Below the pieces are notes generated by a model. The model had not been told where the DNA came from. It searched no databases and saw only the letters and a list, made by a program, of their open reading frames with translations. Made by a program: the position numbers and the translations under genes. From Paraglaciecola hydrolytica (lineage in GTDB: Bacteria > Pseudomonadota > Gammaproteobacteria > Enterobacterales > Alteromonadaceae): a DNA stretch of 57,745 nucleotides. This document shows positions 1-57,745 of the stretch, piece after piece (the first letter of the stretch is position 1; each line of letters opens with the position of its first letter). Where the stretch lies: NCBI RefSeq assembly GCF_001565895.1, contig NZ_LSNE01000003.1, positions 508,541-566,285 on the forward strand. The letters run 5' to 3'.

Positions 1-198
1 TGGTTCAATAATGCAAAAGGGTTCGGCTTTATTGTTCCGGATGATGGTGGTGAAGATATATTTGCACATTACTCCACAATCCAGATGGAGGGCTATCGCT
101 CTCTGAAAGCGGGACAAGAAGTAAAGTATGATGTGCAGCAAGGCCCAAAAGGCTTACACGCTGAAAACATAGACTTTAACAGCGAGCCTGAACGCTAA
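1..198 (+). CDS. cspD: Cold-shock-like protein CspD, 3' part
   Basis: The frame is open from base 1 to a TAA at 196-198 and gives the last 65 residues of a cold-shock-domain protein. RNP1 (KGFGFI) and RNP2 (DIFAHYS) are both visible, and the stretch STIQMEGYRSLKAGQ is typical of CspD, not CspA. CspD is a single-stranded nucleic acid binding protein that in E. coli inhibits replication in stationary phase. The start lies outside the window, with perhaps 8 residues missing by comparison with the 74-residue E. coli protein. It is convergent with icd and shares a hairpin terminator with it. Confidence 0.93.
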   Translation, partial: WFNNAKGFGFIVPDDGGEDIFAHYSTIQMEGYRSLKAGQEVKYDVQQGPKGLHAENIDFNSEPER

Positions 199-220
199 CA
201 AATTGACAATTTCATAAAAA

Positions 221-246
221 AGCAGACTCAAGAGTCTGCTTTTTTT
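221..246. terminator. Bidirectional terminator between cspD and icd
   Basis: A 9-bp perfect stem (AGCAGACTC / GAGTCTGCT, 221-229 and 232-240) has a two-base centre. It is followed by a T-run at 240-246 on the plus strand and preceded by an A-run at 216-221, which becomes a T-run on the minus strand. It lies between the convergent 3' ends of cspD and icd and can serve both. Confidence 0.88.
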
Positions 247-268
247 GTGTTATAACATTTAAATATAA

Positions 269-2941
<2,673 letters not shown>

Positions 2942-3562
2942 ATGTTATCTAAACAAGTCAAAACAAGTCAGGGCACTAAGCCAAACCACCGCCGTGCAGC
3001 TAGTAATAATAAAAACGTGACTAGTCCTCGGCGAATCGTGCTGTTTAACAAACCCTTTAATGTATTAACTCAATTTACCGATCAGGCGGGTCGGCAAACC
3101 CTTAAAGATTTTATACCCATCGAAAATATATATGCAGCAGGACGTTTAGACCGCGACAGCGAAGGCCTGTTGGTCCTGACTAATGACGGGAAATTACAAC
3201 ATCAACTCGCCTCGCCCCTGACTAAAACCGCTAAAACCTATTGGGTGCAAGTGGAGGGCATACCCGATTTACCGGCTATTCAGGCCTTGCAAAATGGTGT
3301 TGAACTTAACGATGGGATGACTAAACGCGCCAAAATAGTGCAAATTGACGAGCCACAACTATGGCAACGTGATCCTCCTGTACGTTTTCGTCAAGCTATC
3401 CCAACCTCTTGGTTGGCGATTACACTGACTGAAGGCAGAAACCGCCAAGTCAGAAGAATGACTGCCCATGTTGGCTACCCTACCCTGCGCCTTATCCGCT
3501 ACAGTATTGGTGATTGGAATATTGAGGGTATTGCAAATGGGCACTACCGCGAAGTGGTTTAA
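2942..3562 (+). CDS. rluE: 23S rRNA pseudouridine(2457) synthase RluE
   Basis: The product is a 206-residue RsuA/RluB/E/F-family pseudouridine synthase. The catalytic motif [11 protein letters not shown] has its Asp at residue 70, and the later motif GRNRQVRRM is typical of the family. A basic 30-residue N-terminus precedes the catalytic domain; there is no S4 domain, as in E. coli RluE. It modifies helix 89 of 23S rRNA in the E. coli orthologue. The position next to icd and upstream of mnmA agrees with E. coli order, supporting RluE over RluB or RluF. The start has only a weak ribosome-binding site. Confidence 0.9.
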
Positions 3563-3625
3563 ATAAGTAACGCGAAGCGGTTTAAATAAATAACGCGAAG
3601 CCGTTTGAATAATAAGAACACGAAG
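3548..3625 (+). repeat. Degenerate ~23-bp tandem repeat spanning the rluE stop
   Basis: The words CGCGAAG, CGCGAAG, CGCGAAG and CACGAAG start at 3548, 3571, 3594 and 3619 (spacing 23, 23, 25). The first three are each followed by a diverged copy of the rluE tail (tggtttaaataa / cggtttaaataa / ccgtttgaataa). The first unit is the end of rluE itself, so the terminal codons and stop have been duplicated into the intergenic region. Confidence 0.8.
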
Positions 3626-3771
3626 CTCGTTTATTCATGAATAACACATAGCGATATAAGCATAAGTAATTCACTTTTAAAGCCTATTGAGATTAATTCT
3701 CGGGGTGATTTAAGCGCTAGTTTTTGCTAGACTTCGCGTCCATTTTTTAAGACTGCAAAATTACTGTTTAT

Positions 3772-4929
3772 ATGCTCAGCGCCAAGCCTACTAATTCACC
3801 TTCAGACTCCAACGCATCAGAGTCAAGTGCAACCGACAATAGCACCATAAAAGTCATTGTAGGTATGTCGGGGGGTGTCGATTCTTCTGTTTCAGCCTAT
3901 TTGTTACAACAACAGGGTTTTCAGGTCGAAGGCCTGTTTATGAAAAACTGGGAAGAAGATGACAACAGTGAATATTGTGCAGCAGCAGACGATCTCAAAG
4001 ATGCACAAGCAGTCGCTGATAAATTAGGCATCAAGTTACACACCATTAATTTTGCCGCAGAATACTGGGATAACGTCTTTGAGTATTTTCTCGAAGAATA
4101 CAAATCAGGTCGTACCCCCAATCCCGATATCATGTGCAATAAAGAAATCAAATTTAAGGCCTTTTTGGAATTTGCCGCCGAAGAATTAGGCGCAGATTAC
4201 ATTGCCACAGGCCATTATGTGCAACGCTCAGACGTATCGGGCCAATGGCAAATGTTACGTGGCTTAGATGGCAACAAAGACCAAAGTTATTTTTTGTATA
4301 CCTTGTCTCATGAGCATATAGGCCAAACCCTATTTCCTATCGGTCACTTAGAAAAACCAGAAGTGAGACGTATTGCTTTAGAGCAAGACTTAGTCACCCA
4401 CGACAAAAAAGACAGTACCGGCATATGTTTTATTGGAGAACGCAAATTCAAAGACTTTTTAGGTCAGTATCTCCCTGCTCAGCCAGGTGACATCGAAACC
4501 GCCGAAGGCCAAGTAATCGGTCGTCATGATGGTTTGATGTATCACACATTAGGTCAACGTAAGGGTTTATTGATCGGCGGTTTAAAAGATTATGCAGAAG
4601 ATCCTTGGTATGTAGTGGATAAAGACGTGGCACGTAATGTCCTTATTGTTGGTCAAGGTGCAAACCACCCCAGACTCTATTCAAAAGGATTAATTGCCAA
4701 TCAATTACATTGGGTCGATCGTGTAGGCCCTAAAGAGTCGATGCGCTGCGTGGTAAAAACCCGCTACCGCCAAACCGATATAGATTGTCAAATTACTGTA
4801 TTAGCAGATGGCTCTTTGCAAGTACTATTTGATCAAGCCCAAAAAGCTGTTACTCCTGGACAGTCAGCCGTTTTCTACCTCGACAAGGTTTGTTTAGGTG
4901 GCGGCATTATTGAGAATTACTTGCGCTAA
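3772..4929 (+). CDS. mnmA: tRNA-specific 2-thiouridylase MnmA
   Basis: The product has 385 residues. It makes 2-thiouridine at U34 of Lys, Glu and Gln tRNAs, receiving sulfur from the IscS-Tus relay. The PP-loop motif SGGVDSS is at residues 33-39. The two catalytic cysteines are C122 (in MCNKE) and C219 (in GICFIGE). The enzyme body matches E. coli MnmA throughout, but a Ser/Asn-rich N-terminal extension of about 25 residues precedes the core. No later in-frame start could keep the PP-loop, so the ATG at 3772 stands. It is followed by hflD and purB as in E. coli; the nudJ gene that separates rluE and mnmA there is absent. Confidence 0.97.
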
Positions 4930-4946
4930 TATGCTAACTAAAAATT

Positions 4947-6976
<2,030 letters not shown>

Positions 6977-7022
6977 GCTTAAAATTAATTTATTTTTTCG
7001 GTAAAAATTAAATCCGCAAAAC

Positions 7023-7061
7023 GATGGCGTTGACTACACTTAGTCACGCCATTGGTTTTTT
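7023..7061 (+). terminator. Intrinsic terminator after purB, abutting the cyclase ribosome-binding site
   Basis: The stem GATGGCGTTGACT / AGTCACGCCAT (about 7023-7035 and 7042-7052, one bulge) is followed by six Ts at 7056-7061. The run passes directly into AAAGGGA (7062-7068), the ribosome-binding site of the cyclase gene starting at 7076. The cyclase therefore has no room for a promoter downstream of the terminator. Confidence 0.85.
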
Positions 7062-7075
7062 AAAGGGATTTAAAA

Positions 7076-8299
7076 ATGCTCAAACAATGTCTAAAGATAT
7101 GGGTGCGCTCAGGTATCGCACGCTATCCACATGAATACTTCACACCGGTACGTCTTACCAACATTATTGCTTTTCTGATCATTGTGGTGTCGTGTTGTCA
7201 AATCCCTGGTGCATTGTGGTTTTGGCAAGACACTGGCAGCAGCCAATTTGTGATCAGTAGCGTGAGCATCGTTTTGCTCTGTCTCGTGCCTTTATTAAAT
7301 CATCAGGCAAAATACACTTTCGCAAAAATAGTCTTAATATCCATCTACATAGCTAACCTTCTTGCCACCAGTTGGTTATGGGAAATTAACCTGTATATCC
7401 ATTTTTTCTACTTACTGGCTGTGGTGTGCTGTCCCTTCTTTTTCATCGAAACAGAAAGCCGTTTAAAATGGTTTTATTCCATGCTCTTTATTATTTTGTT
7501 TATGAGTACCGAGATTTATTATCAGCTTTTTGATTTGCAAGATCACACAGCAGCCCAACAACTATTCAAGTTTTCCAGTGCCTGTTTATTAGCCTTAGCT
7601 TGTGTACTGTGTAGTTATCATATTCAAAAGAATGTGGCGCGCAGTTGGCACAAGCTCGCCCTAGAGAAAAAACGCTCAGAGCAGCTATTGCTAAACATTT
7701 TGCCCAATAGCATCGCACAGCGTCTGAAAAATTCGACTAACTTAATTGCCGATTATTTTGCTCAGGCCAGCATCTTGTTTGCTGACATTCAAAACTTCAC
7801 ACCACTGTGTAAACGCATGGATCCACAAAAACTGGTTTCCTTGTTAAATGAATTATTTTGCCAATTCGACGTATTAGCCCAGCACTATGGATTAGAAAAA
7901 ATTAAAACCAACGGAGACAGCTATATGGCGGCCTGTGGATTACCCAATGCCAACGCCCAACATGCCATTCAATGTTGCGAGTGTGCGCTGGATATGCAGG
8001 ATGAATTCGAACGTTTTAGCGAGGCTCATAAGCTGCAAACCGGTCTACGGATTGGTATCGGCTGTGGTGAAGTAGTGGCGGGAGTTATTGGAAAAAACAA
8101 ATTTAGCTATGATATGTGGGGAGAAGCCGTAAACTTAGCCTCACGTATGCAGAGCCATGGTGAGAGTCATAAAATTCAAACCACACAAGCAACCTTTGAG
8201 CTCACCCGACATTTATTTAATTTTATAGAACGTGGGCAGATTGAAGTCAAAGGTGTCGGTCAAGTCACCACTTACTGGTTAATTAGCCGTAAATATTAA
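7076..8299 (+). CDS. Membrane-bound class III adenylate cyclase
   Basis: The product has 407 residues. About six hydrophobic segments lie between residues 28 and 185, then a helical linker with the cyclase-type motif LLLNILPNSIAQRLK, then a class III catalytic domain at about 230-400. Both metal-binding aspartates (D237 in FADIQNF, D281 in NGDSYM) are present. So are the adenine-selecting pair K277 and D346 and the transition-state residues N353 and R357 (VNLASRM). The Lys/Asp pair predicts ATP, giving cAMP. The membrane part is not a domain I can name. It occupies the place of phoPQ between purB and roxA in E. coli. It is probably expressed by read-through of the purB terminator. Confidence 0.92.
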   Translation: MLKQCLKIWVRSGIARYPHEYFTPVRLTNIIAFLIIVVSCCQIPGALWFWQDTGSSQFVISSVSIVLLCLVPLLNHQAKYTFAKIVLISIYIANLLATSWLWEINLYIHFFYLLAVVCCPFFFIETESRLKWFYSMLFIILFMSTEIYYQLFDLQDHTAAQQLFKFSSACLLALACVLCSYHIQKNVARSWHKLALEKKRSEQLLLNILPNSIAQRLKNSTNLIADYFAQASILFADIQNFTPLCKRMDPQKLVSLLNELFCQFDVLAQHYGLEKIKTNGDSYMAACGLPNANAQHAIQCCECALDMQDEFERFSEAHKLQTGLRIGIGCGEVVAGVIGKNKFSYDMWGEAVNLASRMQSHGESHKIQTTQATFELTRHLFNFIERGQIEVKGVGQVTTYWLISRKY

Positions 8300-8334
8300 G
8301 TCTTTATTACATTAAATTTTTTATTAGAGTAACT

Positions 8335-9483
8335 ATGTACCAAATTAAAAATTTCGACGTCGATGTATTTTTAAGCGAATACTGGCAAAAAAAGCCCCTA
8401 TTAATTAAACAGGGTTTTAGCCATTTTCAAGATCCACTGGATGAACACGAATTAGCTGGACTCGCCCTCGAAGAAAACATTGATTCCCGCGTGATAAGTT
8501 TAAAAAGTAAAAAATGGCAAGTTGCTCACGGGCCCTTTGAGGATATTAATCAACACTGTAAAGGTGCATGGAGCTTGTTAGTGCAGGCGGTTGACCAACA
8601 TGTACCTGAAGCTGACGAATTAATGCGTGCTTTTTCGTTTATCCCCCATTGGCGCATGACTGATTTAATGGTGAGTTTTTCTAATGAAAGTGCAGGGGTT
8701 GGCCCCCACATCGATCAATACGATGTATTTATCGTACAGGGTAAAGGTACAAGGCGCTGGCAAATAGGTTTGCCCGGCGATTATAGCAATAAAGTCCCCC
8801 ACCCCGAGCTTAAACAAATCACTGAGTTTGAACCCATCATTGACGAAGCATTGCAGCCCGGCGACATTATTTATATCCCCCCCCATCATCCCCATAACGG
8901 TGTTGCGCTGGAATATTGCATGAATTATTCGGTTGGCTTTCGGGCTCCATCGGCACAAGAACTGCTATCGTCTTTTAGTGACTTTAGTCTTGAAAATAAC
9001 TTATTTACTCAACGCTACTTGGATCAAAAAATCACACCAAGGAAGCATCCTAGTTCTATAAAACTGCAAGAAATTGCGCAGTTTAAACAGATGCTGCACC
9101 AAGCTATTGATTCGCCAAACTGCAGCCAATGGTTAGCCGAATACTTAAGTACCAACAATCGCGCAAACAAAGATGAAGAAGATCCCAGCGAAGCCTATAG
9201 CATGGAAGAAATTAGCGAATTACTGGCTGATGGACAAACTTTTGTACGTGAGCCGGGCATAAAGCCAATATTTATTGAAAGCCAAGAGGCTGAAAACAGT
9301 GACTTTATATTTTATATTGAGGGTCAAGCCTTCCACTGCCCAGCAAATACCGCGGAATTTGTACAAAATTTTCTGAATTCAGCTGTTTTTAACGCTGAAA
9401 ATGGCCTGCCTCAGGAAATTTGTTTATTTTTTAGACAAACCCTGACTACACTTGTTAACTCAGGATATTGGTTTCCTGAGTAA
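8335..9483 (+). CDS. roxA: 50S ribosomal protein L16 arginine 3-hydroxylase RoxA (YcfD)
   Basis: The product is a 382-residue JmjC/cupin-fold 2-oxoglutarate and Fe(II) oxygenase, close to the 373-residue E. coli protein along its whole length, including the closing VNSGYWF. The iron-binding HxD is in PHIDQYDVF (about residues 125-127), and a distal His sits in the PPHHPHNG region. It hydroxylates an arginine of ribosomal protein L16. It follows the cyclase by 35 bases and precedes a GNAT gene by 13, so the three may form one transcript. Confidence 0.95.
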   Translation: MYQIKNFDVDVFLSEYWQKKPLLIKQGFSHFQDPLDEHELAGLALEENIDSRVISLKSKKWQVAHGPFEDINQHCKGAWSLLVQAVDQHVPEADELMRAFSFIPHWRMTDLMVSFSNESAGVGPHIDQYDVFIVQGKGTRRWQIGLPGDYSNKVPHPELKQITEFEPIIDEALQPGDIIYIPPHHPHNGVALEYCMNYSVGFRAPSAQELLSSFSDFSLENNLFTQRYLDQKITPRKHPSSIKLQEIAQFKQMLHQAIDSPNCSQWLAEYLSTNNRANKDEEDPSEAYSMEEISELLADGQTFVREPGIKPIFIESQEAENSDFIFYIEGQAFHCPANTAEFVQNFLNSAVFNAENGLPQEICLFFRQTLTTLVNSGYWFPE

Positions 9484-9496
9484 TCGGAGTCACTTT

Positions 9497-9955
9497 ATGA
9501 CGTTTATTGTAAAAAACGTCGACTGGGGAAACGAGCAACACAAACTTCGCAAGATAAGAGAAAAGGTATTTGTTTGCCAATGGCGTATTCCATGGGAATA
9601 CGAATTTGATCACCAAGACAGTGGAGCATTTCACGTATTGGTGGTCGATGAAAACGACCAAGAAGTAGCGACTGGTCGTATTACTCCGCAAGGAGAAATA
9701 GGTCGCATAGCGGTTGAACCTCAATATAGAGGGCCAGAACTGTACCAAGCACTCTTTAGCGCACTGATTAAAATTGCAGAACAAATTGGTCTGCAGGATG
9801 TATTAGTGCATTGCGAGTTGGAAGGTGTAGATTATTATCAACAACAGGGATTCCGACCGGTCGGTTCGGTGTTTATGGATGCAGGTATACCACGTCAAGG
9901 TATGCAATGTAGCCTGTCAAATTTTTCACTCAGTCGAGTGGAATTAACGCACTAA
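9497..9955 (+). CDS. GNAT-family N-acetyltransferase
   Basis: The product has 152 residues from the ATG at 9497, which has CGGAG seven bases upstream. A longer frame reaching 9452 would overlap the end of roxA. The GNAT fold is indicated by the order FHVLVVDE (strand), VATGRI (strand), GRIAVEPQYRG (acetyl-CoA loop region) and GVDYYQQQGF (the usual 'YxxxGF' end motif). The pyrophosphate-binding RxxGxG/A is not perfect (QYRGPELY). The substrate cannot be told. It is probably co-transcribed with roxA. Confidence 0.83.
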   Translation: MTFIVKNVDWGNEQHKLRKIREKVFVCQWRIPWEYEFDHQDSGAFHVLVVDENDQEVATGRITPQGEIGRIAVEPQYRGPELYQALFSALIKIAEQIGLQDVLVHCELEGVDYYQQQGFRPVGSVFMDAGIPRQGMQCSLSNFSLSRVELTH

Positions 9956-9963
9956 GGCACACC

Positions 9964-10001
9964 AGGGCAGATTAAGAATTACGTATTATCTTATTTGCCC
10001 T
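9964..10001 (+). terminator. Likely terminator hairpin after the GNAT gene
   Basis: The inverted repeat AGGGCAGATTAAGA / TCTTATTTGCCCT (one mismatch) has a ~10-base loop and is followed by a T-rich stretch (cttttatcg). It lies just after the GNAT stop. The T-run is short, so efficiency is uncertain. Confidence 0.55.
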
Positions 10002-10028
10002 AGTGGCTTTTATCGTTTAATTGCTGAA

Positions 10029-10142
10029 TATATACCCCAAATATTTGAAATTGTACGGAGGCAAGGGAGCTCAGCCCCATGAGCTTAACCGCACTAAGTC
10101 ATTAGGGTGAGTGAGTGTAGCCAACAAAGGTTGCTTGGGTTT
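10029..10142. repeat. Dispersed TATACC/TTGAAA repeat, copy A
   Basis: It begins TATATACCCC with TTGAAATTG nine bases further on, as in copies B-D, and carries the family word AGCCAACAAAG near its right end (TTTGTTGGCT in inverse). Terminal ACCCCAA and TTGGGTT are roughly inverted. It lies directly downstream of the dld stop. Confidence 0.55.
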
Positions 10143-10146
10143 AAAC

Positions 10147-11904
10147 TTATTTTTTCGTACCACAACCACAACTTGTTGTAGCCGGCTGTTCTTTTAAACC
10201 ACCCTCAGCCCAATTTTTTAACTTACTGGTTTTACCTATACCAGGGTTAAACGTATTGGTGGGATCTAAGTCCTGATAAAAATCTTTCAGTGCCGCTTTC
10301 GCAAAATACTCATGCCCGACATTATGCTCAGCGGGATATTCAGCTTGGCGTTCATCAAAAGTTGCCAATAATTTTTCTTTTAAGGCCTTGGCATCCACAC
10401 CTTTTTTAAGAATATAGTTTTGATGCATAACGTGGCAAAACAAATGACCGTAGTAAAACTTGACTGCCATTTGCTCTTCTAATTCAGCAGGTAAGGTTTC
10501 ATACCACTGGGTATCATTGCGGCGTAAAGCGACATCTAGGGTCATCAATGATCCCAGCTTTTTGCTATTCATAATGTGATAACGGCCAATCGCCCCGCCC
10601 GCCACAAAACGATGCAAAATCGCTTTTTCGCCTTCCTTAGGCGTACACTCAAAATAATCCCCTTCATTTTCTTTAAAAAAGCTTTGCAGGTAAGCGCGAG
10701 CCTCATCAACGCCATCGTTGTTCATCTCTAGGATCCAATGATGTTGATATTTATCCCGATAAGCTTCCATCTTAGAAGGTAAATGGTTAGGCCATAAATA
10801 GCTCATGTACTGCATGATGTGATCAGACATTTTATTTGGCAAAAAACTAAACTTATCAGCGATGCGATCCACCGTGCGTTTAAGCGCAAACAGTTTAGGG
10901 ATATAAGCTGAACCTAACTTATCGATCACCACAAAAGTGTCTTTGCCATATTTTTTAGCCGCATCATAACAATCACGATGGATATACTCGCCCGATACAG
11001 GCAAGGTCTTAAAACTCGACAATACATCACGGCGTATTTTTGTTAGTACGTCAGCATCATTGGTGCCTATGTAAAAAACCTGCTGCTTTTTGGCGATAGG
11101 AAAAGTATCGATACGCACGGCAAACACCGCTAACTTACCCGCACAACCTGAAGATTGGTATAAACGACGGCCATCATTATTAAAGCGCGATGGCGTTGCG
11201 GCATCGACATCTCTAACACGTTGGTGATACTCATCATCCGACGCGCGTTTTTGCGGAAATTGCACATCATCCTTGGTATAAAGTTGCCCTTGCAACTTAG
11301 TCAGAATTTCTTCTGGGCTAGTGCCCAATTCAATGCCTAGATTGTTAACTAAGCTTAACTCACCTTGTTGATCGATTTGCGCATACAGAGAGAGTTCGGT
11401 ATAGGCAGGGCCTCGTTGCACTAATGCACCACCGGAATTATTACAAATACCACCCACAATTGAGGCACCAATACAGGATGAACCAATCACGGAATGAGGT
11501 TCGCGGCCATAAGGAGCCAACACCTCTTCTAAGCCAAATAAAGTGCTACCCGGCAAACCGATAATTTGTTTGCCATCATCAATTAATTGAATTTGATCAA
11601 TACGCATCGTGCTAACGATGACGATAGGACGATCATAGTCTTTACCATTTGGGGTAGAGCCCCCCGTTAATCCCGTATTCGCAGCCTGCATAATAACGGC
11701 AACATCAGCCGCCACACAGGCCTGTAGTACCTGCCAAATTTCAAGCAAAGTGCCGGGCCTTACAACCGCTAACGCTTCGCCTGAACCAAAACGAAAACCT
11801 TTACTGTAAGCTTGGGTTTTTGAACTGTCGGTCAGCACATAGGATGCCCCCACAGCGGCACTAAGTTGTTGAATAAGAGCATGATTGGTGGCGTGTTCAG
11901 ACAT
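10147..11904 (-). CDS. dld: Quinone-dependent D-lactate dehydrogenase
   Basis: The product has 585 residues from the ATG at 11904, which has AGAGAAG upstream; a longer frame to 11937 lacks a ribosome-binding site. It resembles E. coli Dld throughout. An N-terminal FAD-binding domain carries QAANTGLTGGSTP and a conserved GSSCIGAS / GGICNNSGG stretch, followed by the Dld membrane-binding domain and a closing NPGIGKTSK motif. It is a peripheral inner-membrane flavoprotein that oxidises D-lactate and feeds electrons to quinone. Unlike the E. coli protein, it ends in a short cysteine-bearing tail (TTSCGCGTKK). The gene is flanked on both sides by copies of one dispersed repeat. Confidence 0.96.
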   Translation of the reverse strand: MSEHATNHALIQQLSAAVGASYVLTDSSKTQAYSKGFRFGSGEALAVVRPGTLLEIWQVLQACVAADVAVIMQAANTGLTGGSTPNGKDYDRPIVIVSTMRIDQIQLIDDGKQIIGLPGSTLFGLEEVLAPYGREPHSVIGSSCIGASIVGGICNNSGGALVQRGPAYTELSLYAQIDQQGELSLVNNLGIELGTSPEEILTKLQGQLYTKDDVQFPQKRASDDEYHQRVRDVDAATPSRFNNDGRRLYQSSGCAGKLAVFAVRIDTFPIAKKQQVFYIGTNDADVLTKIRRDVLSSFKTLPVSGEYIHRDCYDAAKKYGKDTFVVIDKLGSAYIPKLFALKRTVDRIADKFSFLPNKMSDHIMQYMSYLWPNHLPSKMEAYRDKYQHHWILEMNNDGVDEARAYLQSFFKENEGDYFECTPKEGEKAILHRFVAGGAIGRYHIMNSKKLGSLMTLDVALRRNDTQWYETLPAELEEQMAVKFYYGHLFCHVMHQNYILKKGVDAKALKEKLLATFDERQAEYPAEHNVGHEYFAKAALKDFYQDLDPTNTFNPGIGKTSKLKNWAEGGLKEQPATTSCGCGTKK

Positions 11905-11940
11905 AGGACTTCTCTGGGTGACTATAGGGATTAACATGCA

Positions 11941-12027
11941 TATATACCCTTCATTCTTGAAATTGCACCTTTGTAGGCTGGACTCATTCGCCGCCGCCGT
12001 GCAATTCCAATGATTTTGGATATCGGT
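11941..12027. repeat. Dispersed TATACC/TTGAAA repeat, copy B
   Basis: It starts TATATACCC, then TTGAAATTGCAC, then CATTCGCCGCCG, and closes with CCGTGCAATTCCAATGAT before GATATCGGT. TTGAAATTGCAC and GTGCAATTCCAA are imperfect inverted arms, so the unit can fold on itself. It sits about 36 bases upstream of the dld start and so overlaps the dld leader or promoter. Confidence 0.7.
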
Positions 12028-12241
12028 TAAATAACAAAGTTGCTGCAGTATACCTTATGCCACAAGCGTTGATGAATTGAAGTTAGGCTATTTTAGAAAT
12101 TTTTAGCTAGGCACAATAATCACAAGTTATATGGCAAAGCCATGTTTACTGCATATTCACAAATAGTTTGTAACATCTGAAATGAGCGACAAAAAGTTCA
12201 ACTGTTATACTGCGCTAAATCCTTTTGTATTTGAGACCAAA

Positions 12242-12463
12242 ATGAAGAAAAAATTCAGAATTGCATTAGGCGGCTTATTTGCTCTTGTAGGCATTGTATT
12301 TTTTATTATTCCAGGTTCAATGTTGGTATTAATTCTTGGCCTGATGATGCTTAGTTATGACTTACCCAAAGCGCGCACAGCCTTACGTTACTGCCAAAAC
12401 GCTATGAGCAAATCAGCCCGCAAACTTGATGCTTATTTATTGCGCCGAAAACTCGGTAACTAA
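12242..12463 (+). CDS. Small inner-membrane protein, PGPGW-like
   Basis: The product has 73 residues from the ATG at 12242. The frame extends to an ATG at 12182, but the segment between contains a TATACT (12206-12211) that looks like a -10 box, so I favour the shorter form. A basic start (MKKKFRIALGG) is followed by a hydrophobic stretch of about 35 residues with IIPGS at the middle, then a basic amphipathic tail. The GG..LVG..FFIIPGS..LILGL pattern recalls the PGPGW family of small transmembrane proteins of unknown function. Assignment is by pattern only. Confidence 0.6.
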   Translation: MKKKFRIALGGLFALVGIVFFIIPGSMLVLILGLMMLSYDLPKARTALRYCQNAMSKSARKLDAYLLRRKLGN

Positions 12464-12485
12464 GATCTAACAGATTATTCCACTC

Positions 12486-12536
12486 AAAAAAAATGGCTGC
12501 CCCTAATTGCACACAATCTCGGTCAGCCATTTTTCG
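12486..12536. terminator. Bidirectional terminator between the small membrane protein gene and ppsA
   Basis: The stem AAAATGGCTG / CAGCCATTTT (about 12490-12499 and 12524-12533) has a long loop. It is flanked by an A-run on the left and Ts on the right, so it can end transcripts from both convergent genes. Confidence 0.8.
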
Positions 12537-12558
12537 TTTCATTAGATCATTACCGCTT

Positions 12559-14934
12559 TTACTGTTTAAACTTTTCGCCCAAATATAACCAAGTTTCAAC
12601 CACAGTATCCGGATTTAACGATACGCTATCAATGCCCTGCTCCACTAACCATGCGGCAAGATCTTCATGGTCTGATGGGCCTTGGCCACAAATACCCACG
12701 TATTTACCGCGTTTTTTGGCAGCCTGTATTGCCATGGCTAATAAGGCTTTGACTGCAGGATTTCGCTCATCAAACAAATGGGCAATCAAACCTGAGTCAC
12801 GATCAAGCCCTAAAGTCAGCTGGGTTAAATCGTTAGAGCCAATAGAGAAACCATCAAACATATCAAGGAATTGATCAGCTAGCAGTGCATTGGATGGCAG
12901 TTCACACATCATGATCACTCTTAAGCCATTTTCACCTTGTACCAAACCTTCTTCAGCCAGTAAATCAATGACTTGCTGACCTTCTTCCAAAGTACGAATA
13001 AAGGGGATCATGATCTCAACGTTAGTTAAGTCCATAAGATTACGCACCCGTTTAATGGCTTCGCATTCCAGCGCAAAACAAGGGCGGAAATCCTCAGAAA
13101 TATAACGACTAGCACCACGGAACCCTAACATGGGGTTTTCTTCATGGGGTTCATACTGAAACCCACCGACTAAATTAAAGTACTCGTTAGATTTAAAGTC
13201 AGACATGCGTACGATGACTTTTTTCGGATAAAAGGCCGCGGCAATAGTTGATATACCTTCTACCAGTTTTTCAATATAAAACTCTACAGGGGATGTATAG
13301 CCCGAAATCATGTCGGTAATTTCAGCTTTAACATCCTGTGGTTGTTCATCAAAATTAAGCAAAGCCTTAGGATGCACACCTATCATGCGATTGATAATAA
13401 ATTCTAAGCGCGCTAAACCCACACCTTCATGGGGTAAACGAGCAAAATCAAAAGCACGATCCGGATTACCCACATTCATCATGACTTTTAAAGGTACTGG
13501 CGGCATGGCGTCTATTCTTGATGTCACCACATCAAAACCTAATACATCTCCGTAGATAAAACCGGTATCACCTTCGGCACAAGACACCGTAATTCGATCG
13601 CCATTGGTGATCAAATCAGTGGCGTTACCACAGCCAACAACCGCAGGAATACCTAACTCACGAGCAATGATCGCCGCATGACAAGTACGTCCACCACGAT
13701 TGGTAACAATGGCCGAGGCTTTTTTCATAATGGGTTCCCAGTCGGGATCGGTCATGTCGGTGACCAATACATCACCCGGCTGAATTTTATCCATTTCCGT
13801 CACTGAGCCTAAAACTTTAGCCACACCAGCACCAATCTTGTGACCGATTGCGCGGCCTTCACACACGACTTTAGCTTCACCTTTTAAACGAAAACGTTCG
13901 ATGACTTGCACATCTTCGCGGCTACGCACGGTTTCAGGACGTGCTTGCACGATATATAACTTGCCATCTATACCGTCTTTGGCCCATTCAATATCCATGG
14001 CACGTTTATAATGGCGCTCAATGATTAAGGCCTGTTTGGCAAGCTCCATGACTTCGTCGTCAGTTAAAGAAAACTGTTTGCTCAAAGTTAAGTCGTTATC
14101 AACGATTTCGACTTGTTTGCCATGACTCATGTCGCTGGAGTAAATCATCTTAACCAGCTTGCTACCTAGGTTGCGGCGCACAACCGCCGGTTTGCCTTTT
14201 TCAAGAGTCGGTTTATGTACATAAAATTCGTCAGGATTAACCGCGCCTTGCACCACCATTTCGCCTAAACCATAAGACGAGGTAATAAAAACAACGTCTT
14301 CAAAGCCCGATTCGGTATCAATAGAAAACATCACGCCGGAAGCAGAACAATCACTGCGCACCATCCGCTGCACACCAGCCGATAACGCGACACCTTTGTG
14401 GTCGTAGCCCTGATGCACACGATAAGAAATTGCACGGTCGTTAAACAAGGAAGCAAATACGTGTTTGATCGCCACCATTACCGCGTCGTAACCTTTTACA
14501 TTCAAAAAGGTTTCTTGCTGGCCAGCAAACGAGGCATCGGGCATATCTTCTGCGGTTGCTGATGAGCGCACGGCAAAAGAAGCTTCCTCGCCAGCTTCAC
14601 CTTGCAAGGTTTCAAAAGCCGTTTTAATCGCTTGCTCAAGCTCGGGTAAAAATGGGGTTTCGATGATCCAATTACGAATGGTTTCTCCTGCCTTGCCTAA
14701 GGCTGGAATATCATCAACATCGAGGCTATCGAGCAGGGTGTGGATACGTTGCTCCAAACCACTTTGCTCAAGAAATAAATTAAACGCATTCGCTGTGGTG
14801 GCAAATCCCCCCGGAACTTGCACTCCGGCATTGGCCAAATTAGATATCATTTCACCTAATGAAGCGTTTTTACCACCCACTACACCTACATCGCCCATTC
14901 CTAGTTGCTGATACCACAGTACGTGTTCTTGCAT
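12559..14934 (-). CDS. ppsA: Phosphoenolpyruvate synthase
   Basis: The product has 791 residues. It converts pyruvate and ATP to PEP, AMP and phosphate for gluconeogenesis. The N-terminal ATP-grasp domain carries [11 protein letters not shown] and [20 protein letters not shown]. The phosphohistidine domain has the swivelling His at residue 419 in [14 protein letters not shown]. The C-terminal PEP-binding barrel includes IGSNDLTQL and [10 protein letters not shown]. The ATG at 14934 has GGAG nine bases upstream; a TTG at 14949 is also in frame but less likely. It is divergent from ppsR, its regulator, across about 207 bases. Confidence 0.98.
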
Positions 14935-15141
14935 TCCTTCAGTCTCCAAAATGAATTTTTAGGGTTATTAAGCGTTTTACGTAAAACTAATTTCTGATTT
15001 ACGAATTTTAATTTTCTGGTCGAAAAATATATATTTCTCAATAGGCTAGCTTTTTGCGTGGGGGATTTTAGAATGTTGCTCATACCAAAGTAAAATTTAA
15101 TTTTTTCTGTAATTAAATTACAACAATGTTAAGGAAATGTT

Positions 15142-15954
15142 GTGAGAACAGCTTATTATATTTCGGACGGAACGGCCATCACCGCGGAGGTTTTTGGCCA
15201 CGCACTCCTCTCCCTGTTTACGATGGAGTTTAAACACCTCACCATTCCCTTTGTAGAAACCCCCGAAGAGGCGCAACAAGTTGTTAACAAAATATCTGAA
15301 AGTTTTCAAGATGACGGACAACGTCCTTTAGTGTTTTACACCATAGTGAATGTTGAGGTACGTAAAATCATCTCAAAATCAGTGGGCATTAATTATAATT
15401 TTCTCGATCAATTTGTCGCACCTTTAGAAAAGGTCTTGGGGATCCCCTCTAAACCCGAAAAACATCGCACCCACAGTATTCACGAAAAAACCTACGACAT
15501 TCGAATCGAGGCTGTAAACTATGCACTCGCCAACGACGATGGTACAAACTTAAAAGATTATAGCGAAGCCGATATTATTTTAGTTGGGGTGTCGCGCTCA
15601 GGTAAAACTCCCACCAGTTTGTATCTGGCACTACAGTACGGCATTAAAGCCGCCAACTATCCGTTTACCGAAGATGACATGGGCGATGTATTAAAAATGC
15701 CACCGGCCCTCAGACGCTTTAAAGACAAGTTATTTGGCTTAACCATTGAAGCAGATCGTTTACATCACATACGCTCAGAAAGACGCGCCAATAGCCGCTA
15801 TGCATCCTTAGCCCAATGTCGGATGGAGTTACGCGAAGTAGAAAATTTATATCGCAAAGAAAAGATCCCTTTTTTAAACAGTACTCGTTATTCTATCGAA
15901 GAAATTTCTGCCAAAATCCTCGCTCAAACTGGCTTACAGCGACGAAAATACTAA
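15142..15954 (+). CDS. ppsR: PEP synthase kinase/pyrophosphorylase PpsR
   Basis: The product is 270 residues of the DUF299 family. The protein inactivates PEP synthase by ADP-dependent phosphorylation of a Thr next to the catalytic His and reactivates it by phosphorolysis. A P-loop GVSRSGKT is at residues 149-156; ISDGTAITAE at the start and ENSRYAS-like ANSRYASLAQCRME near the end match E. coli YdiA. Translation begins at GTG with AAGGA seven bases upstream. Its target ppsA is the divergent neighbour, the usual arrangement. Confidence 0.96.
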   Translation: MRTAYYISDGTAITAEVFGHALLSLFTMEFKHLTIPFVETPEEAQQVVNKISESFQDDGQRPLVFYTIVNVEVRKIISKSVGINYNFLDQFVAPLEKVLGIPSKPEKHRTHSIHEKTYDIRIEAVNYALANDDGTNLKDYSEADIILVGVSRSGKTPTSLYLALQYGIKAANYPFTEDDMGDVLKMPPALRRFKDKLFGLTIEADRLHHIRSERRANSRYASLAQCRMELREVENLYRKEKIPFLNSTRYSIEEISAKILAQTGLQRRKY

Positions 15955-16028
15955 AACATAACTTTGGACTTAAATAGGCTATCTAAACTTATTGTGCTGT
16001 GCCTAGTGTAACCAACATCAACACATCA

Positions 16029-17252
16029 TTATTCTTTTAGATAGTTCATCGCTTGATCTGCCCAGGTGAGTGATTCACGATAACAACGATTGATCAGACA
16101 GATTTCTTGATTACTTAATTGTTCAAAAATTTGATTATCAAAACGCTCAATGGCCATATAATTTTTAAGCAATCGTCCCATATTATTATCCTGGCCAATT
16201 AGTGCGACTTTTATGCGTGCATCCAACATTAAATGCTCAAGTATGTTTTCTAGTTTAACCTCAAAAATTGCCTCAATCCCAGACAAAAGGCCCACCAAAA
16301 AACATTCAGAAACGTCAGATTTCAATAATTTATCTTGTGAGCATTCGGCATATAAAGATAACGTTTTGGCTCGTATTAAGATAGTTCTAAACAACTCAAT
16401 AGGTTGTTTAGTTTGTGAGACTAAAGTTAAGATCATAGCCCACTGTTTCACCACATTTAAACCCAAAATAACCACCGCATCTTTTACCGATGTCACTTCT
16501 CTTACTAGCTGATAGAGTGGACAATTTATTAAGGCTATTATCTTTACAGTCAAAACAGGGTCGCGCGCAATTAGCTCTGCTACCTCATTAACTTCAATAT
16601 CATCACGACTTAATTGCGATACCAAATGCAGAGCCGAGCGCTGATTTACATTGATTTTTTTCCCTTGAATAAGGGTGGGTCGTTCGAAATAGTAGCCCTG
16701 AAACAAATCAAACCCCAATTCTCGACAGGTTTCATATACAGCTTGAGTTTCAACTTTTTCTGCGAGTAATAAACAACCTGTTTGCTTTAGTGCTGGTAAG
16801 GTGTTTTTAAGCAGTGCAAAATCCACATCAATAACATCTACTTTGATGATTTTTAAATACTCAAAAAACGGCGTTTTAAATTTTTCTAATAAGTAGTCAT
16901 CAAGAGCAAATTCAAAACCTTGCCGTTTCAATTGCTTCAATTTTTCTAAAACCAACTCACTAGGTTCAACCGTCTCTAAAATTTCAAAGATCAGGTTTTG
17001 TGGAGCCACAGGGAAAAAGTCATCGGCCAATAAAAACTGCTCATCAATATTGAGCAACATGGGTAAATCTAAATTGACATTGTCACTTAATATATTGGTA
17101 CAGGTATTGATCAATAGTTCACGAGTAGCCATCAGGTTTCTATCCGTTTTTGACGAACGTAATACATTACCTCTGTATAAAATTTCGCTAGCCACCATTT
17201 TGTTATTCACATCGAATATGGGCTGTCTGGCTAACAATATTGTTTCGTCCAT
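16029..17252 (-). CDS. EAL-HDOD signalling protein (YuxH/CdgJ type)
   Basis: The product has 407 residues: an EAL-family domain at about 1-200 and an HDOD (non-catalytic HD-related) domain at about 205-395. Several EAL residues survive: SEIL for EAL, N in LLNIDEQ, IFEILE, ALDDYL in place of DDFG, IKVDV, and AEKVE in place of AEGVE. Cyclic-di-GMP cleavage is therefore possible but not assured. Family members such as Vibrio CdgJ affect motility, as far as I recall. The ATG at 17252 has AGGAA about seven bases upstream. It diverges from a hybrid histidine kinase across 277 bases in which I see no clear operator. Confidence 0.87.
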   Translation of the reverse strand: MDETILLARQPIFDVNNKMVASEILYRGNVLRSSKTDRNLMATRELLINTCTNILSDNVNLDLPMLLNIDEQFLLADDFFPVAPQNLIFEILETVEPSELVLEKLKQLKRQGFEFALDDYLLEKFKTPFFEYLKIIKVDVIDVDFALLKNTLPALKQTGCLLLAEKVETQAVYETCRELGFDLFQGYYFERPTLIQGKKINVNQRSALHLVSQLSRDDIEVNEVAELIARDPVLTVKIIALINCPLYQLVREVTSVKDAVVILGLNVVKQWAMILTLVSQTKQPIELFRTILIRAKTLSLYAECSQDKLLKSDVSECFLVGLLSGIEAIFEVKLENILEHLMLDARIKVALIGQDNNMGRLLKNYMAIERFDNQIFEQLSNQEICLINRCYRESLTWADQAMNYLKE

Positions 17253-17529
17253 TGAAAAATTCCTACTTGAGTAACTTTGGTTTAATTAAGTAATGACCAA
17301 TTTAAAATTTACAAGCCTTTGCCGAATTCTAAAACAGAGCTCGTTTAACTAAATGTTGAACTTTAATATTAGCAGAGCTTTGCAAAACTTTAGTGAGTAG
17401 AGTCATCATTGTTAATTCACAAGAGGCAAAAAATAATTTAAGTATATATTTTCATTATACATTTGCCTTAGTCGACTTGTAGTCATAATCTGATAGCGTA
17501 GGTAATAATATAGGCATTAAAATTACGTT

Positions 17530-20169
17530 ATGAATAAGGCAAGCATTTTCGACAAAGCGAAGGCTCAAGCTGTAATCGATTTATTTATTCATCCGGTAAT
17601 GGTGTTAGATAATCAGTTAAATTTAACGTCCGCCAACAAAGCTTTTCAACTTGACTCTGTGTTAGTCGAAAACCAATCAGCTTTAATCGAAAAAGCAAAA
17701 ATATTGATGCAAGGTGAGCAAGAACTTGTTTTTTGGCAACATGAGAAAACTGAAAAATTACTCACTGCCATGCCTATGGCTCATGGCCGAACACTGATCA
17801 AAATAGCCAATTCTAAACCGTCAGCCTTGGCCAAACGTTACAACAACTTGCTTAATGTTATCGATCAAATGTCCGATGCCATCATTATTTGTAACAACGA
17901 CAACAGCATTGATTTAATCAATGAACAATTTCAAAGTATTTTTCCTTTTACTCGCGCCGAAAACCAGCACAATACTAATCTACTGGAGTTTCTGCGAAAC
18001 GCCATACTCACTATCTATCCCGATGATGTTGCAAGACAAAATTTATATTTTCGTTATTTAGAACGCCGACTGAACAAGAAACAAGAATGTTCTTTTAGTT
18101 TTTCTTTGCCGAACGGCCAATTTTATGAATATCGCGACAGTATTACTTTTAGTGGCGAAAGAATTGGCTTGCTGGTTAATGAATCGACGCATAAGGCGTT
18201 ACAAGCCCAACTAGAAAATGCCTATAACGAAGCTAATGAGTTAAGTCATGCCAAAAGTAATTTTATGGCTGCAATGAGTCACGAAGTACGTACTCCACTT
18301 AACGCGCTAATAGGCCTGTTGGATCTATCGTCGCTTGAGCCTCAGCTACAGTCACACGAATATATCAGACGCATGTCCAATAGCGCCTCATCATTATTAC
18401 GCTTAGTAAATGCCGTGTTAGATTTTAGTAAGTTTGATGCCCAAAAAGTAGAATTAAGAGCAATTAATACTAACCTCAGAAAATTATGCGAAAGGGTAAT
18501 AGAAAACTTTTCCGGTCATGCCAAGACAACCGCCGTATTGCTTTATGTAGACCCTAATTTACCGAAAGAAGTTTCTGTAGATGAAATGCGCCTTAGTCAG
18601 GTTTTATCTAACCTTATCAGCAATGGCCTTAAGTTTAACCAAAGCCTTCATCCTGAACTAAGTGTCGTTGTGCGACCTGATGAATTAAGCGGTTATATTA
18701 CCTTCACCATCAGTGATAATGGCATTGGTATCGCAGCTGAAGAGCAAACATCAATTTTTAACTTGTTTTCACAAGCTAACCATAAAATTCACGGTAAATT
18801 TGGTGGCACAGGATTGGGCCTTAGCATTTGCCAAAAAATTTGTGAATTAATGAATGGTGAAATTTATTTAAAAAGCGAGTTAGGTAAAGGCTCAAATTTT
18901 GTCGTGCAGTTACCTTTGTTGGCTGCGGAACCAAGTGAAATAGACTCAATAGACACCCACGGATTTGCCGACACTATTATTGCCACCAATGATCCTTATT
19001 TTTATCGAATACTACAGTTTTATGCTGAGACCTTAAGTTTCAAAACTCATTATTATGAGGCTTTACCAAAACAACTAACTCCCACCGAAATGCTATGTAT
19101 CAACACTTATTTTCTAAAGGATCAAATCAGCCTCAATCATTTCCCTAATGCTCAGTTAGTTTATCTTTCTGATAATATTGACGAGGAATTCAAACACAAC
19201 AACCATGTTGTTCATCGCACCCCAGTGTTTATCGATGAATTAATTACTATCGCACAACGCAAATCTAGTCAACCAGCAAGTGTAGAGCAGCAAATTTCCT
19301 ACTCTGCAAAATCTAAGTTAAGAGCCTTAGTGGTTGAAGATAACAGCGATAATATGTTTGTACTTAAGAAACAATTTAGTACCTGTGGTATCGATACCTG
19401 TTTCGCCATGTCAGCTGAAGAAGCGGTGATCTTTTTTGAACAGCAAAACTTTGATCTGGTTATTAGCGATTATCAAATGCCCGGCGTTTCAGGTGCAGAA
19501 CTGCTGACTATTTTAAGAGAAATAGAACAAGCGGAAGATAGGCCAGTGGCCACCATGTTAATTTTAACCGCGGATAAAACGCCCCGTTGCAGTGAAGAAT
19601 GCACCAGCAGTGGGGCCGATAAAATACTCATGAAACCATTAGTTTTGCGGGAATTAGCCGAACTCATTGCAGCCAAAGAGCAACAATTATCAGCACGTCC
19701 TCCTGCCAATAAAAAACCAGAAGTCCTCAATGAGTTGCCAACCAAAGATGCAGACATAACATTTAATGACACTGACTTTTTTATTGATGAACGGCTATTA
19801 GAAAAACAACAAGACTCGAATTCACTGTTAAATTTAGACCAACTCCATGACATCATAGGGCATATTGAGCCACAGGAAGAAATACAATATTTGCAACAGT
19901 TTGCCACCAATTTAAATAATGTAATGGCCAATATGGAAGCCGCTGCCATGGCACAAGATTGGATTAAATTGGGGAAATTGGCACATAGTTTAAAAAGTAG
20001 CGCCATGATAGTGGGTGCTATGCAGTTGAGAAATCAATGTGAATTGATTGAAGAGGCTAGTGAACATGCACTTAATACCAACCAAATGTCAGCATTGTGG
20101 CAAGACGTAAAACAAAGCATTCATGTTTTACAAAACAATATCATTGAGCATTATAGCAACCATGAATAG
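17530..20169 (+). CDS. Soluble hybrid sensor histidine kinase with receiver and Hpt domains
   Basis: The product has 879 residues and no transmembrane segment, so it is cytoplasmic. The order is: PAS-like segment (about 15-80), PAS (about 100-220), HisKA with H251 in MSHEVRTPLN, HATPase_c (N and G boxes; GGTGLGLSIC), a degenerate receiver-like stretch (about 475-585), a true receiver with D647 in ISDYQMPG, and a C-terminal Hpt with H819 in LAHSLKSSA. All phosphorelay residues are in place. It overlaps the next gene, a response regulator, by eight bases. The signal is unknown; PAS domains suggest a cytosolic cue. Confidence 0.93.
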   Translation: MNKASIFDKAKAQAVIDLFIHPVMVLDNQLNLTSANKAFQLDSVLVENQSALIEKAKILMQGEQELVFWQHEKTEKLLTAMPMAHGRTLIKIANSKPSALAKRYNNLLNVIDQMSDAIIICNNDNSIDLINEQFQSIFPFTRAENQHNTNLLEFLRNAILTIYPDDVARQNLYFRYLERRLNKKQECSFSFSLPNGQFYEYRDSITFSGERIGLLVNESTHKALQAQLENAYNEANELSHAKSNFMAAMSHEVRTPLNALIGLLDLSSLEPQLQSHEYIRRMSNSASSLLRLVNAVLDFSKFDAQKVELRAINTNLRKLCERVIENFSGHAKTTAVLLYVDPNLPKEVSVDEMRLSQVLSNLISNGLKFNQSLHPELSVVVRPDELSGYITFTISDNGIGIAAEEQTSIFNLFSQANHKIHGKFGGTGLGLSICQKICELMNGEIYLKSELGKGSNFVVQLPLLAAEPSEIDSIDTHGFADTIIATNDPYFYRILQFYAETLSFKTHYYEALPKQLTPTEMLCINTYFLKDQISLNHFPNAQLVYLSDNIDEEFKHNNHVVHRTPVFIDELITIAQRKSSQPASVEQQISYSAKSKLRALVVEDNSDNMFVLKKQFSTCGIDTCFAMSAEEAVIFFEQQNFDLVISDYQMPGVSGAELLTILREIEQAEDRPVATMLILTADKTPRCSEECTSSGADKILMKPLVLRELAELIAAKEQQLSARPPANKKPEVLNELPTKDADITFNDTDFFIDERLLEKQQDSNSLLNLDQLHDIIGHIEPQEEIQYLQQFATNLNNVMANMEAAAMAQDWIKLGKLAHSLKSSAMIVGAMQLRNQCELIEEASEHALNTNQMSALWQDVKQSIHVLQNNIIEHYSNHE

Positions 20170-21409
20170 CACTAAGGAAAGTCACATTGTTCTATTTATC
20201 ACTCAACCAGATAGTGATGAATTAGTATTATCAACTCTACAAAAACATTACTCTCACTTAACTAAATGCACCCAACTCAAAGATGTGTGTAAATTGTTGG
20301 TCGATAAAACACCTAAAGTGTTTTTAATGACTGGAGATACCCTCGAAAAAAGTCTGTATAACTATTATCGTTCCTTAGATGCTGTCAGTAATTACGACAT
20401 CTGTGAACACAGAGTTGTCGCTTTAATTCCAAGGCAAAGTGAAGCAGAAGCTTTTGAAGCCTACAAAGCTAAAATAATCGATGATTATATGGTGGCGCGT
20501 CCCATTTATGAGATGCACCGCATTATATTAATCTGTGAACATCTGTTTATTGAACTGGGTATAGAGCCCGCGCAGGGTCCATTAGATACAGCTAAAACCA
20601 ATCAACAACTTGATAAATTTGCTGAACCATTAAAACAGTCTATGCAAAAAGGCTTGGCCCGCAAAGAAGATCTAAAACATGCTTTTGAGCACAGTGTGAT
20701 TGAAATCGATAATGCATTGGAACTTGCTACTAGTAAAATTCAAATGAATCAGTCGGTTACCTTAGATATCAGGCGCTTAAAAGAAACGTTAGCGTCAATT
20801 CGTTCGGATGAAATTAGACCTGAGCTGCTTAAACTCCAATCTAAAGCACTCTTGCTATTAGAAAAAGCATTACATTTTGCCCAAGATGAGGACGAAGAAA
20901 AAGCAGCCCTGACTGCTGGAGACGCCGATATTGAGGCCGATGAAACCAAGAAAAAACCCAAACAAGAGTACGCATTTAACCGACTTTATCAGCAAAACAT
21001 CGATCCTGAAGCATTGTTAAAAGAATCAAGTAATTTACCCAATATATTACTGGTAGAAGACGACATCATCAGCTCACAATTAACTAAGATGTTGTTAGCC
21101 AATTATTCGGTTCATTTAGAAACAGTAGCAAATGGTCGCCAAGCTTTTGCCAATTTAACCAGTAAAAAATATGACTTAGTGTTAATGGATATAAATTTAC
21201 CTGACACCAATGGAATTTATATACTAGACCAAGCAACTTCTGGCAGTAGTATTAATAAAGACACCCCTATCATTATGTTATCGGGTAATAAAAACAAATC
21301 CACAGTGGCCAAAGCGTTAGAGCGAGGAGCTAAAGGGTACATTATCAAACCTTTAGATAAATCCACTGTTGGTAAACTCTTCACCCGTTTTCTAAATAAA
21401 AATAAATAG
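20162..21409 (+). CDS. Response regulator with degenerate N-terminal and intact C-terminal receiver
   Basis: The product has 415 residues from the ATG at 20162, which overlaps the kinase stop (ATGAATAG). A longer frame lies inside the kinase gene. The N-terminal ~125 residues have a receiver-like pattern but lack the acidic cluster and clear phosphoacceptor. The middle (about 150-250) is helical with coiled-coil character. The C-terminal ~120 residues form a full receiver: LLVEDD, D343 in LMDINLP, LSGN, and K in YIIKPL. No DNA-binding or enzymatic output is present, so it may act by protein contact or relay. The partner is almost certainly the kinase upstream. Confidence 0.88.
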   Translation: MNSTKESHIVLFITQPDSDELVLSTLQKHYSHLTKCTQLKDVCKLLVDKTPKVFLMTGDTLEKSLYNYYRSLDAVSNYDICEHRVVALIPRQSEAEAFEAYKAKIIDDYMVARPIYEMHRIILICEHLFIELGIEPAQGPLDTAKTNQQLDKFAEPLKQSMQKGLARKEDLKHAFEHSVIEIDNALELATSKIQMNQSVTLDIRRLKETLASIRSDEIRPELLKLQSKALLLLEKALHFAQDEDEEKAALTAGDADIEADETKKKPKQEYAFNRLYQQNIDPEALLKESSNLPNILLVEDDIISSQLTKMLLANYSVHLETVANGRQAFANLTSKKYDLVLMDINLPDTNGIYILDQATSGSSINKDTPIIMLSGNKNKSTVAKALERGAKGYIIKPLDKSTVGKLFTRFLNKNK

Positions 21410-21423
21410 GAAAAACACCTAAG

Positions 21424-22107
21424 ATGTTTACTCACTTTGAGCCAAGCCTAGTGCAATTTTTACGCGACCTTGCAGCCAATAACGATCGAGAATGGTTTAA
21501 CGCCCATAAACAAGATTACGAAGATAAAGTCCGCACACCAGCTTTAGCTTTTATCGAGGCTATGGAGCCTTGGATCCGTATGGTATCGCCCCACTATGAG
21601 GCTTCAGCCAAAAAAGTCGGCGGCTCGTTAATGCGGGTTTATAAAGACGTGCGCTTTTCTAAAGACAAAGCGCCATTTAAAACCAATGTGGGTATTCAAT
21701 TCAGACATGAAGTAGGTAAAGACGTACATGCGCCAGGTTTTTATTTGCACATTGCGCCAAATGAAATATTTTTAGGCGTTGGCACTTGGCATCCCGATCC
21801 CATCGCCTTAAAAACCATCCGCGAGCACATTGTCGCTAAACCTGGGCCTTACCAAGATGCCATTGAACACCAGCCTTTTCGGGATTTCTATGAATTAGCC
21901 GGCGATAGCCTGATACGCCCACCCAAAGGCTATGACGCTAATCATAAACTTATCGAAGAAATCAAACGTAAAGACTTTATTGCTCTGTGCAAACTATCAG
22001 AAGCAGACTTGTATCAAGGGGATTTTTGTAAACTAGTGGCCAGTCGTTTTGGTCGCGCCCAGCCATTTCAAAAATTTATCTGTGAGGCGCTTGGCTTACG
22101 TTTTTAA
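21424..22107 (+). CDS. DUF2461 family protein
   Basis: The product has 227 residues. The conserved pattern FLRDLAANNDREWFNAHK at the start, then GGSLMRVYKDVRFSKDKAPFKTN and PGFYLHIAPNE, identifies the DUF2461 / TIGR02453 family, which has no established function. It is probably cytoplasmic, with no signal peptide. It begins 14 bases after the response regulator, so it may be the third gene of the kinase operon. A strong hairpin terminator follows. Confidence 0.85.
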   Translation: MFTHFEPSLVQFLRDLAANNDREWFNAHKQDYEDKVRTPALAFIEAMEPWIRMVSPHYEASAKKVGGSLMRVYKDVRFSKDKAPFKTNVGIQFRHEVGKDVHAPGFYLHIAPNEIFLGVGTWHPDPIALKTIREHIVAKPGPYQDAIEHQPFRDFYELAGDSLIRPPKGYDANHKLIEEIKRKDFIALCKLSEADLYQGDFCKLVASRFGRAQPFQKFICEALGLRF

Positions 22108-22129
22108 CCATAGCGATTCTAATGCTTAG

Positions 22130-22173
22130 CACCGGTGTTGTTGTACAAGCTACAACTTGGCACCGGTGGTTTT
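22130..22173 (+). terminator. Terminator after the DUF2461 gene, overlapping the rnfH 3' end
   Basis: Two copies of the self-complementary word CACCGGTG (22130-22137 and 22161-22168) enclose GTTGT / ACAAC. This gives a nested stem of about 15 bp followed by GTTTTATT. The right arm encodes the C-terminus of the convergent rnfH gene, so the coding end doubles as a terminator arm. Confidence 0.7.
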
Positions 22174-22476
22174 ATTAGCTCGGCCTTCGTCCTTCGCTTT
22201 TTCTGCTCTCACCCGACGCGCCTCTTTAGGGTCGGCGATTAAAGGTCGGTAAATCTCTATTCTGTCACCTACTTTAGGGCAATCTGAAAGTTTACAAGTA
22301 CGATTCCAAATACCGACCTTTTGTACATCAAGATCGATTTCAGGAAAGCGTTTGATAATACCAGAGGCTTTAATAGCTTGTTCAACTGTGGTGCCTCGCT
22401 CTATTACCACTTCAAGCAAAGCTTGTTTTTCAGGTGTAGCGTAAGCGACTTCAATAGATATTTGCTGTTCGGTCAT
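22150..22476 (-). CDS. rnfH: RnfH family protein (UPF0125, PasI-like)
   Basis: The product has 108 residues with a ubiquitin-like beta-grasp pattern: [18 protein letters not shown] at the start, then QKVGIWNR and [19 protein letters not shown]. The ATG at 22476 has AGGAG seven bases upstream; the longer frame lies inside ratA. In E. coli the pair ratA-rnfH has also been described as the pasTI toxin-antitoxin module, which is disputed. It starts one base after the ratA stop, so it is translationally coupled to ratA. Confidence 0.92.
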
Positions 22477-22477
22477 C

Positions 22478-22918
22478 TTAAGCTCCTGAGCTATAAATTT
22501 GTTTAGCTCGTTCAGTAAAAGCCACCACCATATTGCTAGCAATGGCGTTAAATACTTTGCCAAAGGCAAATTCAACCAATTTACTCGAAAAAGCAAAATC
22601 CAGATTGAGTTCAATCTTACAGGCGCTGGCATTCAACGTTTTGATCGTCCAGCCACCTGTGAGTTCAGAAAACGGCCCATCCACTAAATTCATTTGAATA
22701 TATTCACCCCGTTTTAAGTTGTTTTGCGTGGTAAACCATTGTTTAACCCCCGCTTTAGAGATCAACAACGAGGCCCGCATACTCTCTTCATCTTGCGCCA
22801 GCACTTCAGTTTGCGCACAGCCCGGAATAAATTCTGGATAACGAGCGACATCATTAATTAAATCAAACATCGCTTCTGCGCTATAACCAACCAGAGCGCT
22901 ACGTGACACATTGGGCAT
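22478..22918 (-). CDS. ratA: RatA/PasT, START-like protein of the COQ10 family
   Basis: The product is a 146-residue START/polyketide-cyclase fold protein ([29 protein letters not shown] at the N-terminus, described here by residues 6-35). E. coli RatA was reported to bind the 50S subunit and block subunit joining; the family also resembles ubiquinone-binding COQ10. It heads the ratA-rnfH operon. In E. coli, smpB is the divergent neighbour; here smpB is about 8.7 kb away and a stress cluster lies in between. A dispersed repeat copy starts just upstream of the start codon. Confidence 0.92.
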
Positions 22919-22933
22919 TTATTCTTCCACCGA

Positions 22934-23106
22934 TATATACCGCTTATCCTTGAAACTGCAACTTTGTTGGCTACTATACTGACGGGCTGAAACCCGAGCT
23001 ACAACTCACGAGCAATGTAGGTTGGCCCTTCTTTTATATAAAAAAATGCCGTCATAGCCATGGGGCTCAGTCTTTTGCCACCGCGCAATTCCAATGATGT
23101 CGGGTA
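22934..23106. repeat. Dispersed TATACC/TTGAAA repeat, copy C with internal insertion
   Basis: The left end is TATATACC then TTGAAACTGCAACTTTGTTGG; the right end is CGCGCAATTCCAATGATGTC then GGGTA. The ends match copies B and D, but the middle carries roughly 85 extra bases, including a small CGGG/CCCG hairpin and an AGCTACAACTC / GTAGGTTGG pair. It sits immediately upstream of ratA. Confidence 0.65.
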
Positions 23107-23237
23107 AACAATTTTATTAATAACTTAAAAACCACCTAGGTTACCTAATTTAGACCTTGATGTTCAATCATAATGATCGCTGCACGCTTATTCTCTTCAT
23201 CACTCCCACTCTACTTTTAACAATTTTTAAAGCTAAT

Positions 23238-23263
23238 TGATCCCTTTTCAGTATCGCTACGTA
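23238..23263 (+). promoter_or_regulatory. Putative RpoE-ChrR type ECF promoter upstream of the sigma gene
   Basis: TGATCC (23238-23243) and CGTA (23260-23263, continuing TT) are separated by 16 bases, about 32 bases before the sigma-factor start. TGATCC/CGTA is, as I recall, the recognition pair for the ECF11 (RpoE-ChrR) group. A second site with identical words and spacing occurs at 25588. The rest of the 377-base ratA-sigma gap contains repeat copy C and nothing else I recognise. Confidence 0.75.
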
Positions 23264-23295
23264 TTGCTCATTGACGGACAAGATGGGACTATAAA

Positions 23296-23925
23296 ATGCT
23301 ACACACTAGATTACCAAGATTGATACCTAAAATGCCTGTGCCTTTGGAAACCAAAGCCAAGGAGATAAATCATAGCGAGCTAGCTGCTTGGCTCGAAGCC
23401 ATTGGCTCTCGTCGTGATAAAGTCGCTTTTGCCCAGCTATTTCGATTTTTTGCGCCTAAAATTAAAAACTTTGGTCGGCTACAGTTTAAAAACGAAGCCG
23501 AAGCCATGGAATTAGTCCAAGAAACCATGACCAACGTGTGGCGTAAAGCTCATCTTTATCAAGCCGACAAAGGTGCGCCCACAACGTGGATATACACTGT
23601 CATGCGTAATATGAGCTTTGATATGCTGCGCAAAATCCAGACTTACCGTGAAGAGACGTTGAGTGAAGATATTTGGCCATTGGAACAAACGGCACAACTG
23701 GCCGATGATGAAGATTTTAATGATCATTTGCTGATCCAACATCTCAACACTCACCTTGCGACCTTGCCAGAAAACCAGCAACAAATTGTCATAGGTATTT
23801 ACATCAAACAACTTTCACACGAAGAACTAGCCCAAAAACTTGATCTACCTCTTGGGACCGTTAAATCGCGTTTGCGCTTAGCACTTGCTCGTCTGCGTTT
23901 GCAAATGGGAGAACATAATGATTAA
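23296..23925 (+). CDS. ECF sigma factor, RpoE-ChrR (ECF11) type
   Basis: The product has 209 residues. Sigma region 2 spans about 45-110 (FAQLFRFFAPKIKNFG, AMELVQETMTNVW, TWIYTVMRNMSFDMLR). Region 4 spans about 150-205 (LPENQQQIVIGIYIKQLSHEELA, described by its residues, then PLGTVKSRLRLALARLR). The overlapping partner gene encodes a ChrR-type anti-sigma factor, which places it in the group whose R. sphaeroides member responds to singlet oxygen. It is probably autoregulated through the site at 23238. An in-frame ATG at 23332 is an alternative start. Confidence 0.93.
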   Translation: MLHTRLPRLIPKMPVPLETKAKEINHSELAAWLEAIGSRRDKVAFAQLFRFFAPKIKNFGRLQFKNEAEAMELVQETMTNVWRKAHLYQADKGAPTTWIYTVMRNMSFDMLRKIQTYREETLSEDIWPLEQTAQLADDEDFNDHLLIQHLNTHLATLPENQQQIVIGIYIKQLSHEELAQKLDLPLGTVKSRLRLALARLRLQMGEHND

Positions 23926-24583
23926 ACATCATCCGAGCTTATCTTTGTTAAGCAATTTTTCACAAGGGCAACTGTCCGCATCTTTGTCTATTGCCGTATC
24001 CGCTCACTTAGAACTTTGTAAACAATGTCAGCAGCAAGTCATGCAACAAGAAGAAGTCGCCATGCGTCAGCTATGTGATAGCAATATCATTGAAGATGAC
24101 ATAGATTTTGAGTCAGACAGTGTTTTTGACCTAATGCTCGCTAACATCACTGAGGATGACAGTGAGCTGATACCCAATCACAGCGAAGCACGCCACATCG
24201 AAATCAAGGGGCAGCAGTATGTATTGCCACGCGCCTTACAATCGGTGCGATTATCTAATTGGCTGAAATTCGGAAAATTAGCCCGTGCCAAAGTTGACTT
24301 AAATGAAGGTGAGGTACACGCCAATTTATTACATATAGAGGCTGGTGGTGCCATCCCCCCACATACTCATAAAGGTTTTGAACTGACCTTGCTACTAGCA
24401 GGTAACTTTAGTGATGCCCGTGGGGATTATGTAGCAGGTGACTTTATTTGGTTAAACGGTACACACACCCATAGCCCTGAAACCCAGTTAGGCTGTTTAT
24501 GTTATACCGTAGCCAATGATGCCTTACATTTTACCCAAGGGATAAGCAAAGCGTTAAATCCCATTGGCAAATTGATTTATTAA
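23918..24583 (+). CDS. chrR: ChrR-type zinc anti-sigma factor with cupin domain
   Basis: The product has 221 residues from the ATG at 23918 (GGGAG six bases upstream); it overlaps the sigma stop by eight bases (ATGATTAA). The N-terminal zinc anti-sigma motif is exact: H4-x25-H30-x3-C34-x2-C37. The C-terminal half is a cupin (GGAIPPHTHKGFELTLLLAG; then GDFIWLNGTHTHSPE), as in R. sphaeroides ChrR, where it is needed for release of sigma under singlet oxygen. The intact ligands suggest a functional sensor. It should hold the upstream ECF sigma factor inactive. Confidence 0.93.
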   Translation: MIKHHPSLSLLSNFSQGQLSASLSIAVSAHLELCKQCQQQVMQQEEVAMRQLCDSNIIEDDIDFESDSVFDLMLANITEDDSELIPNHSEARHIEIKGQQYVLPRALQSVRLSNWLKFGKLARAKVDLNEGEVHANLLHIEAGGAIPPHTHKGFELTLLLAGNFSDARGDYVAGDFIWLNGTHTHSPETQLGCLCYTVANDALHFTQGISKALNPIGKLIY

Positions 24584-24586
24584 GTA

Positions 24587-25534
24587 ATGCAGCAACTCCC
24601 AATATTTATTGGCATTAGCGCTTGTTTAACCGGCCAAAAAGTACGTTTTGATGCAGGGCATAAACGCTCAGCGTTTTGCATGGAGCAATTAGAACCTTAT
24701 GTACAATATCGTGCTTTTTGTCCTGAAGTTGCTATTGGTTTACCCACTCCAAGGCCAGCGATACGTCAGGTCAAAGTAGGTGAACGCATTGAGGTGCAAC
24801 AAAATGATGGTACGGGTGATGTGTATGGGGAGCTGCACGATTATGGCAACAAAATAGCAGCACAACAACGTGACTTGAGTGGTTTTATTTTTTGCGCTAA
24901 AAGTCCAAGTTGCGGCACAGAACGGGTCAAGGTTTATCATCAACAAGGTCAACCTGCCGACTATGATGGCATTGGTATTTTTGCTAAAGCCATCATGGAA
25001 AACCAACCTAACTTACCGGTAGAAGACAGTGGACGTTTAATCGATGCCCAGCTGCGGGAAAACTTTGTCTTGCGCGTATTTACCTATAATAAATGGCTAA
25101 ATTTACTCAGTAGTGGCTTAACAAAACACAAATTAATCACCTTTCATAGCCAGCATAAATATTTGCTCATGAGTCATGATCCTGTCGCGTATAAAACCAT
25201 TGGCAAGTTATTAGGTGAATCCAAGCAAGCCTTGGATGAGTTGCAGCAGAGCTATATTTCAATGTTAATGGCGGCGCTTAAAAAAGTCGCCAGTCGTAAA
25301 AATCACGTTAATACCCTCCACCACCTACAAGGTTATTTTCAGCGTAATTTAGATGCTAAACAAAAACGTGAGCTGACCGAAAAAATCCACGATTATCGTT
25401 TGGGATTAAGCCCCTTATTAGTGCCACTTACCTTAATTAACCATTATTTAAGTGAGTTTCCTAATCCCTATCTCGCGTCGCAGGTTTACCTCGCTCCTTA
25501 TCCCAAAGAGTTACCTCTACGTTATAGTTTTTAG
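24587..25534 (+). CDS. DUF523-DUF1722 (YbgA-like) protein, TudS-related
   Basis: The product has 315 residues. The N-terminal DUF523 domain (about 1-150) has conserved cysteines C13 (SACLTG), C45 (FCPE) and C109 (SPSCG), plus C103. The C-terminal DUF1722/YbgA domain is about 165-310. DUF523 proteins include TudS, a [4Fe-4S] thiouracil/thiouridine desulfidase, so a cluster enzyme acting on thiolated bases is plausible here but not shown. It starts three bases after chrR and is surely in the same transcript. In related clusters, as I recall, a photolyase often follows; none is present here. Confidence 0.85.
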   Translation: MQQLPIFIGISACLTGQKVRFDAGHKRSAFCMEQLEPYVQYRAFCPEVAIGLPTPRPAIRQVKVGERIEVQQNDGTGDVYGELHDYGNKIAAQQRDLSGFIFCAKSPSCGTERVKVYHQQGQPADYDGIGIFAKAIMENQPNLPVEDSGRLIDAQLRENFVLRVFTYNKWLNLLSSGLTKHKLITFHSQHKYLLMSHDPVAYKTIGKLLGESKQALDELQQSYISMLMAALKKVASRKNHVNTLHHLQGYFQRNLDAKQKRELTEKIHDYRLGLSPLLVPLTLINHYLSEFPNPYLASQVYLAPYPKELPLRYSF

Positions 25535-25587
25535 CTCAATAGTCACCTAGATTTACCACAAAATTAATAATTTTAGTTAAACCCCAC

Positions 25588-25613
25588 TGATCCAAAAAAA
25601 GTTTAACAACGTA
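25588..25613 (+). promoter_or_regulatory. Second putative RpoE-ChrR type promoter, for the lipid-modification operon
   Basis: TGATCC (25588-25593), 16 bases, then CGTAT (25610-25614) repeats the words and spacing of the site at 23238 with an unrelated spacer. It lies 43 bases upstream of the NTF2-like gene in the only sizeable gap (121 bases) of the cluster. It predicts a sigma-dependent internal promoter for the eight-gene operon that follows. Confidence 0.75.
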
Positions 25614-25655
25614 TCTATACTCATATTGAATAACTGAAAAACGATTAGGTAGTAG

Positions 25656-26093
25656 ATGACGATGCTTAGCTCGCAACACGCACAAAAATTTGTCGAATTA
25701 TACCAAAAATTAGATAAGAACAATCTGGCCTTATTAACCAGCATCTATCATCCAGATATTCAGTTTATTGATCCCCTGCATGAAATAAATGGCTTGGATC
25801 AATTAAAGGCTTATTTTGCCAACCTTTATCAAAACATTGACAGTATCGAATTCGAAATCCACCAGCGTTTTGAAGTCAATAACCATTTGATTTTGTATTG
25901 GCAAATGACCTTTTCTCACCCAAAGCTCAAGAGCGGCAAAAATATTATTGTCGATGGCAACAGCCAAATTGAATTCCATAATGGCTTGGTTACGTTTCAT
26001 CGTGACTATTTTGACACTAACGCCATGCTGTTTGAGCATATCCCCCTACTTGGTAGCCTCATCCGTTACATCAAATCGCGAGTAAACAAATGA
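25656..26093 (+). CDS. NTF2/SnoaL-like protein
   Basis: The product has 145 residues with the NTF2-like pattern: an N-terminal helix (HAQKFVELYQKLDKNNLALL), then YHPDIQFIDPLHEING, and the strand run HLILYWQMTF. Members are diverse small enzymes or binding proteins; this type is regularly seen in RpoE-ChrR gene clusters. No catalytic role can be assigned. The ATG at 25656 has AGGT upstream. Its stop overlaps the SDR start (ATGA). It is the first gene after the internal promoter. Confidence 0.82.
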   Translation: MTMLSSQHAQKFVELYQKLDKNNLALLTSIYHPDIQFIDPLHEINGLDQLKAYFANLYQNIDSIEFEIHQRFEVNNHLILYWQMTFSHPKLKSGKNIIVDGNSQIEFHNGLVTFHRDYFDTNAMLFEHIPLLGSLIRYIKSRVNK

Positions 26094-26815
26094 AATCTGT
26101 TTTAATCACTGGCGCGTCATCGGGTATTGGCAAAGCCTTAGTAGAACACTACGTGGCTGAGGGTTATCAGGTTTATGCGGCTGGCAGAAATGCTCAAAAA
26201 TTGGCGCAAATATTTGATGGACAACCACGTATCACGCAGTTGGTGTTCGACGTAACTCAGTTAGCCCAAATAAAAGCGGCTGCTGAGCAAGTAGACCAGC
26301 TAGAGCACCTCATTTTGAATGCCGGCGATTGTGAATATCTTGACGATGTCATGGCGTTTGATAGTCAACAATTTGCGCGCATTATTCAAGTTAACTTACT
26401 TTCAGTCGGCTATTGCCTTGAGGCATTTTTGCCTAAAGTCATTGGGCTGGGTCGCATTGGCATTGTGAGTTCTAGCGCGACTATATTGCCCTTCCCCAAA
26501 GCTCAAGCCTATGGCGCATCCAAGGCAGGCCTTGATTATCTAGCCCATAGTTTAAGTATCGATCTGGCTCAACATCATATTGGTGTCAGCTTGATCCAGC
26601 CCGGATTTGTTGACACCCCTTTAACCGATAAAAATGATTTTGCCATGCCGTGGCGTATTAGCTCAAAACAGGCAGCAAAGGCTATTTTTAAAGGTATGGA
26701 GGCAGGTAAACACCACATTCGCTTCCCCTTTTTATTGATTTTCTCTTTGCGCTTACTCGCCCTGTTACCCTTTAGTTGGTGGCGCGCTTTAATCACTAGG
26801 AATACCCAAAAATGA
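26090..26815 (+). CDS. Short-chain dehydrogenase/reductase
   Basis: The product has 241 residues. The Rossmann motif TGASSGIG is at residues 7-14, NAG near 78-80, and the catalytic YxxxK at Y141/K145 (AYGASK). After residue 205 it carries a hydrophobic tail (FPFLLIFSLRLLALLPF) that may attach it to the membrane, fitting a lipid substrate. It overlaps both neighbours by four bases (ATGA). Substrate and cofactor preference are unknown. Confidence 0.9.
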   Translation: MKSVLITGASSGIGKALVEHYVAEGYQVYAAGRNAQKLAQIFDGQPRITQLVFDVTQLAQIKAAAEQVDQLEHLILNAGDCEYLDDVMAFDSQQFARIIQVNLLSVGYCLEAFLPKVIGLGRIGIVSSSATILPFPKAQAYGASKAGLDYLAHSLSIDLAQHHIGVSLIQPGFVDTPLTDKNDFAMPWRISSKQAAKAIFKGMEAGKHHIRFPFLLIFSLRLLALLPFSWWRALITRNTQK

Positions 26816-28065
26816 AAAATATTGCGGTAATTGGCTCGGGAATTTCTGGCCTAACAAGCGCCTACTTACTGAGTCAAAAACATCAGGTAACGGTATTTGA
26901 AAAAAATTCAGTTATCGGCGGCCACACGGCCACCATAGATGTATCACTCAATGGCCAACACCATGCGATTGATACGGGATTTATTGTATTTAACGATCGT
27001 ACTTATCCCCGTTTTCTAACGCTATTAGCGCAACTTGGCATTCGCCCACAAAAGACCGAAATGAGCTTTAGTGTTAAAAACCAACAAACGGGTTTGGAAT
27101 ACAATGGCCATACTTTAGCAACTTTGTTTGCGCAAAAACGAAATGTGTTTAATCCGCGTTTTTGGACATTGCTGAGGGAAATTTTACGTTTTAATCGTTT
27201 ATGCAAAGGGCTTTATGCCAGCAATAAAATTCCTGCCCAGCTCACATTGGGCGAGTTTTTGCAGTCGGAAGGGTTTTCAGACTACTTTTGTCAGAACTAT
27301 ATTTTGCCAATGGGAGCGGCGATTTGGTCAACCAGTCTCAACGAAATGCAACAATTTGAACTGGCATTTTTTGTTCGTTTTTTCCATCACCATGGTTTGT
27401 TAAATATTAGCGATAGACCACAGTGGTATGTAGTGCCTGGCGGTTCACGTGAGTATCTCGCGCCGCTGATCAACAACTTTAAAGACAACATCCAACTTAA
27501 TAGTCAGATTAAGTCCGTTACGCGAGCTAATAACTCAGTGCAGTTACATTTTGCCGATGGCAGTGAACAACAATTTGATGAAGTCGTATTTGCCTGTCAT
27601 TCCGATCAAGCCTTGGCTTTGTTAGGTGATGCCAGCGCCGATGAGCACAAGATACTCGGCGCCATGCCTTACCAAATGAACGATGTGGTATTACATACCG
27701 ACACCTCAGTATTGCCTAAACGTAAAGCGGCTTGGGCGAGTTGGAATTATTCTTTAAATGGCGACAGTGATAGCCCTGCCCATGTCACTTACAACATGAA
27801 TATTTTGCAAGGTTTAAACTCAACACAAACCTTTTGTGTGACCCTAAACCAAACACAATCCATTCATCCTGAAAAGATCCTGGGGGCGTTTCAATATGCC
27901 CACCCAGTATTTAATCAAAGTAGTATTTCTGCCCAGCAGCAACGTTTGGCTATTTGTGGTATTGCCCATACTCACTACGTTGGCGCTTATTGGTATAACG
28001 GTTTTCATGAAGATGGTGTACACAGTGCCACCGACGTGGCAAAACGTTTTGGCATCAGTTTATGA
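26812..28065 (+). CDS. FAD-dependent amine-oxidase-family oxidoreductase
   Basis: The product has 417 residues. The dinucleotide-binding motif GSGISG is at residues 8-13, followed by VFEKNSVIGGHTAT (FAD contact) and a conserved TGFIVFNDRTYP segment. It belongs to the flavin amine oxidase superfamily group usually linked to DUF1365 and CFA-synthase-like genes. In R. sphaeroides a flavoprotein of this kind takes part in furan fatty acid synthesis, as I recall, which makes an acyl-chain desaturase role plausible here. It overlaps the SDR and DUF1365 genes by four bases each. Confidence 0.88.
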   Translation: MKNIAVIGSGISGLTSAYLLSQKHQVTVFEKNSVIGGHTATIDVSLNGQHHAIDTGFIVFNDRTYPRFLTLLAQLGIRPQKTEMSFSVKNQQTGLEYNGHTLATLFAQKRNVFNPRFWTLLREILRFNRLCKGLYASNKIPAQLTLGEFLQSEGFSDYFCQNYILPMGAAIWSTSLNEMQQFELAFFVRFFHHHGLLNISDRPQWYVVPGGSREYLAPLINNFKDNIQLNSQIKSVTRANNSVQLHFADGSEQQFDEVVFACHSDQALALLGDASADEHKILGAMPYQMNDVVLHTDTSVLPKRKAAWASWNYSLNGDSDSPAHVTYNMNILQGLNSTQTFCVTLNQTQSIHPEKILGAFQYAHPVFNQSSISAQQQRLAICGIAHTHYVGAYWYNGFHEDGVHSATDVAKRFGISL

Positions 28066-28787
28066 GTCTCAACAGTGCTATCTATTCTGGCCAAGTAAGA
28101 CATCGCCGTTTCAGCGTTGCTGAACATCGTTTTACTTATTCATTATTTATGTTGGCTTTAGATTTAGATGAGCTTGATACCGTGTTAAATCAATCGCGTC
28201 TATTAAGCCGCCGTTGGTTTAGCCCACTGCGTTTTGTTGAGTCTGACTATGTACAAGAACAAGGCACAACTCTTAAAGCCCGTTTGCAAAACAAAGTACA
28301 AAACCTAGAGGGAAACTGGGATGGCAGCAAAGCCATTATGGTTGCTCAATGCCGCTGTTTTGGTTGGTATTTTAGCCCAATTAATTTTTACTTTTGTTAC
28401 CAGCAAAATGGTGAGTGTGTCTACATGCTGGCCGAAGTCAGCAATACTCCGTGGAATCAACGACATTATTATTTAGTTAATTTATTGGCCGAACAAGTCA
28501 GTGATAAAACATTTCATGTATCACCCTTTATGAACATGGACATGCAATACCATTGGCGTATCTCCCCGCCCGACAAACACATGATGGTGCATATTGAAAA
28601 TCGCCGCCAAGAAAAACTGTTTGATGCCACGCTTAGCCTAACTAAACAAACAATTAGCCGCCGACAGTTATGGCTAACCTTACGCAATACCCCGGTAATG
28701 ACGCTAAAAATTGTCGCGGCGATCTATTGGCAGGCACTTAAGCTTTTTCTCAAAAAAGTGCCTTTTATTCCCCATCCACAACGCTGA
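28062..28787 (+). CDS. DUF1365 family protein
   Basis: The product has 241 residues. The opening SAIYSGQVRHRRF..EHRFTYSLFMLALDLDEL and the internal FYFCY..GECVYMLAEVSNTPW (given here in parts) are characteristic of DUF1365, a family of unknown function nearly always found between an FAD oxidoreductase and a CFA-like methyltransferase. It has no signal peptide. It overlaps the FAD gene by four bases and ends eight bases before the methyltransferase. It may assist acyl-chain handling, but that rests on context only. Confidence 0.9.
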   Translation: MSLNSAIYSGQVRHRRFSVAEHRFTYSLFMLALDLDELDTVLNQSRLLSRRWFSPLRFVESDYVQEQGTTLKARLQNKVQNLEGNWDGSKAIMVAQCRCFGWYFSPINFYFCYQQNGECVYMLAEVSNTPWNQRHYYLVNLLAEQVSDKTFHVSPFMNMDMQYHWRISPPDKHMMVHIENRRQEKLFDATLSLTKQTISRRQLWLTLRNTPVMTLKIVAAIYWQALKLFLKKVPFIPHPQR

Positions 28788-28795
28788 GGTCAGCC

Positions 28796-30058
28796 ATGGA
28801 AAATACCCAAAACCTAACATCACCTATTACTTTTTCGTGGTGGACAACAAAATGCCGTAAGGCACTATTTAGCGTACTCAATGATATGCAACAAGCCTAT
28901 ATCGAAATACACGAAGGCAAGGATGTACATTGTTTAGGTAATAGAGAGGCCAAATTAAGTGCACAAATTACGGTACTCGATCCTAGTTTATACAGCGACG
29001 TGATCAAAAATGGCTCCATCGGTGCGGGCGAAGCTTATATCGCCCAAAAATGGAGTAGCCCTGATCTGACGAAGGTCATCCAAGTATTTGCCCGCCAGCA
29101 ACAACAGCTCGATAAACTAGAATCCTCACGACCTTGGTTAAACAAGCTCAAAAACGGGCTGTTTCATTTTCGTAATCGTAACTCACAGCAGGGCTCGAAA
29201 AAGAATATCCTCGCCCATTACGATTTAAGTAATCATCTTTATAGTCAGTTTTTAGATAACACCATGACCTATTCTAGTGCGATTTATACTGACGAAAATT
29301 GCGATCTTGAACAAGCGCAGCAAAACAAGCTAAAGATCATTTGTGAAAAACTTGCCCTGCATAAAGATGATCATTTGATTGAAATTGGCACCGGCTGGGG
29401 AGGTTTAGCCATTTATGCAGCGAGTCACTATGGTTGCAAAGTTACCACCACCACCATTTCGAATGCCCAATATGACTATGCCGTGGAGCAAGTTAATGCA
29501 CGGGGTTTGCAAGAGCGTATCACCCTATTAAAACAAGATTACCGCACCTTGGATGGCCAATACGACAAACTGGTGTCCATCGAAATGATCGAAGCAGTGG
29601 GTCATGAATATCTACCTGAGTTTTTTAAGAAGTGTCATTCGCTGCTAAAAGACTCAGGAAAAATGCTGTTACAAGCCATCACCATTGCCGACAGTCGTTA
29701 TGATCAATACCGCAATAGCGTCGACTTTATTCAGCGCTATATCTTTCCAGGTGGCTGTTTACCTTCTGTTAGTGTAATGGCCCACCATATCGCCCAACAA
29801 AGCGACATGGTGGTTGAGTCCGTCACAGATATTGGCTTGCACTATGCACGTACCCTGCACGATTGGCGCGAGGCCTTTCATCGCAATTGGCCCAACCTCA
29901 ACAAAGAACACTTTGACCAACAATTTAAACGTTTGTGGGATTTTTATTTATGTTACTGCGAAGGCGCATTTATTGAGCGCGTGATCAGCACCCATCATGT
30001 GGTCGCCCGTAAACCCCAATATCTAGGTCAAGACGATGCGCGCATTTTGGCTTATTAA
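28796..30058 (+). CDS. CFA-synthase-family fatty acyl phospholipid methyltransferase
   Basis: The product has 420 residues. It aligns with E. coli cyclopropane fatty acid synthase over HYDLSNHLY, the SAM-binding EIGTGWGG (residues 196-203), QDYRTLDGQYD and YIFPGGCLPS. Two residues that hold bicarbonate in classical CFA synthase differ: the C139 equivalent is S161 (YSSAIY) and the H266 equivalent is Q293 (LLQAI). The E239 and Y317 equivalents remain as E266 and Y350. It may therefore methylate or methylenate an unsaturated acyl chain without cyclopropane closure, as in furan or methyl-branched fatty acid pathways. Calling it cfa would be premature. Confidence 0.9.
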   Translation: MENTQNLTSPITFSWWTTKCRKALFSVLNDMQQAYIEIHEGKDVHCLGNREAKLSAQITVLDPSLYSDVIKNGSIGAGEAYIAQKWSSPDLTKVIQVFARQQQQLDKLESSRPWLNKLKNGLFHFRNRNSQQGSKKNILAHYDLSNHLYSQFLDNTMTYSSAIYTDENCDLEQAQQNKLKIICEKLALHKDDHLIEIGTGWGGLAIYAASHYGCKVTTTTISNAQYDYAVEQVNARGLQERITLLKQDYRTLDGQYDKLVSIEMIEAVGHEYLPEFFKKCHSLLKDSGKMLLQAITIADSRYDQYRNSVDFIQRYIFPGGCLPSVSVMAHHIAQQSDMVVESVTDIGLHYARTLHDWREAFHRNWPNLNKEHFDQQFKRLWDFYLCYCEGAFIERVISTHHVVARKPQYLGQDDARILAY

Positions 30059-30554
30059 TGCCGTATTGTTTCAGCTTGGTTGGTTTGGCGCTTTACTGCT
30101 AAACCAGCATGCTGTTGCCATACTGAGCATCACCCTAGTTTTGCATTTTTTCCTTTCACCAAGCAAAAAAGCTGACGCCTTAATCCTGCTGTTGGCACCT
30201 ATTGGTTGGCTAATGGACTACAGTTTATTTCAGTTCAATGTTTTGGGAGCTGGATCCGCAGGATTTCCCATTTGGTTGTTGCTGTTGTGGCTAATGTTTG
30301 TGGTTAGCCTAAACCACAGCCTTAAGTGGTTGAGTCAAATATCGTTATTTGGGGTAGGTCTACTGGGTATGATACTGGGTCCCCTCAGTTACTTAAGTGC
30401 CATCAAAGTCGGTGTATTAAACTCATCTTTAACATCGACCTTTTTTGTTTTGCTTGCTGCCGCACTGTGGGCTTTATTGCTACCAAGCCTAGTTAAACTT
30501 CGTTACTTGCTGCTTGGCTACTTTACGATCCAACAGATAGGTACAAAGGCATGA
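30036..30554 (+). CDS. DUF2878 family membrane protein
   Basis: The product has 172 residues with about five hydrophobic helices (AVLFQLGWFGALLL; AVAILSITLVLHFFL; ALILLLAPIGWLMD; WLLLLWLMFVVSL; a C-terminal pair). The motif FxxxGWFGALL with a conserved Asp after the third helix fits DUF2878, a family of unknown function common in this cluster type. It overlaps the end of the methyltransferase gene by 23 bases, in a different frame, and ends with an ATGA overlap into the next gene. Confidence 0.82.
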   Translation: MRAFWLINAVLFQLGWFGALLLNQHAVAILSITLVLHFFLSPSKKADALILLLAPIGWLMDYSLFQFNVLGAGSAGFPIWLLLLWLMFVVSLNHSLKWLSQISLFGVGLLGMILGPLSYLSAIKVGVLNSSLTSTFFVLLAAALWALLLPSLVKLRYLLLGYFTIQQIGTKA

Positions 30555-31042
30555 AAATCTTTTTATTAGCCTGCTGTTTTAGCGTCAGTGTTATGGCCTC
30601 CCCGTTGAGTGAACTACACAAGTCTGGCTCAGGAGAGATGCGTTACTTGTGGTGGAACTTATATCAAGCTGAGTTGTACCTAACACAACTTCCTTATCAA
30701 AAAAATCAATGGCCACAGGCACTCAAACTCACCTATCAACGGGACATTGACAAAGATGACTTAATCGAGGCCACTGCAGATCAATGGCAACACATTAAAC
30801 TCAATGATCCACAACAAGAGGCATGGCTCATCCAATTGGCCAGCATTTGGCCCGAACTCAAAAAAGGTGACGAACTGATTTTGTTAATCAAAGAAGATGG
30901 GCTGAGTTATTTTTATTTTAATCAGCAACTCGTTGGCACTATCACACAAGCGGATTTTGGCCCTGCATTTTTAGCCATATGGCTGGACGAAAACACGTCA
31001 GAACCCAAACTCAGACAAAAACTGTTAGGAGTAAACCCATGA
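30551..31042 (+). CDS. Chalcone-isomerase-like periplasmic protein
   Basis: The product has 163 residues. The N-terminal signal peptide (MKIFLLACCFSVSVMA, cleavage before SPL) predicts export. The remainder has the bacterial chalcone-isomerase-like pattern (SGSGEMRYLWWNLYQAELY; LTYQRDIDKDDL), a fold that in eukaryotic relatives binds fatty acids. Enzymatic isomerase activity is not implied. It overlaps the preceding and following genes by four bases each, keeping it in the lipid operon. Confidence 0.8.
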   Translation: MKIFLLACCFSVSVMASPLSELHKSGSGEMRYLWWNLYQAELYLTQLPYQKNQWPQALKLTYQRDIDKDDLIEATADQWQHIKLNDPQQEAWLIQLASIWPELKKGDELILLIKEDGLSYFYFNQQLVGTITQADFGPAFLAIWLDENTSEPKLRQKLLGVNP

Positions 31043-31560
31043 GGATTTTATTAATCGGTTGTTTCATATTTTTAGCCGGCTGTTCATCTCCCCACTTAGA
31101 CGACTATAAAACCACTACACCGGCGTTAAATTTAGAGCAGTTTTTTGATGGCGAGCTCACTGCCCAAGGCATGGTGCTTGACTATAACGGCAAAATGACC
31201 CGCCGCTTTACCGTCGAAATCCAAGCCAATTGGCAAGATAACCTTGGTACCTTAGACGAGCAGTTTATCTACGATGATGGCGAGCGCAGTGAACGTAAAT
31301 GGCAAATTCAGCGCCATGCAGATGGAACTTATAGCGGCACAGCCAATGATGTCATAGGTACAGCCAAAGGCGCCTCTTCTGGAGCTGCTTTTTATTGGCG
31401 CTATCAATTAACCATCGAAATGGACGACGGCCCTATCGACGTTACGCTAGATGATTGGATGTATTTAATTGATGAGCACCACCTACTGAATAAATCGGAC
31501 ATTATTAAATACGGTCTAAAAGTAGGTGAAGTGGTATTAATGATTAAAAAACAACCGTAA
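31039..31560 (+). CDS. DUF3833 family lipoprotein
   Basis: The product has 173 residues from the ATG at 31039 (ATGA overlap with the preceding stop). The lipobox LAGC has C15 as the lipidated residue, followed by Ser-Ser, which favours outer-membrane sorting. The mature part is rich in beta strands (RRFTVEIQANWQDNLGTLDE; WRYQLTIEMDD), typical of DUF3833. Function is unknown. It is the last gene of the operon; I see no clear terminator before smpB. Confidence 0.85.
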   Translation: MRILLIGCFIFLAGCSSPHLDDYKTTTPALNLEQFFDGELTAQGMVLDYNGKMTRRFTVEIQANWQDNLGTLDEQFIYDDGERSERKWQIQRHADGTYSGTANDVIGTAKGASSGAAFYWRYQLTIEMDDGPIDVTLDDWMYLIDEHHLLNKSDIIKYGLKVGEVVLMIKKQP

Positions 31561-31604
31561 GGTAATGATTAAAAAGAGTTTATGGGGCAGAACAATGAAA
31601 GTTG

Positions 31605-31632
31605 TTGTTAGTCACTAGACAATCTTTATAAT
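31605..31632 (+). promoter_or_regulatory. Putative smpB promoter giving a leaderless or near-leaderless transcript
   Basis: TTGTTA (31605-31610), 16 bases, then a perfect TATAAT (31627-31632). The expected start of transcription, six to eight bases after the -10, falls at about 31638-31640. The smpB ATG is at 31640 and no ribosome-binding site precedes it. Confidence 0.65.
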
Positions 31633-31639
31633 ACGCGCC

Positions 31640-32119
31640 ATGAATGCAAAAAACTCAAAAAACACCACCAAACCGACTATCGCCTTAAATAAAAAAGCGC
31701 GTCACGAATACCACCTGCAAAACAAAATTGAAGCAGGTATGGAATTACAAGGCTGGGAAGTGAAAAGTATCCGCTCGGGTAAAATCAATATTACCGAGAG
31801 CTTTGTGACGATCGACAAAGGCGAAGCCTATGTGCTTGGCACCACCATTCAACCTTTAAACCAAGCCTCTACCCATGTGGTTTGTGATCCTACACGCAAA
31901 CGTAAACTGCTAATTAAACGTAGTGAACTCGATAAACTAATCGGTTCAGTCGAGCGTCAAGGTTATTCAATTATCCCGACCGCCATGTACTGGAGTAAAA
32001 ACTGGGTAAAACTAGAAATTTACTTGGCTAAGGGTAAACAAGAACACGACAAACGTGATTCCATTAAAGACCGTGATTGGGCCCGTGATAAAGAGCGCAT
32101 GATGAAACACAAGGTTTAA
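31640..32119 (+). CDS. smpB: SsrA-binding protein SmpB
   Basis: The product has 159 residues. It binds the tRNA-like end of tmRNA and delivers it to stalled ribosomes. Family stretches include [35 protein letters not shown], and the C-terminal tail [18 protein letters not shown], which enters the mRNA channel. The length is normal. The ssrA gene lies only 2.3 kb downstream, so both partners of trans-translation are close. The start is set by the lack of any other in-frame codon before the conserved core. Confidence 0.97.
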
Positions 32120-32140
32120 TAACCAAATCAAGACAATATA

Positions 32141-32165
32141 GCCGAGACAGTATCTCGGCTTTTTT
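32141..32165 (+). terminator. Terminator after smpB
   Basis: The perfect 7-bp stem GCCGAGA / TCTCGGC (32141-32147 and 32153-32159) has a five-base loop and is followed by six Ts. Confidence 0.92.
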
Positions 32166-32226
32166 ATGCACGTTTTTCTGGTTTTTAGTTAGTATGGTTA
32201 CTCCACGCTTAACCATACGAATAAAA

Positions 32227-33465
32227 ATGAAAAAATCAATTGGGATCTGGCGCTCTTGGGCCTTAGTAGCTGGCATGATGATCGGCTCGGGTATTTTTAC
32301 TTTGCCAGCGGTACTGGCTCCCTATGGCAGTTACAGCTTTATTGGCTGGATCATCACTGGCTTTGGGGCCGTATGTTTGGCTTTAAGTTACAGCTATCTT
32401 TCGAGGCGTAACCCTGGATTAGGTGGCCCTTATGCTTATATATATGAGGCCTTTGGTCGCTATCCAGCAGCGCTAACCGCGTGGGCGTATTGGATTTCTT
32501 TATGGTCTGCTTCGGCCGCCATTGTGTTGTCATTTACAGGTTACTTTGAGTTACTGCTGCCTTGGCTCGCTGAGCATCAACTAGTGGCCGGTATAAGTAA
32601 TACTGTGGTGGTATCCATTATTGTGGTTGTACTATTTACCTTGATTAACCTACGAGGTGTTCGAGAAGCCAGCGCGGTGCAACTTCTCACGACGATTTTA
32701 AAGATAATACCCCTTGTCTTGATTGGTCTACTTGGCATCTTTTATGGTGAAGTAAGTGACATTCCTGCCACCAAACCAAATGAACAATCCTTTATGCACA
32801 TGATCGCAGGCATTTGCCTACTCATCACCTGGTCTTTTATTGGCGTTGAATGTGCCACACTGCCCTCAGACGACACCATAGAACCGCACAAAACCATTCC
32901 TCGAGCCTCAATACTGGGCACGCTAACTGCCTTATTGGTTTATATGATAGCCATGTATGGCCTTATGTCGGTTTTACCTGTTGAACAATTATTGCAATCA
33001 ACATCGCCTTTTGCCGATGCCGCACAACTCTTGTTTGGCAATATGGGCGCCATCCTCGTTGCGCTAGGCGCCGTTTTTGCCATCGGCGGCGCCTTAAATG
33101 TATGCATATTGATCAGCGGTACTATTATGTTAGCTGGTGCTAAAGACGGTTTATTTCCTGTACTCTTTCAAAAAACCTCAAAACAAGGGACGCCGCAACG
33201 AGCACTGCTGTTCTCCAGTTTTTTAACCATCACACTGATTTGTTTTAATACCACTAAAGCCTTATTAAACGCCTTTGAATTTTTTCTGCTCATTTCCACT
33301 TTTTGTATATTGTTAGTCTATTTAGGTTCTGCACTAGCCAGTTTAAAATTACAATGGCGAGATCATCTACAAGGCATAACAATCAGTTACATAAACCTAA
33401 GTATTGGTATTTTGGCCGCCTTATTTTCAACCCTTGCCATTGTGGGTGCGTGGACATTGTATTAA
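32227..33465 (+). CDS. APC-superfamily amino acid permease
   Basis: The product has 412 residues from the ATG at 32227; an upstream frame start at 32194 would overlap the promoter region. It has about 12 hydrophobic helices. The first carries GMMIGSGIFTLPAVLAPYG, the unwound GxGIF substrate motif of APC transporters. Helix 6 region WSFIGVECATLPSDD is also typical. The dimethylargininase gene begins 41 bases downstream, so the likely substrate is an arginine-type or methylated arginine amino acid. That is inference from context. Confidence 0.88.
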   Translation: MKKSIGIWRSWALVAGMMIGSGIFTLPAVLAPYGSYSFIGWIITGFGAVCLALSYSYLSRRNPGLGGPYAYIYEAFGRYPAALTAWAYWISLWSASAAIVLSFTGYFELLLPWLAEHQLVAGISNTVVVSIIVVVLFTLINLRGVREASAVQLLTTILKIIPLVLIGLLGIFYGEVSDIPATKPNEQSFMHMIAGICLLITWSFIGVECATLPSDDTIEPHKTIPRASILGTLTALLVYMIAMYGLMSVLPVEQLLQSTSPFADAAQLLFGNMGAILVALGAVFAIGGALNVCILISGTIMLAGAKDGLFPVLFQKTSKQGTPQRALLFSSFLTITLICFNTTKALLNAFEFFLLISTFCILLVYLGSALASLKLQWRDHLQGITISYINLSIGILAALFSTLAIVGAWTLY

Positions 33466-33505
33466 TTAACATTTTTACTTTTACACTATATAAAAGGATA
33501 AAAAC

Positions 33506-34267
33506 ATGTTTAAACACGCCATTGTGCGTAAACCCTGTAAAGCCATGGTAAAAGGATTAACAGCAGCAAAATTAGGTACACCAGACTACGCGTTAGCATT
33601 ACAACAACATCAAGACTATATTGTTGCGCTCAGAGAATGTGGTTTGCAGGTAACCGAACTAGCCCCCCTAGAAGATTATCCTGATTCTTGTTTTGTCGAA
33701 GACGTTGCCTTAATAACGCCCCAAGGTGCAATTTTAACTCACCCAGGTGCCCCCAGTCGGCGTGGCGAAGTGGATTTTATCGAAGCCGCAATCAAACAGT
33801 TTTTCCCCTATCCAGACTATATTGACGCGCCAGGCCATGTGGAAGCAGGTGATATTATGATGGTTGGCGGGCATTTTTATATTGGCTTATCAGCACGCAC
33901 TAATCGCCAAGGCGCAGAACAAATGATTAGTATTTTAAGCAAACACGGTTTATCCGGCTCAGTGGTGAAGATGTCTGACCTGCTGCACCTCAAAACAGGC
34001 TTAAGTTATTTAGAAAACAATAACTTACTGACCTTTGGTGAAATGCATCACCACCCTGATTTTAGTGATTATCATCGCATCGAAATTAGTGCAGAAGAAA
34101 GCTACGCCGCCAACAGTGTATGGATCAATGGCACAGTATTGGTACCCAAAGGCTTCCCGCTTGCATTAGCAGCGATCCAAGCCTTAGGTTACCAAACCCG
34201 TGAAGTAGCCATGAGCGAATTCCAAAAACTCGACGGCGGTTTAAGTTGTTTGTCACTGCGTTTTTAA
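33506..34267 (+). CDS. ddaH: N(G),N(G)-dimethylarginine dimethylaminohydrolase
   Basis: The product has 253 residues, almost the length of the Pseudomonas aeruginosa enzyme and very similar along it. It hydrolyses asymmetric dimethyl- or monomethyl-arginine to citrulline and an amine. The catalytic nucleophile is C248 in GGLSCLSLRF, the His is H161 in LLHLKTGLSYL, and the substrate-binding VEAGDIMMVG segment is intact. It is likely in one operon with the permease upstream, suggesting uptake and use of methylated arginines as a nitrogen source. Confidence 0.93.
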   Translation: MFKHAIVRKPCKAMVKGLTAAKLGTPDYALALQQHQDYIVALRECGLQVTELAPLEDYPDSCFVEDVALITPQGAILTHPGAPSRRGEVDFIEAAIKQFFPYPDYIDAPGHVEAGDIMMVGGHFYIGLSARTNRQGAEQMISILSKHGLSGSVVKMSDLLHLKTGLSYLENNNLLTFGEMHHHPDFSDYHRIEISAEESYAANSVWINGTVLVPKGFPLALAAIQALGYQTREVAMSEFQKLDGGLSCLSLRF

Positions 34268-34314
34268 TCTGTTGGTACAAAAATCAAACGAACAACAAAG
34301 AATTAGCAACTAGC

Positions 34315-34345
34315 TTGTTACAACCTCCGCGCCTTGTGTTAAGAT
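34315..34345 (+). promoter_or_regulatory. Putative ssrA promoter and leader hairpin
   Basis: TTGTTACAA (34315-34323) can supply a -35, with TAAGAT at 34340-34345 as the -10; the spacer is 16 (TTACAA) or 19 (TTGTTA). The leader before the mature 5' end contains a hairpin, GTTGGTAG TTTG CCACCAAC (34353-34372), removed in maturation. Confidence 0.55.
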
Positions 34346-34379
34346 CCCGACCGTTGGTAGTTTGCCACCAACACACTCT

Positions 34380-34736
34380 GGGGCTGATTTTGGATTCGAC
34401 AGGATGCTTGAGGCTTTAGGTGCATGCAGAGGAGCGGTTTGCCTCTATAAAAGCCGCAAAAAAATAGTCGCAAACGACGAAAACTACGCTCTAGCCGCTT
34501 AATAACCGGCTGAGCCCTTCCACTCAAGTGCTTTCTGCTCGCTGAGGTTCGGAAGGTCATCCCAGCAGAATAGCGAGGGAACCTTGTCTAAGGGTGAACC
34601 GCGAAACAGTATTAGGCCAGCTACGAGACATCCTGTTTGTCGGAGGTCGAAGTAGTTAAATAAATGACAAAATAAGCATGTAGTACCGACGGTTGATGTA
34701 TTTTGGACGCGGGTTCAAGTCCCGCCAGCTCCACCA
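34380..34736 (+). ncRNA. ssrA: tmRNA (SsrA)
   Basis: The RNA is 357 bases. The 5' end GGGGCTGATTTTGGATTCGAC and the 3' end GGTTCAAGTCCCGCCAGCTC CACCA form the tRNA-Ala-like domain, with CCA encoded. The tag reading frame starts at the GCA at 34470 and gives ANDENYALAA before two stop codons (34500-34505), the same tag as E. coli. It acts with SmpB in trans-translation, rescuing stalled ribosomes and marking the nascent chain for proteolysis. tmRNA 3' ends are classical integration sites, but no second copy of the 3' end is seen downstream. Confidence 0.98.
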
Positions 34737-34749
34737 AATACAATAATAA

Positions 34750-34776
34750 GCCCACCTAGTTTAGGTGGGCTTTTTT
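34750..34776 (+). terminator. Terminator after ssrA
   Basis: The perfect stem GCCCACCTA / TAGGTGGGC (34750-34758 and 34762-34770) has a three-base loop and is followed by six Ts. Confidence 0.94.
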
Positions 34777-34827
34777 GTATGTGGTTGATAACTACAACCC
34801 AAATCATATAAATTCTGTTAGCTGTAT

Positions 34828-35508
34828 TTGACTCAAAGAACGCTATGGCTGAATATCTACTTAAAACCACCCCCAATTAATGGACTGGACAAATTGGTAT
34901 CTTCTAGAGCACAGAGCCGTCAAGTAAAGGTGGTTCATTTATCTACGCTAACGTTAAGCGATATAACCCAGCATCGTTTTTTAACTGACTTATTTGATGG
35001 CGTAACATCAAAACGCATTATTAAAATTTTGCTAGAGGTGATCACTGCTAATCTTTGTCTTGGTGAAGGACTTCGATTAAAAGGTATTGGCGGCTTAGTG
35101 GTTACGCAAAAAGCCTCGCGTTTAGGCCGAGATATGGTGAGAAATGAGCCTGTGATTATTCCAGCAAGGAAGACAGTATCACTGGTATCAGGCAGAAAAA
35201 AACGTAGCGTGATATTCATGCTGGATTTTGTTAAACAATGTGCAGAAACTCACCCACAATTTAGCGTATCTGAATATACAGCAGCTTATCTGGCCTTGGT
35301 TGATGTAGTTAGTAAAGTCTCTGAAGGTGATAAACGCTTAGAACTAAGAGATTTTGGTGTATTTTCGCCGTCAGAAATTAGCGCAAAAACTAAAGTATCA
35401 GGTGTACAGGGAGGCATTAGTTTCAAAGTTGAAAGGCATTTTTTGATTCGATTTAAAATATCTAAAAATTTATCACTAAAGATTAATAGTACTGAGCTGA
35501 GTGAATAG
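34828..35508 (+). CDS. Tandem HU/IHF-fold DNA-binding protein, 5' end uncertain
   Basis: The frame opens at a TTG (226 codons). Residues 47-125 form an HU/IHF domain: SKRIIKILLEVITANL, EGLRLKGIGGL, and the arm signature GRDMVRNEPVIIPARK. Residues 130-213 look like a second, more diverged HU fold (LVDVVSKVSEGDKRLELRDFG). Single HU proteins are ~90 residues, so this is a double form. The TTG lacks a ribosome-binding site. An ATG at 34844 in another frame reads MAEYLLKTTPN then stops, and would join INGLDKLV in the main frame if the C5 run at 34870-34874 were one base shorter. A frameshift near the start is therefore possible. Confidence 0.7.
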   Translation: MTQRTLWLNIYLKPPPINGLDKLVSSRAQSRQVKVVHLSTLTLSDITQHRFLTDLFDGVTSKRIIKILLEVITANLCLGEGLRLKGIGGLVVTQKASRLGRDMVRNEPVIIPARKTVSLVSGRKKRSVIFMLDFVKQCAETHPQFSVSEYTAAYLALVDVVSKVSEGDKRLELRDFGVFSPSEISAKTKVSGVQGGISFKVERHFLIRFKISKNLSLKINSTELSE

Positions 35509-35511
35509 GCG

Positions 35512-35597
35512 CTTTTGTCGATACGACAAAAGTTAAACAATTGAAATTAATCCAAAACCGTTCTGTATTCTAAAGTCCACCATTGTTAAGTGGACTT
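35512..35597. repeat. Two perfect hairpins downstream of the tandem-HU gene
   Basis: First: CTTTTGTCG ATA CGACAAAAG (35512-35532). Second: AAGTCCAC, nine bases, GTGGACTT (35573-35597). Both stems are perfect but neither is followed by a T-run, so classical termination is doubtful. They could be protein-binding palindromes or 3' RNA-protecting hairpins. Confidence 0.6.
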
Positions 35598-35728
35598 GGC
35601 TGAATCCGCCACAAAAAATAATTAATTACGCTATCACTGGGATATTTTACCTTACCGCAGAGGTTATATTAACGATGGTGCTATGCTAGATGGCGTCACT
35701 AAAACGATGGAAAGGAGTAACAAATTTA

Positions 35729-37372
35729 ATGACCCCTGTTCAATTGGTTTTCTGGCTGGTTGCCTTTCCCGGTAATGCTCTTACCTTTTATTTAAGCTTG
35801 AGTTGGCCTAGTGTAGGCACCGTCACGTTGTTTATTGCTACCCTGCTGTATTCACTGCTGGGTCTCTATGATCTATTTTACAGCCCCCACACTTTAAATC
35901 GTTTGTACCCCGTGCTGGCCTATATTCGTTATATGTTTGAATCAATCAGGCCAGAGATCCAGCAGTATTTTGTAGCTAATAATATGGAGGAAAAACCCTT
36001 TAATCGTGAACAACGCGAACTGGTTTACCGCCGCGCAAAAGGTGTTAATGACACCCTACCCTTTGGTACTCAGCAAGATTTGATGCAGGTTAATTATTTA
36101 AGCATCTGGCATTCGCTGCACCCTCAGGTAGTGCAAGAATCAACTAAACGCATTCAGTTTGGTAGTTCACAATGTCGCCAGCCTTACTCCTCTTCGTTAC
36201 TCAATATTTCTGCCATGAGTTACGGTGCATTGAGCCCCAATGCCATTGAAGCACTCAATGCCGGTGCTAAGGCCGGAGGATTTTCCCACAACACAGGTGA
36301 AGGTGGTGTGAGCCCTTATCATTTAAAACATGGTGGCGATTTAGTTTGGCAAATAGGTTCAGGCTTGTTTGGTTGTCGTAATGAACAGGGCCGTTTTGAT
36401 GAAGACAAGTTTAAAACAGTAGCAAATCTAAACAGCATCAAAATGATCGAGATAAAACTCAGTCAAGGGGCCAAACCTGGCCATGGTGGGGTACTACCCA
36501 AAGCTAAAATTACTGATGAAATAGCAGCTATTCGCGGTATCTCGCAAGGGCAAGATTGTGTCTCGCCAGCCATGAACCCAGAATGCCCAACGCCCCTCGC
36601 TTTAATGGAGTTTGTGGCTAAATTGCGTAATTTGAGCGGTGGTAAACCCATCGGGATTAAGTTATGTATTGGCCATCCAGCTGAGTTTTTATCGATTTGT
36701 AAAGCCATGTTAAGCAGCGGAACTTTACTTGATTTCATTACCGTGGATGGTGCAGAAGGTGGCACAGGCGCAGCGCCGGTAGAGTTTAGTAACCGTTTAG
36801 GCATGATGTGTTTAGAAGGCACCTATATTGTGCATGAGGCGCTGATTGGCTGCGGTCTCAAAGATGAAATCCGGATTATTGCCGCAGGTAAAACCGCCAG
36901 CAGTTTTGATATGTTGGCTAAAATGGCTGTGGGTGCAGATACCGTTAATGCCGCGCGTACTATGATGATGGCGCTTGGCTGTATTCAGAGTCGCTCATGT
37001 AATACTAATCACTGTCCAACCGGTATTGCCACACAAGATCCTAAACGTTCCAAGGCCCTAGATGTACAAGCCAAAAGTAAACGAGTCACACAATTTCATC
37101 ACAATACCTTACATAGCTTGTATGAACTAATAGGCAGTATGGGTTTGGATGATCCGGCTCTACTAACTCCCGCTATGCTCAAACGTCGCACCAGTGAGGG
37201 ATTGCTAGAATCAGCACCTAATATTGTACCTGCGCTTGAGCCACAACAGTTGGTTGAGAACCATGCTTCGGGCATTTGGCAACAATGGTGGCACATGGCT
37301 GACGAGCAACTTTTTTATGTTGCCGATAAAGAAAAATTACACAACACTGCCATTCCCGTTATCAATGTCTGA
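35729..37372 (+). CDS. Membrane-anchored FMN-binding glutamate-synthase-family protein
   Basis: The product has 547 residues from the ATG at 35729, which has AAGGAG upstream; the frame extends to 35690 without a ribosome-binding site. Two hydrophobic helices at about 5-50 precede a glutamate-synthase central/FMN barrel domain (ISAMSYGALSPNAIEALN; GAKPGHGGVLPKAKI; DGAEGGTGAAP). Three cysteines, C418-x5-C424-x4-C429, match the [3Fe-4S] ligands of GltB. There is no glutaminase domain, so it is not a full GOGAT. The reaction is unknown; this stand-alone type is common in bacteria. It is followed 50 bases on by a potassium-channel gene. Confidence 0.88.
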   Translation: MTPVQLVFWLVAFPGNALTFYLSLSWPSVGTVTLFIATLLYSLLGLYDLFYSPHTLNRLYPVLAYIRYMFESIRPEIQQYFVANNMEEKPFNREQRELVYRRAKGVNDTLPFGTQQDLMQVNYLSIWHSLHPQVVQESTKRIQFGSSQCRQPYSSSLLNISAMSYGALSPNAIEALNAGAKAGGFSHNTGEGGVSPYHLKHGGDLVWQIGSGLFGCRNEQGRFDEDKFKTVANLNSIKMIEIKLSQGAKPGHGGVLPKAKITDEIAAIRGISQGQDCVSPAMNPECPTPLALMEFVAKLRNLSGGKPIGIKLCIGHPAEFLSICKAMLSSGTLLDFITVDGAEGGTGAAPVEFSNRLGMMCLEGTYIVHEALIGCGLKDEIRIIAAGKTASSFDMLAKMAVGADTVNAARTMMMALGCIQSRSCNTNHCPTGIATQDPKRSKALDVQAKSKRVTQFHHNTLHSLYELIGSMGLDDPALLTPAMLKRRTSEGLLESAPNIVPALEPQQLVENHASGIWQQWWHMADEQLFYVADKEKLHNTAIPVINV

Positions 37373-37422
37373 TTTTTAGCCTAAGGTTTAGGTAAAGGTC
37401 TTACTTAAATGGATAAACGCCC

Positions 37423-38355
37423 ATGGCAAATCAAAGCCTTACTGAGAACCAAGTTATACCAGATGATGTGTGGCAGGATCCTAAACGCTCGCCAATCGAC
37501 AACATCAAACAACAGTTGGAGAAGCGTGCGCAAACGGATCTGCCTATGTCAGGTTTTTCCTTGGTAAAAGCTGATTTACATGATATCAATTTGGTCAAAA
37601 AAAACAGTAAACAAGGTTATAGCTTAAGCCACAGCGACTTATATCGTGCCAACCTTGAAAATGCCCATTTGTTTAAGCTTGACCTCAGTGGCAGTTCGTT
37701 AATGAAAGCCAATCTGCAAAACGCCAACTTACATTACTGCAATTTACGGGGCTGTAACTTACTTGGAACCATATTAAAAGGCGCTAAACTCGAACATGTA
37801 CAATGGGGCAATGAATTACTGCAAGAGCAATTAGCTAAAAAATCCACTAATCCACAACAACGTAAAGTGCTGTTTCAAGAAGCTGAAGAAATTTATCGTA
37901 ATATTCGCCAAGCCGCTGAAAATCAAGGTTTATTCGAAACTGCCGGAGACTTTTTTCAAAAAGAAATGGTGATGCGGCGCCATCAATTCAAACGATTTTC
38001 GTTTAAACGTATCCTATCTAAGATTGTTGATTTATTTTGTGGCTATGGCGAAAAACCCCTCCGAGTGATTAGCTTTTCAATTATTACGATTTTTTTGTTT
38101 GCCACCTTGTATTTTTTTGCAGGTCTATCTTTTAGTGGTGACTCTTTGGCTTTTTCTAGTCAATCCAGTTTAGCCGACAATATTACAACTTATTTTAGTG
38201 CCCTGTATTTTAGTGTAGTGACATTCACCACTCTGGGTTATGGTGACTTAGCCCCCATTGGCATTGCCAGAGCATTTGCCGCCCTAGAAGCCTTTGTGGG
38301 CAGTTTTACTCTCGCATTGTTTGTGGTGGTATTTGTCAAAAAGATGACCCGCTGA
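37423..38355 (+). CDS. Pentapeptide-repeat two-helix potassium channel
   Basis: The product has 310 residues. Residues about 42-125 are pentapeptide repeats (A/S-D/N-L-x-x: SLSHSDLYRANLENAHLF and so on, ending near GAKLEHVQW). A helical linker (about 130-200) leads to two transmembrane helices flanking a pore with the selectivity filter TTLGYGD at 269-275. It should form a cytoplasmic-gated K+ channel whose sensor is a right-handed beta-helix in place of the usual RCK domain. It is probably co-transcribed with the upstream FMN protein. The trigger is unknown. Confidence 0.88.
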   Translation: MANQSLTENQVIPDDVWQDPKRSPIDNIKQQLEKRAQTDLPMSGFSLVKADLHDINLVKKNSKQGYSLSHSDLYRANLENAHLFKLDLSGSSLMKANLQNANLHYCNLRGCNLLGTILKGAKLEHVQWGNELLQEQLAKKSTNPQQRKVLFQEAEEIYRNIRQAAENQGLFETAGDFFQKEMVMRRHQFKRFSFKRILSKIVDLFCGYGEKPLRVISFSIITIFLFATLYFFAGLSFSGDSLAFSSQSSLADNITTYFSALYFSVVTFTTLGYGDLAPIGIARAFAALEAFVGSFTLALFVVVFVKKMTR

Positions 38356-38377
38356 GGGGCCATCTCCCGTTTTTTGC

Positions 38378-41300
38378 TTAAGCATGCAAATGGGAGTAAA
38401 TCACCCGCAAGCTTGTCAGTAATGACTTTTTAACACTGGGCCACGCAATACTGATGTTGTCGATTAAGCCCTGTGAGCAATGCGCATCTAAGCGCGTGAC
38501 CTGATCAATCAGGGCGACCGAATTTACTCGATTAGCCAAGGCCAACATTTGCCTGACGCTGCTTTTTATCTTGGTTAAATCTTCTTCTTCCATGCCTTCA
38601 TCGGTAACTGTGACAATTTTTTCCAGTTCATCCATCAGCGCATTTAAGGCCACAGGTAAAGGGCCTGGATTGCTTTGTTTTTGTAAATAAGGCAATAAAT
38701 CAAACCAGGCTTCAGCGTTAGCGGGCAGTGGTAAGTTGGCAAATGGTGGGATCACTCTGCTGTCGTTTTTAAGATCCTCTGTCTGAGCCTGTTGCAGCTC
38801 TTCTTTATGGGCTGCCACCAACGCTTTTTCTTGCTCTGTGAGTTTAGCCTGACTGCTTTCAACTTGTTTTTGCGCATGTTGCAAGGCAGCCTCTTTGGAC
38901 TCTAGCTGGTCTTTGCTGTTGTTTAATTCCGCTTCCAGCGCAGCTAACTGTTTAGCCAGTTCAGATTGATTAGTATCCTGCGCATCCAGATTTTGTTTAC
39001 TGCTTTGATACTCCTGCTGCACAGCTTGCAGCTCTTCAGTGAGTGCCGCTTGTTTAGATTGCAGATCATTGATGTTTTGTTCTCTGCCCTGCAAGGTTTG
39101 TTGCTGCTGCGCCAATTGTTGATGCAGAGCTTTTTCTTGCTGTTCTTGTTGCTCAATACGTTGTTGCAATTCTTCTGCTTGACGGCGTGCTTGATTTAAC
39201 TCATCCAGCAATTTTTGCTCGCCTGACTGAGTTTGGCTCACCTGCGACTCGGCTTTTTGTAATTCAACTAAATTGCCTTGTAACTTGCTTTTCATCTCGG
39301 CATTTTGTTTTTCTGCTTCCAGCAAAGCATTTTGCAATTGCGTTTTTTGCTGCTCAATATCGGCTAAAAACTGACGACGCTGCTCATCGCTGCCTTCCAT
39401 CATCTCCCGTTGTTTGCTGGCACGTTTTTCTACGTCGGCCAACTCAATGGTGAGTTGTTCAAGTTTATGCTGCTGTTCAATACGTTCGCGTTTTTCTTTA
39501 TCGGCTAAACGTTGTTTTTCGTCGAGCTGACGCTGGGTTTCTTGCAATTGTTGTTGTTTGGCTTCGGCCTCTTGTTTTAAGGCTGTTTGTTGCTCACGCC
39601 ATTGTTGATCACTTTGCGAAATCTGTTGTTGCTGCTCAGCTTCTTTATCTTTAAGGGCGGATAATTCGGCCTGCAGTTGACTAAAAATTTCCTGCTGGCG
39701 CGCTTTTTCGGCTTTTTCGGCCTCAGTTTGCTGTTTGGCCTCGTTTAATACTTGTTCGGTTTGTAAGAGTTTTTGCTGTTTCTCGATTAACTCAGCCTGC
39801 AACTGTTCTTGTTGTTGCTGCCAGCTTTGGCTGGCTTGATTGCTCTGCTGCTGATGTTGCAACGACACTTGCTCCATCTGCGCCAGTTCTTCTTGTAACT
39901 TTTGCAGCACTTGCTGTTGCTGCTCTTTTTCAGCCTTTTCTTGCGCCGAGGCTTTTTGCGTTTCATCCAAGGTTTGCTGGGTTTCATTAAGTAAAAGCTG
40001 CTTAGCTTCGAGCTCTTTCATGAGCTGCGCCTGTTGTTGCTGCATATCACCTTTTTGCTGATCGCTCATCTCTTCAAACTTGTGCATTTCGTGTTGCAGA
40101 TGTTCGATGTGACGAGCTTTGCTCGACAACTCAGATTGCGCGGTATGACAGGTAAACTCTAATTGACGGCGCTGTTCTTCGGCTTCTTCACTGGCTTTAC
40201 GTTGATTAATCAACAACTCACGCAATTTTTCGGTGGTACGGCCTGAGCTACTAAGCTGGGATTGCAAGGCATTGATCTGGGTACTGACATCCACTATCTG
40301 TTGATCTTTGTCTTCAATGGATTGTTTAAGTGACTCTATCTGGGTAACAAAATCGCTCATTTTTTGTTGCTGATTTTGTTGCTCTTTTTGCAAATTTTGG
40401 GTGAGTTTTTCACTTTGTACTAACTTGGTTTGCACGGCAGCATGTTTACGCTCTGAGTATTGCAGCGCATCGGCGATTTGATTACGTTGCTCTTGCAAAC
40501 CACGTACTTTAGCCACTGAGCTTTCTAACTGCTCACCTAACTCGGCATTGAGGTTTTCGCTTTCGAGCAGCTTTTCACGGCTGTGTTTATAGTCGTGTTG
40601 CAAGCGCTGCAAATTGTCACTCACATCCTGATGAGCTTGTTGCAAGTCAGATATTTCACTTTGTTTTTCGCTTAGATCTTCTTGCGCGGCTTGTAACTGC
40701 GTTTGGGTATCAGCCAGACTTTTAACCTTGTTGGCCAACAAGTCTTGACTGCTCTCCAGTAGTTTTTGTTTTTCTTCAACCTGTCGTTGCGCTGCCTGTT
40801 GCAGATTTATTGCTTCAAGTCTGGCGCGCTCGGCTTCTTTAATGGCTCTAAAATCTTTCCATACACATAAAATCGTGTCGCCATCTTGCCCATTAGCCAA
40901 AGGCAAAAAGGTAATTTGGCAAGGCAGAATTTGTGCATTGACCTGATGTTCCCATAACAAAGATTGAATTTTGCCATCCACTTTGATATTGCCAATGATT
41001 TTCTCAAGTTCAGCCACGGCCTCTTGGTCTTTATTCAAGCCGGGAGCATAGGGAGTAAAACCCAATAACTCTTGTTGATCTTCGAGCATAAAAAAGTCAC
41101 AAGCTGCCGTATTTAGGCTACTAAAACCTTTTTCAGTTAATACCGCCATGGGCTCGTTACTATGCTGCAACAGGGTTTCAAACCTGTCACGTTGCCACTG
41201 TTCAGCCGAAATATCGGCTATCCAGCACAAATATTGTTGTTGCTCTTTATCCCATAAATCAATGTTTAACTCACTAGGTAACACCAAGCCATGCTGGCCT

Positions 41301-42877
41301 TGCAGCAGCGCTTTAAAGCCATGTAAGTGGCCATGCTGATGTAGATTTTTAGCTGCTTTAGCCGAATGATTTGGATCGTTAAACAGTTGATAAAAAGTGG
41401 TTTTTTTCAGTTCTTTTTCACTGCTGCCTAAACGCTTAGTCATAGCTTGGTTGGCTTGCAGAATATTGTCATTGCCATCAAAAGTTGCAATGGCAAGTGG
41501 GGCTAAATGCATAAAATCAGCTAAGCGTTTTCGCTCTCTTTCGACAAGTAATTTAGTTTGTTTAATCTCGCTAATATCTTCGAGCATACCCACCATGCCA
41601 GCACGGTTGCCTTGCTCGTCACCATAATATTTAAGGCTTAAACGTATATTACGCACAACTTTATCAAAGCTAGTCAGCTCAAATTCTTTGTCTTGACCAA
41701 AACGCGATACGCTAAAATCTCCCTGACTGCTGTGATGTAACTGTTTAATATTATCCGGGAAAAAATCGAAATTACTGATGTCCTGAGATTTGATCTTACT
41801 TAAGCTCGTTTTAAACAGATTTTCAAAAGCCGAGTTACAACTCACCACCTGAGCTGAATTATCCAGTATATACAAGGCGTGGCGGCTGGACGTGAGCAAG
41901 GCTTTAGCCAGTTGTTCACTCACTTGCGCTTGTTGCAAACCTTTGGCCAGAGCGCTTTGATTTTGCACCACAAAATGTAATGCCAGCGCTTCGCCTTTAT
42001 CATTGTATTGGGTCACCAAACCAAATAAACGCACCAACAACTTGCCTTGCTCAGTGGTGAAATGGCTATTGACTTCAATGCTCGACTCTTTTTTAAGGCG
42101 CTCTAAGGCCTGATTAAATTCAAAGAGATCGGCTTTATCTACAAGGTTTTGTAAGGTTTTTAGCTCGCCAGTAGGCGGGGTTTGTAAACCCAACATGTTG
42201 GCAAACAAGGCATTACTGCTGAAGGTTTTTTTATCCAAATTCAGGCTAAATTGACCCAATTGGGTATTATCAAACACGACTTCAAGATGTTTGATATCAC
42301 TGGCTTGTTTATCCAGTTTTATCTGAAAATTAGTGATGTCTGCAAGCGTGATAACCGCTGCAATATCAGCGGGAAAATCATTTGAAGTAGTAAAACTCAG
42401 TAATAAATGACGATTACGGGCAAAAATTTGTAATTTACTGGCTTGTTTATCGTTGAGTTTTTGTTCTATAAGCTGGGCTATATCAGTAGCAAAAAAACCA
42501 CTGAAAGGTTTGTGTAAGATGTCTTCGGATTTTTTACCCAGAAAATAACAGCCTGAGCGATTAACAAATACAATTTCGCCTTGCTGATTAAGCTGCACAC
42601 AGCCCTCAGTAAAACTATCAAAAAAGGCCAGTTGCTGGGAAAGTTGCAGAGCTTGCTGGGATATCTTTTTGCGATTACGCCAAGAACCGAATTTTTGCAG
42701 CAGAATGATGATAAGTAATAAAGCAATTAATCCACCAAGGCCATACAAAACAAGGTCAACTTGCTCTACGCTCAATGCAAGAACTTGTTCACCTAGGGCA
42801 AAACTCTTGGGGCTCAGCACCAGTAACAGGCTAGCAGAAAATCCTCTAACACAGGCCGAACGCAACAACTTAAACAT
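38378..42877 (-). CDS. Large membrane-anchored multi-PAS, coiled-coil protein
   Basis: The product has 1499 residues from the ATG at 42877; a GTG at 42907 is also in frame. A signal-like N-terminus (FSASLLLVLSPKSFA) is followed by a transmembrane helix (VDLVLYGLGGLIALLLIIILL, in the first ~65 residues). About five PAS-type modules span ~85-690, then a Gln/Glu-rich coiled coil (~690-1390) that contains three tandem 74-residue repeats at 948-1169. The last ~110 residues form a helical, Hpt-like bundle without a convincing phospho-His motif. There is no kinase, GGDEF, EAL or methyl-accepting signature. It resembles a sensor scaffold. Function is unknown. It is convergent with the channel gene. 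Confidence 0.85.
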   Translation of the reverse strand: MFKLLRSACVRGFSASLLLVLSPKSFALGEQVLALSVEQVDLVLYGLGGLIALLLIIILLQKFGSWRNRKKISQQALQLSQQLAFFDSFTEGCVQLNQQGEIVFVNRSGCYFLGKKSEDILHKPFSGFFATDIAQLIEQKLNDKQASKLQIFARNRHLLLSFTTSNDFPADIAAVITLADITNFQIKLDKQASDIKHLEVVFDNTQLGQFSLNLDKKTFSSNALFANMLGLQTPPTGELKTLQNLVDKADLFEFNQALERLKKESSIEVNSHFTTEQGKLLVRLFGLVTQYNDKGEALALHFVVQNQSALAKGLQQAQVSEQLAKALLTSSRHALYILDNSAQVVSCNSAFENLFKTSLSKIKSQDISNFDFFPDNIKQLHHSSQGDFSVSRFGQDKEFELTSFDKVVRNIRLSLKYYGDEQGNRAGMVGMLEDISEIKQTKLLVERERKRLADFMHLAPLAIATFDGNDNILQANQAMTKRLGSSEKELKKTTFYQLFNDPNHSAKAAKNLHQHGHLHGFKALLQGQHGLVLPSELNIDLWDKEQQQYLCWIADISAEQWQRDRFETLLQHSNEPMAVLTEKGFSSLNTAACDFFMLEDQQELLGFTPYAPGLNKDQEAVAELEKIIGNIKVDGKIQSLLWEHQVNAQILPCQITFLPLANGQDGDTILCVWKDFRAIKEAERARLEAINLQQAAQRQVEEKQKLLESSQDLLANKVKSLADTQTQLQAAQEDLSEKQSEISDLQQAHQDVSDNLQRLQHDYKHSREKLLESENLNAELGEQLESSVAKVRGLQEQRNQIADALQYSERKHAAVQTKLVQSEKLTQNLQKEQQNQQQKMSDFVTQIESLKQSIEDKDQQIVDVSTQINALQSQLSSSGRTTEKLRELLINQRKASEEAEEQRRQLEFTCHTAQSELSSKARHIEHLQHEMHKFEEMSDQQKGDMQQQQAQLMKELEAKQLLLNETQQTLDETQKASAQEKAEKEQQQQVLQKLQEELAQMEQVSLQHQQQSNQASQSWQQQQEQLQAELIEKQQKLLQTEQVLNEAKQQTEAEKAEKARQQEIFSQLQAELSALKDKEAEQQQQISQSDQQWREQQTALKQEAEAKQQQLQETQRQLDEKQRLADKEKRERIEQQHKLEQLTIELADVEKRASKQREMMEGSDEQRRQFLADIEQQKTQLQNALLEAEKQNAEMKSKLQGNLVELQKAESQVSQTQSGEQKLLDELNQARRQAEELQQRIEQQEQQEKALHQQLAQQQQTLQGREQNINDLQSKQAALTEELQAVQQEYQSSKQNLDAQDTNQSELAKQLAALEAELNNSKDQLESKEAALQHAQKQVESSQAKLTEQEKALVAAHKEELQQAQTEDLKNDSRVIPPFANLPLPANAEAWFDLLPYLQKQSNPGPLPVALNALMDELEKIVTVTDEGMEEEDLTKIKSSVRQMLALANRVNSVALIDQVTRLDAHCSQGLIDNISIAWPSVKKSLLTSLRVIYSHLHA

Positions 42878-42960
42878 CCACTTTTTATCCCTAACAACGT
42901 TGAACACATTGTACAGGATAGACTTTTAGGCCGCGTTTAAAAAGCTTGTTAAACATTTAA

Positions 42961-42993
42961 GCGTATCAGGAAAAATACCTGATACGCTTTTTT
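42961..42993 (+). terminator. Hairpin with T-run oriented against its neighbouring genes
   Basis: The perfect stem GCGTATCAGG / CCTGATACGC (42961-42970 and 42978-42987) is followed by TTTTTT on the plus strand. Both flanking genes are on the minus strand, where the hairpin is followed only by TTAAATG. It may still end the RND operon transcript poorly, or end an unrecognised plus-strand transcript. Confidence 0.65.
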
Positions 42994-43040
42994 ATTGCGC
43001 TCACTAGCTTTAATCAAATAATGAGCCAGTAATCTTTGGC

Positions 43041-46000
43041 TTAAATTGATTTACCCACAAACTTGCTGCGGACTCTATCTAACAAAATATAGTTTACTGG
43101 CACCATTAACAAGGTGATAAAGGTAGCGAAAATAATACCAAAACCGAGTGACACCGCCATGGGGATCAAAAACTGAGCTTGGGTGGCTTTTTCAAACAAT
43201 AAGGGCATTAAACCGATAAAAGTGGTTAAGCTGGTTAACATGATCGGCCGAAAACGTACTACTCCTGCGGTGGTAACCGCTTCGATTAGATCCATTCCTT
43301 CACTGCGCTTTTTATTGACAAAATCCACCAATACTAACGAATCGTTAACGACCACACCTATCAAGGCCAGCATGCCCAATAGGCTCATGATGGTTAGCTC
43401 CATGCCCATTACCCAATGCCCCATCACGGCCCCTATCATGCCAAAAGGGATAACACTCATGACGATAATCGGTTGCCAATAGGATTTAAACGGGATGGCT
43501 AACAAGGTGTAAATAACAAAAAACACAAATAACAGGGCCCAAGCCAACGAACCAAAAGACTCTGCTTGTTCTTTGGCTTCGCCTTCCATGGTGTAGTTCA
43601 CCCCAGGATACTGTACCATTAAGTCATTTAAGTAAGTGCTTAGATCGGCTTGTAACACTGTCATGTTGGTATTGCTTTTTTCAATATCAGCACTGACGTT
43701 GAGGGTTCTGAAACGATCAATCCTTAAAATAGAGGTAGGACTTTGACCTGGAATAAGTTTGGCGACATGAGACAAAGGCACTGTACTACCACTTGGAGTA
43801 GTGATTAAAATATTTTGCAGATCAGCCACCGAGCGCCGCTCACTCAAGGGTAGACGCACCATCACCCGCACATCATCGCGGCCTCGTTGAATACGTTGAA
43901 CTTGCGCACCAAAAAAGGAGTTACGGATTTGAGTTGAAACACTGACACGGTTGAGCCCCAAGGCTAAGCCTTGTTCGGTTAGTTCAACTTGCAGTTCTTG
44001 TTTACCGTCAGACATGCTATCGGCAATATCAAACACAGTAGGATAAGTGGATAAACGGCTTTTAATTAACTCCGCCACTTCTTGTAAGGTATCTAATGAA
44101 TTGGCACTGAGTTGAATTTCAATAGGATTAGAACTACGGCCAATTTCGGCTCTGAACGTCAAACTTTCAGCACCGGGTATTTCACCAATCATATCGCGCC
44201 ACTCAGCGACTAACTGGGTAGAGGTAATAGCCGATTCGCGTTTTTCAGCCGGAGTAATTTCAAAACGAACCTGGCCCGTATTAGAAGCCCCACCACGATT
44301 GCCGGTGGTAGCCAAAATGTTGAGGATCACACTTTCACCGCTGTCAGCATCACGGTATTTTTCTTGTAAGGTGCGGGCTTTGTTCGACATGTCGATAACA
44401 TGATTATTCGTCACTTCAAAGGGCGTACCTGTGGGTAAAGTCAGGCTAACGCGCACTGTTTCACTAGGAATACGTGGGAAAAACACAAACTTGGTCCAGC
44501 CACTCATGATCAACGCCAAAATAATCAAAAAGGTACCGACAAACAGACTCAGAGTAGTCAGTTTATTATTTAGGGCGCGTTTTAAAATGGGTTGATAATA
44601 TTTGATAATGCCGCGCTCAAAACCATCAGCAAAGCGCTGTTGAAACTGATCGAACTTAGAAGGTTTGCCTTTTTGATCCCGCAGTTTCAGGTATTTAAGG
44701 TGGGCAGGTAAGACAAACTTAGATTCAATTAAAGAAAACAATAAGACTGGGATCACGACGACCGGTAGTTGGGCAAACAAGGCTCCGCGGGCACCTTCAA
44801 TAAAAGCCAAAGGCATAAACGCCGCTACCGTGGTAAGTACGCCAAAGGTCACTGGCGTAGCCACTTCTTGGGTACCAAGAATGGCCGCTTCTTCGCCGGA
44901 TTTGGCGGTTTTGAGTTTGGTATAAACGTTTTCGCCCGTGACAATGGCATCGTCCACCACTATGCCTAGCACCAATATAAAACCAAACAAACTCATAATG
45001 TTGAGGGTTACGCCAAACAAAGGCATAGCTAAAAACGCGCCCATAAAAGATACCGGAATACCGATAAATACCCAAAAAGCGATGGCTGGACGTAAAAACA
45101 AAGTAAGTAAGGCCAGCACCAATACTCCACCTTGTAGAGCATTAGTGGTTAAGGTAGACAAACGACTTTTAACTAATTCTGAATCATCATCCCAATAACT
45201 GAGCTCAAACCCCTGTGGTAAATTGATTTGTTGTTCAACAATAAAGTCTTTCACTTCATCGGCCACAGTAATCGCACTTTGTGGGCCAATACGATACACA
45301 TCTAAAAACGCCGCTTGTTTACCATTAAAACGAGTCCGCACCGGAGTCTCTTCAAAATCGTCACTAATATTCGCGATATCTCCTAAACGAATAAGCGTGC
45401 CGTCGGCCTGATTTTTTATCACTATGTTGGCAAATTCATCTTTACGATAAGCCTGACCTTTGGAGCGGATCAGTACGTCACCCCCATCGGTTTTTAAGTT
45501 ACCTGCCGACACATCACTGCTAAAACTGCTGATAGCATTAGAAACTTGCGCCAAACTTAAGTTGTACTGACGTAAGGTGTCTTGGCTGATTTCCACGGCG
45601 ATTTCGTAGTTACGCACACCACTTAGCTCAACCTGAGTAACATTGGGCAGTGTTAACAACTGGTCACGGATATGCTCGGCAAATTCACGGGTTTCTTTTT
45701 CGCCATAATCACTGGCGATGGTCACTGCTATAACTTCGCGTTTACGCTCAGCTAGCGCCACTATGGGTTTTTCTGCATCCACCGGAAAAGTATTAATCGC
45801 ATCTACCCGGCTTTTGATATCGGCTAGCAACTCGCGGGGATCATAACCATTCTCGAGCTCGATATTCACCGAGGCCGAGCCTTCCGATGATCGGCTTGTG
45901 ATATGTTTGATGCCTTCCAAATCCTGTACCGATTCTTCGATACGGATGGCTACACCTTGCTCCACATCTTCTGGGGTAGAGCCACGCAGCGATACCGATA

Positions 46001-46136
46001 CACTAATAGTATCGCTTTCAAATGATGGGAAGACTTCAAGTGGGATTTGTGTAGTTAGCGAAAACAAGCCCGCTAATACTATGCTGATCAACAGTAAGTT
46101 AGCTGCCACATGATTTTTGGCAAACCAGGCTATCAT
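43041..46136 (-). CDS. RND-family efflux transporter permease
   Basis: The product has 1031 residues, normal for the family, with 12 predicted helices and two large periplasmic loops. Helix 4 has the proton-relay pair in GIVVDDAIVTGENV. In helix 10 the usual Lys of AcrB-type pumps is replaced in VVVNDSLVLVDFV, as in many acriflavin-type subfamily members. It exports small molecules by proton antiport through the adaptor and outer-membrane channel encoded upstream. It overlaps the adaptor gene by four bases. The substrate cannot be predicted. Confidence 0.95.
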   Translation of the reverse strand: MIAWFAKNHVAANLLLISIVLAGLFSLTTQIPLEVFPSFESDTISVSVSLRGSTPEDVEQGVAIRIEESVQDLEGIKHITSRSSEGSASVNIELENGYDPRELLADIKSRVDAINTFPVDAEKPIVALAERKREVIAVTIASDYGEKETREFAEHIRDQLLTLPNVTQVELSGVRNYEIAVEISQDTLRQYNLSLAQVSNAISSFSSDVSAGNLKTDGGDVLIRSKGQAYRKDEFANIVIKNQADGTLIRLGDIANISDDFEETPVRTRFNGKQAAFLDVYRIGPQSAITVADEVKDFIVEQQINLPQGFELSYWDDDSELVKSRLSTLTTNALQGGVLVLALLTLFLRPAIAFWVFIGIPVSFMGAFLAMPLFGVTLNIMSLFGFILVLGIVVDDAIVTGENVYTKLKTAKSGEEAAILGTQEVATPVTFGVLTTVAAFMPLAFIEGARGALFAQLPVVVIPVLLFSLIESKFVLPAHLKYLKLRDQKGKPSKFDQFQQRFADGFERGIIKYYQPILKRALNNKLTTLSLFVGTFLIILALIMSGWTKFVFFPRIPSETVRVSLTLPTGTPFEVTNNHVIDMSNKARTLQEKYRDADSGESVILNILATTGNRGGASNTGQVRFEITPAEKRESAITSTQLVAEWRDMIGEIPGAESLTFRAEIGRSSNPIEIQLSANSLDTLQEVAELIKSRLSTYPTVFDIADSMSDGKQELQVELTEQGLALGLNRVSVSTQIRNSFFGAQVQRIQRGRDDVRVMVRLPLSERRSVADLQNILITTPSGSTVPLSHVAKLIPGQSPTSILRIDRFRTLNVSADIEKSNTNMTVLQADLSTYLNDLMVQYPGVNYTMEGEAKEQAESFGSLAWALLFVFFVIYTLLAIPFKSYWQPIIVMSVIPFGMIGAVMGHWVMGMELTIMSLLGMLALIGVVVNDSLVLVDFVNKKRSEGMDLIEAVTTAGVVRFRPIMLTSLTTFIGLMPLLFEKATQAQFLIPMAVSLGFGIIFATFITLLMVPVNYILLDRVRSKFVGKSI

Positions 46137-47371
46137 GAGTTTGCTCCGCCAGACTTTTTAGCCCCATCGTTGCGCGGTTCTTGCCCCTTGAAGCCTTCTT
46201 GCCCTCTAATTTGATCTTGTCCTTTGATAGATACAGCCGTACCCGAACTCACTTGACCTAGTGGTGTTAACACTAATTGCTGACCAAACTCTAAACCACT
46301 GGCAATAATACTCTGTTGGCTGTTTTGCCAACGAATAACGATGTCTTTACGTTTAAGCACCCCCTGCTCCACAATATAGACATAACTACCCTGATAAATA
46401 GTGGCGTTAGGGATCATCAGCACACCAGATAACTCTCGGCCGCTAATTTGGGCTTTGACGTATTGGCCAATTTTTATTGGATATTTGTTAGTTGCAGTAG
46501 CTTTATAAGGATCGTTGATTTGTGCTACCACATAGAGTTGCTGCGCACCAGTATCAATAGCCCCTTCGGTACGGACCAAATTGCCTTGCCAATTTTGCTC
46601 ACCCACTAAATCTGAATGAAACAACACCGGTGAGCCTAAAGGCGTGTTACCGGCACCACGAAACTGCTCGGGCAAATCCATCAATTCCAAGTCTTTGTTT
46701 TTGATCGGTAAACGAATTTCGACCTTATCAGTGGCGTAGATTTCAGCTAACTGACTGTTATTACTAACAACCTGCCCCACATCGACATTTTTGCTTAATA
46801 CCCGCCCCGCATAAGGCGCAATAACTTTGGTGCGTTCTAAATTTAACTGGGATTTTTCAAGGGCTGCTTGGGCCGACAACACCTTGGCTTTGGCAGCTTC
46901 AAGTTGGGGTTTACGTAATACTAGGTTACTCGCCTGTTGACCATTACCTAAACGTTGCCAGTCAGTAAACGCTTGTTGTGCACGAGCTTCTTCTTCCAAC
47001 AAAGTCTGCTGGGCGGTTAAGACATTGGCTTGAGCAGTTTTAACATCGGCAAGATGATCACGATCATCAATTTGCGCCAACACTTCACCCTGCTCAAAAA
47101 AACCACCTTCACGAAATTGTGCGGCAATGCTGATGATTTGGCCGGACACCTGCGCCACTAAGATGCTTTGAGTTCGGGGTTTGACTACTCCATAACTTTC
47201 GACCTGCACATGATATTGCAATGCTTCAAGTTTTTGGGTTTCTACCACAATTTTTGCGGTTTTAGGTGCCCCGCCCCGTTGGGCTTCTGGTGGATTTGCC
47301 AAAATAAAATTAAATGCCAGTACAGTCGCAATAACAATTACAGTGGGAAGAAGAATTTTTTTGAGAGTCAT
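46133..47371 (-). CDS. RND efflux periplasmic adaptor (HlyD/MFP family)
   Basis: The product has 412 residues. An uncleaved or signal-anchor N-terminus (KKILLPTVIVIATVLAFNFILA) is followed by the lipoyl-like half-motifs (VAQVSGQIISI; VIAPYAGRVLSKNVDVGQVV), a helical hairpin between them, and a beta-barrel domain. The C-terminal tail is Gly/Gln-rich and charged. It links the inner-membrane pump to the outer-membrane channel. It starts two bases after the OMF stop and overlaps the pump gene, so the three are one operon. Confidence 0.94.
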   Translation of the reverse strand: MTLKKILLPTVIVIATVLAFNFILANPPEAQRGGAPKTAKIVVETQKLEALQYHVQVESYGVVKPRTQSILVAQVSGQIISIAAQFREGGFFEQGEVLAQIDDRDHLADVKTAQANVLTAQQTLLEEEARAQQAFTDWQRLGNGQQASNLVLRKPQLEAAKAKVLSAQAALEKSQLNLERTKVIAPYAGRVLSKNVDVGQVVSNNSQLAEIYATDKVEIRLPIKNKDLELMDLPEQFRGAGNTPLGSPVLFHSDLVGEQNWQGNLVRTEGAIDTGAQQLYVVAQINDPYKATATNKYPIKIGQYVKAQISGRELSGVLMIPNATIYQGSYVYIVEQGVLKRKDIVIRWQNSQQSIIASGLEFGQQLVLTPLGQVSSGTAVSIKGQDQIRGQEGFKGQEPRNDGAKKSGGANS

Positions 47372-47373
47372 GA

Positions 47374-48765
47374 TTACTGATCACTTGTAATGTTGTTGGC
47401 AGCAGAAAAATCACCACCTAGGGCGACATGTAAATTTACGCGATTACTAATAAGTTGATTTTTAAGCTCAATTAATGAGCTTTGTGCATCAAAGGAGCGA
47501 CCTTGCGCATCTAGTACCGTGGTATAAGTCACTAATCCGGTTTTGTATTGCTCAAAAGCTAGTTGCTCTGCAATAACCGCATTATCTCGCGCCGCTAGGG
47601 TGGCTTGGTAACGGGCAGCGAGTGAGCTTTCTTGGCTAATAGCCGTCTCGACTGAATTAAATGCACTATACAGCGTATCTAAATATTGTTGCTCACCTTG
47701 TTTAAGTGTCAGCTTGGCAATGTTTTCATTAGCCTTTAGTTTGCCGTTATTAAAAATCGGCGCGCTGATACTGCCAATCAATGACCACGCTAAGCTACTG
47801 GGCGAAAACACATCAGAGAGTTTTTCACCACTGTCACTTAAGGAGGCACTGAGATTAAGGCTAGGAAAACGCTGTTTATGGGCGTAAGCCAAAGCCGCGT
47901 CTTTGGCTAATAACTGATACCAACTGGCGACCAATTCAGGTTTACGAGTAACTAATTCGCTGGGTAAACCTTGGGGAATAGTATTCTCTAACAAGGGGAT
48001 TTTAGCACTTAAGGGCACCTGCCCTTTAGGATATTTGCCTAACAAACGCTCCAAAACACGTGAACTTTGTAAACTACTTGCCTGTTGCTGGGTAAGGCGT
48101 GAACGTTCGCTATGTAAGTTATTCCGAGCTAGATAAACATCAAGCGCGGCATTTAAACCTTGCTGGTAGCCCTGTTCAATAATATCCAAATTTTGTTCAG
48201 CATTATGGACACGGGCTTGATACAAAGCTTCTAGTTGCTGGGCACTTAAACTGTTAAACCACGCAATCACCACATCGGCGACTAACTGCTGCTTAGCCTG
48301 TTCAAAACTGGATTTTTGGGCCAAATAACTTAGATTGGCCTGACGCTGGGAAGCAGATAACTTACCCCATATATCCACTTCATAAGCAAGATTGAGACTG
48401 GCTGAACTGGTCGTAGCATAAGTAGTTGGTGTAGCACTTTTAGTACGACTATTACGCACCGACAAATCAAGACTTGGCAGCAAAGTTGCGCCACTGACAA
48501 TAACACGCTGCTCTTCTATTTCTAGCTGATAGGCTTGCTGCAACAAGTTCTGATTATGTGTTAGTGCCTGTTGCACCAGTTTAAACAAAAAAGGCTGTTT
48601 AAACTCTTGTAGCCAGTTATCCTCAACGACTAAGGCTTGGCTCTGTTGATGCCAATTAGCAGGTATATCAGCTTTGCTCTGCTGGGAATAAGTCTGATGT
48701 TGAGTGCTACATGCACTCAACATCATAGACAAGAAAATCAAGCCAAATAGTGTGTTTTTGTTCAT
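47374..48765 (-). CDS. Outer-membrane efflux lipoprotein (NodT/OprM family)
   Basis: The product has 463 residues. The lipobox LSAC has C19 followed by Ser-Thr, so it should be a lipidated trimeric TolC-like channel. The duplicated OEP helical-barrel pattern is visible (LVQQALTHNQNLLQQAYQLE; RNSRTKSATP; SYLAQKSSFEQAKQQLVADV in the first half). It is the first gene of the OMF-MFP-RND operon. No dedicated TetR or LysR regulator lies beside it. The 5' region towards ffh is about 170 bases and includes the ffh terminator. Confidence 0.93.
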   Translation of the reverse strand: MNKNTLFGLIFLSMMLSACSTQHQTYSQQSKADIPANWHQQSQALVVEDNWLQEFKQPFLFKLVQQALTHNQNLLQQAYQLEIEEQRVIVSGATLLPSLDLSVRNSRTKSATPTTYATTSSASLNLAYEVDIWGKLSASQRQANLSYLAQKSSFEQAKQQLVADVVIAWFNSLSAQQLEALYQARVHNAEQNLDIIEQGYQQGLNAALDVYLARNNLHSERSRLTQQQASSLQSSRVLERLLGKYPKGQVPLSAKIPLLENTIPQGLPSELVTRKPELVASWYQLLAKDAALAYAHKQRFPSLNLSASLSDSGEKLSDVFSPSSLAWSLIGSISAPIFNNGKLKANENIAKLTLKQGEQQYLDTLYSAFNSVETAISQESSLAARYQATLAARDNAVIAEQLAFEQYKTGLVTYTTVLDAQGRSFDAQSSLIELKNQLISNRVNLHVALGGDFSAANNITSDQ

Positions 48766-48902
48766 TATTTTTACAAATAAACCCAGTAGGGAGTTAACAG
48801 GCTACATTCAACCATTATTAAGTAAAGACCGACAATCACCTTTACTAAAATTTACGAAAATGTGTACAAATGTTTCACTCATTTAAATATGTTATTAAAC
48901 AC

Positions 48903-48930
48903 AAAAAAGCCCTGCACAGAGGCAGGGCTT
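48903..48930 (-). terminator. Terminator of ffh
   Basis: The perfect stem AAGCCCTGC / GCAGGGCTT (48907-48915 and 48922-48930) is followed on the minus strand by TTTTTTGTGT. It lies about 95 bases beyond the ffh stop, with repeat copy D between. Confidence 0.9.
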
Positions 48931-48935
48931 AATGC

Positions 48936-49013
48936 TATACCTTTCACTTTTGAAACTGCACTTTATTGGCTGCGCTCATTCGCCGCCGTGCTATCCCAAT
49001 AATAAGGGGTATA
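48936..49013. repeat. Dispersed TATACC/TTGAAA repeat, copy D
   Basis: This compact 78-base copy has true inverted ends: TATACC (48936-48941) and GGTATA (49008-49013). Inside are TTGAAACTGCAC, TTGGCTGCGCTCATTCGCC and CCGTGCTATCCCAATAAT. It best defines the element borders and lies in the 3' untranslated part of the ffh transcript. Confidence 0.75.
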
Positions 49014-49024
49014 GAAGCTTTTTT

Positions 49025-50401
49025 CTAACGTTTAGGAAACATGCCACCCATACCACCGGGAGGCATCATACTTTTCATATTACGCATCATTTTGCCCATA
49101 CCGCCACCCGTCATTTTTTTCATCATCTTTTGCATCTGGGTAAACTGTTTGAGCAAACGATTGATGTCTTGGATCTGGGTACCAGAGCCTGCAGCAATAC
49201 GACGTTTTCTCGAACCATTAATCAAGTCTGGTTTGGCACGTTCATTAGGTGTCATCGAGTTGATAATGGATTCCATTTGATTAAAGGATTTATCGTTCGC
49301 TTTCTCTTTAACTTGCGCCGACATATTGCCCATACCGGGCATTTTGTCCATCAACGACATCATGCCGCCCATATCACGCATTTGTTCAAGTTGCTCTTTA
49401 AAGTCTTGTAAATCAAAGCCCTTACCCTTTTGCACTTTTTGTGCGAGCTTTTGGGCTTTTTCTTTATCAACCTTACGTTCAACTTCTTCGATTAAACTCA
49501 GTACGTCGCCCATGCCAAGAATGCGCGAGGCAATTCGATCTGGATGGAAGGCTTCTAGGGCATCCAGTTTTTCGCCCATACCAATAAACTTAATGGGCTT
49601 ACCGGTAATATGACGTACTGACAACGCGGCACCACCACGGGCGTCACCGTCAGCTTTAGTTAAAATCACACCAGTTAAAGGTAAGGCATCGTTAAAGGCT
49701 TTAGCCGTATTAGCCGCATCCTGACCTGTCATGGCATCTACCACAAACAGAGTTTCGATAGGTTTAATGGCTTTATGTAGGGCCTGAATTTCGGCCATCA
49801 TGTCGTTATCAATATGCAAACGACCGGCGGTATCCACTATCAATACATCGTAAAATTGTTTGCGAGCATGTTCGATAGCAGCCAGTGCGATATCGATGGG
49901 TTTTTGATTGATAGCTGAAGGGAAAAATCCCACTTCCAAATCTGTGGCTAGGGTTTCAAGTTGTTTGATAGCGGCGGGACGATAAACGTCAGCGCTGACC
50001 ACTAATACTTTCTTTTTCTCGCGTTGCTTTAAAAAAGAAGCCAATTTACCTACAGAGGTGGTTTTACCCGCACCTTGTAAACCTGCCATTAATATTACTG
50101 CAGGAGGCTGAGCCGCTAAATTGAGCTTTTCGTTAGCCTGGCCCATTACCGCAACAAGTTCAGACTGAACTATTTTAATGAAAACCTGACCAGGGTTAAG
50201 GCTTTTTGATACTTCAGTACCAACCGCACGATTTTTAACCTGATTGATAAAATCACGCACCACTGGCAATGCCACATCGGCTTCAAGCAAGGCCATGCGG
50301 ACTTCACGCAAGGTATCTTTAATATTGTCTTCAGTTAAACGGCCTTTGCCACTAATGTTTTTGAGGGTTTGCCCCAAACGTTCAGTCAAGTTCTCAAACA
50401 T
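49025..50401 (-). CDS. ffh: Signal recognition particle protein Ffh
   Basis: The product has 458 residues from the ATG at 50401 (AAGAGA upstream); the longer frame adds an unlike N-terminus. Order: N domain, G domain with GLQGAGKTT at 107-115, DTAGRLH and TKADGDARGG, then the methionine-rich M domain ending in GGMGGMFPKR. It binds 4.5S RNA and signal sequences and targets ribosomes to FtsY at the membrane. The divergent ypjD and corB follow in the same order as in E. coli. Confidence 0.98.
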   Translation of the reverse strand: MFENLTERLGQTLKNISGKGRLTEDNIKDTLREVRMALLEADVALPVVRDFINQVKNRAVGTEVSKSLNPGQVFIKIVQSELVAVMGQANEKLNLAAQPPAVILMAGLQGAGKTTSVGKLASFLKQREKKKVLVVSADVYRPAAIKQLETLATDLEVGFFPSAINQKPIDIALAAIEHARKQFYDVLIVDTAGRLHIDNDMMAEIQALHKAIKPIETLFVVDAMTGQDAANTAKAFNDALPLTGVILTKADGDARGGAALSVRHITGKPIKFIGMGEKLDALEAFHPDRIASRILGMGDVLSLIEEVERKVDKEKAQKLAQKVQKGKGFDLQDFKEQLEQMRDMGGMMSLMDKMPGMGNMSAQVKEKANDKSFNQMESIINSMTPNERAKPDLINGSRKRRIAAGSGTQIQDINRLLKQFTQMQKMMKKMTGGGMGKMMRNMKSMMPPGGMGGMFPKR

Positions 50402-50567
50402 GGATATCTCTTTACCTGCTTTACCTAATGTAAAAAATTGCTGCCAGTATAGCGAAACCACTCCCAGATAAGAACATTCAATCGACAATAATGCCGTGAT
50501 TTGTTTGTAACATAGTGAAATCAACAACAATAAACGCCACGGCTAATTGTCCTCTTGCAATCTTTGA

Positions 50568-50596
50568 TTGAGTAAATTGCGCTGGCTGGGTATAAA
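50568..50596 (+). promoter_or_regulatory. Putative ypjD promoter
   Basis: TTGAGT (50568-50573), 17 bases, TATAAA (50591-50596), about 95 bases before the ypjD start in the divergent ffh/ypjD region. Spacing is ideal; the -35 is an imperfect match. Confidence 0.5.
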
Positions 50597-50691
50597 CCTT
50601 AAATATTTAGTGTTAGTTTATTGGCTGTTTGTAGCGTAATAGTTCTACAGAAGTTGGAGTGATTTGTGGTGTGTAATGGAAGATTGGCTCA

Positions 50692-51480
50692 ATGATATTA
50701 GACCTCATCTGTTGTGGCTTGTATGCCTTGGCTGCAGGGATCATAGTCGCCGGATTATTTGCCCATCAAGGGCCTAAAAAAAACCAGGCCTCGCTCTTAG
50801 CTAGTGCAGCCCTCGGACTTCATGCTTTTATATTGGCAGACGGTGTATTGTTAGTACCTGGTCAGAATATGAGTATTTTGAATGTCGCCTCCTTGGTTGG
50901 CTGGCTTATTAGCGCCACGATGTTGCTGGCCTCATTTAAGTTACCCAACACCATTTTATTGCCCGTGGTTTATGGCTTTACGGCTTTAGTGGTACTAATT
51001 AATCCACTGATGCCCAATGTGCATATAATGCACTACGATATTCAACCCGCTTTGCTTATCCATATTGGATTTGCCCTATTAGCCTACGCCTGTTTGAGCA
51101 TCGCTTTTTTATACGCCTTGCAGTTGGCCTATATCAACTTGCGCCTGAAAGAAAAAAAGGCCTCATTGTTACATTCATCTTTACCACCGTTAATGGCAGT
51201 TGAAACTATATTGTTCAAACTGCTGCTAGTCGGTACCGTGTTGCTAACCTTGTCGTTGATCAGTGGTTTTATTTTTTTAGAAAACATGTTTGCCAAAGAA
51301 CAAGCCCATAAAACCGTATTATCTTTGTTAGCTTGGTTAATTTATAGCGTCATTTTATTTGGTCATGCCAAATTTGGCTGGCGTGGTAAACCAGTGATCA
51401 CTGCCACCATTGTTGGCTCCATAATCTTGACCTTAGCCTATTTTGGTAGTCGTTTTGTACGCGAAGTACTGCTAGGTTAA
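50692..51480 (+). CDS. ypjD: Inner-membrane protein YpjD, cytochrome c assembly (CcsA-like) family
   Basis: The product has 262 residues with eight predicted helices. The order and the conserved LLIHIGFALLAYACLSIAFL and LSLLAWLIYSVILFGHAKFGWRG segments (the latter given by residues) fit the CcsA/CcmC-like fold of YpjD. The CcsA WWD haem motif is not seen, so a direct haem role is doubtful. The function in E. coli is not established. It sits between ffh and corB, as in E. coli. Confidence 0.9.
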   Translation: MILDLICCGLYALAAGIIVAGLFAHQGPKKNQASLLASAALGLHAFILADGVLLVPGQNMSILNVASLVGWLISATMLLASFKLPNTILLPVVYGFTALVVLINPLMPNVHIMHYDIQPALLIHIGFALLAYACLSIAFLYALQLAYINLRLKEKKASLLHSSLPPLMAVETILFKLLLVGTVLLTLSLISGFIFLENMFAKEQAHKTVLSLLAWLIYSVILFGHAKFGWRGKPVITATIVGSIILTLAYFGSRFVREVLLG

Positions 51481-51573
51481 TCTCAAATCAACTTAAGTTA
51501 GCAAAAAGCCGCTTGAATAGTGCTGCATTAGCCCTTAAAGTCTGCGTTCATAAAATGATGAGGAAGTTTTTCG

Positions 51574-52881
51574 TTGGACAACATATCCACCAGTAGTTTG
51601 TTTATTCTCCTGGGTGTTTTTATTTTACTCTCCGCATTTTTTTCAAGTTCAGAAACAGGCATGATGTCGATAAATCGCTATCGTCTCAAACACTTGGAAA
51701 ACGAAGGCAATAAAGCCGCGATCAGGGTCAGAAATTTAATCGATCGGCCTGATCGGCTGATAGGTCTTATCTTAATCGGCAATAATTTAGTCAATATTGC
51801 TGCTTCTATCATCGCAGGTATTATCGGTAGTCGTTTACTCGGTGATGATGTACTTGGTTTAGTGTTAACCACAGTGATCTTAACCTTCGTGGTACTCATT
51901 TTTGCTGAAGTTACGCCAAAAACAGTTGCAGCCTTGTATCCAGAAAAAATTGCGTTTCCTAGTTCAATTATTCTAACTCCCTTGTTACTGGTATTTTATC
52001 CCTTTGTTTATCTAATAAACGGCATTACCAATGGCATACTGGCCTTGTTTCGTATAAGTCCTATTGATGGCAGTGGTGATAGTTTAAGCCGTGAAGAGTT
52101 ACGCACTGTAGTATTTGAAGCCGGTGCTATGATCCCCAAAAAACACCAAGATATGTTGGTGGGTATCTTGGATCTCGAAAAAGTCACCGCCGAAGACATC
52201 ATGGTGCCGCGCAGTGACATAGTCGCTATTGACATCAATGACGACTGGAAAGACATTCAAAGACAATTAGTTAATGCTCAACATACACGAGTACTGTTGT
52301 ACCGCGACAGCATCGATGATGCGGTAGGATTTGTACACGTACGTGATGCCTTAAGACTCTTGTCTAGAGATCAGTTTACCAAGGCCAGTTTGCTACGTGC
52401 TGTGCGTGAAATTTACTACACACCAGAGTCAACCCCGCTGCATACCTTGATGTATAAATTTCAGGCGGCTAAAGAACGTATCGGTTTAGTGGTCGATGAA
52501 TACGGTGACATTCAGGGTTTAGTGACCCTCGAAGATATACTTGAAGAAATCATAGGTGATTTTACCACCAGCTTTTTACCCGACCACAGCAAAGAAGCCA
52601 ACTTACAACAAGACGGCAGTGTATTAATCGACGGCAGTGTTAACGTCAGGGAACTCAATAAAGAACTCGACTGGAACTTCCCTACCGAAGGCCCAAAAAC
52701 CTTAAATGGATTAATCCTCGAATATTTAGAAGACATTCCCCAAGCCAATATCAGCCTACGCTTAGCGGGCTATCCTATCGAAATTATCGAAATGAAAGAT
52801 AATATGGTCAAAACGGTGCGGGTTATGCCGAAGCTTTATCGTGCCGAGAATGGCAAAGACGCTAGTAGTTTATCTGGGTAA
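51574..52881 (+). CDS. corB: CorB/CorC-family (HlyC/CorC, CNNM-like) transporter
   Basis: The product has 435 residues. Four DUF21/CNNM helices lie in about 1-150 (SSETGMMSINRYRLKHLE; RLIGLILIGNNLVNIAAS), a CBS pair at ~200-330 (VPRSDIVAIDINDDW; VVDEYGDIQGLVTLEDILEE), and a CorC_HlyC domain at the end. Translation starts at TTG with AGGAAG upstream. The resulting MDNISTSSL aligns with the first residues of E. coli CorB, confirming the unusual start. The family is tied to Mg2+ and Co2+ efflux. Confidence 0.93.
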   Translation: MDNISTSSLFILLGVFILLSAFFSSSETGMMSINRYRLKHLENEGNKAAIRVRNLIDRPDRLIGLILIGNNLVNIAASIIAGIIGSRLLGDDVLGLVLTTVILTFVVLIFAEVTPKTVAALYPEKIAFPSSIILTPLLLVFYPFVYLINGITNGILALFRISPIDGSGDSLSREELRTVVFEAGAMIPKKHQDMLVGILDLEKVTAEDIMVPRSDIVAIDINDDWKDIQRQLVNAQHTRVLLYRDSIDDAVGFVHVRDALRLLSRDQFTKASLLRAVREIYYTPESTPLHTLMYKFQAAKERIGLVVDEYGDIQGLVTLEDILEEIIGDFTTSFLPDHSKEANLQQDGSVLIDGSVNVRELNKELDWNFPTEGPKTLNGLILEYLEDIPQANISLRLAGYPIEIIEMKDNMVKTVRVMPKLYRAENGKDASSLSG

Positions 52882-52930
52882 AAGCGCTTATCGCTTCGCC
52901 ACTAAGATTACGCGTTGCACTTACCAAGCC

Positions 52931-53061
52931 TTTTAAAGCATGCGCTGCGCTTATTTCGGTGTTTTTCAAGTGAGTCGAGCCTCGGGACGAGGTTTGAAAA
53001 ATCGCCATGAATGGCGTAAGCGAAGCGCATGCACTGTCGCGCAGCGATGCCGTTAAAAGTA
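52931..53061. repeat. Multi-arm palindrome downstream of corB
   Basis: The outer arms GCATGCGCTGCGCTTA (52938-52953) and TAAGCGAAGCGCATGC (53017-53032) pair at 15 of 16 positions. Middle arms TTTTTCAA / TTGAAAAA and an inner CCTCG GGA CGAGG nest inside. A second candidate right arm (GCGCAGCGATGCCGTTAAAAG, at 53040-53060) can pair with CTTTTAAAGCATGCGCTGCGC on the left, so two alternative folds exist. Confidence 0.7.
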
Positions 53062-53076
53062 AGCAAATCGCATGGT

Positions 53077-53262
53077 TTAAACAGCGTTTAAATTCTTCTC
53101 GCGATTACTTTTGATTTTATTTTTGAGCATTTCCACTTTGTCATTCAGGTTTTGCAGCTTGCCAAAAATCTCCCGAAGTTCATCATCAGGCGTCAACTGG
53201 GATTCTGCAACATGGTGTTCCAACACTTGTTGCAAATATGCGGGTAGGCTTTTTGCTTTCAT
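53077..53262 (-). CDS. Small coiled-coil protein of unknown function
   Basis: The product has 61 residues: an N-terminal helix (KAKSLPAYLQQVLEHHVAE), a turn (LTPDD), then a heptad-like helix (LREIFGKLQNLNDKVEMLK) and a basic tail. There is no signal peptide. It starts 37 bases after the sixA stop on the same strand, so they may share a transcript. The ribosome-binding site is weak. It is not recognised; composition looks protein-like, not like a shadow frame, and nothing is encoded opposite it. Confidence 0.6.
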   Translation of the reverse strand: MKAKSLPAYLQQVLEHHVAESQLTPDDELREIFGKLQNLNDKVEMLKNKIKSNREKNLNAV

Positions 53263-53299
53263 TTTAGTGTTATCGGTTTTGATCCTGAATAACTAAAGT

Positions 53300-53806
53300 T
53301 TACTTCAACTCAAATTGTTGCATACACGGATGATAAAACTCCGAGAGTACTCCCGAACTGATATTTATATCATAGTCGATGATAGCCATACTGGCAGTGT
53401 CAAATAAACTAGCTTGTTTATTCTCCAATAATTCAGCCATCAAAAAACTGATCAATGGCATATGGCTAACTAAAATCACAGTTTCAAGCATGGGATTTTC
53501 ATGCAAAAAACCATCTAAGATAAGGTGCATAGCCCGCGCTTTAGCACTTGGGATGAGCTCTACAACATCACGCTTTTGTTTAACCTTCAGCCCAGCACTT
53601 AAACCTTCAAAGGTTTGTTGGGCTCGCACATAAGGGCTTACTAAAGCAAGGCTAATAGCTTGATTATTAAGCACACGGCTTGCTAACCATTTGCCTGCTT
53701 CTTTTGCCTGACGTCTGCCGTCCGCTGTCAAATTTCGCATTTTATCCGAAGAATTACTGGCTTCAGCCTCTCCGTGCCGCATGACAATTAATTTCATAAA
53801 TTTCAT
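53300..53806 (-). CDS. sixA: Phosphohistidine phosphatase SixA
   Basis: The product has 168 residues (an ATG nine bases later is an equally good start, giving MKLIVMRHGEAEA). It is a histidine-phosphatase-family enzyme with the catalytic RHG (H11) and second His in VSHMPLISFL. VSPYVRAQQT is also conserved. E. coli SixA dephosphorylates Hpt or PTS phosphohistidines. Its targets here are unknown; the Hpt-bearing kinase at 17530 is one candidate. It is divergent from the M16 peptidase gene. Confidence 0.92.
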   Translation of the reverse strand: MKFMKLIVMRHGEAEASNSSDKMRNLTADGRRQAKEAGKWLASRVLNNQAISLALVSPYVRAQQTFEGLSAGLKVKQKRDVVELIPSAKARAMHLILDGFLHENPMLETVILVSHMPLISFLMAELLENKQASLFDTASMAIIDYDINISSGVLSEFYHPCMQQFELK

Positions 53807-53913
53807 TAGGGGGACTTTCAGTACAATAATATAACAAATAACCTATATAAAAATCTGTAGAGTGATAAATTTAGTTTATGCTTGATAAGATTTAATTATG
53901 TGGATATATAACT

Positions 53914-56673
53914 TTGCTTAAAAGCGCCACGGATCTACGCCAATATGCACACATTACTCTGCCAAATGGCATGGGTGTTTTGGTGGTTGAAGATCTAAAA
54001 AGTCAAAAATCAGCCTGCTCTGCCACTTTACACGTTGGTCATTTTGATGATCATGATGACTGTCATGGTTTGAGTCACTTACTCGAACACTTGTTATTTC
54101 TGGGCAATGCGTCATATCAACAAGCCAATGCCTTAAGTAATTTTGTCGCTCAACACGGCGGCAGTATTAATGCTTCTACCGCAACCGAATATACCAGTTA
54201 CTTTTTTGATGTATTAAGCGAACAGCTCGACGAAGCCCTAGCTCAGTTTGCTGCCATGCTCAGCAGCCCTTTGCTTGCAGAAGCTTATATCGCCAAGGAA
54301 ATTCAAGCGATTGATGCTGAATACCTATTAAAACAAAAAGACGATTTGCGGCGTTTGTATCAGGTACATAAAGAAACCTGTAATCCAAAGCATCCTTTTA
54401 GTAAATTTTCAGTTGGAAATAATCAAACTTTCGGGGCATTCACGCCTTCACAACTCAAAGACAAACTGCACAGTTTTCATCAACGTTTTTATCAGCCTGC
54501 CAATCTTAGATTATGCGTAGTCAGTCAATTACCTTTAGCAAAAACTAAAAACTTGATAGAAAAACATTTTAAACACTGGCAAAACACCACACCGCTTGAA
54601 AATCCTGAATACCCACCTTTGTACCTTGAGCACCACCTAGGTTTACAAATTAATATTGAGCCACTGCAACATGCTCAACGTTTGATTATTACTTTTGCCT
54701 TGCCTAGCCAGCATGATTTTTATCGCACAAAACCCTTGGCATTTTTGAGTCACATTTTGGGTGACGAAGGACAGGGATGTTTACTGGATTATTACAAGTC
54801 TCAAAATTGGGCAACCAGTCTCAGTGCCGGAGGTGGTATTGATGGAGCTAATTTTAAAGACTTTAATATTAACCTACAGCTCACCCAACAAGGTCTGACT
54901 AAAGTCGATAATATCGTACGTACGTTGTTTTCATATTTGCAATTAATCAGCACAGAAGGGCTTGAATCTTGGCGACTTGAGGAGCTAAGAGTCTTAAATA
55001 ATCTGATGTGGAATTATTCAGAGCCACTAAAACCCATTGATGAAGCTTTAAAACTTTCCCATGCCATGTTTGACTATCCGAGCGAACATTATTTGGCAGG
55101 TGACTACCTACTTGATCAGCCGAGTGTCACCTTAATTGAGCAAATGCTCGCACTATTTAAACCGCAAAATATGCGCCTCAAACTTATTCATAAAGCTCTG
55201 CAAACCGACAAAGTTGCACGTTGGTACGATACTCCCTATAAAACAATTGCCCTTTCATCAGGACGCTTAGCTGACTATGCCAATCCACCGGCAATCACCC
55301 AACTTAAACTACCTCAAGCCAACCGTTATTTGCCAGATTGTAGCCTAGTGAAAAATCTGCAAGAAGAGTTCAAGTTACCTAAACGACTAGTCAATGAACA
55401 AGGGCTGGAATTATGGTTTGGGCAGGATCATAAATTTTTGCAAGCTAAAGGCGATTGTTTTATTACTTTTGATTGTGCTACAAGTGCCAATGGCATCACC
55501 ACGGCAACCCACAAACGTTTATGGGTTGCATTGATTAACGAAAAACTAAAACAAAAATATTATCAGGCCAACCTTGCCGGTATGCATTTTCATTTATATC
55601 CCCACCAGGGTGGTTTCTCGCTGCAAACCAATGGTTTCAGTGCTAGGCAGCTGGAGTTTTGTACCCAGCTATTAACTCAAATTGTATTGTCTGAAGATTT
55701 TGCAGGGAGTTTTGAACAAATCAAAGCCAATCAACTGCAGGCTTTAGGTAATAGCTTGTTAAATAAACCAATTAACCGCTTGTTCTCGCTTTTAGCGGTA
55801 TTAATGCAACAGTATAACTATGCGCCAATCGACATGGCAGAAATCATGTTTGAAACACAATTAAGCGATATACTGACCACCAAAGACCAGTTATTTGCTA
55901 GTTTTTACATGGAAGGCATGATGTTTGGTAACTGGGGCATAGAAGATACCCATGAAGTATTGTTGAAAGTAAAACAATTCCGCAGAGAACATCAGGTTAA
56001 CCCACCAGTTAAAAAAGGGTTGGCTGATTTGCGTCATGTACCAAGCCAGATACACCATGTTGATAGCCAGCATCCTGATGATGCTGTGGTGTGTTATTTC
56101 CAAGCACCAAGTGCCAGCATCCAAGATACCGCATTAACTATCTTGCTTGAGCAATTACTGGCAACGCCTTTCTTTAATCAAATGCGGACCGAACGCCAAT
56201 TGGGTTATTTAGTGGGCAGTGGTTACTTGCCCTATAACCAACATCCCGGCATTGCCTTGTATATTCAGTCACCACATCAATCTGCCCAACAGTTGCTGGT
56301 GGCTATCCACGGGTTTATCAACGAATTCCGTGCTCAACTATTAACTTATCAAGAAATCTGGCCATCTTTAAAGTCTAGTGTAATGCGCCAGTTAAGTGAA
56401 AACGACACACATTTAAGTATGCAAAGCCAACGACTTTGGATGGCCATTGGCAACAAAGATTTTAATTTTGAGCATCAAGCTAAAATGACAAAAGTACTTG
56501 AACAACTGACTTTTGCTGACATCATCAATTTTTGTGAAAAATGGATAAAACGCGAACAATTTGGTGAGTTAATTTTGATCAGCAGCAAAAACCCAAAGTG
56601 GCAAGATTCACCATCTCAACAGGTGATCGGCTCAATATCAGAGTTTAAAAAAACCAGTAATTACCTGCATTAA
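53914..56673 (+). CDS. M16 (pitrilysin/insulinase) family zinc metallopeptidase
   Basis: The product has 919 residues. The inverted zinc motif HLLEH (H55, E58, H59) is followed 77 residues later by the third ligand E136, the same spacing as in pitrilysin. M16 middle and C-terminal inactive halves follow (LPSQHDFYRTKPLAFLSHIL; ERQLGYLVGSGYLPY). There is no signal peptide, unlike periplasmic E. coli Ptr, so it is probably cytosolic. Translation starts at TTG, as no ATG in frame precedes the conserved strand. It should degrade oligopeptides. Confidence 0.9.
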   Translation: MLKSATDLRQYAHITLPNGMGVLVVEDLKSQKSACSATLHVGHFDDHDDCHGLSHLLEHLLFLGNASYQQANALSNFVAQHGGSINASTATEYTSYFFDVLSEQLDEALAQFAAMLSSPLLAEAYIAKEIQAIDAEYLLKQKDDLRRLYQVHKETCNPKHPFSKFSVGNNQTFGAFTPSQLKDKLHSFHQRFYQPANLRLCVVSQLPLAKTKNLIEKHFKHWQNTTPLENPEYPPLYLEHHLGLQINIEPLQHAQRLIITFALPSQHDFYRTKPLAFLSHILGDEGQGCLLDYYKSQNWATSLSAGGGIDGANFKDFNINLQLTQQGLTKVDNIVRTLFSYLQLISTEGLESWRLEELRVLNNLMWNYSEPLKPIDEALKLSHAMFDYPSEHYLAGDYLLDQPSVTLIEQMLALFKPQNMRLKLIHKALQTDKVARWYDTPYKTIALSSGRLADYANPPAITQLKLPQANRYLPDCSLVKNLQEEFKLPKRLVNEQGLELWFGQDHKFLQAKGDCFITFDCATSANGITTATHKRLWVALINEKLKQKYYQANLAGMHFHLYPHQGGFSLQTNGFSARQLEFCTQLLTQIVLSEDFAGSFEQIKANQLQALGNSLLNKPINRLFSLLAVLMQQYNYAPIDMAEIMFETQLSDILTTKDQLFASFYMEGMMFGNWGIEDTHEVLLKVKQFRREHQVNPPVKKGLADLRHVPSQIHHVDSQHPDDAVVCYFQAPSASIQDTALTILLEQLLATPFFNQMRTERQLGYLVGSGYLPYNQHPGIALYIQSPHQSAQQLLVAIHGFINEFRAQLLTYQEIWPSLKSSVMRQLSENDTHLSMQSQRLWMAIGNKDFNFEHQAKMTKVLEQLTFADIINFCEKWIKREQFGELILISSKNPKWQDSPSQQVIGSISEFKKTSNYLH

Positions 56674-56851
56674 TACCCTAATCAGCTAAAAAACAATCAA
56701 TCAATCAAAATATGTTAATACTTTATTGCTTTTTCGGTGATAAATGCTTGTAGGCAGTCACTATTTTCGGCATATTTACGCACTGGCAATAAGGATATGC
56801 GCCGTATAACTCTAATAACAACAAGGTAGCAACACTACCTGTGGGTGTGAA

Positions 56852-57745
56852 GTGCATATTCGCTATTTAAAAAACTTAAGCTTCTTTTGGTTGTATCTTG
56901 CATTAAGCACTTGCTTAGTTTTGCCTGCCCATGCTTTAAACTCAGAATTTCAAAATTTCTCTATGGCTCAAGGCCTCTCGCAAAGTACAGTTTCAGACAT
57001 AATTGAAGATAAACGTGGTTTTATGTGGTTCGCCACTTTCAATGGTTTGAACCGCTTTGATGGTTATGAATTCAAACAATATCTACATACCCCCAAGATC
57101 AAAGGTTCTCTTCCAGACAATCTTATTAAACAATTAATTTTAGATAGTGAAGGTAATCTTTGGATTGGTACACTTTCAGGTCTTGCCCGATACGATGAAA
57201 AATTAGATATTTTTATTACATACAACAGATCCAACAGTTCATTACAAAACAACGACATACTTACCCTAGCTCTAAATGCCATGGGCCAATTGCTTGTTGC
57301 AGATGATAAAAACCTCTATTTGTATGAAGCTCAAACTGATACGTTTGTTGTCATGCAAACAATTGGAGCCTCCTTACCACCAGAAATAAAATTTATATTC
57401 AGTGAAAAAGATAAAACATGGATTGGTAGTTTAGGTCACGGAATTTTCATTTTAGATAACCAAACTAATTATTTATATAGCTTAAAAGATACAAATCCTT
57501 GGAATGTGAAGGTAAGTGCAACACATCTTTTTGATTTACTAAAAACAGGTTCCACTTACTGGCTCGCAACTAATTTAGGTGCCTATAAATATCAAAGTGA
57601 TAATTTTGAATTAACTCACATTGATACTAACTCTCGACCAGCCATTGTGGGAGGTGAAGTCAGGAGTTTGGCAGAAGATCATTTAGGTAGAATTTGGTTT
57701 GCAACTACCATGGGGCTGAGTGTATTGGACCCTAAAGATGAGTCT
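56852..57745 (+). CDS. Two-component-type beta-propeller sensor, 5' part
   Basis: The frame is open for 298 codons from a GTG at 56852 to the window end. A signal peptide (FFWLYLALSTCLVLPAHA, cleavage before LNS) leads into Reg_prop propeller blades: GLSQSTVSDIIEDKRGFMWFAT (in parts), NGLNRFDGYEFKQY, GNLWIGTLSGLARYD, and GRIWFATTMGLSVLDP. Full-length members have 14 blades, a Y_Y_Y domain, a transmembrane helix and a kinase or GGDEF output, none of which is in view. The M16 gene ends 178 bases upstream, a gap in which I see nothing definite. Confidence 0.85.
   Translation, partial: MHIRYLKNLSFFWLYLALSTCLVLPAHALNSEFQNFSMAQGLSQSTVSDIIEDKRGFMWFATFNGLNRFDGYEFKQYLHTPKIKGSLPDNLIKQLILDSEGNLWIGTLSGLARYDEKLDIFITYNRSNSSLQNNDILTLALNAMGQLLVADDKNLYLYEAQTDTFVVMQTIGASLPPEIKFIFSEKDKTWIGSLGHGIFILDNQTNYLYSLKDTNPWNVKVSATHLFDLLKTGSTYWLATNLGAYKYQSDNFELTHIDTNSRPAIVGGEVRSLAEDHLGRIWFATTMGLSVLDPKDES

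Follow-up and report, generated by a model that had tools for sequence, protein, structure and literature searches.

The window, that is, the whole stretch of 57,745 nucleotides that was analysed, contains on its forward strand an ECF sigma factor gene, a chrR anti-sigma gene and a run of further genes, with two copies of one promoter-like word between them. In order along the strand, the features of this cluster are as follows.

23238..23264, + strand: P1, predicted ECF11-type promoter before the sigma gene (-35 TGATCC at 23238-23243, 16-base spacer, -10 CGTAT at 23260-23264)
23296..23925, + strand: ECF sigma factor gene (ECF11 / RpoE2 type), 209 aa, with Sigma70_r2 and r4
23918..24583, + strand: chrR anti-sigma gene (TIGR02451), overlapping the sigma stop by ATGATTAA
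24587..25534, + strand: gene of a DUF523 (2-thiouracil desulfurase)-DUF1722 protein (YbgA type), 3 bases past chrR
25588..25614, + strand: P2, predicted ECF11-type promoter before the NTF2-like gene (-35 TGATCC, 16-base spacer, -10 CGTAT)
25656..26093, + strand: NTF2/SnoaL-like protein, first gene of the second operon (SnoaL_2, E 3e-15)
26090..26815, + strand: short-chain dehydrogenase, SDR (adh_short, E 4e-38)
26812..28065, + strand: FAD amine-oxidase-type protein, UfaD-like by position (Amino_oxidase, E 1e-20)
28062..28787, + strand: DUF1365 protein, the domain of UfaO (DUF1365, E 3e-78)
28796..30058, + strand: CMAS-type SAM methyltransferase, UfaM-like candidate (CMAS, E 7e-84)
30036..30554, + strand: DUF2878 protein (domain match)
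30551..31042, + strand: chalcone-isomerase-like protein (domain match)
31039..31560, + strand: DUF3833 protein, last gene of the second operon (DUF3833, E 3e-67)

The best solved relative of the sigma protein is RpoE of Rhodobacter sphaeroides (2q1z_A, E 8e-32), and the nearest solved protein to ChrR is ChrR of the same species (2z2s_B, E 8e-18). ChrR matches TIGR02451 with 184.6 bits, above the cut-off of 124.5, and in its alignment with 2z2s_B, read by eye, all eight zinc ligands are identical; these comprise His, His, Cys and Cys in the zinc anti-sigma domain and His, His, Glu and His in the cupin domain, as described for the R. sphaeroides protein (PMC6852236). Thus, the pair has the hallmarks of the ECF11 sigma/ChrR type, namely sigma regions 2 and 4, a ChrR with zinc and cupin domains, and TGATC/CGTA words before the sigma gene. 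The DUF523-DUF1722 gene probably belongs to the first (P1) transcript; 44 of the 60 surveyed clusters have it after chrR.

Each gene of the second operon overlaps or almost touches its neighbour. The CMAS protein scores 290.6 bits against the standard Cfa model NF008686, under the 400-bit cut-off, and no match of at least 400 bits was found in the five genomes searched, including that of the window. UfaD is an FAD protein. The furan-fatty-acid genes of Rhodopseudomonas palustris are given as RPA2571 (UfaD), RPA2570 (UfaO, a DUF1365 protein) and RPA2569 (UfaM, a SAM methylase) (PMC7380195), and the FAD-DUF1365-CMAS run in the window has this same D-O-M order. The original prediction spoke of an envelope-lipid operon; domains and gene order sharpen this to a candidate furan-fatty-acid operon.

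The word TGATCC-N16-CGTAT is present in the window in exactly two copies, P1 and P2, confirming the earlier claim of identical words at identical spacing. Across 100 dinucleotide shuffles of the window it occurs 0.01 times on average, with no shuffle containing it twice, a figure that is flattering since the word was picked after both sites had been compared, although the same word has been published independently for the same sigma family. P1 ends 31 bases before the sigma ATG (23296), in a gap of 377 bases, and P2 ends 41 bases before the NTF2-like ATG (25656), in a gap of 121 bases, so that both sites do lie within gaps, and their spacers are indeed unrelated when compared. The base after CGTAT is T at P1 and C at P2. 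TGATCC itself is common, with 37 copies in the window against 17 expected from dinucleotides, approximately twofold. Other copies had been said to lack CGTA downstream, which is correct for a 16-base spacing; with spacings of 14-18 bases, three copies in the window, P1 and P2 among them, are followed by CGTA, and the remaining one starts at 34127 (- strand), with a 15-base spacer, antisense within the ORF 33506-34267. A pattern scan listed no terminator-like element in the gap 25535-25655 that holds P2, and P1 transcripts may therefore run on into the lipid operon.

In Shewanella oneidensis, TGATCC and CGTATT are found upstream of rpoE2-chrR, with a mapped transcription start, and similar words precede the ybgA operon (which contains phrB and cfa), a phr-related gene, and pgpD, for which a start was mapped as well (PMC4336711). 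The promoter word reported for Vibrio cholerae is TGATC-N16-18-CGTAW (PMC5241685). Since both of these words are published, the motif of the original prediction is, judged by its sequence, the already known ECF11 promoter.

Conservation was assessed with a matrix built from eleven sigma-upstream sites, taking a score of 13 or more as the threshold. The 60 clusters surveyed are the window, 43 loci from GTDB genomes (mainly Colwellia, Psychromonas, Pseudoalteromonas, Shewanella and Paraglaciecola) and 20 loci of relatives, minus four duplicates (L059, L062, L063 and L065) dropped before counting; some loci are cut at the ends of contigs or of the fetched stretches, and a gene absent from a layout may reflect an absent stretch. 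A sigma-upstream site reaches the threshold in 56 of the 60 clusters, and in 46 of 49 with the training loci excluded, compared to 43 of 2900 shuffled stretches and 8 of 145 taken from the reverse strand. Four clusters have no scoring site before sigma. TGATCC is too strict as a required word, since relatives differ in the sixth base of the -35 element and have spacers of 15 or 16 bases, and the close relative G013 has CGTATT before its sigma gene with no recognisable -35 element found. P1, which is within the training set, scores 19.9; P2, which is outside it, scores lower, 16.2, its -10 element running CGTATC and not CGTATT. Loci of same-genus relatives (L069-L074) carry a separate ChrR/sigma lineage, in which ChrR is 36-42% identical, the lipid genes are divergent from sigma, and the sigma promoter reads TGATCY-N16-[AT]GTAT, with the first base of the -10 element changed. 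The cluster L066 of genome G003, which is grouped with the genus of the window, falls among Colwellia clusters in the tree, a placement that hints at transfer between families.

The arrangement of the genes differs among the clusters, and the second promoter differs with it. The layout found in 32 of the 60 begins with DUF2878-chalcone-DUF3833, followed by sigma-chrR-DUF523/1722-photolyase-NTF2-SDR-FAD-DUF1365-CMAS; within it, a site is present before sigma in 32/32, before NTF2 in 1/32, and before DUF2878 in 22/32. The last position never has a site (0/9) when DUF2878 comes after CMAS. Considering all 53 clusters in which NTF2 is present, the NTF2-upstream site is found in both cases where this gene follows DUF523-DUF1722 and in all four where it follows chrR (6/6 together), in 2 of the 41 that have a photolyase gene just before it, and in 4 of 6 where the lipid operon is divergent from sigma. 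Fisher's test of 6/6 against 2/41 gives 2.6e-6, with kinship ignored. On the tree, only three independent pairs of clusters with different layouts can be formed on supported branches; averaged over 200 pairings, 2.6 of the three show the expected change in the site, and none ever shows the opposite. As a sign test with three pairs is too small to reach significance, the idea that the operon acquires a promoter at the point where it is split is suggestive. Two sister Shewanella loci fit this rule, L300 having the site and no photolyase gene, and L308 the photolyase gene and no site. By eye, the seven NTF2-upstream sequences compared resemble one another in the two hexamers. In L062-L064, TGATCC..CGTA words upstream of NTF2 were left uncounted: they fall inside photolyase genes, where a conserved Asp-Pro-x-Gly-x-Phe-Ile-Arg stretch appears to spell them, and such promoter-like words are a trap for motif scans of the ECF11 regulon.

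In the genome as a whole, the exact word occurs three times among the matches listed, against about 2.5 expected from composition; all three listed copies lie outside called ORFs and upstream of one, the third preceding an MlaA-type lipoprotein gene. The loose form TGATCC-N14-18-CGTA, at 28 matches against 24 for the reversed control, scarcely stands out. TGATCN16-17CGTAW has 45 matches against 21 in the control, 38 of them inside ORFs; six have a downstream ORF within 300 bases, these being the sigma, NTF2-like, photolyase, MlaA-type, MipA-type and old-yellow-enzyme genes. TGATCN17CGTAW is rarer than its control in G004, G010 and G013 taken together (46 vs 58). TGATCN17CGTATT occurs four times in the genome of the window against one in the control, and 97 against 64 times across 31 genomes; two of the four own matches are inside ORFs, one of them a Fur-family gene by reading (L097).

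The only photolyase gene detected in the genome of the window lies on another contig (G000:C2:335027). The site TGATCT-N16-CGTATT precedes it (G000:C2:334948-334975), 51 bases before the aligned start. Sixteen genomes were searched for photolyases, and among the 12 best matches located away from the cluster, eight have a site scoring at least 13, two fall short with about 12, and the remaining two lack a site; where the best photolyase gene is inside the sigma operon (G022, G033 and G038), none of the three has a site. Three further secondary matches all score below 13. Overall, 24 of the 33 matches were examined and nine of these reach the threshold, six matches whose alignment starts at a later residue (the best one of G023 among them) and three with no locus having been left out. 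The photolyases of G004, G010 and G013 share only 37-38% identity with the one encoded in the genome of the window, and so rather different photolyases are preceded by the same kind of promoter. The promoter word is thus carried both by the candidate genes of the furan-fatty-acid/cfa type, at P2, and by the gene of a photolyase, a light-driven DNA repair enzyme; this gene appears to be on the same sigma circuit. The two-transcript regulon originally proposed is therefore too narrow, this kind of site being shared with photolyase genes in relatives; the predicted regulon has at least three transcripts, and further candidates exist.

One of these candidates is a long gene for a second MlaA-type lipoprotein, with an MMPL-family gene behind it (L178:1501-3982; G000:C3:1044226 onward). 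It is distinct from the MlaA-family gene at G000:C7:129722 and has TGATCC-N16-CGTAT upstream. A site scoring at least 13 is present in two of seven orthologues, that of the window's genome and that of G004 (one of six relatives); a third orthologue scores 10.8 at the same distance as in G004, and the closest relative (67%) has no site. This operon is suggestive only as a regulon target, and the word before it may be due to chance, because two or three of the six hits that have an ORF downstream are of uncertain worth. Our literature search found no paper joining MlaA with ChrR. If the MlaA-type target holds, the response extends to outer-membrane lipids. We can speculate, tentatively, that the singlet-oxygen sigma factor of a Paraglaciecola-type lineage has lipid traffic at the outer membrane under its control too, and that regulon genes leaving the operon keep or gain a promoter of their own; damaged envelope lipids could then be cleared while furan fatty acids are made.

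Other genes examined give a mixed picture. A MipA-type gene has an N15 site upstream in the genome of the window. The site before the old yellow enzyme gene reaches the threshold in 1 of 16 upstream regions, is absent in a relative that is 82% identical, and is probably due to chance. The gene rpoH, considered as a cascade target, has sites scoring at least 13 in 5 of 17 upstream regions, at scattered distances, and was rejected for the genome of the window, where its score is 6.3. In several relatives (L198-L205), a flavin-reductase-like gene has an ECF11-type site 36-51 bases upstream; four of eight relatives reach the threshold, and a further two come to 11-12 at about the same distance. 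This gene has no close relative in the genome of the window, with 26% identity for the best match.

Taken at the level of sequences, positions, conservation and ligand residues, all observed directly here, P1 and P2 are very probably the -35 and -10 elements of promoters read by the ChrR-released ECF11 sigma factor of 23296, which would read at least one unlinked photolyase promoter as well. ChrR loss, sigma dependence, the transcription starts and the lipid product we infer from relatives. In R. sphaeroides, singlet oxygen causes turnover of ChrR, and the freed sigma factor reads its promoters; the furan-fatty-acid genes are in turn required for ChrR turnover, creating a feedback loop (PMC6852236). 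By analogy, ChrR would hold the sigma factor in the unstressed cell and would be lost upon exposure to singlet oxygen or organic peroxides. The freed sigma factor would then fire P1, and transcription of sigma-chrR-DUF523/DUF1722 would close a loop that amplifies itself and at the same time restores the brake. It would also fire P2, which serves the operon running from NTF2 to DUF3833 and so the candidate furan-fatty-acid enzymes, and no fewer than one unlinked promoter, that before the photolyase gene. P2 would make transcription of the lipid operon independent of read-through from P1.

That a single sigma factor drives its own gene as well as the lipid operon is the most plausible interpretation, because both sites fit ECF11 promoters in sequence, place and conservation, even though the regulon is larger than the two transcripts originally envisaged. 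P1 might instead be the only working promoter, with the lipid operon reached by read-through and the second word a remnant or a chance match. The gap with no listed terminator would permit this, and read-through seems enough in the 39 of 41 photolyase-before-NTF2 clusters that have no second site at the threshold; nevertheless, this arrangement is improbable for the window, as the second site recurs in G004, G010, G013, G003 and a Shewanella, in surroundings that differ by eye, and as P2 scores 16.2, where only 43 of 2900 shuffled stretches attain even 13.

Reading of the sites by another ECF sigma factor, for example an RseA-partnered RpoE, or by several, is less probable still. In its favour, five ECF-like sigma factors are reported in S. 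oneidensis, but the Shewanella RpoE motif, GAACTT..TCTACA, is unlike TGATCC/CGTAT (PMC4336711), and it is the ECF11 gene that the words precede in 56 of 60 clusters. The abundance of TGATCC in the window, the small excess of the loose form over its reversed control, and the exact word being about as frequent in the genome as composition predicts would all agree with chance resemblance at both sites. Such a coincidence is nonetheless extremely improbable for an exact word that occurs twice in 58 kb, in promoter position beside a sigma gene of the matching family, and is conserved there.

With the ECF11 sigma factor as the predicted reader of both sites, a marine genus is placed in the singlet-oxygen response, with a testable regulon; to our knowledge, Paraglaciecola is non-phototrophic. 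In neighbouring families the same genes are arranged in a single operon, under two promoters, or in divergent operons, and comparing these layouts is a natural way to study how a sigma factor and its brake become linked to their effectors or separated from them.

Compared with known systems, the control circuit would be of a known kind, and what is new is a member with a variant operon layout. S. oneidensis RpoE2-ChrR shares the promoter words, autoregulation (with a mapped start there), the sigma/chrR overlap of ATGATTAA, and, among its targets, an operon given as ybgA together with phrB and cfa. It differs in that ybgA-phrB-cfa (SO_3386 on) lies apart from rpoE2-chrR (SO_1986-1985), with the promoter before ybgA (PMC4336711), whereas in the window DUF523-DUF1722 adjoins chrR, the photolyase gene is unlinked, and the second promoter precedes NTF2. 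R. sphaeroides sigmaE-ChrR, which provides the nearest PDB relatives of both proteins, has a core regulon of about eight genes, including rpoE-chrR and the furan-fatty-acid genes (PMC6852236). Its ufaM (RSP2144) is located apart from RSP1087-1091 (PMC7380195), unlike the window, where the three Ufa candidates are adjacent, as described for R. palustris. V. cholerae ChrR/SigE resembles the window in its word TGATC-N16-18-CGTAW and in having a CFA-synthase-type gene and photolyase/cryptochrome operons that are induced by blue light; its 159 dependent genes come from RNA-seq (PMC5241685), while here promoter words alone were counted. Finally, the Colwellia/Psychromonas type of cluster has the same genes and the same sigma promoter, but its photolyase gene is inside the operon, with an NTF2 site in 1 of 32, and its DUF2878-chalcone-DUF3833 genes are upstream of sigma, with a site of their own in 22 of 32.
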